From NCBI GenBank assembly GCA_030037595.1, contig JASHQJ010000043.1, positions 1 through 36,178 of the forward strand: a DNA stretch of 36,178 nt, in the 5' to 3' direction. Shown in pieces: positions 1-36,178 of this stretch; position 1 is the stretch's first letter; every line of letters begins with the position of its first letter. Source of the DNA: Candidatus Binataceae bacterium. Its GTDB lineage: Bacteria; Desulfobacterota; Binatia; Binatales; Binataceae. The position numbers were made by a program, and so were the translations under genes. The notes below the pieces were generated by a model, which was not told where the DNA came from, ran no database searches, and saw only the letters and a list, made by a program, of their open reading frames with translations.

Positions 1-130
1 ACTACGACCGACTGGGAGTTCCCCGACTTGCCCACTAACCTCAACCTTCCGAACCGCCGGATGCGGACCACACCGCACCTCCGGTGGTGTGGCAGGGGAG
101 TAGCGGTGCGTCGCTACCCCCTATGCCGAT
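1..130 (+). mobile_element. 3' terminal part of a group II intron (domains V and VI, 3' splice site about position 130); rest of intron lies upstream of the window
   Basis: DV: 53-61 ACCGCCGGA pairs with 80-88 TCCGGTGGT, including the G56.T85 wobble in a CGC triad (55-57); 62-66 TGCGG pairs with 73-77 CCGCA; 2-nt bulge CC at 78-79. DVI: 91-94 GGCA/124-127 TGCC, 95-98 GGGG/118-121 CCCC, 100-105 GTAGCG/112-117 CGCTAC, bulged TA at 122-123 giving candidate branch A123, 7 nt before the terminal AT (129-130). Confidence 0.85.
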
Positions 131-147
131 CTGCTTGAGGATTCGCA

Positions 148-1464
148 ATGGCTACGCGCGAAGAGACGACAGCTTCTTCAACGGCCGATGCGCGCCGGAT
201 AAGCCTTCTCCGGCGGCATCGCGATTTCCGCCGCCTGTGGACGGGTGAAACCATCTCCGTCTTGGGCTCGCGGATGGGCGACGTCGCGGTGAGCTTTGCC
301 GCCGTGATCGCGCTCGGCGCGACTCCTGTCCAGATGGGCCTGCTCGCCGCTGTGCGGCTCGTTCCGAAACTGCTCTTCAGTCTCGTCGCGGGCGTGTGGG
401 TCGATCGCGCGCGGCGCCGCCCGCTGATGATCGGCGCGGATATCGGCCGCTTCGCACTGCTCGCGACGATACCTTTCGCTGCGATGCGGGGCCATCTCGC
501 GATGAACTTCCTCTACCCGGTAATTCTTGCGGTCGGTGTGCTCGATCTGCTCTTCGATGTGGCGTACGGCGCGTACTTGCCGTCGCTGGTTGATGCCGCA
601 GACGTGGTCGAGGCCAACAGCAATCTCTCGGCAAGTTATGCCGCAGCGGAGGTTGGCGGATTCGCGCTCGCAGGGTGGCTCGTACAGCTTCTCACCGCGC
701 CTTACGCGATCGCGGTCGATGCGCTTTCATTTATCGCGTCGGCAATCGCGATTCGATCGATCGAGAAACCCGAAGCGAGTGTAGCAGAGCGGAAAAATCG
801 CGAGTCCTTCTATCGCGAGGCGCTCGATGGTGCCAACGTCGTTCGCGCCGATCGCAGACTCTACGCGTTGACTGCCGCTAACACCCTTGCCGCTCTTTGT
901 TACTCGACGTTCTCGACGCTGTACATGCTGTACGTCGTCGATGAGCTGCGCTTTAGGCCGGGCGTGCTCGGCATGATTTTCGCGGTCGGCGGCATCAGTT
1001 CCTTCGTCACATCGATTGCCGCGACGCGTGTGATAGGCCGCTTCGGCGAAGGACGCGCGCTGGTTCTGGGAGCGATCCTGCAAGGAATCGCGTGGATCTG
1101 CGTGCCGGCAGCGCGCGGCGCGACGATGCTCGCGGCGGCGTTGCTGATTGCGCAGCAGCTCTTCGGCGACGCGGGCGGCACGGTTTACATAATCACCCAA
1201 GCGGCGATTCCGCAGACGATCGTACCGACGACCCTGCTCGGCCGCGTGCGTGCGACGATTTCCTTTGTGTCGATTGCCGGGATGATTGCCGGATCGATCG
1301 CCGCAGGCGCCGCCGCCGAGCTAATCGGGATGCGTCCCGTCATGTATGCGGGCGCGATTGGGCTCGCGGCCACAGGCGTGATTCTCGCCTTCTCGCCGGT
1401 CTGGAACGTGAGGGCATCCGATGTGGCTTCGATCGCATCGGCAGGAGTCGCTGAGGCCGACTGA
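148..1464 (+). CDS. MFS transporter
   Basis: 438-aa multi-TM protein with MFS-type motif (LVAGVWVDRARRRPLM); GAGG-type RBS before ATG at 148. Confidence 0.85.
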   Translation: MATREETTASSTADARRISLLRRHRDFRRLWTGETISVLGSRMGDVAVSFAAVIALGATPVQMGLLAAVRLVPKLLFSLVAGVWVDRARRRPLMIGADIGRFALLATIPFAAMRGHLAMNFLYPVILAVGVLDLLFDVAYGAYLPSLVDAADVVEANSNLSASYAAAEVGGFALAGWLVQLLTAPYAIAVDALSFIASAIAIRSIEKPEASVAERKNRESFYREALDGANVVRADRRLYALTAANTLAALCYSTFSTLYMLYVVDELRFRPGVLGMIFAVGGISSFVTSIAATRVIGRFGEGRALVLGAILQGIAWICVPAARGATMLAAALLIAQQLFGDAGGTVYIITQAAIPQTIVPTTLLGRVRATISFVSIAGMIAGSIAAGAAAELIGMRPVMYAGAIGLAATGVILAFSPVWNVRASDVASIASAGVAEAD

Positions 1465-1540
1465 CGAATCTGCCCGATATCGCGCGCTGCCTCCTCGATG
1501 ATATTGTATCGGCGAGACCGACCGGATTTTTCCCGCCCGA

Positions 1541-2560
1541 ATGCGACTGACCGAGCTCGACTACGATTTGCCCGAGGAACTGATCGCACAGGCGCCGCTC
1601 GAGCGGCGCGACGCGGCGCGCATGATGGTCGTCAATCGGCGCGCGAAGTCGATCGAGCATTCGCGCTTCTACAAATTGGCGCGCCATCTCGCGGAAGGCG
1701 ACCTGATCGTGCTCAATGACACACGAGTGCTGCCGGCGCGCCTCATCGCGCACAAGGAATCGGGCGGCAAGGTCGAACTACTAATGGTGCGCGCGGTCAA
1801 AGACCCGCCGGGCGCGTGGCTCGCAATGATTCGAGCGCATCGCGCGCTCAAGGATGGCGCGATACTCAAGCTCGATGACGGGCGCGCGCTTCGAATCATG
1901 AAATACGCGCGGCACGGGCGGCCGATCGTCGTCGCAGAGGGCGCCGAGTCGATCGAGCAGATCCTGAAATCCACCGGTCAGCTCGCGCTGCCACATTATA
2001 TACGCCGCGCGGTCGAACGCTCCGACTTCGACGACTACCAGACCGTCTATGCCGACGCGGAGGGTGCGATCGCGGCGCCGACCGCCGGTCTCCATTTCAC
2101 CGACGAGCTGTTCGAGGAACTGGCCGTAGCGGGAATCCGCACTGCGCGCGTGACGCTTCATATCGGCCCCGGTACGTTTGCGCCGCTTCGCGCGGCCGAA
2201 GTGGAAGGTCACGCGATGGAAGCGGAGTGGTTCACGATTCCGCCGGAGACGGAGAACGCGGTCGCGCACGCTCATCGCATGGGCGGCCGCGTGATTGCGG
2301 TCGGTACCTCGACCACGCGCGCGCTCGAATCGTTCGCGATAACCGGCGACCGCGAGGGATTTACGGGCCTCTTCATTTATCCCGGCTTTCGCTTCAAGCT
2401 CATCGACGCGATGGTCACGAACTTCCACATGCCGCGCACGACGGTTCTCGCGATGGTGATGGCGCTCGGCGGACGCGAGCTGATGCTCGAGGCGTACCGC
2501 GAGGCGGTACGCCACAAGTACCGATTTCTTAGTTACGGTGACGCGATGCTGATCCTCTGA
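1541..2560 (+). CDS. queA: S-adenosylmethionine:tRNA ribosyltransferase-isomerase
   Basis: LTELDYDLPEELIAQAPLERRDAARMMV start, LNDTRVLPARL, AAPTAGLHFT and TNFHMPRTT motifs. Confidence 0.96.
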   Translation: MRLTELDYDLPEELIAQAPLERRDAARMMVVNRRAKSIEHSRFYKLARHLAEGDLIVLNDTRVLPARLIAHKESGGKVELLMVRAVKDPPGAWLAMIRAHRALKDGAILKLDDGRALRIMKYARHGRPIVVAEGAESIEQILKSTGQLALPHYIRRAVERSDFDDYQTVYADAEGAIAAPTAGLHFTDELFEELAVAGIRTARVTLHIGPGTFAPLRAAEVEGHAMEAEWFTIPPETENAVAHAHRMGGRVIAVGTSTTRALESFAITGDREGFTGLFIYPGFRFKLIDAMVTNFHMPRTTVLAMVMALGGRELMLEAYREAVRHKYRFLSYGDAMLIL

Positions 2561-3696
2561 TGCCAGAGCCAATCCAATTCACCGTAACTGCGACCGACGG
2601 GAACGCGCGCACGGGCCGCCTCGTCACCGGCCACGGCGAAGTCGCGACTCCCGCCTTCATGCCGGTTGGCACACGCGCCGCGGTGAAGGCGATGGCGCCG
2701 GATGAGCTTTGGGGCATGGGCTACAGGATGGTGCTCGCCAACGCGTACCATCTTGCGCTTAGGCCGGGAGCGGCGCTGGTGAAGGAGTTCGGCGGCGTCG
2801 CGAAGTTCATGGGATTCCCCGGCGCCGTGTTGACCGACTCGGGTGGCTTCCAGGCAATGAGCCTCGCGAAGATCAACTCGATCGACGAAAACGGCATCCG
2901 CTTCCGGTCGCATCTCGACGGGGCGCCCGTGATGCTCACGCCGGAAAGCGCGGTCGAAATCCAGGAGCAGCTCGGCTCGGATATCATGATGGCGCTCGAC
3001 GAATGCACGCCGTATCCGGCCGAGCATGAGCGCGCGAGGAAATCGCTCGAGCTGACTACTCGATGGGCCGAGCGCTGCGTCGCAGCGCGCCGCAGCACCA
3101 CGCAGGCGCTGTTCGGAATCGCGCAGGGCAGCGTCTATTCCGACCTGCGCCGAACCAGCGCGAGACAAATCACGTCGCTCGAGTTTGACGGTTTCGCGGC
3201 CGGCGGGCTTTCGGTCGGCGAACCCAAGGATGCCATGCGCGAGATGGCGGCGCTCACCGCCTCGATGCTGCCCGTATCGCGGCCGCGTTACTTGATGGGG
3301 GTGGGCACGCCGGAGGATCTCGTCGCCGCGATCGGCATGGGCTACGACATGTTCGACTGCGTGATGCCGACGCGGAACGCCCGCAATGGGACAGCATTCA
3401 CCAGTTCTGGGCGGATATCGATCAAGCGGGCCGAGCACGGCCGCGACCCGCGTCCTCTCGATGAGAAGTGCGAATGCCGTCCCTGCCGGAGCCATTCGCG
3501 GGCCTATTTGCGGCATCTATTTATGTCAGGGGAGATACTCGCGGCGCGGGCGCTCACGGAGCATAATCTCTATTTCTATGCGCGGTTGATGCGAGACGCC
3601 CAAGCTGCTATCGCATCTCGAAATTTCACGGCGTACGCGAAGGAATTTATCGACGGCCTCGCCGCGGGCGACGCCGCCGGAGCAAACGAGGACTGA
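2560..3696 (+). CDS. tgt: queuine tRNA-ribosyltransferase
   Basis: TDSGGFQ, MALDEC, LMGVGTPEDL, DCVMPTRNARNG and zinc motif CECRPC; TGATG overlap with queA. Confidence 0.96.
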   Translation: MPEPIQFTVTATDGNARTGRLVTGHGEVATPAFMPVGTRAAVKAMAPDELWGMGYRMVLANAYHLALRPGAALVKEFGGVAKFMGFPGAVLTDSGGFQAMSLAKINSIDENGIRFRSHLDGAPVMLTPESAVEIQEQLGSDIMMALDECTPYPAEHERARKSLELTTRWAERCVAARRSTTQALFGIAQGSVYSDLRRTSARQITSLEFDGFAAGGLSVGEPKDAMREMAALTASMLPVSRPRYLMGVGTPEDLVAAIGMGYDMFDCVMPTRNARNGTAFTSSGRISIKRAEHGRDPRPLDEKCECRPCRSHSRAYLRHLFMSGEILAARALTEHNLYFYARLMRDAQAAIASRNFTAYAKEFIDGLAAGDAAGANED

Positions 3697-4049
3697 TGTT
3701 TTTCGAAGGAGTTGCATGGGCGCAGGCTGCGGGTGGCGCGGCTCCCGGCGGCGAACAGACGCTGCTCACGACCATAGTACCGCTCGCTGCGATCTTTGCG
3801 GTGTTCTACTTCTTGCTGATTCGCCCGCAGACCAAGAAGGCCAAGGAACACTCTGAGATGCTGAACGAGCTCAAGCGCAACGATGAGATCATCACCACCG
3901 GCGGGATCATCGGGCGCATCACCGAGCTCGGAGACAAAGTGGTGACAATCGAGCTTGCGCCGAACGTGCGCGTGCGGATGGAGCGCTCGCAAATCGCGTC
4001 GCTGTCGCCCTACGGCAAGACACAGACCAAGAAGGAGAAAAGCGAATAG
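3696..4049 (+). CDS. yajC: preprotein translocase subunit YajC
   Basis: single TM followed by FYFLLIRPQTKKAKEH and GGIIGRI; TGATG overlap with tgt. Confidence 0.95.
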   Translation: MFFEGVAWAQAAGGAAPGGEQTLLTTIVPLAAIFAVFYFLLIRPQTKKAKEHSEMLNELKRNDEIITTGGIIGRITELGDKVVTIELAPNVRVRMERSQIASLSPYGKTQTKKEKSE

Positions 4050-4076
4050 CGGCCGCGCCGCGATTCGGGAGTTGTC

Positions 4077-5732
4077 GTGGAAGGTCAAGGTCAAAATTTC
4101 GCCTCGATGCTGATCCTGCTGGCGCTAGTGGTCGCCTTTCTCTATCTGCACTTCACGGGCGGCAGCGGCCTCACGCGGCTCTACCTCGCGATTGCACTCG
4201 TCGTCGCATCAGTTGTCATTCTCCTGCCGAGCTTCAACCTCGATATGCCCGATTGGTACAAGACCTGGCTCGGCGCGGCCAAAATCGAGCTGGGCCTCGA
4301 TCTCCAGGGCGGGACCCACCTCCTTTACGCGGTCAAGCTCGACGAGGCTGTGAAAACCCAGCTCAGGCGCCGCTCCGACGATCTCAAGAACGAGCTCAAG
4401 AAGAGCAGGCTCGACGTCGATTCGATCACGCAGGACAGCTCCGGCGCGGTTATCGTGAAGCTCAAGACCAGCGACGAGCGCTCGCCGTTCCTCGACCTGG
4501 TATCGCACGGCTTCAGCGACCTCGTCGTCAATAGCGTGCCGAATGAGGGCGGTGGCCCGGCGTACAGCCTGAACTTCAAGCCCAACGAGATCAGCGACAT
4601 CCAGCGGAACGCGATGGAGCAGGTTCTCGAGACGATCCGCAACCGTATCGACCAGCTCGGCGTGCGCGAAACTACAGTCGCCCAGGAGGGCAACAACGAA
4701 ATCCTGATTCAGCTTCCGGGTATCCAGGACCCCGAGCGAGCCAAGGAGTTGATCGGTAAGACGGCGGTACTCGAGTTCAAGCTAATCGACGACAGCCACG
4801 ATCTTGGCGACGCGATCAAAAATGGACCGCCGCCCGGCGACGAGTTGCTCTACGGGAACGATCGGCGCGCGCAATACCTGGTCGAGAGTCCCGTGCTACT
4901 CACAGGTGATGTAGTTACCGAGGCCGTCGTGCGGCCGGGCGCGCGCCTCGAAGGTCCATACGTCGCGGTCGAGCTCGATCCGCGCGGCGCGGATATCTTC
5001 GACACGCTGACGGCGGAGAACGTCGGCCGCAAGCTCGCGATCATCCTCGACAACACCGTTTACTCTGATCCCGTCATCAAGGAGCGCATTCCCGGCGGCC
5101 ACGTACAGATTTCGGGACGTTTCTCGATGGAAGAAGCGCATGACCTCGCGCTCGTGCTGCGCTCGGGCGCGCTGACCGCGCCCGTCGATATCGAGGAAGA
5201 GCGCACGGTTGGCCCGTCGCTCGGCCGCGATTCGATTCGCCAAGGGGAGATTTCGTTCATCATCGGCGCGCTCGCGGTCCTGATCTTCATGCCGATTTAC
5301 TACAGCGGCGCGGGATTTGTCGCGGACTTCGGACTCACGCTCAACATCATCCTGCTGCTCTGTGTGATGGCTGCGATGGGTGCGACGCTCACTCTGCCCG
5401 GTATCGCGGGTATCGTGCTGACTCTCGGCATGTCGGTTGACGCGAACGTGCTGGTGAACGAGCGGATGCGTGAGGAGCTGCGCAACGGCAAGTCGACGCG
5501 CGAAGCGGTGAAGCTCGGTTATCAGCGCGCGTGGTCGGCGATTCGCGATTCGAATATCTCGACGTTTGTCGCGGGACTCATCCTGTTTCAGTTCGGAACC
5601 GGGCCGGTGAAGGGTTTCGCTGTGACACTTTGCGTCGGCGTGCTGACAGGGTTGTTCTCGTGTATCGTGGTGACCAGGGCGTGGTACGACTACAAGATTA
5701 TGATGCGGCGGCTTGATCGCATAAGCGTCTGA
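4077..5732 (+). CDS. secD: protein translocase subunit SecD
   Basis: LGLDLQGGTHLLY, IRNRIDQLGV, multi-TM C-terminal RND-type domain (GMSVDANVLVNERMREEL); GTG start. Confidence 0.96.
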   Translation: MEGQGQNFASMLILLALVVAFLYLHFTGGSGLTRLYLAIALVVASVVILLPSFNLDMPDWYKTWLGAAKIELGLDLQGGTHLLYAVKLDEAVKTQLRRRSDDLKNELKKSRLDVDSITQDSSGAVIVKLKTSDERSPFLDLVSHGFSDLVVNSVPNEGGGPAYSLNFKPNEISDIQRNAMEQVLETIRNRIDQLGVRETTVAQEGNNEILIQLPGIQDPERAKELIGKTAVLEFKLIDDSHDLGDAIKNGPPPGDELLYGNDRRAQYLVESPVLLTGDVVTEAVVRPGARLEGPYVAVELDPRGADIFDTLTAENVGRKLAIILDNTVYSDPVIKERIPGGHVQISGRFSMEEAHDLALVLRSGALTAPVDIEEERTVGPSLGRDSIRQGEISFIIGALAVLIFMPIYYSGAGFVADFGLTLNIILLLCVMAAMGATLTLPGIAGIVLTLGMSVDANVLVNERMREELRNGKSTREAVKLGYQRAWSAIRDSNISTFVAGLILFQFGTGPVKGFAVTLCVGVLTGLFSCIVVTRAWYDYKIMMRRLDRISV

Positions 5733-5810
5733 TAGCATTAAGTAGCAGATCAAACTCTAAGGAAGTAAGTAATTGCAAAAGGTCGCTAGAGTTGAACTCA
5801 CGAGAGATGC

Positions 5811-5837
5811 CCAGAACGGCAGGATTTCGCCGTCTGG
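5811..5837. other. imperfect inverted repeat/hairpin downstream of secD
   Basis: CCAGAACGGC - AGGATTTC - GCCGTCTGG (one bulged A); no following T-run. Confidence 0.4.
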
Positions 5838-5847
5838 AATAACTTTC

Positions 5848-5874
5848 TTGACTTTCCAGTTAGCGGCGTATTAG
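5848..5874 (+). promoter_or_regulatory. possible sigma70-like promoter for the HTH gene
   Basis: TTGACT (5848) - 15 nt - TATTAG (5869); spacer shorter than optimal. Confidence 0.25.
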
Positions 5875-5927
5875 AAACGCGCGTCACTCAAAACCTAATC
5901 TTGGAAAGGCGTCTTGTTGGACTAAAG

Positions 5928-6122
5928 ATGGCCGATAAAGACGACATCTTGCTGAACTCCCGGGAAGTCGCGTTCCTGCTCGACCTCAGCCCGGACACCG
6001 TCAATGAGTTTGCGCGTCGCAACATCATCCCCGCTTTCAAAAAGGGCCGGCAGTGGCGCTTCCGCAAGCGGGACATCACATCAGTTAAACGTCAGCTTAG
6101 AGGAATCAACGCTGCCGCCTAG
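5928..6122 (+). CDS. excisionase-family helix-turn-helix DNA-binding protein
   Basis: LLNSREVAFLLDLSPDTVNEFARRNIIPAFKKGRQWRFRKRDI matches the small HTH_17/excisionase fold pattern. Confidence 0.8.
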   Translation: MADKDDILLNSREVAFLLDLSPDTVNEFARRNIIPAFKKGRQWRFRKRDITSVKRQLRGINAAA

Positions 6123-6201
6123 TCGATGCGGCTGAAGGCGTTGGGTGGAAGGCGAGCGTAGCGGACCTCCTGCGTCGTGCGCCGCTATAAGGAGTTGGGG
6201 A

Positions 6202-6819
6202 ATGGCCGAACCGCATGAGAGCCGCATCTACTCGGATTTTGCGCGCTTCTACGACCTTTTCTTCGGTCGTGTTTTTGTCGATCGCGAGCACGAGACGATC
6301 GAACAGCTCAATCTGCGGCCCGATCAAAACGTACTCGAGGTTGGAGTCGGTACCGGTATATCGCTCGATGCGTACCCGTCATACGTCCACGTGGTCGGAA
6401 TCGATCCGTCGCCCGACATGATGGAGCATGCGGTCAAGAGAGTTGAGGAGAACCGGCTGAAAAACGTCGAGCTCAAGGTTGGCGACGCGCTCAAGCTAGA
6501 TTTTCCCGACAACAGCTTCGACTGGGTGACGACGTTCCACGTTATTACCGTCGTTCCCGATCCGTACAAAATGATGTCTGAGATGGTGCGTGTGTGTCGG
6601 GCTGGTGGTCGAATCGTGATTGTCACGCACTTCCAGAGTGAGAACCCGCTGCTCGCGATCTTCAACACGATCGTGAACCCGATCACTCGCGTGCTCGGAT
6701 GGACTTCGAAGCTGAAGAAGAGCCGGCTGCTGGCAGGGCAGGCGATCACCGTCGAGCGCGAGGAGCGATGCGGCCCGGCCTGGGTGCATACGCTGATCGT
6801 CGCGCGCAAAGCGGTCTGA
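6202..6819 (+). CDS. class I SAM-dependent methyltransferase (phosphatidylethanolamine N-methyltransferase-like)
   Basis: YSDFARFYDLFFGRVF, LEVGVGTGISLDAYP, GIDPSPDMM; AAGGAG RBS upstream of ATG 6202. Confidence 0.75.
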   Translation: MAEPHESRIYSDFARFYDLFFGRVFVDREHETIEQLNLRPDQNVLEVGVGTGISLDAYPSYVHVVGIDPSPDMMEHAVKRVEENRLKNVELKVGDALKLDFPDNSFDWVTTFHVITVVPDPYKMMSEMVRVCRAGGRIVIVTHFQSENPLLAIFNTIVNPITRVLGWTSKLKKSRLLAGQAITVEREERCGPAWVHTLIVARKAV

Positions 6820-7056
6820 TCGCCAAGCAATTCAGGTTCGCCGAGTGGCCTCACCGAGGCTTCTTACAAAGGGTCGTATTTCTTTCGCGGTCTGGCCGAG
6901 CTGAAGACGGCTATTTTAGCGCCGCGTCGCCTTTATTTCAGCGCTCGATCTCTTTCGGCCATGGTGTTAGTGATTGGATGATCATTCGCCATGTCCATTC
7001 ACGCGGGGCCAGACACCCGCACACGGCGACCATATCCCGATAGGAGAGACACGAAG

Positions 7057-8565
7057 ATGGGAGCAACACCGTCGTTAGAAAGCGCCGCCAGGGGCGCCAA
7101 GTCCAGCGCTGCCCTTGAGTTCCTCAGGAATTCGCCCAAGAAACTCCTGATCAACGGCAAGTGGGTCGCGGCCAAGTCCGGTAAGACCTTCGAAACGCTC
7201 AACCCCGCCAACGAGGAAGTGCTGGCTCTCGTCGCCGAGGGCGACAAGGCCGACGTTGACGAGGCCGTTAAGATCGCGCGCAAGGCGTACGAGGAAGGAC
7301 CGTGGGCCAGCGCCCGTCCGCACGATCGCACCAAGGTCCTGCTGAAGATCGCTGACCTGATCGATAAGCACGCCGAGGAGCTCGCGGAGCTGGAAACTCT
7401 CGACAACGGCAAACCGCTCTTCGAGTCCAAGAATATCGACATCCCAGGCGCGGCCGAGACCTTCCGCTACTACGCTGGTTTCGCCACCAAGATCTACGGC
7501 GAGACCAATCCGTCCGATCCCTCGATGTTCAACTACACGCTGCGCGAGCCGGTCGGCGTATGCGGGCAGATCATTCCGTGGAACTTCCCATTGCTCATGG
7601 CGGCGTGGAAGATCGCGCCCGCACTCGCCTGCGGAAACGTCGTGATCCTGAAGCCTGCCGAGCAGACTCCCCTCACCGCGCTTCGCCTCGGCGAGCTGAT
7701 TTTGGAAACGGACCTGCCCCAGGGCGTGGTCCAGATCATTACTGGCTTTGGCCCGGGCGCCGGCAGCTCGATCGCCGAGCATCCCGATATCGACAAGGTC
7801 GCGTTCACCGGTTCGACTGAAGTCGGCAAGCTCATCCTGAAAGCCTCGACGGGAAACTTAAAGCGCGTGTCGCTCGAGCTCGGCGGCAAGTCGCCCAACA
7901 TCATCTTCCCTGACGCCGACATGCAGCAGGCGGTCTTCGGCTCAAGCATCGGCATCTTCATGAACCAGGGCCAGGTATGCTGCGCCGGATCGCGCGTGTT
8001 CGTGCAGGAAAAGGTTTACGACCAATTCACCGACTCGATGTCGCAGTTCGCGAAGTCGATCACTCTCGGCAACCCGCTCGACGCTTCCACCCGCATGGGC
8101 CCGCTCGTCTCCAAGGAGCAGCACGATCGCGTTAAGGGCTATCTCAAGGCCGGCAAGGAAGAAGGCGCTAAGGCAAAAATCGGCGGCGAGCCGGGCAAGC
8201 AGGAGCGCGGCTACTTCATCGAGCCGACAGTGTTCACCGGAGTGAACAACCAGATGAAGATCGCGCGCGAGGAGATCTTCGGCCCGGTCGCGTCCGCGAT
8301 TCCGTTCAAGGATGAAAACGACGCTGTCTTCCAGGGCAACGACACGACCTACGGCCTCGCTGCCGCCGTGTGGACCAAGGACATCAGCCGCGCCCACACG
8401 ATCGCGCGCAAGCTCAAGGCCGGCACCGTCTGGATCAACACCTACGGCCAGATCGATCCGATGTCGCCGTTCGGCGGCTACAAGCAGTCGGGCTTCGGCC
8501 GCGAGCTCGGAAAGTACGCGATCGATCTCTACACGCAGATCAAGTCCGTTTATCTCAAGCTGTAG
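7057..8565 (+). CDS. aldehyde dehydrogenase (NAD(P)+ dependent), paralogue 1
   Basis: PWNFP, FTGSTEVGKLI, LELGGKSPN, GQVCCAGSR catalytic Cys; RBS AGGAGAG. Confidence 0.93.
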   Translation: MGATPSLESAARGAKSSAALEFLRNSPKKLLINGKWVAAKSGKTFETLNPANEEVLALVAEGDKADVDEAVKIARKAYEEGPWASARPHDRTKVLLKIADLIDKHAEELAELETLDNGKPLFESKNIDIPGAAETFRYYAGFATKIYGETNPSDPSMFNYTLREPVGVCGQIIPWNFPLLMAAWKIAPALACGNVVILKPAEQTPLTALRLGELILETDLPQGVVQIITGFGPGAGSSIAEHPDIDKVAFTGSTEVGKLILKASTGNLKRVSLELGGKSPNIIFPDADMQQAVFGSSIGIFMNQGQVCCAGSRVFVQEKVYDQFTDSMSQFAKSITLGNPLDASTRMGPLVSKEQHDRVKGYLKAGKEEGAKAKIGGEPGKQERGYFIEPTVFTGVNNQMKIAREEIFGPVASAIPFKDENDAVFQGNDTTYGLAAAVWTKDISRAHTIARKLKAGTVWINTYGQIDPMSPFGGYKQSGFGRELGKYAIDLYTQIKSVYLKL

Positions 8566-8588
8566 TTCCGAAAGCGAAATTTCGGAGG

Positions 8589-8620
8589 GAGAGGGCGCCC
8601 GCAAGGCGCCCTCTCTTTTT
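8589..8620 (+). terminator. Rho-independent terminator after ALDH 1
   Basis: GAGAGGGCGCC-CGCAA-GGCGCCCTCTC perfect 11-bp stem followed by TTTTT. Confidence 0.9.
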
Positions 8621-8629
8621 GGATTCTCG

Positions 8630-9511
8630 TCAGCGCTTCGGCGAGTCGTCTTTCTTTTCGCCGCCGCCCATCATCTGAGTCGCAGTCTGCAGAAATCGCG
8701 AGCCCATGCTGATCAGCGCGTCGGTCACACCCGGAAACAGCGACGCGAGCTTTTCGGCAACCGCCGCGCCGGGCGGCACGTCCACCTCGGTGAGTCCGAA
8801 CGCCGCCGCGGCGAGAACAGCCCACGTCACCCATCGCGCCGGCATCGCCATCATCGCTGGCATCCCCTTGATCGATTCGTGCTTCAGCGCGCCGCGCGCC
8901 ATCGGCGTGTCGATAACACCCGGCATCACGAGCGACACGCGCACTCCCGTGTTGAACAGCTCGACGCGGAGCGCCTCGGTGATCCCGACCAGCGCGAACT
9001 TGGTCGCGCTGTAGCCTCCGAGTGGGCTCACTCCGCGCCGTCCCGCGAGCGACGAGATGTTCACGATATTGCCGGACTTCTGCTTGCGCATGAAGGGCAG
9101 CACCGCCTGCATCGCGTTCAGCGCGCCGAAGACGTTGACCGCCATCATCCGCTCGAGGTCCTCGGGCCTGGTTTCCTCGACCGTTTCCGCGATCAGCAGC
9201 CCGGCCGAGTTGATCAGGATATCAACTTTGCCGAAGGCCTCGCGCGCCTGGTCGATCGACCAGAACACGCGCGGACGATCAGTTACGTCGCAATCGATGG
9301 CGAGCGCGCGGCCTCCCGCCTTGTTGACCTTTTGCGCCAGCTCCTCGAGTTGAACGCGGCGCCGTGCGAGCAGTGTCACGTTCGCGCCCTGCTCGCCGAA
9401 GGCGAGCGCAACGTCGTAGCCAATACCGCTCGACGCGCCGGTGACGACGACCGAACGATCGCGAAAATAACCGAGACCGGCATTGCGCGGAGGCTTTGGC
9501 GAGTCACTCAT
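8630..9511 (-). CDS. SDR family NAD(P)-dependent oxidoreductase
   Basis: VVTGASSGIGYDVA, NSAG, YSATKFA motifs. Confidence 0.92.
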   Translation of the reverse strand: MSDSPKPPRNAGLGYFRDRSVVVTGASSGIGYDVALAFGEQGANVTLLARRRVQLEELAQKVNKAGGRALAIDCDVTDRPRVFWSIDQAREAFGKVDILINSAGLLIAETVEETRPEDLERMMAVNVFGALNAMQAVLPFMRKQKSGNIVNISSLAGRRGVSPLGGYSATKFALVGITEALRVELFNTGVRVSLVMPGVIDTPMARGALKHESIKGMPAMMAMPARWVTWAVLAAAAFGLTEVDVPPGAAVAEKLASLFPGVTDALISMGSRFLQTATQMMGGGEKKDDSPKR

Positions 9512-9665
9512 ATCGTTCACCTAGAACGGAATTGCGCCGCGGTGCCGACGGTCGCGCGTTCAGGGCGATTTTGCGCCGCTGGCATCAACATGCGCAAACG
9601 CGTCGCTTGCCGCATCGAACGGGCGTGGTTAGCTTGGAAAGGCAGTTCGTTTCGCTAGGCGAAGG

Positions 9666-10286
9666 ATGAAACCTCAAACGATTGCAAGCGAAATTGCCGC
9701 GCTCGGCGGGCTCATAGCCTCCTATCCGCTCGACTGGATCTCGCAGCGCGCTGAATCGCGCCTATGGAAGGCCGGCAGCGAGCCGGTGATTCTGATCCAC
9801 GGCCTCGGCGGCAGCCGCTCCAATCTGCTCGGACTTGCGGCCTATCTGCGTCTGGCAGGCTTCGATAACATCGCGTATTTCGAATACCCGCGCCTTCAGA
9901 CGCTCATCGAATCTGCGTCGCAGCTTCGCGACTTCGCGCGCGAGCGCTTTGGTCAGGCTGGCGTGCACCTGGTTGGCCACAGCCTCGGCGGGACGATCGC
10001 CCGCTTTCATGCCGCAGCCGCGCCCGGCCAGGTGCGTTCGCTGGTGACACTCGGCTCGCCTTACTCCTACGCCCAGTGGAGTCCGCGCGAGGTCGCGATT
10101 TTCGGCGACGACGATCCGATCGTGCCCGCCCCGATTGTTCCGATGACTGCGCCGTCGTCGTTCGGGCGAATCGAAATCCTCGACAATACCGGTCACCTCG
10201 CGCTCATTTATCATCCCGAAGCACTGCGCATCGTCGCGACCGAACTCCGCGCGAAACGCGCGCGCGACGAAGCTCGCGCGGCCTAG
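9666..10286 (+). CDS. alpha/beta hydrolase, lipase-like
   Basis: VILIHGLGGSRSN and nucleophile elbow GHSLGG. Confidence 0.82.
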   Translation: MKPQTIASEIAALGGLIASYPLDWISQRAESRLWKAGSEPVILIHGLGGSRSNLLGLAAYLRLAGFDNIAYFEYPRLQTLIESASQLRDFARERFGQAGVHLVGHSLGGTIARFHAAAAPGQVRSLVTLGSPYSYAQWSPREVAIFGDDDPIVPAPIVPMTAPSSFGRIEILDNTGHLALIYHPEALRIVATELRAKRARDEARAA

Positions 10287-10294
10287 CTCCGCCG

Positions 10295-10912
10295 ATGGCC
10301 TCCGCGACCCACGCGAGCGCGATCATCCTCGCGGGCGGCCGCAGCTCGCGGATGGGTAAACCGAAGGCCGGGCTCGACTTTGCCGGCAAGTCGTTCCTCG
10401 AACGTATCGCCGAAGAACTCGCGCCGAGCTTCGATGACCTGATTGTCGTCGCGGCGCCCGAGAACGCCGAGAGTTTCAGGATTCAGATTCCGGGCGCGCG
10501 AATCATCCGCGACGAAATCGCCTTCGCGGGACCTCTGGATGCGCTGCGCCGCGGCCTCATCGCCGCGCATCATGAGATCGCGTTCGGCTGCTCGTGCGAT
10601 TTGCCGATGCTGAAGTCAGCCGTCGCCGTGGAACTCTGTTCGTTGATTGGCGAGCATGCGGCCGCGATTCCTATCGTTGATAACCGGACCCAAGCGCTTT
10701 GTGCCGCCTACCGAAAAAGCGCCGCCGATTCGATCGTGAGGCTCATCGCCAAGGGCGAGCAGCGCCTGGTCGTTCTTGCCGACGTGCTCGATGCGCGGCG
10801 CGTCAGCGAAGATGAACTCCGCCGCGTCGATCCGACGCTCGCGAGCTTCATCAATGTCAACACTCCCAATGACTACGCCCGCGCCCTCAAACTCGCGCGC
10901 GGCAAATCGTGA
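10295..10912 (+). CDS. mobA: molybdenum cofactor guanylyltransferase-like protein
   Basis: IILAGGRSSRMGKPKA N-terminus, CDLPML, INVNTPNDY. Confidence 0.8.
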   Translation: MASATHASAIILAGGRSSRMGKPKAGLDFAGKSFLERIAEELAPSFDDLIVVAAPENAESFRIQIPGARIIRDEIAFAGPLDALRRGLIAAHHEIAFGCSCDLPMLKSAVAVELCSLIGEHAAAIPIVDNRTQALCAAYRKSAADSIVRLIAKGEQRLVVLADVLDARRVSEDELRRVDPTLASFINVNTPNDYARALKLARGKS

Positions 10913-10915
10913 GCG

Positions 10916-12445
10916 CTACTTTTCCTTCGGTTGCCACCGCAGAATCGGGTGGCGCGCGGCTTCGGCCTCGTCAACGCGCGACACGACGGTTGAGTAAGGA
11001 GCGCCCTTGACCAACTCGGGATCGTTCAGCGCTTCGTCGTAGATTTTTTCCATCGCAGTGACGAAGCTGTCGAGGATCTCGCGGCTCTCGGTCTCGGTCG
11101 GCTCGATCATCAGCGCGCCTGGCACTACCAGCGGAAAGTAAATCGTCGGGGGATGGATACCGAAATCCAGTAGGCGCTTGGCGATTTCGAGCGTGCTGAC
11201 GTCGGCGCGCTTTTCGAGATCGTGCGTCAACACGCACTCATGCATCGATGGCTCGCCGGTCGCGCTCGGAAACTTCTCTTCGAGGCGCTTGCGGAGGTAT
11301 TTGGCGCCGAGGATCGCAAGCCGGCTCGCCTGCGCGAGTCCGTCGCCGCCGAGCGCCAGGATGTAGGCGTAGGCGCGAACCAGCATGCCGAAGTTGCCGT
11401 GATAGGAACGCAGCCGCCCGATTGAATCGGGCCGATTCGTCTCGAAGCGCAGGCCGTCCCCGGTGCGCGCAAGGCGTGGCATCGGCAGCAGCGGCTCGAG
11501 ATGGCGCTTCACGCCGATCGGACCCGCTCCGGGCCCGCCTCCCCCGTGCGGCGTCGAAAACGTCTTGTGCAGATTGAGCTGCACGATATCGGCGCCCATG
11601 TCGCCCGGCTTGGCGACTCCGAGCAGCGCGTTCATGTTGGCGCCGTCGAGATAGAGCAGGGCGCCTTTCTCATGCAGCGTAGTCGCGATCTCGCGAATTT
11701 CGGGCTCGAAAATTCCGAGCGTATTCGGATTCGTCACCATCATCGCGGCGACGTCGTCGCTCGCGAGCCGGCGAATCTCCGCCGCTTCGAGGAAGCCGCG
11801 GTTGTTCGACTTCGCGACGATGACCTGGAATCCAGCGAGAGTGCAACTGGCCGGATTCGTGCCGTGCGCCGTATCGGGAATTATCACCTTGTGGCGGTGT
11901 TCGCCGCGCTTGCGATGGAACGCGCGAATCATCAGGAGCCCGGTCAGCTCACCCTGCGCGCCCGCTGCAGGAGCCAGCGACACGGCATCCATTCCGGTGA
12001 TCTCGGCCAGCGCCGCCTCCATCCGCTCCATCAACTCAAGTGCACCCTGCGCTAGATGCTCGGGCGTCGCGGGATGTAGCGCTGCGAACCCCGGCAGCGC
12101 AGCCATCTCCTCGTTGAGCACAGGGTTGTACTTCATCGTGCACGAGCCGAGCGGATAGAACTGGAGCGCCTGCGCGAAGTTGAGCTGCGAGAGCCTGAGG
12201 AAATGGCGCAGCACCTGCGGTTCGCTGAGCTCGGGGAATCCAGGCAAGTCCTCGCGGCAGAGTTCGCGCCCGAGGATATCGGCGCCGCGCGCGATGCCGT
12301 CGGGACGCGGCGGCCCATCGGCGCCGCGCCGCCCGTCGGACGACAACTCGAAGATAAGCGGCACGCCCGCGACCGGTTCGATGCGGTGAGGCCTCGGCTC
12401 GGGCGCCGCTGCGATATGACGAATCGTCCCTGCCGTCGCCATCAC
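10916..12445 (-). CDS. gcvPB: glycine dehydrogenase (decarboxylating) subunit 2
   Basis: PLIFELSSDGRRG, LGSCTMKYNP, NLHKTFSTPHGGGGPGAGPIGV (PLP lysine). Confidence 0.95.
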   Translation of the reverse strand: MMATAGTIRHIAAAPEPRPHRIEPVAGVPLIFELSSDGRRGADGPPRPDGIARGADILGRELCREDLPGFPELSEPQVLRHFLRLSQLNFAQALQFYPLGSCTMKYNPVLNEEMAALPGFAALHPATPEHLAQGALELMERMEAALAEITGMDAVSLAPAAGAQGELTGLLMIRAFHRKRGEHRHKVIIPDTAHGTNPASCTLAGFQVIVAKSNNRGFLEAAEIRRLASDDVAAMMVTNPNTLGIFEPEIREIATTLHEKGALLYLDGANMNALLGVAKPGDMGADIVQLNLHKTFSTPHGGGGPGAGPIGVKRHLEPLLPMPRLARTGDGLRFETNRPDSIGRLRSYHGNFGMLVRAYAYILALGGDGLAQASRLAILGAKYLRKRLEEKFPSATGEPSMHECVLTHDLEKRADVSTLEIAKRLLDFGIHPPTIYFPLVVPGALMIEPTETESREILDSFVTAMEKIYDEALNDPELVKGAPYSTVVSRVDEAEAARHPILRWQPKEK

Positions 12446-13791
12446 CGCACCTCCGCGAGCGCGCCGGCGAGGCGCTCGAGTTCATCGGGCCGATTCATTT
12501 CGGTGCAGGTCGTGAGGAGAGCGTCGGAAAGCTCCGGATAGTCGCGGCCAAGTGCGATTCCGGCCAGTATCTTTCGTGCCTCGGCAGCTTTGAGAGCCAT
12601 CGCGACGTTATCGACGCGAATCGCCAATTCGTTGAAGAACGGGCCTGTGAAGCGCCGCCGGATTCCCACCGTTTCGAGCACCGCGGCTGCTTCGTGCGCG
12701 AGTTCGACGTTGCGCTCCGCCAGGTCGCGAAGCCCGGCGCGTCCCATCAGCGAGAGATAAACGGTCGCGGCGAGCGCACAGAGCGAATGGTTGGTGCATA
12801 TATTCGAGGTCGCGCGCTCGCGGCGGATATGCTGCTCGCGCGCCGCGAGCGTGAGGCAGAAGGCACGCCGCCCGTCGCGATCGCGTGTCTCGCCGACGAG
12901 ACGTCCCGGCAGCTGCCGCACGTTGGCCATCTTGGCTGCCAGGTAGCCGAAGCCCGGTCCGCCGAACTGGAGCGGTAGGCCGAAACTCTGGCCCTCGCCT
13001 GTCGCGATATCGACGCCAAGCTCGCCCGGAGGCTTCAGGAGCCCTAGCGCGAGGCTTTCAGCGGTGGCCGAGATCGCGACCGCATCGGCTCGCCGCGCGA
13101 TTTCCGAGATCGCGCCGAGCGGCTCGATCACGCCAAAAGCGTTTGGATAGCCGATGACGGCGCAGAGCAGGCGTTCGTTCGCGATTTTCTCGAACGCGGC
13201 CACGTCGGTGGCACCGCTAGAATCGTCGAAAGGAAGTTCGACGATTTCGATTTCCTCGATCGAGCTCAGGTAAGTGCGAATCGTCGCGCGGTAATCCGGC
13301 CAGAGCGCGCGCGCAAGCGCGACGACCGTTCGCTTGGGCTTTAGCCGATGCGCCATCAGCACGGCTTCCGCGGCCGCCGATGCGCCGTCGTACATGCCGG
13401 CGTTGGCGACTTCCATCGCGGTGAGCTGCGTGATGAGCGTCTGGAACTCGAAGATGGCCTGCGTCGTGCCCTGGCTCGCCTCGGCCTGATAGGGCGTGTA
13501 GCTGGTGGCGAATTCCGCACGCGCGGTGATCGCACGTACCGCGGCAGGCACGTAGTGATTGTAGTAACCGCCGCCCAGGTAGCTCGTGAATTCGCGCGCG
13601 CCCGAGTTCATAGCCGCGAGCCTCGAGATCTGCCGCGCGACCTCGGCCTCGCTCCGTCCGCTGTCGATTGCGATCGTCGCCTTGGCGCGAAGTTCGGCCG
13701 CCACATGTGCGACAAGTTGTTCGAGGTTTTCGAGCCCGACGACATCGAGCATCGCCGCGATGTCGGAGCTGGTATGCGGCATGAATCTCAT
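12442..13791 (-). CDS. gcvPA: glycine dehydrogenase (decarboxylating) subunit 1
   Basis: RFMPHTSSDIAAML, SYTPYQAEASQGT, FEFQTLI; 4-bp ATGA overlap with gcvPB. Confidence 0.95.
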   Translation of the reverse strand: MRFMPHTSSDIAAMLDVVGLENLEQLVAHVAAELRAKATIAIDSGRSEAEVARQISRLAAMNSGAREFTSYLGGGYYNHYVPAAVRAITARAEFATSYTPYQAEASQGTTQAIFEFQTLITQLTAMEVANAGMYDGASAAAEAVLMAHRLKPKRTVVALARALWPDYRATIRTYLSSIEEIEIVELPFDDSSGATDVAAFEKIANERLLCAVIGYPNAFGVIEPLGAISEIARRADAVAISATAESLALGLLKPPGELGVDIATGEGQSFGLPLQFGGPGFGYLAAKMANVRQLPGRLVGETRDRDGRRAFCLTLAAREQHIRRERATSNICTNHSLCALAATVYLSLMGRAGLRDLAERNVELAHEAAAVLETVGIRRRFTGPFFNELAIRVDNVAMALKAAEARKILAGIALGRDYPELSDALLTTCTEMNRPDELERLAGALAEVR

Positions 13792-13851
13792 CTGGAAACT
13801 CTCTTCCCCTTCGTCGTCATCCTTCTCCACCGCACGGTGAAGCAGCATTGA

Positions 13852-14985
13852 TCATAACTTGGCGCGCGAGTCGAAGCGCGGGTCGCCGCGCCGGTAGAAC
13901 GGCATCTTGATGATGGTTGCGGCCGCGCGCCGCCCGCGCACCTCGATCTCGATCTTCTGCCCCGATGCATTAGACGGCGTAACTGTGCCTGCCGATGCGT
14001 ACGCCATCGCAATTGGGCGGCCGAGCCACGGTGCGAAGGTGCCGCTGGTGACGACACCGGCTGCGATACCGTCGGCCAAAATCGTGTAGCCTTGGCGAGC
14101 GACGACCTTCCCATCATCGGTCTGGATACCTACGAGATGCTTTTTCGTGCCGTTGGCCACCTGTGTCTGCAGTGCCTTTGCGCCTACGAAATCTCGGCCG
14201 AGCTTTACGAACGTTTTTAGTCCCGCTTCGAGCGGTGATGTCGCGGCGTTGAGTTCGTGGCCATAAAGTGGCAGCGACGCTTCGAGCCTGAGAGTATCGC
14301 GCGCGCCGAGTCCGACGGGTTTGATCCCGTCGCCCGCGCCCGCGTTGAGGATTGCCTCGAAGAGCCGCACGGCGGCGGCGTTATCGACGAAGAGTTCGAA
14401 GCCGTCCTCGCCAGTGTACCCCGTGCGCGCGACGACGCATCGCGTACCAGCCACCTTGCCGCTCGCGACGCCGAAGCGCACGATCGCGCCGATCGGAAAC
14501 TCTGCGATCCGTTCGAGAATTGCAACCGTGCGCGGCCCCTGGACCGCGACCAGCGAGCTTGAGTCGCTCACATCTTTGAATTCCGCACGTCCGCCATTCA
14601 GTTCGAGCAGCCATTCACGATCACGCGCGATATTCGATGCGTTGACGCAGAGCATGTAGCGTTGTGCACCGAGGCGATAGACGATCAAATCGTCGATCGT
14701 GCCGCCGTCCTCGGTGCACATGATCGTGTACTGCGCGCGTCCTTCGGCGAGGCGTGCCGCGGAGTTCGTCAGCGCGCGCTCAAGGAGCTCGAGCGCGTGC
14801 GGTCCGCTGATCTCGAACTCGCCCATGTGACTCAAATCGAAGAGCCCCGCCGCCGAGCGGACCGCGACGTGCTCCTCGATAATCCCGCTGTACTGCACGG
14901 GCATCGTGAAGCCGCCGAACTCCGTCATCCGTGCGCCGAGTCTCTGATGAAGATCGTAAAGGACGGTGCGCTTGGGCGCATTCAT
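13852..14985 (-). CDS. gcvT: aminomethyltransferase (glycine cleavage T protein)
   Basis: [42 protein letters not shown]. Confidence 0.95.
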
Positions 14986-15110
14986 CGGCCACCAAAAAGT
15001 AACAGAGCGGACATTGGGCCACGAGACGAACGCGCGCGATCTGCCAACAGGCGCGGCATCTTTCCACAGCGCCTTGCTCGCGCCCTGCTCGTATAGTCGA
15101 ATCGTATCGG

Positions 15111-16016
15111 ATGAGCACCGCAATAATCATGGACGGGCGCGAGGTGAGCGCGCATCTGATGCCCGAGCTCAGGCGTCATGTCGAGGAACTCAAACACCAT
15201 CATAATTTTACACCCGCGTTGACCGCGATTCTGGTCGGCGACGATCCGGCGTCACGCCAATACATCCGCAACAAGCAGCGCATGGCGGAAGAGCTCGGTT
15301 GCTCAAGCCGCACGATCAGGATCAAACCGGTCGAGGCCAGCACCGCCTCGATGCTCGCGCTGATCGATGAGGTCAATCGCGATCCGGCGAGCACCGGAAT
15401 TCTGCTTCAGATTCCGATCCCCGAGCATGTCGATCGCTTCCGACTGTTCGACGCGATCGCGCCGCTGAAAGACGTGGACGCAGTTGGCGCCACGAGCGTG
15501 AGCGGCTTCTATCGCGGCCAGTGGGGGACGTTCATTCCATGCACGCCCCGCGGAGTCCTGACGCTGCTCGCCTATTACAAGGTCGCTGTTGATGGCGCGC
15601 GCGCAGTGGTGATCGGACGCAGCGATATCGCCGGTAAGCCGACCGCGATCATCCTCGGCGGCCGGCTCCGCAACGCTACCGTCACCTGGTGTCATCGTCA
15701 TACCCGCAACCTCGCCGAGATCTGCCGCACCGCGGACATCCTCGTGCCGTGCGTCGGCGCGGACACCGGCCGGCCCTATCTGATCACGCCCGACATGGTG
15801 AAGCCCGGGGCGTGCGTGATCGATGTCGGTTTTCGGCGAATCGGGCCGGGCAAGTTCGTCGGCGACGTCGATTTCGATGCGGTCAAAGAGGTCGCGGGCT
15901 GGATCACGCCGAATCCCGGCGGCACGGGCCCGATGACGGTCCTTGCGCTGATGCAGAATCTGATCGACGCTGCGCGCTACCAGGTTGGCCTCGCGCGAGC
16001 CGCGTACACGACTTAA
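15111..16016 (+). CDS. folD: FolD-like methylenetetrahydrofolate dehydrogenase/cyclohydrolase (divergent)
   Basis: LVGDDPASRQYIRNK, GILLQIPIP, KDVD, PCTPRGV, VIGRSDIAGKP, GGTGPMT. Confidence 0.85.
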   Translation: MSTAIIMDGREVSAHLMPELRRHVEELKHHHNFTPALTAILVGDDPASRQYIRNKQRMAEELGCSSRTIRIKPVEASTASMLALIDEVNRDPASTGILLQIPIPEHVDRFRLFDAIAPLKDVDAVGATSVSGFYRGQWGTFIPCTPRGVLTLLAYYKVAVDGARAVVIGRSDIAGKPTAIILGGRLRNATVTWCHRHTRNLAEICRTADILVPCVGADTGRPYLITPDMVKPGACVIDVGFRRIGPGKFVGDVDFDAVKEVAGWITPNPGGTGPMTVLALMQNLIDAARYQVGLARAAYTT

Positions 16017-16104
16017 CTCTCACCGTTAACATCGCGATTCCCTTTGCGGTCGCCGCCGCGAATTCGTAGAACTCTATGGCGGCTGCGCTGCTGGAGCCGC
16101 GAAG

Positions 16105-18153
16105 ATGCCTGCGACACCTAGTCGGACCGATAGCGACGCCTCCCGCCGGCGCACTCTCAGTGAAATCCTGATTGGTCCGCCGCGCGACGTTCGCGATCCG
16201 CGCGTCTTCCATAACTTGTCGCTGGTCGCGTTTCTCGCGTGGGTGGGACTTGGCTCCGACGGCCTGAGTTCCTCGTGCTACGGCCCCGATGAGGCGTTCC
16301 GCGCGCTCGGCCCGCATCAGTACCTGGCGGTGTTTCTGGCGCTGATGACCGCGCTCACCGTGTTTGTGGTCTCGGCGTCATATTCGCAAACGATCGATCT
16401 GTTTCCGACGGGAGGCGGTGGATACCTGGTCGCGACGCGGTTGCTCGGACCGTACTTCGGACTCATCTCGGGCAGCGCCCTGATCGTCGATTACGTGCTG
16501 ACGATTTCGATGTCGATCGCGAGCGGCGCCGACGCGATCTTCAGTTTCCTTCCGCTCGAGTGGCAACTCGTCAAGTTCTGGTTCGTGTTGGCCGTCGTGC
16601 TCCTGATGATCGCGATGAATTTGCGCGGGGTGAAGGAGTCGGTGCTGTCGCTGCTGCCGATCTTTATCGCGTTCGTGCTCATGCATGCGTGGCTGGTCGG
16701 CTACGCGCTCTTGAGCCGCGCGTTCGTTTTCCCCCACGCGTTTCACGGTGCCGTGCATGAGGCCCGCCACGCTATCGACACTCTCGGCTTTGTCGCGATC
16801 GCGGCCATCTTCTTCCGCGCCTACAGCATGGGCGGCGGCACCTACACCGGAATCGAAGCGGTGAGCAACGGCCTCCCGATCCTGCGTGAGCCGCGCACTG
16901 TGACCGGCAAGCGCACGATGATCTACATGGCGTTCTCGCTCGCCTTCCTTGCCGGCGGCATTCTCATCGGCTACCTGCTCGAGAATGTGCAGCCGAGCGC
17001 CGGCGAGACTCTCAACGCCGTGCTCTTCAATCGCGTCGCCAGTGATTGGACCTTCTTCGGCGTTCCAGTCGGTCTCGAAATCATCACCTTCACGCTGATT
17101 ACCGAGGGGGCGCTGCTCTTCGTTGCGGCACAGACCGGGTTTATCGACGGGCCGCGCGTGCTCGCCACGATGGCGAATGATCGATGGCTGCCGCGTCGCT
17201 TCTCCAGCCTGAGTGCGCGGCTGGTGACGCAGGACGGCGTTCTTGCGATGGGCCTGGCGTCGTTCGTGATCCTGATCGGCACGCACGCCAAGGTCGATAT
17301 CCTGGTCGTGCTGTACGCGATCAACGTGTTCATCACATTCACTCTCTCGCAGCTTGGCATGAGCGTGCACTGGGTCCGCGAGCACAAGAGCGAGCCGCGA
17401 TGGCGCCGCAAGCTGCTCGTCAATGGAGTCGGATGCATCTTCACCGCCACAATCCTGGTCCTCACAATCCTCTTCAAGTTCGACCAGGGTGGATGGGTGA
17501 CGATCGCAATAACCCTGGCGCTGATCACAATTTGCTGGGCGGTACGCAGCCACTATCGGCGCGCCGCCGAAGCCGTCGGAGGGTTGGAGGCGGCGATCCT
17601 GCCCAAGTTGTACGAAGCCGAGAAAAAGGCGGCACCGCCGCTCGAGCTCGATGCGCCGACCGCTGCGATCCTGGTGAGCGGCTACAATGGCCTCGGCCTC
17701 GCAACGCTGATGTCAGTGAGCGAGTTGTTTCGGGGCGAGTTCCACAACGTGGTCTTCATCGGCGTCGGCGAGATTGATTCCGCGTTGCTAAAAGGTCCCG
17801 ACGAGATCCACGAGCTTGAGAATCGGCTAGCCGCGGACTTGCAGGAGTACTGCCAGATCGCCGGCGACATGGGGATGCATCCTGAGCTGCGCTCCGGGCT
17901 TTCCCCCGACGTGGTCGCCGAGCTGCGCCGGCTCTGCCTCGAAGTCGCGCACGAGTTTCCGCACGTCGTGTTTTTCGCCGGCAAGCTGATCTTCTCTAAC
18001 GAGGTGGAAGGCTTTATCGGGCGCTTCCTTCACAACCACACCTCGCTCGAACTGCAAGCCTGGTTGCAGGTCTATGGCCTAAGCCTCGTTATCCTGCCGG
18101 TGCGCGTCGGTGGTGCGTCGTCGCCGCGGCCGCTTCCCTCGGACGCGGGTTGA
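16105..18153 (+). CDS. APC-family permease / amino acid transporter
   Basis: 682-aa multi-TM protein with GGGYLVATRLLGPYFGLISGSALIVDYVLT and GGGTYTGIEAVSNG, soluble C-terminal part. Confidence 0.85.
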   Translation: MPATPSRTDSDASRRRTLSEILIGPPRDVRDPRVFHNLSLVAFLAWVGLGSDGLSSSCYGPDEAFRALGPHQYLAVFLALMTALTVFVVSASYSQTIDLFPTGGGGYLVATRLLGPYFGLISGSALIVDYVLTISMSIASGADAIFSFLPLEWQLVKFWFVLAVVLLMIAMNLRGVKESVLSLLPIFIAFVLMHAWLVGYALLSRAFVFPHAFHGAVHEARHAIDTLGFVAIAAIFFRAYSMGGGTYTGIEAVSNGLPILREPRTVTGKRTMIYMAFSLAFLAGGILIGYLLENVQPSAGETLNAVLFNRVASDWTFFGVPVGLEIITFTLITEGALLFVAAQTGFIDGPRVLATMANDRWLPRRFSSLSARLVTQDGVLAMGLASFVILIGTHAKVDILVVLYAINVFITFTLSQLGMSVHWVREHKSEPRWRRKLLVNGVGCIFTATILVLTILFKFDQGGWVTIAITLALITICWAVRSHYRRAAEAVGGLEAAILPKLYEAEKKAAPPLELDAPTAAILVSGYNGLGLATLMSVSELFRGEFHNVVFIGVGEIDSALLKGPDEIHELENRLAADLQEYCQIAGDMGMHPELRSGLSPDVVAELRRLCLEVAHEFPHVVFFAGKLIFSNEVEGFIGRFLHNHTSLELQAWLQVYGLSLVILPVRVGGASSPRPLPSDAG

Positions 18154-18222
18154 AAGCTGGCGCGCCTGCTCGAAACCCTCACTTGACTGGACACCTGCGG
18201 GCTGGCGTAACTGCTCACAATC

Positions 18223-19614
18223 ATGTCGGAGTTCCTCGAGTCGGTTCCGGAGCTCGCCACCGAGCCCGGGGCCGCGATCGCCCTGCCTCCAGTCGAAGCG
18301 ATGCGCACCGAGGTGTGGGCGCTTGCGTGGCCGGTGATCCTGTCGTTCGCGCTCGACTCGATCCTCGGGCTCGCCGCGATGCTGATGGTGGGGCGGCTCG
18401 GTGCGGAGGCTGTCGGCGCGGTCGGGCTCGCGACGCAGATCCTCGGCGCGGTGCGGGCCGGAATCGCCGCGGTGGGCACGGGGACAGTCGCGCTGGTGGC
18501 GCGCTATATCGGCGCGCAGGATCGAGAGGACGCCGAGGAGGTGCTCACGCAATCGGTGGTATTCGGCGTGCTCGTCTCAACCGTGATCGCGATCCCGGTG
18601 ATCGTCTTCGCGACGCCGCTGATGGGCCTCTTCCAGGTGAAGGGGCAGATGGCCGCGATGGGCGCGCGGTACTTGCGCGTCGTGATGCTCTCGGAACCCT
18701 TCCAGGGGATTTTCCTGATGTGCGCGTCGGGGCTCCGCGGCGCGGGCGACACGCGCACGCCGCTCTGGATCGGCGGCATCATCGACGTGCTTGCGATCTT
18801 CCTCAATTACGTTTTGATCTTCGGAAAATTCGGAATCCCGGCGCTCGGCGTCGATGGCTCGGCGTTCGCGACGCTGATCGCGATCGCGATCGGCGGACTG
18901 CTCTTCTTCTGGGCGCTCTCGTTCGAGGGGATGGTGCTCGGCTTTCGATGGGACAAGCTGTGGCCCGACTTCGGCCTCGGATGGCGAATCCTGCGCGTCG
19001 GCAATCCGGCCGCGATCGAGCAGCTCGTGATCCAGTTTGGCTTCGTCGCATATGTCGCGTTCGTCGCGCGCTACGGTGACAAGGAAGTCGCGGCGTATTT
19101 TATCGGCGTGCGCATCCTCGCACTCTCGTTCCTGCCGGGCTTCGGGTTTTCGGCGGCGTCGGCGACTCTCGTGGGACAAGGACTCGGCGCGCGCGACCCG
19201 GCGTTCTCGCGGCGCGCGGGATGGGAATCGACCGGCATGGCGGTCGTCCTGATGACGGCGATGGGCCTCGTGTTCATCGTGTTCGCGCGCCAGATCGCGG
19301 CGCTCTTCATCGACGATCACCAGGTCATCCTCTACACCGTGGCGTTTATGTACGCGCTCGGCGCGGCGCAGCCACTGATGGCCGTGGATTGGACGATCAC
19401 GGGCGCGCTGCGCGGCGCGGGCGACTCGCGCTTCCCGCTCTACGGCTCGCTCGCCGGTTTCTACGGAATGCGGCTCTTCCTGACGATCCTGATCTGGTAC
19501 CACCACGGCAACATCGTGTGGATTTGGTGGTCGCTCATCGCTGATTATATCGTGCGCTCAAGCCTCAAGACCTGGCGCTTCTGGGGCGGCAAGTGGGAGA
19601 CGGTCGAGGTCTGA
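18223..19614 (+). CDS. MATE family efflux transporter
   Basis: multi-TM; LRGAGDTRTPLWI and ALRGAGDSRFPLY repeats, GQGLGARDP. Confidence 0.93.
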   Translation: MSEFLESVPELATEPGAAIALPPVEAMRTEVWALAWPVILSFALDSILGLAAMLMVGRLGAEAVGAVGLATQILGAVRAGIAAVGTGTVALVARYIGAQDREDAEEVLTQSVVFGVLVSTVIAIPVIVFATPLMGLFQVKGQMAAMGARYLRVVMLSEPFQGIFLMCASGLRGAGDTRTPLWIGGIIDVLAIFLNYVLIFGKFGIPALGVDGSAFATLIAIAIGGLLFFWALSFEGMVLGFRWDKLWPDFGLGWRILRVGNPAAIEQLVIQFGFVAYVAFVARYGDKEVAAYFIGVRILALSFLPGFGFSAASATLVGQGLGARDPAFSRRAGWESTGMAVVLMTAMGLVFIVFARQIAALFIDDHQVILYTVAFMYALGAAQPLMAVDWTITGALRGAGDSRFPLYGSLAGFYGMRLFLTILIWYHHGNIVWIWWSLIADYIVRSSLKTWRFWGGKWETVEV

Positions 19615-19695
19615 CGCGCGCCCGGCTGTTACGAAACTTCTTCCCAGGCCCTTTACGCGCTACGCACCGTTCGCGATCCTCGATCGGGGCGCCAT

Positions 19696-21867
19696 TTGAA
19701 TCCCGCCGAACATAACTCTGAGACGATCGAGGGCACGCTCGACCATCTGCTCTATGTCAACGAGCAGAACGGCTACTCGGTCGCCGTGCTGGCGGTGAGC
19801 GGCGCGAACGGCGAACTGACACGCGTCACCGTGGTGGGCGATCTCAGCGGGGTCGAGGTCGGCTCGATCATTCGCGCGCAGGGCCGGATGGAGAAGCATC
19901 CGCGCTTCGGCGACCAGTTCAAGGTGCTCGACTTCGAGACGCTCCGTCCCGCGGGCGCGGTCGCACTCGAGCGCTACCTCGCGTCGGAGATTCATGGCGT
20001 GGGCCCGGCGCTCGCGCGGCGTATCGCGGAGTACTTCGGCGAGAGTCTCGGCGAGGTGCTCGACACGATGCCGGATCGGATGCGCGAAGTGCCGGGCATC
20101 GGGCGCGTCGTGGCGGAGCGGATCAAGACGGCGTGGCGCGATTCGTCGGGGCTCCGCGAGCTCACCGTTTTTCTCCGCGGTCACGGAATCGCCGCGGCGC
20201 ACGCACGGCGCATCCATCAGACGTACGGCAAGAACGCTCTGGAAGGTGTCAAGCGCGATCCTTACGTGCTCGCGCGCACGATTCATGGAATCGGATTTCG
20301 CACCGCCGACGCCGTCGCCGAGAAGCTCGGCATCCCGCGCAACTCGATTCAGCGCGCGCGCGCCGCGGTTCGGTATGTGCTCGAGCGCTCGGCTGACGAG
20401 GGTCACGTTTACGCGCCGCTCGAGTATATCGAGGGTCAGTTCCAGAGTGCGCTCGAAATGAATTCCGATCTCGCCGACGAGGCCGTCGAGGAACTGGCCA
20501 AGGCCGACGAGGTGGTCGTCGAGCGCGCTGCCGAGCACACCGCCGTTTACCTGAAGCCGCTGCACGAGGCGGAAAGCAACGTCGCACAACGCCTCAAGGA
20601 ACTCGACGCGGCCAAACCCATCGCTGCTCCAGTCGTCGAGCACGCCGTCGCGGCCGCTCTCAAAGCCGCCGAGATTCAACTCTCGCTCGAGCAGGTTCAG
20701 GCGCTGCGAACGGCGCTTCGAAGCCGCGTCACCGTTATTACTGGAGGACCCGGCACCGGCAAGACGACGCTCCTCAAGTCGATTATCGTGGCGCTCGACG
20801 ATGTTGGCCTGAAACCTACCCTCGCTGCGCCGACTGGGCGCGCGGCGCGACGCCTCAAGGAGGCGACCGGCCGCGATGCAAAAACCATTCATCGCCTGCT
20901 CGAATACGCGCCCGAGACGGGAGGATTCATCCGCGGCAAGGAATTTCCGCTGAAAGCGAATTTCGTCATCGTCGATGAGGCCTCGATGATGGATATCGAG
21001 CTCGCGGCGAATCTGCTCGCGGCGCTGATGCCGAATTGCTCGCTGCTGCTCGTGGGAGATCGCGATCAGCTTCCTTCGGTCGGGCCGGGCAGCGTGCTGA
21101 AGGACGTGATCGCGTCGGAGCTGGTGCCGGTGGTTGCGCTGCACGAGGTTTATCGGCAAGCGCGCCAGAGCATGATCATCGCCAACGCGCATCGCCTGAA
21201 CCGCGGCGAGTTTCCGATCATCTCGAACGATCCTGAAGGTGATTTCTTTTTCTTCGAGCGCGCCGCGCCCGAAGAAGTGATGGCGACGATCAAGCAGCTG
21301 GTGCATCAGCGGCTCGTCGGCCGCTTCGGCATCAACGATCCGCGCGACATCCAGGTGCTGACGCCCATGAATCGGGGGCCGCTCGGCACGCACGCGCTGA
21401 ATCACGAGTTGCAGGCACTGCTCAATCCGAGGGGCCCCGAGCTTCGCGCGGGAGATCGCACGCTGCGCGACGGCGACCGCGTCATCCAGCTGCGCAACAA
21501 CTACGACAAGGGTATCTTCAACGGCTCGATCGGCCGTATCGTGAACGTCAACGCGGAGAAGGGGCGCATCACGATCGCGTTCGAAGAAGCGCACGCCGAT
21601 TACGATTTGTCGGAGCTCGACGAGATTGGCCTCGCGTATGCGATCTCGGTGCACAAGAGCCAGGGTAGCCAGTATCGCGCCGTGGTGATGCCGATACATC
21701 CGAGCCACTACCTCATGCTTCGGCGAAACCTGCTGTACACGGCGATCACGCGGGCTGAGCGGGTTTGCGTGCTGGTCGGTACGAAGAGCGCGCTGCAGCA
21801 GGCGGTGCGCAACCAGGACGAGCGCCGACGTTTCAGCCGCCTCGCAGAGCGGCTTCACGTTGACTAG
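19696..21867 (+). CDS. recD2: RecD2-type ATP-dependent helicase
   Basis: helix-hairpin-helix region (PGIGRVVAERI), Walker A TGGPGTGKTT, VDEASMMD, C-terminal AISVHKSQGSQ; TTG start. Confidence 0.94.
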   Translation: MNPAEHNSETIEGTLDHLLYVNEQNGYSVAVLAVSGANGELTRVTVVGDLSGVEVGSIIRAQGRMEKHPRFGDQFKVLDFETLRPAGAVALERYLASEIHGVGPALARRIAEYFGESLGEVLDTMPDRMREVPGIGRVVAERIKTAWRDSSGLRELTVFLRGHGIAAAHARRIHQTYGKNALEGVKRDPYVLARTIHGIGFRTADAVAEKLGIPRNSIQRARAAVRYVLERSADEGHVYAPLEYIEGQFQSALEMNSDLADEAVEELAKADEVVVERAAEHTAVYLKPLHEAESNVAQRLKELDAAKPIAAPVVEHAVAAALKAAEIQLSLEQVQALRTALRSRVTVITGGPGTGKTTLLKSIIVALDDVGLKPTLAAPTGRAARRLKEATGRDAKTIHRLLEYAPETGGFIRGKEFPLKANFVIVDEASMMDIELAANLLAALMPNCSLLLVGDRDQLPSVGPGSVLKDVIASELVPVVALHEVYRQARQSMIIANAHRLNRGEFPIISNDPEGDFFFFERAAPEEVMATIKQLVHQRLVGRFGINDPRDIQVLTPMNRGPLGTHALNHELQALLNPRGPELRAGDRTLRDGDRVIQLRNNYDKGIFNGSIGRIVNVNAEKGRITIAFEEAHADYDLSELDEIGLAYAISVHKSQGSQYRAVVMPIHPSHYLMLRRNLLYTAITRAERVCVLVGTKSALQQAVRNQDERRRFSRLAERLHVD

Positions 21868-21868
21868 C

Positions 21869-22513
21869 TCACGCGCTTCCGCCTTGTGAAACGTACGCAG
21901 CGAGGATAACGAGGCTGAGAATGGCAAGCGCGAAGGCTGCGACTATCAGGATCGCGAGCAGCGCGCGCCACGCCGAGAAGCGATGCACCTCGCCGATACA
22001 TTTGACTGACAGCACGAAGCCCCACACCCCCAGCACGAAGTGAACGCCGCCGAGCTTGATCAGCGGCTCGCCCATCTTGGGCAGGCCGTTGATGCCGACC
22101 TCGGGCGGCGTCAGCAGTCCTACCAGGAGCGCGATGATGCTTGCGCTCGCCGCGGTGATCGTCGGGATCTCTGACCATGCGATCGCCGCGCGCATTTCGA
22201 TCGCGCGCCCGACGCCGCCGATCGCACGTCCCGCCCAGGTCACGAGGCCGCCGTTCACGTAGAGCGCGATGATGCCGAAAATCGACGCGCCGACCACCTC
22301 GATCGCGACCTGGAATGGCCACCACGGCGGAGTCTTGCTGCCTGACATGACGGCCATCCACTGACGCTCGAGAGTCGTGAGCACCGGCGCGAGCATCGCG
22401 AGGATTATCACGCTGCGGCGCGGATTAATCTCGATAATGCGGCGGATCGTGGCGCGCGGCTCGGTCCAGATCGTGAAGTAGGGTGCGATCGAGTCGGCAG
22501 TTCCGTTGGCCAT
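21869..22513 (-). CDS. Yip1-domain-like integral membrane protein
   Basis: N-terminal FTIWTEPRATIRRIIEINPRR then multiple TM segments. Confidence 0.75.
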   Translation of the reverse strand: MANGTADSIAPYFTIWTEPRATIRRIIEINPRRSVIILAMLAPVLTTLERQWMAVMSGSKTPPWWPFQVAIEVVGASIFGIIALYVNGGLVTWAGRAIGGVGRAIEMRAAIAWSEIPTITAASASIIALLVGLLTPPEVGINGLPKMGEPLIKLGGVHFVLGVWGFVLSVKCIGEVHRFSAWRALLAILIVAAFALAILSLVILAAYVSQGGSA

Positions 22514-22633
22514 CGGCGTCAGAGGGGCGCGAAGAACGCTAGCATCCCGGATTGCACCACGACAGCGCGTAGCGGTCGTCAGAAATGGGAATCAGGGCAG
22601 AGAAGGATGACCTTGCCGGTATCGTATCAGCCG

Positions 22634-23218
22634 CTACGCATGAGTCCCTGCGGCTTCGCCCCACAACTGGCGCAATCTGTAGTCGCGGCCGCAGCTCACC
22701 CGGTACATCCCGTACGCGATTTTGTGCGTGCGGCAGTACTGCTGGTGATAATCCTCGGCTGGGTAAAACGTCGATGCGGGAACGATCTCAGTGACGATCG
22801 GCTCTTTGAAGGGCTTTGTCTTGTCGAGTTCGACCAGCGACCCCCTGGCTTCTTTTTCCTGCTCGGGACCGTGAAAGAAAATCGCGGTGCGGTACTGGGT
22901 ACCCTCGTCGCAGAACTGCTGATCGCGCATGGTCGGATCGATGTTGTGCCAGAAGATGTCGAGCAGTTTCCGATAGCTGATCTTCATGGGATCGAAAGTG
23001 AGCTCGATGGCTTCGGCGTGACCGGTCATGCCGCTGCAGACCTGATCGTAGGTTGGGTTCGGAGTGTGCCCGCCCGTGTATCCGACCTGCGTTGAAAGTA
23101 CGCCGGGAATTCCGTCGAATGCGGGTTCCATGCACCAGAAGCAGCCGCCCGCGAACGTTGCCTTAGATACCTTGCCGTTGGTCGGAAGCTCGTTTATGCC
23201 GTCGCCTGATTCACTCAT
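22634..23218 (-). CDS. msrA: peptide-methionine (S)-S-oxide reductase
   Basis: ATFAGGCFWCMEPAFDGIPGV, GYTGG, FWHNIDPT. Confidence 0.96.
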   Translation of the reverse strand: MSESGDGINELPTNGKVSKATFAGGCFWCMEPAFDGIPGVLSTQVGYTGGHTPNPTYDQVCSGMTGHAEAIELTFDPMKISYRKLLDIFWHNIDPTMRDQQFCDEGTQYRTAIFFHGPEQEKEARGSLVELDKTKPFKEPIVTEIVPASTFYPAEDYHQQYCRTHKIAYGMYRVSCGRDYRLRQLWGEAAGTHA

Positions 23219-23286
23219 CGCACTTCTTCCTACCACGCCGACCCGCTAGCCCTGCAACAGGTAGGGAGGTGCTGGTCGGACGCTGT

Positions 23287-25593
23287 TCAATCGGCGGCGG
23301 CGTTTGCCATCTCCGCTGCGGCGGCTTGCCTTCTGAGAATCGCTTTCAGCAGGCGCGGCGGAGACATCGGCAATTCAGTCATCCGCACGCCGATTGCGTT
23401 GTATATCGCGTTCGCCACCGCCGCCGGCGGCGGCACGATCGAGACTTCTCCCACGCCGCGAATGCCGAGCGGATGCGCGGGATTGGGCACCTCGACGATC
23501 ACCGTTTCGATGAGCGGGAGGTCGAGGCAGGTCGGCATCCGATAGTCGAGCAGACCCGTGTTGCGAAGCCTTCCGTCGCGGTCGTAAACGTATTCCTCGT
23601 TAAGGGCCCATCCAATGCCCTGCGCGGTGCCGCCCTGCATCTGGCCTTCAACGTAGCTCGGATGAATTGCGCGTCCGGCGTCCTGCGCGATCGTACATCG
23701 CAGGAGCCTGACTTTGCCGGTATCCGGATCGACTTCTACGTCCACCATCGTCGAGGCAAACGCGGGCGCCGCGTTGCGCGCATTGATCGTCGCTTTGCCC
23801 GTAACCGGGCCGCCCGTTTTCGCGAGCTGCCGGCAGAGCTGCTTGACCGAGAGCGGTGAAATCTTTGCGTCGGCGGTGCTGAACACGCCGTCGGCAAATT
23901 CGATTTCGTCGGGCTTCTTATCCCAGAGGCGCGCCGCACGTTCCTTGAGCTGACGGAGGACGTCGTGCGCCGCTTCGTAAACGGCCTGCCCGCTCGCGAG
24001 CGTCGTCCGGCTTCCTCCCGTGACGTCGGTATGACCGATGCTGTCGGTATCGCCCACCAGAGGCCGCACGCTGGTTACGTCGAGGCCCAGCACTTCAGCC
24101 GTGATTATCGCCATTGAGGCGCGCGAGCCGCCGATGTCGACCGAACCGGTCATGACGCTCGCGGTGCCATCGACATGAAGATTGACGACTGCGGATGACT
24201 GAAGCCCGGCGTTGAACCAGAAGCCCGACGCGAAGCCGCGGCCGCGGAACGCTCCGTCGATCTTCGACTTGTTTTGTGGCGAGTTCTTGATCGCTTCGAG
24301 CGTCTCCAGATAGCCGATTCGTTTGAACGGCGGTCCGGCTGATTGAGCGCTGCCCTCCCGCACCGCGTTGATGATCCGGAAGTCGATCGGATCGATGCGG
24401 CACAAGCTCGCCAGCTCGTCGATAACGGACTCCGATGCGAACGCGGCGTTGCTCGCGCCGGGAGCGCGATAGGCCGCGGTCTTCGGGCGGTTGACGATCA
24501 CGTCGTAGGCGTCGATCACGAAATTCGGAATCTGGTACGAAGCGATGATCGTCATTGCGCCCGCGCCAACGGGTGATCCGGGGAAGGCGCCCGCTTCGTA
24601 AGCCATCCAGATTTCGGCGGCGACGAGTTTGCCGTCGCGCGTCGCGCCCATCTTGCAGCGAATTTTCGAGCCCGAGGTTGGTCCGGTCGCGCGCAGAACT
24701 TCGGCCCGCGTCATCACCATCTTCACCGGCCGCCCGGTCTTCTTCGAGAGCAAGACGGCGAGCGGCTCCAAGTAGATTCCAAGCTTGCCCCCGAAGCCGC
24801 CGCCGATTTCCGCGGGAACCACCTTGATGTGTCCTTCCGCCATCTGCAGGACCTGCGAGGTCAGCGATCGCACCGCGAAGGTGCCCTGCGTCGAGCAGTA
24901 GATGGTCGCGAAACCGTTATTGCTGTAGATGCCGACGGCGTTGTGCGGTTCGATGTACCCTTGATGCACCATCGCCGTGGTAAATTCGCGTTCGACCACG
25001 AAGTCGGCGGCGGCGAAGCCCTCGGTGAGTTCTCCGCGGCTGAAACGGACATGGTTGGCGATGTTGGTTTCCTTGTCCGGCCCCTCTTCCTTGTTCCTCA
25101 GCTCAGGGAGGATGATCGGCGCGCCCGGTTTCATCGCCGCGTTTATGGTCATCGCACTCGGAAGCACCTCGTACTCGACCTCGATCAAGTTCAGAGCTTC
25201 ATCGGCGATGTGAATGTTCGAGGCGGCGACGGCGGCGATCGCGTGGCCGTCGTACAGCACCTTGTCGCGCGCCAGCACGTTGAGCGAAATGTAGCGGGAA
25301 TTCACCGCTCCTTCGCCCAGATTCTCGGTACGGCTCATGATATCAGGCAGGTCGGCGCCCGTGATTATCGCGGCGACTCCAGGCAGGCGCGCAGCCCTGG
25401 CGGTGTTGATGGATTTGATTCGCGCGTGAGCATGGGGACTGCGCAGCACTTTCGCGTGAAGCATGCCGGGGAAGGAGTAGTCAGCGCCGTACTTGGCGCG
25501 CCCTGTCACCTTGTCGATACCGTCGTGGCGGATCGGCCGGGTGCCGATTACCCGGTAGGGAACGGAACGAGCTGCCGCGTTGTCTTCTGCCAT
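23287..25593 (-). CDS. xanthine dehydrogenase/aldehyde oxidase family molybdopterin-binding large subunit
   Basis: DGIDKVTGRAKYGADY, PAEIGGGFGGK, AYRAPGASNAAFASESVIDELA, GVGEVSIVPPPAAVANAI; lacks the CoxL AYRCSFR motif. Confidence 0.9.
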   Translation of the reverse strand: MAEDNAAARSVPYRVIGTRPIRHDGIDKVTGRAKYGADYSFPGMLHAKVLRSPHAHARIKSINTARAARLPGVAAIITGADLPDIMSRTENLGEGAVNSRYISLNVLARDKVLYDGHAIAAVAASNIHIADEALNLIEVEYEVLPSAMTINAAMKPGAPIILPELRNKEEGPDKETNIANHVRFSRGELTEGFAAADFVVEREFTTAMVHQGYIEPHNAVGIYSNNGFATIYCSTQGTFAVRSLTSQVLQMAEGHIKVVPAEIGGGFGGKLGIYLEPLAVLLSKKTGRPVKMVMTRAEVLRATGPTSGSKIRCKMGATRDGKLVAAEIWMAYEAGAFPGSPVGAGAMTIIASYQIPNFVIDAYDVIVNRPKTAAYRAPGASNAAFASESVIDELASLCRIDPIDFRIINAVREGSAQSAGPPFKRIGYLETLEAIKNSPQNKSKIDGAFRGRGFASGFWFNAGLQSSAVVNLHVDGTASVMTGSVDIGGSRASMAIITAEVLGLDVTSVRPLVGDTDSIGHTDVTGGSRTTLASGQAVYEAAHDVLRQLKERAARLWDKKPDEIEFADGVFSTADAKISPLSVKQLCRQLAKTGGPVTGKATINARNAAPAFASTMVDVEVDPDTGKVRLLRCTIAQDAGRAIHPSYVEGQMQGGTAQGIGWALNEEYVYDRDGRLRNTGLLDYRMPTCLDLPLIETVIVEVPNPAHPLGIRGVGEVSIVPPPAAVANAIYNAIGVRMTELPMSPPRLLKAILRRQAAAAEMANAAAD

Positions 25594-25639
25594 CGGAGCC
25601 TCACTGAATCGGCCGATGTTCCTCGTGGCCAGATTTCAT

Positions 25640-25697
25640 TTGACCAGCGCCAGCTTCGGACGCTATGCCATTAACCGAGCGTAATGACAATTATCAT
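25640..25697 (+). promoter_or_regulatory. possible promoter plus palindromic operator between the Mo-subunit gene and ALDH 2
   Basis: TTGACC (25640) - 18 nt - TATGCC (25664); then near-perfect 14-bp palindrome ATGACAATTATCAT (25684-25697). Confidence 0.3.
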
Positions 25698-25796
25698 GGC
25701 GACGGTGATGATGTGTACCACCGCGCCTGGCCGACGCAGGCCTCGCACGCCCGCGAACTGATCGCATCCGCGTGAAATCTCTTGAAGGAGAATAAA

Positions 25797-27296
25797 ATGG
25801 CAGCAGTTCCATCAATTGAACGCGCCGCGCATGGCGTTACGTCGAGCGCGGTCCTCGATTTTCTGAAACGCCCGAAGAACCTGCTGATCGGCGGCAAATG
25901 GGTGCCGGCCAAGTCGGGCAAGCAGTTCGAGACTATCAATCCGGCCAACGAAGAAGTGCTGGCTCTTGTTCCTGAGGGCGACAAGGCTGACGTTGACGAG
26001 GCAGTCAAAATCGCGCGCCAGGCGTACGAAGAGGGTCCGTGGTCGAGAATCGGGCCGCATCAGCGCGCGCGCTATCTGCTCAAGATCGCGGACCTCCTCG
26101 AGCAGCACGCCGACGAACTCGCGATTCTCGAGACGCTCAACAATGGAATGGCGATTTCGCTCGCGCGCGGAATGGCTTCAGGAGCGGCCGATACCTTCCG
26201 CTACTACGCCGGCTGGGCAACCAAGATTTACGGCGAGACCAACCCGTCCGATCCCTCGATGTTCAATTACACGCTGCGGGAGCCGGTTGGAGTGTGCGGG
26301 CAGATAATTCCGTGGAACGGACCGATCGCGATGCTCGCGTGGAAGATCGCGCCCGCGCTCGCGTGCGGAAACGTTTCGATTCTGAAGCCCGCCGAGCAGA
26401 CTCCGCTCACTGCTCTTCGTATCGGTGAACTGCTGCAGGAAGTGGACCTTCCTCCGGGCGTCGTTAACATCATCACCGGCTTCGGCGAGACGGCGGGCGC
26501 CGCGATCGCGGCGCATCCCGACATCGACAAGGTCGCGTTCACCGGATCAACCGAGGTCGGCAAGCTGATTCTGCAGGCCTCGACGGGGAATCTGAAGCGC
26601 GTGTCGCTCGAGCTGGGCGGCAAGTCGCCGAACGTGATTTTCCCCGACGCCGATCTCGAAAACGCGATACCGACCTCGCTGTTCGGGTTCTGCATGCTTT
26701 CCGGCCAGGTTTGCTGCGCGGGCACGCGAGTCTTCGTGCAGAGCGACTTCCACGATCGCTTTGTCGAGCACCTGACGCGATATGCATCGAACGTAAAGGC
26801 AGGAGATCCGCTCGATGCCAGCACGACGGTCGGACCGCTGGTGTCGAGGGAGCAATTCAACCGAGTCAAGGGCTACCTTGATATCGGCAAGAAAGAGGGC
26901 GCGAAGCCGGCGCTGGGCGGCGAAGCGCGGACCGGAAAAGGATTCTTTGTTGATCCCACGATCTTCACCGACGTGCGGAACAACATGCAGATCGCGCGCG
27001 AAGAAATATTCGGCCCGGTCGCCTCGGTCATACCGTTCAAAGACGAGAACGACGCGGTCCTCCAGGGCAACGATACTACCTACGGGCTCGCTGCCGCCGT
27101 CTGGACGCAGGACATCAGCCGCGCCCACCGGATCGCGCGCGCATTGAAGGCCGGCACGGTCTGGATCAACTGCTACAACAATATCGATCCGATCTCGCCA
27201 TTCGGCGGCTACAAGCAATCCGGCATCGGCCGCGAGCTAGGCAAGCATTCGATCGAACTCTACACGCAGATCAAGTCCGTTTACGCAAAGCTGTAG
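25797..27296 (+). CDS. aldehyde dehydrogenase, paralogue 2
   Basis: PWNGP, FTGSTEVGKLI, LELGGKSPN, GQVCCAGTR; RBS GAAGGAG. Confidence 0.93.
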   Translation: MAAVPSIERAAHGVTSSAVLDFLKRPKNLLIGGKWVPAKSGKQFETINPANEEVLALVPEGDKADVDEAVKIARQAYEEGPWSRIGPHQRARYLLKIADLLEQHADELAILETLNNGMAISLARGMASGAADTFRYYAGWATKIYGETNPSDPSMFNYTLREPVGVCGQIIPWNGPIAMLAWKIAPALACGNVSILKPAEQTPLTALRIGELLQEVDLPPGVVNIITGFGETAGAAIAAHPDIDKVAFTGSTEVGKLILQASTGNLKRVSLELGGKSPNVIFPDADLENAIPTSLFGFCMLSGQVCCAGTRVFVQSDFHDRFVEHLTRYASNVKAGDPLDASTTVGPLVSREQFNRVKGYLDIGKKEGAKPALGGEARTGKGFFVDPTIFTDVRNNMQIAREEIFGPVASVIPFKDENDAVLQGNDTTYGLAAAVWTQDISRAHRIARALKAGTVWINCYNNIDPISPFGGYKQSGIGRELGKHSIELYTQIKSVYAKL

Positions 27297-27326
27297 AGAA
27301 CCCGAACTACTACGGAGGAAGCAAAG

Positions 27327-28832
27327 ATGAGCGCAACACCATCTGTCGAAATCGCCGCCCGGGGAGCAAAGTCGCCTGCGGCATTGGAATTTCTCAAAAA
27401 GGGTCCGACCAAATTGCTGATCGGCGGGAAATGGGTTCCTGCCAAATCGGGCAAGACCTTCGAGACCATCAACCCTGCCAACGAAGAGGTTCTCGCGCTC
27501 GTCGCGGAAGGCGACAAGGCTGACGTCGATGATGCCGTGAAAGCGGCGCGCAAGGCGTTCGAGGACAACCGCTGGGCGGGAATGAGTCCGCACGCGCGCA
27601 CGCGCTACCTCCTTAAGATAGCGGACCTGATCGAAGCCCATGCCGATGAGCTGGCCGAGCTCGAATCGCTGGACAACGGAAAGCCGCTGTCGCAGGCCCG
27701 CACGATCGACATCCCGGGCTCGGCGCGACTGTTCCAGTACTTCGCGGGATGGGCGAGCAAGATCTACGGCGAGACCAATCCGTCCGATCCGTCGATGTTC
27801 AATTACACGCTGCGGGAACCGATTGGCGTGTGCGGCCTGATCACACCGTGGAACTTCCCGCTGATGATGGCGTCGCAAAAGATCGCTCCCGCGCTCGCTT
27901 GCGGCAACACTGTGGTGTTGAAGCCGGCGGAGCAGACGCCGCTCACGGCGCTGCGCCTCGGCGAGCTGATCCAGGAGGCAGGATTGCCTGACGGGGTGGT
28001 GAACATCGTGACCGGATTCGGTCCGGGCGCGGGCAGCTCAATCTCCGAGCATCCCGATATCGACAAGGTGAGCTTCACCGGGTCGACCGAAGTCGGCAAG
28101 ATGATCCTGCAGGCATCGGCCGGCAACCTGAAGCGCGTGTCGCTCGAGCTGGGCGGCAAATCGCCGAATGTGATCCTGCCCGATGCGGACCTCGAGCAGG
28201 CTGTTCCCACCGCAATGAACGGAGTGTTCTTCAACTCCGGGCAGGTGTGCGCGGCCGGCACGCGGATTTTCGTTCAGCGCGAAATGTACGACAAATTCGT
28301 GGACCAGTTCGCAAAGGCGAGTGAGCGCATGACCGTGGGCAACCCGCTTGATCCGAAGACCCGCCTGGGGCCGCTGGTGTCGCGCGAGCAGTTCGAGCGG
28401 GTTAACAACTATCTCAATGTTGGGCAGCAAGAGGGCGCCAAGATCGCGATGGGCGGCGGTGCGACCGAAGGCAAGGGCTACTTCATCAAGCCGACGCTCT
28501 TTACCGGCGTGACCAATCGCATGCGCATCGCGCGCGAGGAAATCTTCGGCCCGGTCGCGGCGGCCATTCCCTTCAAGGATGAATCGGACGCGGTCTTCCA
28601 GGCCAACGACACCACCTATGGGCTTGCGGCCGCAGTGTGGACGCGCGATATCAGCCGCGCCCACAAGATTGCGCGCGCGCTCAAGGCCGGCACGGTCTGG
28701 ATCAACTGCTATGGTGCGGGCGACTCGAGCATGCCGTTCGGCGGCTACAAGCAGTCAGGCTTTGGCCGTGAGAATGGACGCCACGCGCTCGACCTGTTCA
28801 CTCAGATCAAGTCGGTGTATGTGAAGCTGTAA
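27327..28832 (+). CDS. aldehyde dehydrogenase, paralogue 3
   Basis: PWNFP, FTGSTEVGKMI, LELGGKSPN, GQVCAAGTR; RBS GGAGG; 30 bp after paralogue 2. Confidence 0.93.
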   Translation: MSATPSVEIAARGAKSPAALEFLKKGPTKLLIGGKWVPAKSGKTFETINPANEEVLALVAEGDKADVDDAVKAARKAFEDNRWAGMSPHARTRYLLKIADLIEAHADELAELESLDNGKPLSQARTIDIPGSARLFQYFAGWASKIYGETNPSDPSMFNYTLREPIGVCGLITPWNFPLMMASQKIAPALACGNTVVLKPAEQTPLTALRLGELIQEAGLPDGVVNIVTGFGPGAGSSISEHPDIDKVSFTGSTEVGKMILQASAGNLKRVSLELGGKSPNVILPDADLEQAVPTAMNGVFFNSGQVCAAGTRIFVQREMYDKFVDQFAKASERMTVGNPLDPKTRLGPLVSREQFERVNNYLNVGQQEGAKIAMGGGATEGKGYFIKPTLFTGVTNRMRIAREEIFGPVAAAIPFKDESDAVFQANDTTYGLAAAVWTRDISRAHKIARALKAGTVWINCYGAGDSSMPFGGYKQSGFGRENGRHALDLFTQIKSVYVKL

Positions 28833-28863
28833 TTTTCCAGGCCAAGATCGTGTGAAGTTGTCG

Positions 28864-28898
28864 GCAGCGGCGCGTCTCGGCGCCGCTGCTTCTTTTTT
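28864..28898 (+). terminator. Rho-independent terminator after ALDH 3
   Basis: GCAGCGGCGC-GTCTCG-GCGCCGCTGC perfect 10-bp stem followed by TTCTTTTTT. Confidence 0.9.
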
Positions 28899-28912
28899 GG
28901 TGCACGCATCAG

Positions 28913-29599
28913 CTAACGGTAGTCGCTCTTCTCGAGCAGGAGATCTTCGAAGAAACCTCCGATTGGCTTGGACGGATGCTTGATCTGCACTTCGAGCACC
29001 CACAGGTTTGGCGACGGCCGAATCGAGACCGCGGCAAGAGTCCCGTCATAGTAGGCGCTATGAGGGAATTCCGACAGCCGATGCCCGGTCAATTCCATGT
29101 TCAGCACCCAACCCATGTCGGCGGTGACCTTCTGGGCAAAGTCATAGAGCGCCTTGCCATTCATCCCGGTGGTTAACCATTTGTCGCGGACAATGTGAAA
29201 GATCGTTTCGACGTCCCTACTGCATCGAAGCATCTCGGGATCGGAGCCGATGACGAAGGTTTTGCCTCCGTCACCCTCGGTGTCTCCCCATACTGGGCCG
29301 ATATCGATGAAGAAGATGTCCTGGTCGCCGAGCTTGACGCCGCGCTCCGAAGGTTCCGCGAAATTCCTGATGGTGTTGCTACCGAATCGCACCAGGATTT
29401 TGTGCCATCCGTGCGTTGACCCCGCTGACTCGAGCACCTCCCTGGCCATCTGGCGCGCATCCTCCTCGACCATGCCCGGCGAGATGTTTGCCGCGATAGC
29501 TGCGATCGCGGCCCTGGTTTTCGCGCGCGCTTTCATCAGGGAATCGAACGACCATTTTTCACCAACCCGCTCGAGTTGTTCCTGGCTGAGCTGATCCAT
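28913..29599 (-). CDS. M24-family (methionyl/Xaa-Pro aminopeptidase fold) metallopeptidase homologue
   Basis: FFIDIGPVWGDTEGDGGKTFVIG, ELTGHRL, VLEVQIKHP metal-site pattern; GGAGG 6 nt before ATG 29599. Confidence 0.72.
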   Translation of the reverse strand: MDQLSQEQLERVGEKWSFDSLMKARAKTRAAIAAIAANISPGMVEEDARQMAREVLESAGSTHGWHKILVRFGSNTIRNFAEPSERGVKLGDQDIFFIDIGPVWGDTEGDGGKTFVIGSDPEMLRCSRDVETIFHIVRDKWLTTGMNGKALYDFAQKVTADMGWVLNMELTGHRLSEFPHSAYYDGTLAAVSIRPSPNLWVLEVQIKHPSKPIGGFFEDLLLEKSDYR

Positions 29600-29660
29600 T
29601 GGCATCCTCCCGCGTCGAAACTTCCCCCTGTGGTTGAATCTGCCGGCTGTTTTAGGGCGG

Positions 29661-30650
29661 TTAGCGGCCGAGCTTTGCGAACAAGTCGTCTTCGGCTTTC
29701 GCCAATGCTGATTCGAGCACCTCGCCGAGGAGTCGATTGAACGTTGGCGAGCCCGCGGCCTGTTCACCGGCCCATCGCTTCGCAAAGGTGCCGTCACGAA
29801 TTTCCTTGATCGCCTTCAGCATCAGCGCTTCCGCATTGGGGCCGATAAAATCCGCGCCGTGCGTGAGCTGGCCGAACTGGCTCGTATGCGAATGCAGTTT
29901 GAGCTGCTTCCAGAACCCGCGCGCCGCCATCGCATGCCCGATCTCGCCGAGCTCGCCCGAGGCATATAGCTCGAGCAGCGCGACCTCAGGGCTGACTCCC
30001 GCCTCGGTCAGGAGCTTGAACGCACGCTCCAGCAGAAAGAGCATCGCACCCGCCCACGTGTGCTCGGAGAAAAGATCGACGAGCGTTTCCTCCTCGAAGC
30101 TCGATTCGACGACGGCGCCGTGCGGCATGAACGCGCCGATTCCCTGCGCGATCGCAAGCATCCTCGCGAGCGCATTCCCCGATGCGTCCTGCTTGACGCC
30201 GACCAGCACGGGGAATCCTTCGCCGCGCGCTGGCAAATCGAGAACGCCCTGGCCGATCATCCGCGGCGCGACCAGAACTACGTCAACGTCAGCGGGCGGC
30301 GTGATAAACTTGTAGGTGATGTTGTAGCCGCTCGCGAACACGAGAGTCTTGGCGGCCTTTAGGTGCGGCGCGATATCGCGGCGGTAAATCTCGGGCGCGA
30401 TTTCATCCGGCAGGAGCAGCAGGATCACGTCGGCGCGCGCGGCAGCATGGTCCATCGTGAAGGTCTCGAAGCCGTCGCTTTTCGCCTGGCGAAAGCTGTC
30501 GTCCTCGACGTTGCCGACGATCACATGATGTCCCGCGCGGCGAAGATTGATCGCCTGCGAGCGTCCCTGGTTGCCGTAGCCGATAATCGCGAGCGTCTTG
30601 CCGCTCAGGATCGCCGGGTTCGCGTCTTTCGCCGAGTGGAATTTCGCCAT
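29661..30650 (-). CDS. ketol-acid reductoisomerase-like protein with altered active site
   Basis: N-terminal Rossmann IIGYGNQGRSQAINLRRAG, LLLPDEIAPEIY, PPADVDVVLVAPR, EETLVDLFSEH and KARI-like C-terminus, but usual HG(F/Y)NI is SGYNI. Confidence 0.72.
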   Translation of the reverse strand: MAKFHSAKDANPAILSGKTLAIIGYGNQGRSQAINLRRAGHHVIVGNVEDDSFRQAKSDGFETFTMDHAAARADVILLLLPDEIAPEIYRRDIAPHLKAAKTLVFASGYNITYKFITPPADVDVVLVAPRMIGQGVLDLPARGEGFPVLVGVKQDASGNALARMLAIAQGIGAFMPHGAVVESSFEEETLVDLFSEHTWAGAMLFLLERAFKLLTEAGVSPEVALLELYASGELGEIGHAMAARGFWKQLKLHSHTSQFGQLTHGADFIGPNAEALMLKAIKEIRDGTFAKRWAGEQAAGSPTFNRLLGEVLESALAKAEDDLFAKLGR

Positions 30651-30780
30651 GATGGAATCGTCCTTTCCGCCTGCGTTTGCCGCTGTCTGTCGAGACGCGC
30701 GGCACTCGCGGATTCGTCTTCAGAGTGTCGCAGACGCATCGCCGTTTGCAATCTGATATTGCGGGATTGAGAGCGGGAGT

Positions 30781-31655
30781 ATGGCGAATCGCGGCGCGGG
30801 CGGGACGGCGATCGGCGCGGCAATATGCCGCCTGAACGAACAGTATGAACTCCCGGCGATAGGGCGATAGGGCTTTTCAACGATCCTGTTATCGAGGCGA
30901 TTGTCGCGTGGCCGATTAAAGCGGCGACGCGATTTTCCAGCGTGCGGAATTTCTTCCTCTGAAAAACTGAGGAAATCGGGGAGGTAGACGGCGCGCTGGT
31001 CTGCCGCGTTCGCTACGACGACGACTTGCTTGCCGCTGCAATGTCGGAACGAATCGAGCAGTTAGTGATTCTCGGTGTGGGTCTGGATACGCGCGCCGAT
31101 CGTCTGCCACAAATCGACAAGATGCGGGTCTTCGAAGTCGAACTGCCTGAGCCACAGAAAGACAAGAAGGCAAAGCTCGCGAAGTATCTCGGCAGTCTGC
31201 CGCCGAACGTCATGTTCGTTCCGATCGATTTCAACACGCAGACCCTGGAAAGCGTCTTCGTGGGCACACCCATTCGATTCATCGAAGCGCGCGGTCTTCA
31301 TCTGGGAAGGAGTGACGCAGTACATTACCGAGGATGCCATGCGCCGGACGCGCGCGTTCGTTGGAAAATCGGCTCCCGGCGGAGAATCGCTTTCACCGAG
31401 GTGCTAAAGAGCGTCATTGATGGCAATTCGGATGTTCCGGGTGCGCGGCGCCTGATGACCGAAGTCGCGAAGCAAGGCGCACCGTGGATCTTCGGCCTCG
31501 ATCCGACGTGCATCGGCGAGTATTTGGAGCCGTTTCAGCTCGTGTTGAAAGCAGATGTCACGAGCACCGACTATCAGGGGCGCTATCTCAGGCCGATTAA
31601 CCACAAGCCGGCCGTATCCGAGTGCCAGCGCATTGCGGCGGCGGTTGTGCGATGA
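30781..31655 (+). pseudogene. disrupted SAM-dependent methyltransferase of the leucine carboxyl methyltransferase-like (PPM1/TIGR00027-type) family
   Basis: Collinear fragments in two frames: MANRGAGGTAIGAAICRLNEQYELPAIG / LFNDPVIEAIVAWPIKAATRFSSVRNFFL*KTEEIGEVDGALVCRVRYDDDLL / VILGVGLDTRADRL / VFIWEGVTQYITEDAMRRT / IAFTEVLKSVIDG. Lesions: 8-bp tandem duplication 30855-30870, TGA 30960-30962, frame changes near 31265 and 31390. Confidence 0.8.
30855..30870. repeat. exact 8-bp tandem duplication GGCGATAG x2
   Basis: GGCGATAGGGCGATAG read directly; deleting one copy restores the reading frame. Confidence 0.9.
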
Positions 31656-31711
31656 CTGGGATATGATAGGAGTCTGAAAGTCAGTCGATCGCCAACCAAG
31701 GAGAGTCGACC

Positions 31712-32296
31712 ATGAGCGCAAATCCCAACGGCAAAGACACGATAAAGAGTCCCGCGCGTCTCTCGCACGCAGTGCTCCGCACCACGCATCTCAAGGAAAT
31801 GGTCGAGTGGTATGGGAAGGTGCTCGGCGCGAAGGTGATGTACCAGAACGAGTTCATCGCGTTCATGAGTTACGACGAGGAGCATCATCGAATCGCGTTC
31901 GCCGCGTTCCCCGGCCTGGTCGATAAGCCGAAGCGCACGACGGGGCTCGACCATCTGGCGTTCTTCTACGATACGCTCGGCGACTGGATCACCAACTACG
32001 AGCGGCTGAAGGAAGCGGGGATCACGCCGAAGGTGTGCATCCACCACGGCATCACGATGTCGCTCTATTATCGCGATCCCGACGACAACGGCGTCGAGTT
32101 ATCGATCGACAGCGTGCCGAAGGCCGAGTGGCATTCGTGGATGCAAAACCGGCTCGGCGAGAATGTGATCGGTGGACCGCTCGACCCGGACGATATCGCG
32201 CGCAGATATCACGCGGGCACGCCGGACGAGGAACTCCGCCACTACGATCCGAAGAAGCCTGTCGATTCGGCGGTGATCAGGCGACTCGCCGAATAG
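31712..32296 (+). CDS. VOC family protein (extradiol dioxygenase-like)
   Basis: LSHAVLRT, LDHLAFF, GVELSID give a His-His-Glu metal-site pattern; AAGGAG RBS. Confidence 0.82.
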   Translation: MSANPNGKDTIKSPARLSHAVLRTTHLKEMVEWYGKVLGAKVMYQNEFIAFMSYDEEHHRIAFAAFPGLVDKPKRTTGLDHLAFFYDTLGDWITNYERLKEAGITPKVCIHHGITMSLYYRDPDDNGVELSIDSVPKAEWHSWMQNRLGENVIGGPLDPDDIARRYHAGTPDEELRHYDPKKPVDSAVIRRLAE

Positions 32297-32347
32297 CCAA
32301 ATAGTCAATCGGTTTCGCCTCCCGCCGGCAAAGGGTGGAGCGTCTCT

Positions 32348-33178
32348 ATGGAGAGTATCGAAGGCCGGCGCGCCGCGTTGGCCGAACTTCACGAATCCGG
32401 ATGCTTCGTCATTCCGAATCCGTGGGATATCGGCACGGCGCACTTCCTCAAGCGTCTTGGGTTTCGCGCGCTCGCCACGACTAGTGCGGGCTATCAGTTC
32501 GCGCGAGGCAAAGCTGACACGGTTTGCGGCTCGACGTGTGACGAGCTGCTCGCGCACCTTGCGGAAATCGTCGCGGCGACCGATCTGCCGGGAACGCGGA
32601 TTTCCAGTCCGGCTACGTGCAGGATCCGCAAGGTGTCGCGGCGAACGTAGCGCGATGCGTCGATGCCGGCGTCGCGGGTCTCTCAATCGAAGACGCCACG
32701 GAGAACCGGGACAACTCTACGACCTGCCGCTGGCGATACGGCGTATCAAGGCGGCTCGCGCCGCGATCGACGGCAAAAAAGTTCAGGTGCTGCTCGTCGC
32801 TCGAGCTGAGTGCTACCTCGTGGGTCACCCCGAGCCGCTGAAGGATGCGCTCAAGCGGCTGACAGCATACGCGGCGGCGGGTGCGGACGTTCTCTACGCG
32901 CCGGGGCCTCGCACGCGCGAGGAGATCCGCGAGATCGTGCGGGCGGTGGCGCCGCAGCCGAGCAACGCGATCGTGATGGTGAATTTCGGAATCACGGTGG
33001 CGGAACTGGCAGACCTCGCGTGCGGCGAATCAGCGTCGGCTCGGCGCTCGCGCGCACGGCGTGGGGCGCATTCATCAGGGCGGCGAAAGCGATCAGGGAG
33101 AAGGGGAGTTTCGAGGGCTTTGATGATGCCGCGCCGTTTCAGCTTTTGAATGGGGTGTTCGAGGAGCAACGGAGGTAG
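32348..33178 (+). pseudogene. frameshifted isocitrate lyase/PEP mutase superfamily protein
   Basis: Collinear fragments in three frames: GCFVIPNPWDIGTAHFLKRLGFRALATTSAGYQFARG / VQDPQGVAANVARCVDAGVAGLSIEDATENRD / LYDLPLAIRRIKAARAAID...YAPGPRTREEI / RRISVGSALARTAWGAFIRAAK; frame changes near 32591, 32710 and 33018. Confidence 0.85.
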
Positions 33179-33431
33179 CGCCCAATTACAGCCTCTCTCT
33201 CCGGAACAGGCCGACGCGAGTGAATGAAGTGATGCGAGCAGCGAGTGAGGGCAACCTCCAACGATTGCTGAGCTATCGCGTAGTTGACAGCCGCTGCCGA
33301 GCGCCCTCACCATTCGCGCGGCTTTCTACCGAAATCCGCTCGGGTGCCTTTCCCGGTGTGCGGCTTCCGCCTGCGGCGTCAGCCGCGGGCGAGGCTATTG
33401 AGAAGCAGGCCTCGAAGCGCGCTGCGTCGAT

Positions 33432-33920
33432 CTAGCCCCGCTTCAGTTTCTCCGCGGGCGGGCGGCGGCGGGTGCCGGGCCGCGGCTTCAGCTTCCTCAG
33501 ATAGTCGAGCAGCGCTTCGGCCTCCGATCGCACCGCATCGGGATCGTGCCCGTTCTGCTCGATCAGCTTGTCAACTTCAGCGAGCGTTTTTGCGTAGTCG
33601 TTGCGGTTACGGCGGTTGATCTCATGCCATGGAATTCCGGCCAGCGCGTCGGTGACGTTGGCCGGCGCGCGATACAAGCCGCGCTCGATCAGCACCGCGA
33701 TCGCGGGATAGCCGAGGTAGCCCTGCCAGTACGAGGCGTTGTTGTTCGATGATATCTCGCGCCCGCCGGCCGAGGTCTCGACCTGGTAGTTCTTGCTGCC
33801 CGACGATGACGTGACGATCGCGTGGGTGCCATCGACGATCTTTACGCGGCCGTCACCGACCGCGCCGAGAGCTTCGTAGGCCTTCACGACCGGCGGAATT
33901 TCCCATTCAGTAGATGCCAT
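33432..33920 (-). CDS. hypothetical protein
   Basis: ORF MASTEWEIPPVVKAYEALGAVGDGRVKIVDGTHAIV..., no family recognised by eye. Confidence 0.6.
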   Translation of the reverse strand: MASTEWEIPPVVKAYEALGAVGDGRVKIVDGTHAIVTSSSGSKNYQVETSAGGREISSNNNASYWQGYLGYPAIAVLIERGLYRAPANVTDALAGIPWHEINRRNRNDYAKTLAEVDKLIEQNGHDPDAVRSEAEALLDYLRKLKPRPGTRRRPPAEKLKRG

Positions 33921-34035
33921 CAAAGATGGTCTATCATTCATTTGAGCGGCGAGCACAAGTTTGCGGGCGTAGCGTGCATGCCGCTAAGCTCGGCACATCC
34001 GAAAGCCTGGATCGAAATCAACGGGAGAAATCGCG

Positions 34036-34485
34036 ATGGCTAATGAACCGATCGGCAAGCTCGACCATATCGGGATCGCCGTGCGCAGTGTCGCCGAGGC
34101 GCGCAAATTTTTCGAGGGTATCCTCGGCGCCACCTTCATGTTCGAGCACGAGAATGCAAACGCAGGCTACAAGCTGGCAGAGTTCGAGCTCAACGGACTC
34201 TGTATCGAGTTGCTCGAGCCGTTCGGCGAGAATTCATTTCTGCACAACTTCCTCGAGAAGCGCGGCGAGGGCATGCATCACATCACGTTCAACGTGCCCG
34301 ACTCCAAGCGCAAAACCGAGGAGCTGAAGCGGCAGGGAATCAGGATGGTGGACGAGACCGAGTGGTCGCCGAGCTCGTATGAATCGTTCATCTCGCCGCG
34401 CTCGGCGCACGGCGTGCTGATCCAGCTCGGCAACGGCTATCCGACGCTGTCGTACGATCCGGCGTGGTCGAAGGGGCGCAAGTAG
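34036..34485 (+). CDS. VOC family protein, methylmalonyl-CoA epimerase-like
   Basis: KLDHIGIAVRSVAEARKFFEGILGA, GEGMHHITFNVPD, HGVLIQL. Confidence 0.82.
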   Translation: MANEPIGKLDHIGIAVRSVAEARKFFEGILGATFMFEHENANAGYKLAEFELNGLCIELLEPFGENSFLHNFLEKRGEGMHHITFNVPDSKRKTEELKRQGIRMVDETEWSPSSYESFISPRSAHGVLIQLGNGYPTLSYDPAWSKGRK

Positions 34486-34519
34486 CGACGCGCGACGGTC
34501 GTTTTAGCCACGAGGACAC

Positions 34520-34555
34520 CAAGAGCACCAGGATCGGAAGACCCTGATGCTCTTG
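34520..34555. repeat. long imperfect inverted repeat in the intergenic region, candidate dispersed hairpin repeat
   Basis: CAAGAGCACCAGG (34520-34532) vs CCTGATGCTCTTG (34543-34555), 12 of 13 paired, 10-nt loop; flanked by GCCACGAGGACAC. Confidence 0.6.
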
Positions 34556-34610
34556 ATAGTTCAGAGGATCGAAAGAGGGCGCGCTGCGAGGCGCGCCTTC
34601 CCTTCATCAA

Positions 34611-35873
34611 TCAGATACCGGGCGCCGGGCAGGAGTCGCCGGGCATCACGTCGAGGCCGGGCGATATATTCGCGAACGCATTGAAGATGATGTTGTTGTC
34701 GGTGTCGGCCGGAGAGCCGGTCAGGACACCCGCACAGAAGTTCTGTATCGAGTTCAGAACAATCGTGTTGTCAGACGATCCCTTCTGATGGGGTCCTTCG
34801 CCGCCGCAGCTGTACAGAATGATCCCGGCTGACGCAGGTTCGGGTGGGCCAGGGGGGCCAGTGATGGTGTTGAAAGCGATCGAACTCAGGTCCATGCAGT
34901 CTGCGAGCACGCCGGCACTGTCAGGACAATCAGGAGGATCATTCAGAGTATTGAAGTTCACGGTCGCGTGATCCAGGAACTGTAAATAGATGCTGTCGCC
35001 GCAAACATTATTGATGGTGTTTAGGGAAATCGTAAGATCTGTGTCGTCGCTGTCGTTCAAGCCTGTTCCGACGCCGCCGCCGTTTATTGTGTTGCCCGAG
35101 ATCCTGAGGTTGGTCGTATACGACGTGAGAATTACCTCCTGGCTCAGGTCGTCATTAGTTATGGTGTTGTTCGATATCGTTCCGCTCTCATCGATCACTG
35201 TAGCGGAGGGATAAATGATGCCCGTGATACTGATCGCAAAAGTGCCGTAGTTGGTGATCGTGTTGCCGGTTATAGTTAGCGAATTGTCACCTTCGACCGT
35301 AGGAAAAGCGACTACTCCGGCGCCGTCTTCGCCGAAGTTGCAGCTCGCCTGATTGACGATTTGGCTATCGCGCACCGTGCCACCGGAATCCTGAAACAGA
35401 ACTCCAGTGGGATAGTGATCGGGAAGCGGACCACTGCATTTAATCGGAAAATTCGATCCATCGAGCGTGATCCTTTCGATAGTTGGTGACGCAGTGGAGT
35501 AGACGTAAATCTCAGGACAATACTCGATGCTGGTCATATCCGGCTGAAAAAAGCATTCGGGCGTAGCCGGATAGGTGAGCACCGGGTTGGCTTTTCCGGG
35601 GATTCCGGTGAGCGTTATGTTCTCAATGATCGGCACCTGCTCGACGTAGGTTCCGGGGCATACCTCAACGGTGTCTCCGGGGTTTGCAACGGAGACGCCC
35701 GCCGTGATTGTGGGTAGCCCACTAGCGCCCATGCAGTTTCCGACGACCACGGTAGCGGCCGATGCGCTCGCGCCGGACGCGGCCAGCCCGATAAGGACGG
35801 CTAGCGCGCCCAGCGCGTGACTGACACGTCTCGATGCGCGCATTCTTTCGCTCTTCGTTTGCCTCGATTCCAT
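34611..35873 (-). CDS. secreted right-handed beta-helix repeat protein
   Basis: signal peptide (LGALAVLIGLAASGASASA), DTVEVCPGTYVEQVPI, repeated NTI/NTITN rungs; GGAGGAG RBS before ATG 35873. Confidence 0.82.
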   Translation of the reverse strand: MESRQTKSERMRASRRVSHALGALAVLIGLAASGASASAATVVVGNCMGASGLPTITAGVSVANPGDTVEVCPGTYVEQVPIIENITLTGIPGKANPVLTYPATPECFFQPDMTSIEYCPEIYVYSTASPTIERITLDGSNFPIKCSGPLPDHYPTGVLFQDSGGTVRDSQIVNQASCNFGEDGAGVVAFPTVEGDNSLTITGNTITNYGTFAISITGIIYPSATVIDESGTISNNTITNDDLSQEVILTSYTTNLRISGNTINGGGVGTGLNDSDDTDLTISLNTINNVCGDSIYLQFLDHATVNFNTLNDPPDCPDSAGVLADCMDLSSIAFNTITGPPGPPEPASAGIILYSCGGEGPHQKGSSDNTIVLNSIQNFCAGVLTGSPADTDNNIIFNAFANISPGLDVMPGDSCPAPGI

Positions 35874-35945
35874 TGGTCTCCTCCATTGACCCGCCGACGT
35901 GGCTATTGGCATCCGGCGCGGCTTTCAAAGAGATGCGTAAGATTT

Positions 35946-35967
35946 CGTTGTACGATTCCGTACAACG
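35946..35967. promoter_or_regulatory. perfect 9-bp inverted repeat, candidate operator
   Basis: CGTTGTACG-ATTC-CGTACAACG upstream of the beta-helix gene. Confidence 0.5.
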
Positions 35968-36178
35968 CTTTTGCACGATCAAGTGATCGGAGTGGCGGCA
36001 GCCTAAAGGCGCCAGCGAACAGCCGGGGTAGCAAGCGGGCGATATGAACAGATGGCGCCAGTCTTTATGGCGGAGGAGAGCATCTTCGACAACTTGGCGT
36101 CATTCTTTGCAATCTTTGCGAGCGCAAACCGAATCGCCTGGGTTACTGCTATGCGCGCGCGCTCCTGGGAAGAGGCCG

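Follow-up and report, generated by a model that had tools for sequence, protein, structure and literature searches.

The window, the whole stretch of DNA analysed here (36,178 nucleotides from a Candidatus Binataceae bacterium), carries on its minus strand, at 29661-30650, a gene for a class I ketol-acid reductoisomerase (KARI) homologue, a remodelled paralogue of IlvC. It represents a genuine, widely distributed variant of the known KARI family. A role other than routine synthesis of branched-chain amino acids (BCAA) is supported, because a canonical ilvC is present alongside, BCAA genes are rare near its relatives, and several of these lie in sugar-acid operons. As to what it does, the reading we favour, at about even chances, is an oxidoreductase of hydroxy and keto acids that depends on Mg2+ and NAD(H) and serves sugar-acid metabolism, standing apart from valine and isoleucine synthesis.

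The reading frame runs intact from ATG to stop over 329 aa, and placement of the product as an IlvC/KARI variant is secure. The earlier note had proposed a comparison with domain models; both domains match, KARI_N at 1.3e-53 (181 bits) and KARI_C at 1.3e-28 (101 bits), each above the Pfam cut-off. The equivalog models divide: the protein passes the ilvC cut-off of TIGR00465 (239.3 vs 226.15 bits) and fails that of PRK05479 (264 vs 336). Within its family the gene is patchy (8 of 35 members), the 7 other genomes having orthologues 65-87% identical to it; against these Binataceae-type orthologues dN is 0.08-0.15 and dS 0.5-1.2, and the window gene is under purifying selection. A frame error or pseudogene was considered, and rejected on the low dN/dS together with the open frames of all orthologues.

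Active site and cofactor loop

Residues were compared in an alignment of 90 rows, 76 from the clade and 14 canonical; the relatives had been collected by searching for either of two peptides, GYGNQGR or VAPRM, which biases the sample towards those residues. As the earlier note had seen, the catalytic His is gone: canonical HGFN reads SGYN in the window protein, with S107 (30330-30332, minus strand) in place of the His, and this position is Ser in 65 and His in 11 of the 76 clade rows. It had also seen that canonical APKGPGH reads APRMIGQG. Here R130-M131 (30258-30263, minus strand) replace the K-G of APKGPG, with Arg for K130 in 75/76 and Met for G131 in 76/76 clade rows; the window protein thus lacks both the catalytic-segment His and the Lys of the IlvC family. 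The first metal-ligand pair, D192...E196 (30063-30077, minus strand), is retained as stated: E188, D192, E196 and E233 are invariant in the alignment, and the ligand roles of the first-pair residues are assigned after PMC8615647.

The second metal-ligand pair had been thought lost, but it is present. ELYASGEL aligns with canonical ECxxHE when A230-S231 are placed opposite gaps, and E227 and E233 are kept as an E-x5-E with a two-residue insertion (29952-29972, minus strand). E227 occurs in 74 and E233 in all of the 76 clade rows, both Glu in 14/14 canonical rows, and S231 of the insertion is invariant; all four metal-ligand carboxylates (D192, E196, E227 and E233) are kept in the window protein. 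A structural check, also suggested earlier, likewise goes against the loss: an AF2 model built from 59 sequences of the protein's own clade (pLDDT 97.2) has its helix interrupted at S231-G232, between the two Glu, and the 51%-identical Sso-KARI has been solved with Mg2+.

A further feature of the clade is the segment HSxTSQ[FY]G (29871-29894, minus strand), in which position 253 is His in 76/76 clade rows where canonical proteins have Ile or Val; S254 is conserved, and Ser replaces A257 and Gln replaces E258 in every clade row. The alignment that the earlier note had named as telling against its reading, one with an alternative His and both Glu ligands in place, is very nearly what was found, given the invariant H253 and the pair E227/E233. 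Its chemical argument for another substrate accordingly keeps the replaced His and Lys, and is weakened by the intact Glu ligands and the alternative His. With its APRM, its E-x5-E and invariant S231, its HSxTSQ and its D50, the window protein belongs with the remodelled clade. Canonical class I KARI, such as the host's own IlvC, shares the fold, both Mg2+ ligand pairs and S254/T256/G260, and differs in His107, Lys130-Gly131, E-x3-E, Ile253, Glu258 and an NADP-type loop.

The corresponding loop of the window protein reads N47-V-E-D50 (NxxD; 30501-30512, minus strand); D50 is found in 75/76 clade rows, and canonical position 47 is Leu. The same spacing occurs in BurG, a KARI-fold cyclopropanol synthase of malleicyprol biosynthesis that reduces hydroxypyruvate with NADH, and whose Asn48/Asp51 serve for NAD and keep out the NADP phosphate (PMC9359912). 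Because of this parallel the window protein may prefer NAD(H); the suggestion is not firm, because Sso-KARI has the same loop yet is reported to be bispecific. BurG is comparable in other ways, as a KARI paralogue diverted from BCAA synthesis with a Mg2+ pair kept (PMC9359912), but the window protein is no nearer to it than to other KARIs: identity in the structural match is 31-32%, against about 50% for Sso-KARI, and the gene context differs.

The clade and its surroundings

In a maximum-likelihood tree all remodelled proteins stand apart from canonical IlvC with support of 100/100. The clade spans many phyla of both Bacteria and Archaea; a single scan confirmed at least 541 relatives. A subgroup from Bathyarchaeota, Armatimonadota, Chloroflexota and Verrucomicrobiota keeps the His, as AHGYN; as it already has APRM and E-x5-E, the His change is not the defining step of the clade. 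A search of the literature for a described KARI-like subfamily of this kind gave no usable account.

The tree places within the clade one protein of solved structure, Sso-KARI, the ‘putative ketol-acid reductoisomerase 2’ of the archaeal thermophile Saccharolobus solfataricus (PDB 6JCV, 6JCZ, 6JD2). Its entries are the best PDB matches to the AF2 model (about 50% identity) and, by sequence, the only ones in the clade's score range (492 bits; next 353). Identity to the window protein holds over the full length, and FASGYN, APRM, E-x5-E, HSxTSQ and NxxD are common to both. The matched entries contain Mg2+ at pH 8.5 and at pH 7.5, and also Mg2+ with NADPH and a further ligand. By its title, the publication describes a KARI with cofactor bispecificity; in the accessible part of the literature text no discussion of the remodelled motifs or of a catabolic context was found. 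As a protein with these very motifs has been solved with Mg2+, NADPH and ligand, loss of KARI chemistry should not be read from the sequence; and as it was published as a bispecific KARI, both NADPH use and activity on acetolactate may have been kept.

Most carriers have a canonical enzyme as well. The search for one in the host genome that the earlier note had proposed finds it on C485, 38% identical to the window protein. Across 110 genomes of the class, each KARI place was scored by both models and the types separated cleanly: the main clade type occurs in 13 genomes and a shorter, divergent type in 6, and a second, canonical KARI accompanies them in 18 of the 19, the exception being G039. 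In other phyla, a second KARI was found in 37 of 50 sampled carriers, all 5 named isolates among them. Many carriers are incomplete MAGs, which bears on the 13/50, and on G039, in which a canonical KARI was not seen.

The G039 genome is 99% complete, and its one KARI match (locus L024) belongs to the remodelled clade and is short and divergent. As it carries ilvB and ilvD, a part in BCAA synthesis is conceivable for that lineage; as 3/110 class genomes lack any KARI match, the missing canonical gene may be a gap.

Gene neighbourhoods separate the two types. With ilvB, ilvN, ilvD, leuA and leuB as probes within 7 kb, BCAA genes lie near 20/21 canonical loci (most of them in genomes that also have clade loci) and near 2/42 clade loci, L055 and L064; a third nominal match, at the Compostibacillus locus L090, is the xylonate dehydratase. 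Canonical genes adjoin ilvN, leuA or ilvB, unlike the window gene: no ilv or leu gene was found among its examined neighbours, as the earlier note had said. The H19 plasmid gene, which lies in an ilvB-ilvD operon, was examined as a clade member and rejected, as it is canonical. On one archaeal contig (L064 and L151) a clade member of the His type and a canonical ilvC lie about 3.4 kb apart, and ilvB and ilvN are close by.

Probes for sugar-acid genes match 10/42 clade loci and 0/21 canonical loci, a test that is partly circular in that 5 of the 10 positive loci supplied probes, so that the independent comparison is 5 loci against 0/21. The clearest operons are those of Compostibacillus, Halomarina, Haladaptatus, Sulfitobacter and Faecalicatena. 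In Compostibacillus the KARI-like gene is in company with genes for an aldonate dehydratase, PfkB, an FAH-family protein, alpha-ketoglutarate semialdehyde dehydrogenase and xylonate dehydratase, the last two exceeding the cut-offs of their models. The Halomarina and Haladaptatus loci have several MR/MLE dehydratases and a sugar ABC system; that of Sulfitobacter has TRAP, glycerate kinase, GntR and ALDH genes, and that of Faecalicatena GntR/FCD and a GntP permease. About half of the clade loci match no sugar or sugar-acid probe and have no informative neighbour. Around the Binataceae members a conserved operon was sought and not found: the neighbours vary, with an M24 peptidase in the window, MsrA in a sister genome and a convergent SDR in several relatives. 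Taken with the canonical ilvC of the host and of most carriers, the neighbourhoods of the clade favour the non-BCAA role that the earlier note had argued for.

Proposed function and its rivals

How might such an enzyme work? On the oxidoreductase reading, two Mg2+ ions would be bound through D192, E196, E227 and E233 of the KARI fold, and NAD(H) would be favoured through the N47xxD50 loop. The reaction would turn a 2-hydroxy acid of sugar or sugar-acid origin into a 2-keto acid, or the reverse; the alpha-oxygen functions of the substrate would bridge both Mg2+ ions while hydride passes to or from NAD(H); and H253 and Q258, with S107 and R130, would stand in for the canonical His/Lys proton-handling set. 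KARI combines two steps, an alkyl migration that depends on Mg2+ and the reduction of a 2-keto acid, and site-directed mutants of the E. coli enzyme, in work of Tyagi et al. from 2005, reportedly lose migration and keep reduction. For an enzyme with both Mg2+ sites intact and the His and Lys replaced, the simplest reading is a plain NAD(H)-linked oxidoreduction between the 2-hydroxy and 2-keto forms of a sugar acid. For the window enzyme, the preference for NAD, the chemistry of a reductase or dehydrogenase and the class of substrate are all inferred; the substrate in Binataceae would follow from distant relatives only, because a conserved operon is lacking there.

A bolder reading, which we think rather unlikely, makes this a pan-prokaryotic KARI-fold family with an undescribed NAD-linked isomerisation or redox step on sugar acids, feeding adjacent dehydratases of IlvD/EDD or enolase type. 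If true, sugar-acid breakdown would have taken over the two-enzyme scheme of valine synthesis, in which a 2,3-dihydroxy acid is first made and then dehydrated.

The strongest competitor, doubtful though of real weight, is a second, functionally ordinary KARI, a BCAA isoenzyme in which Ser, Arg and the relocated His have taken over from the canonical His and Lys. The four metal ligands and the TIGR00465 score agree with this, as does Sso-KARI, named a KARI and solved with its ligands; because it was so published, isomerase activity may be retained in the window enzyme too. G039, with ilvB, ilvD and a divergent clade member only, and L064, near ilvB/ilvN and a canonical ilvC, point the same way. 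However, the host and most carriers already have a canonical ilvC, just 2/42 clade loci have BCAA neighbours, the protein is under the PRK05479 cut-off, and the lack of a canonical gene in G039 may reflect a gap.

A migration on another substrate, a hydroxymethyl shift with NAD(H) by a branched sugar-acid oxidoisomerase or reductoisomerase, seems improbable. The KARI fold with both Mg2+ sites would suit it, relatives adjoin sugar-acid operons, and such a reaction, analogous to that of D-apionate oxidoisomerase, reportedly has a precedent in work of Carter et al. from 2018; but no branched-sugar pathway genes were identified in this analysis. D-apionate oxidoisomerase, ApnO, would on this proposal resemble the window protein in an NAD-linked migration on a sugar acid, and presumably belongs to another family of the 6PGDH superfamily. 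Replacement of PanE as ketopantoate reductase is very improbable: canonical KARI does reduce ketopantoate as a side activity, but the gene is patchy in its family, the canonical ilvC alongside already has that activity, and no pantothenate genes were recognised nearby. A decaying, non-catalytic paralogue would account for the lost His and Lys, but it is scarcely credible given low dN/dS, frames open in all orthologues and active-site residues invariant across phyla.

Naming of the clade and other genes of the window

The clade is systematically annotated as ilvC. Plasmid members (L135, L136, L137 and L138) are labelled ilvC with valine/isoleucine GO terms, and the TIGR00465 cut-off of 226.15 lies below the scores of the clade, 253-285 for the plasmid members scanned and 239 for the window protein. 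As TIGR00465/PGAP-style naming confers both the name and those terms, metabolic models at genome scale may give these genes a wrong role. Sso-KARI, used for cryo-EM enzymology of the BCAA enzyme, is itself a member of the clade. At stake are the need for the canonical His and Lys in the isomerase half-reaction and a possible new step of sugar-acid catabolism.

Elsewhere in the window, a PEP-mutase/isocitrate-lyase-like gene (32348-33149, plus strand) lies across two frames, by a frameshift or a MAG assembly error. A methyltransferase ORF (31026-31655, plus strand) matches only positions 72-145 of the 259-position TIGR00027 and looks truncated or frameshifted. Two tandem aldehyde dehydrogenase genes occupy 25782-28832 on the plus strand, adjoined on the opposite strand by a xanthine-dehydrogenase-type molybdenum subunit.
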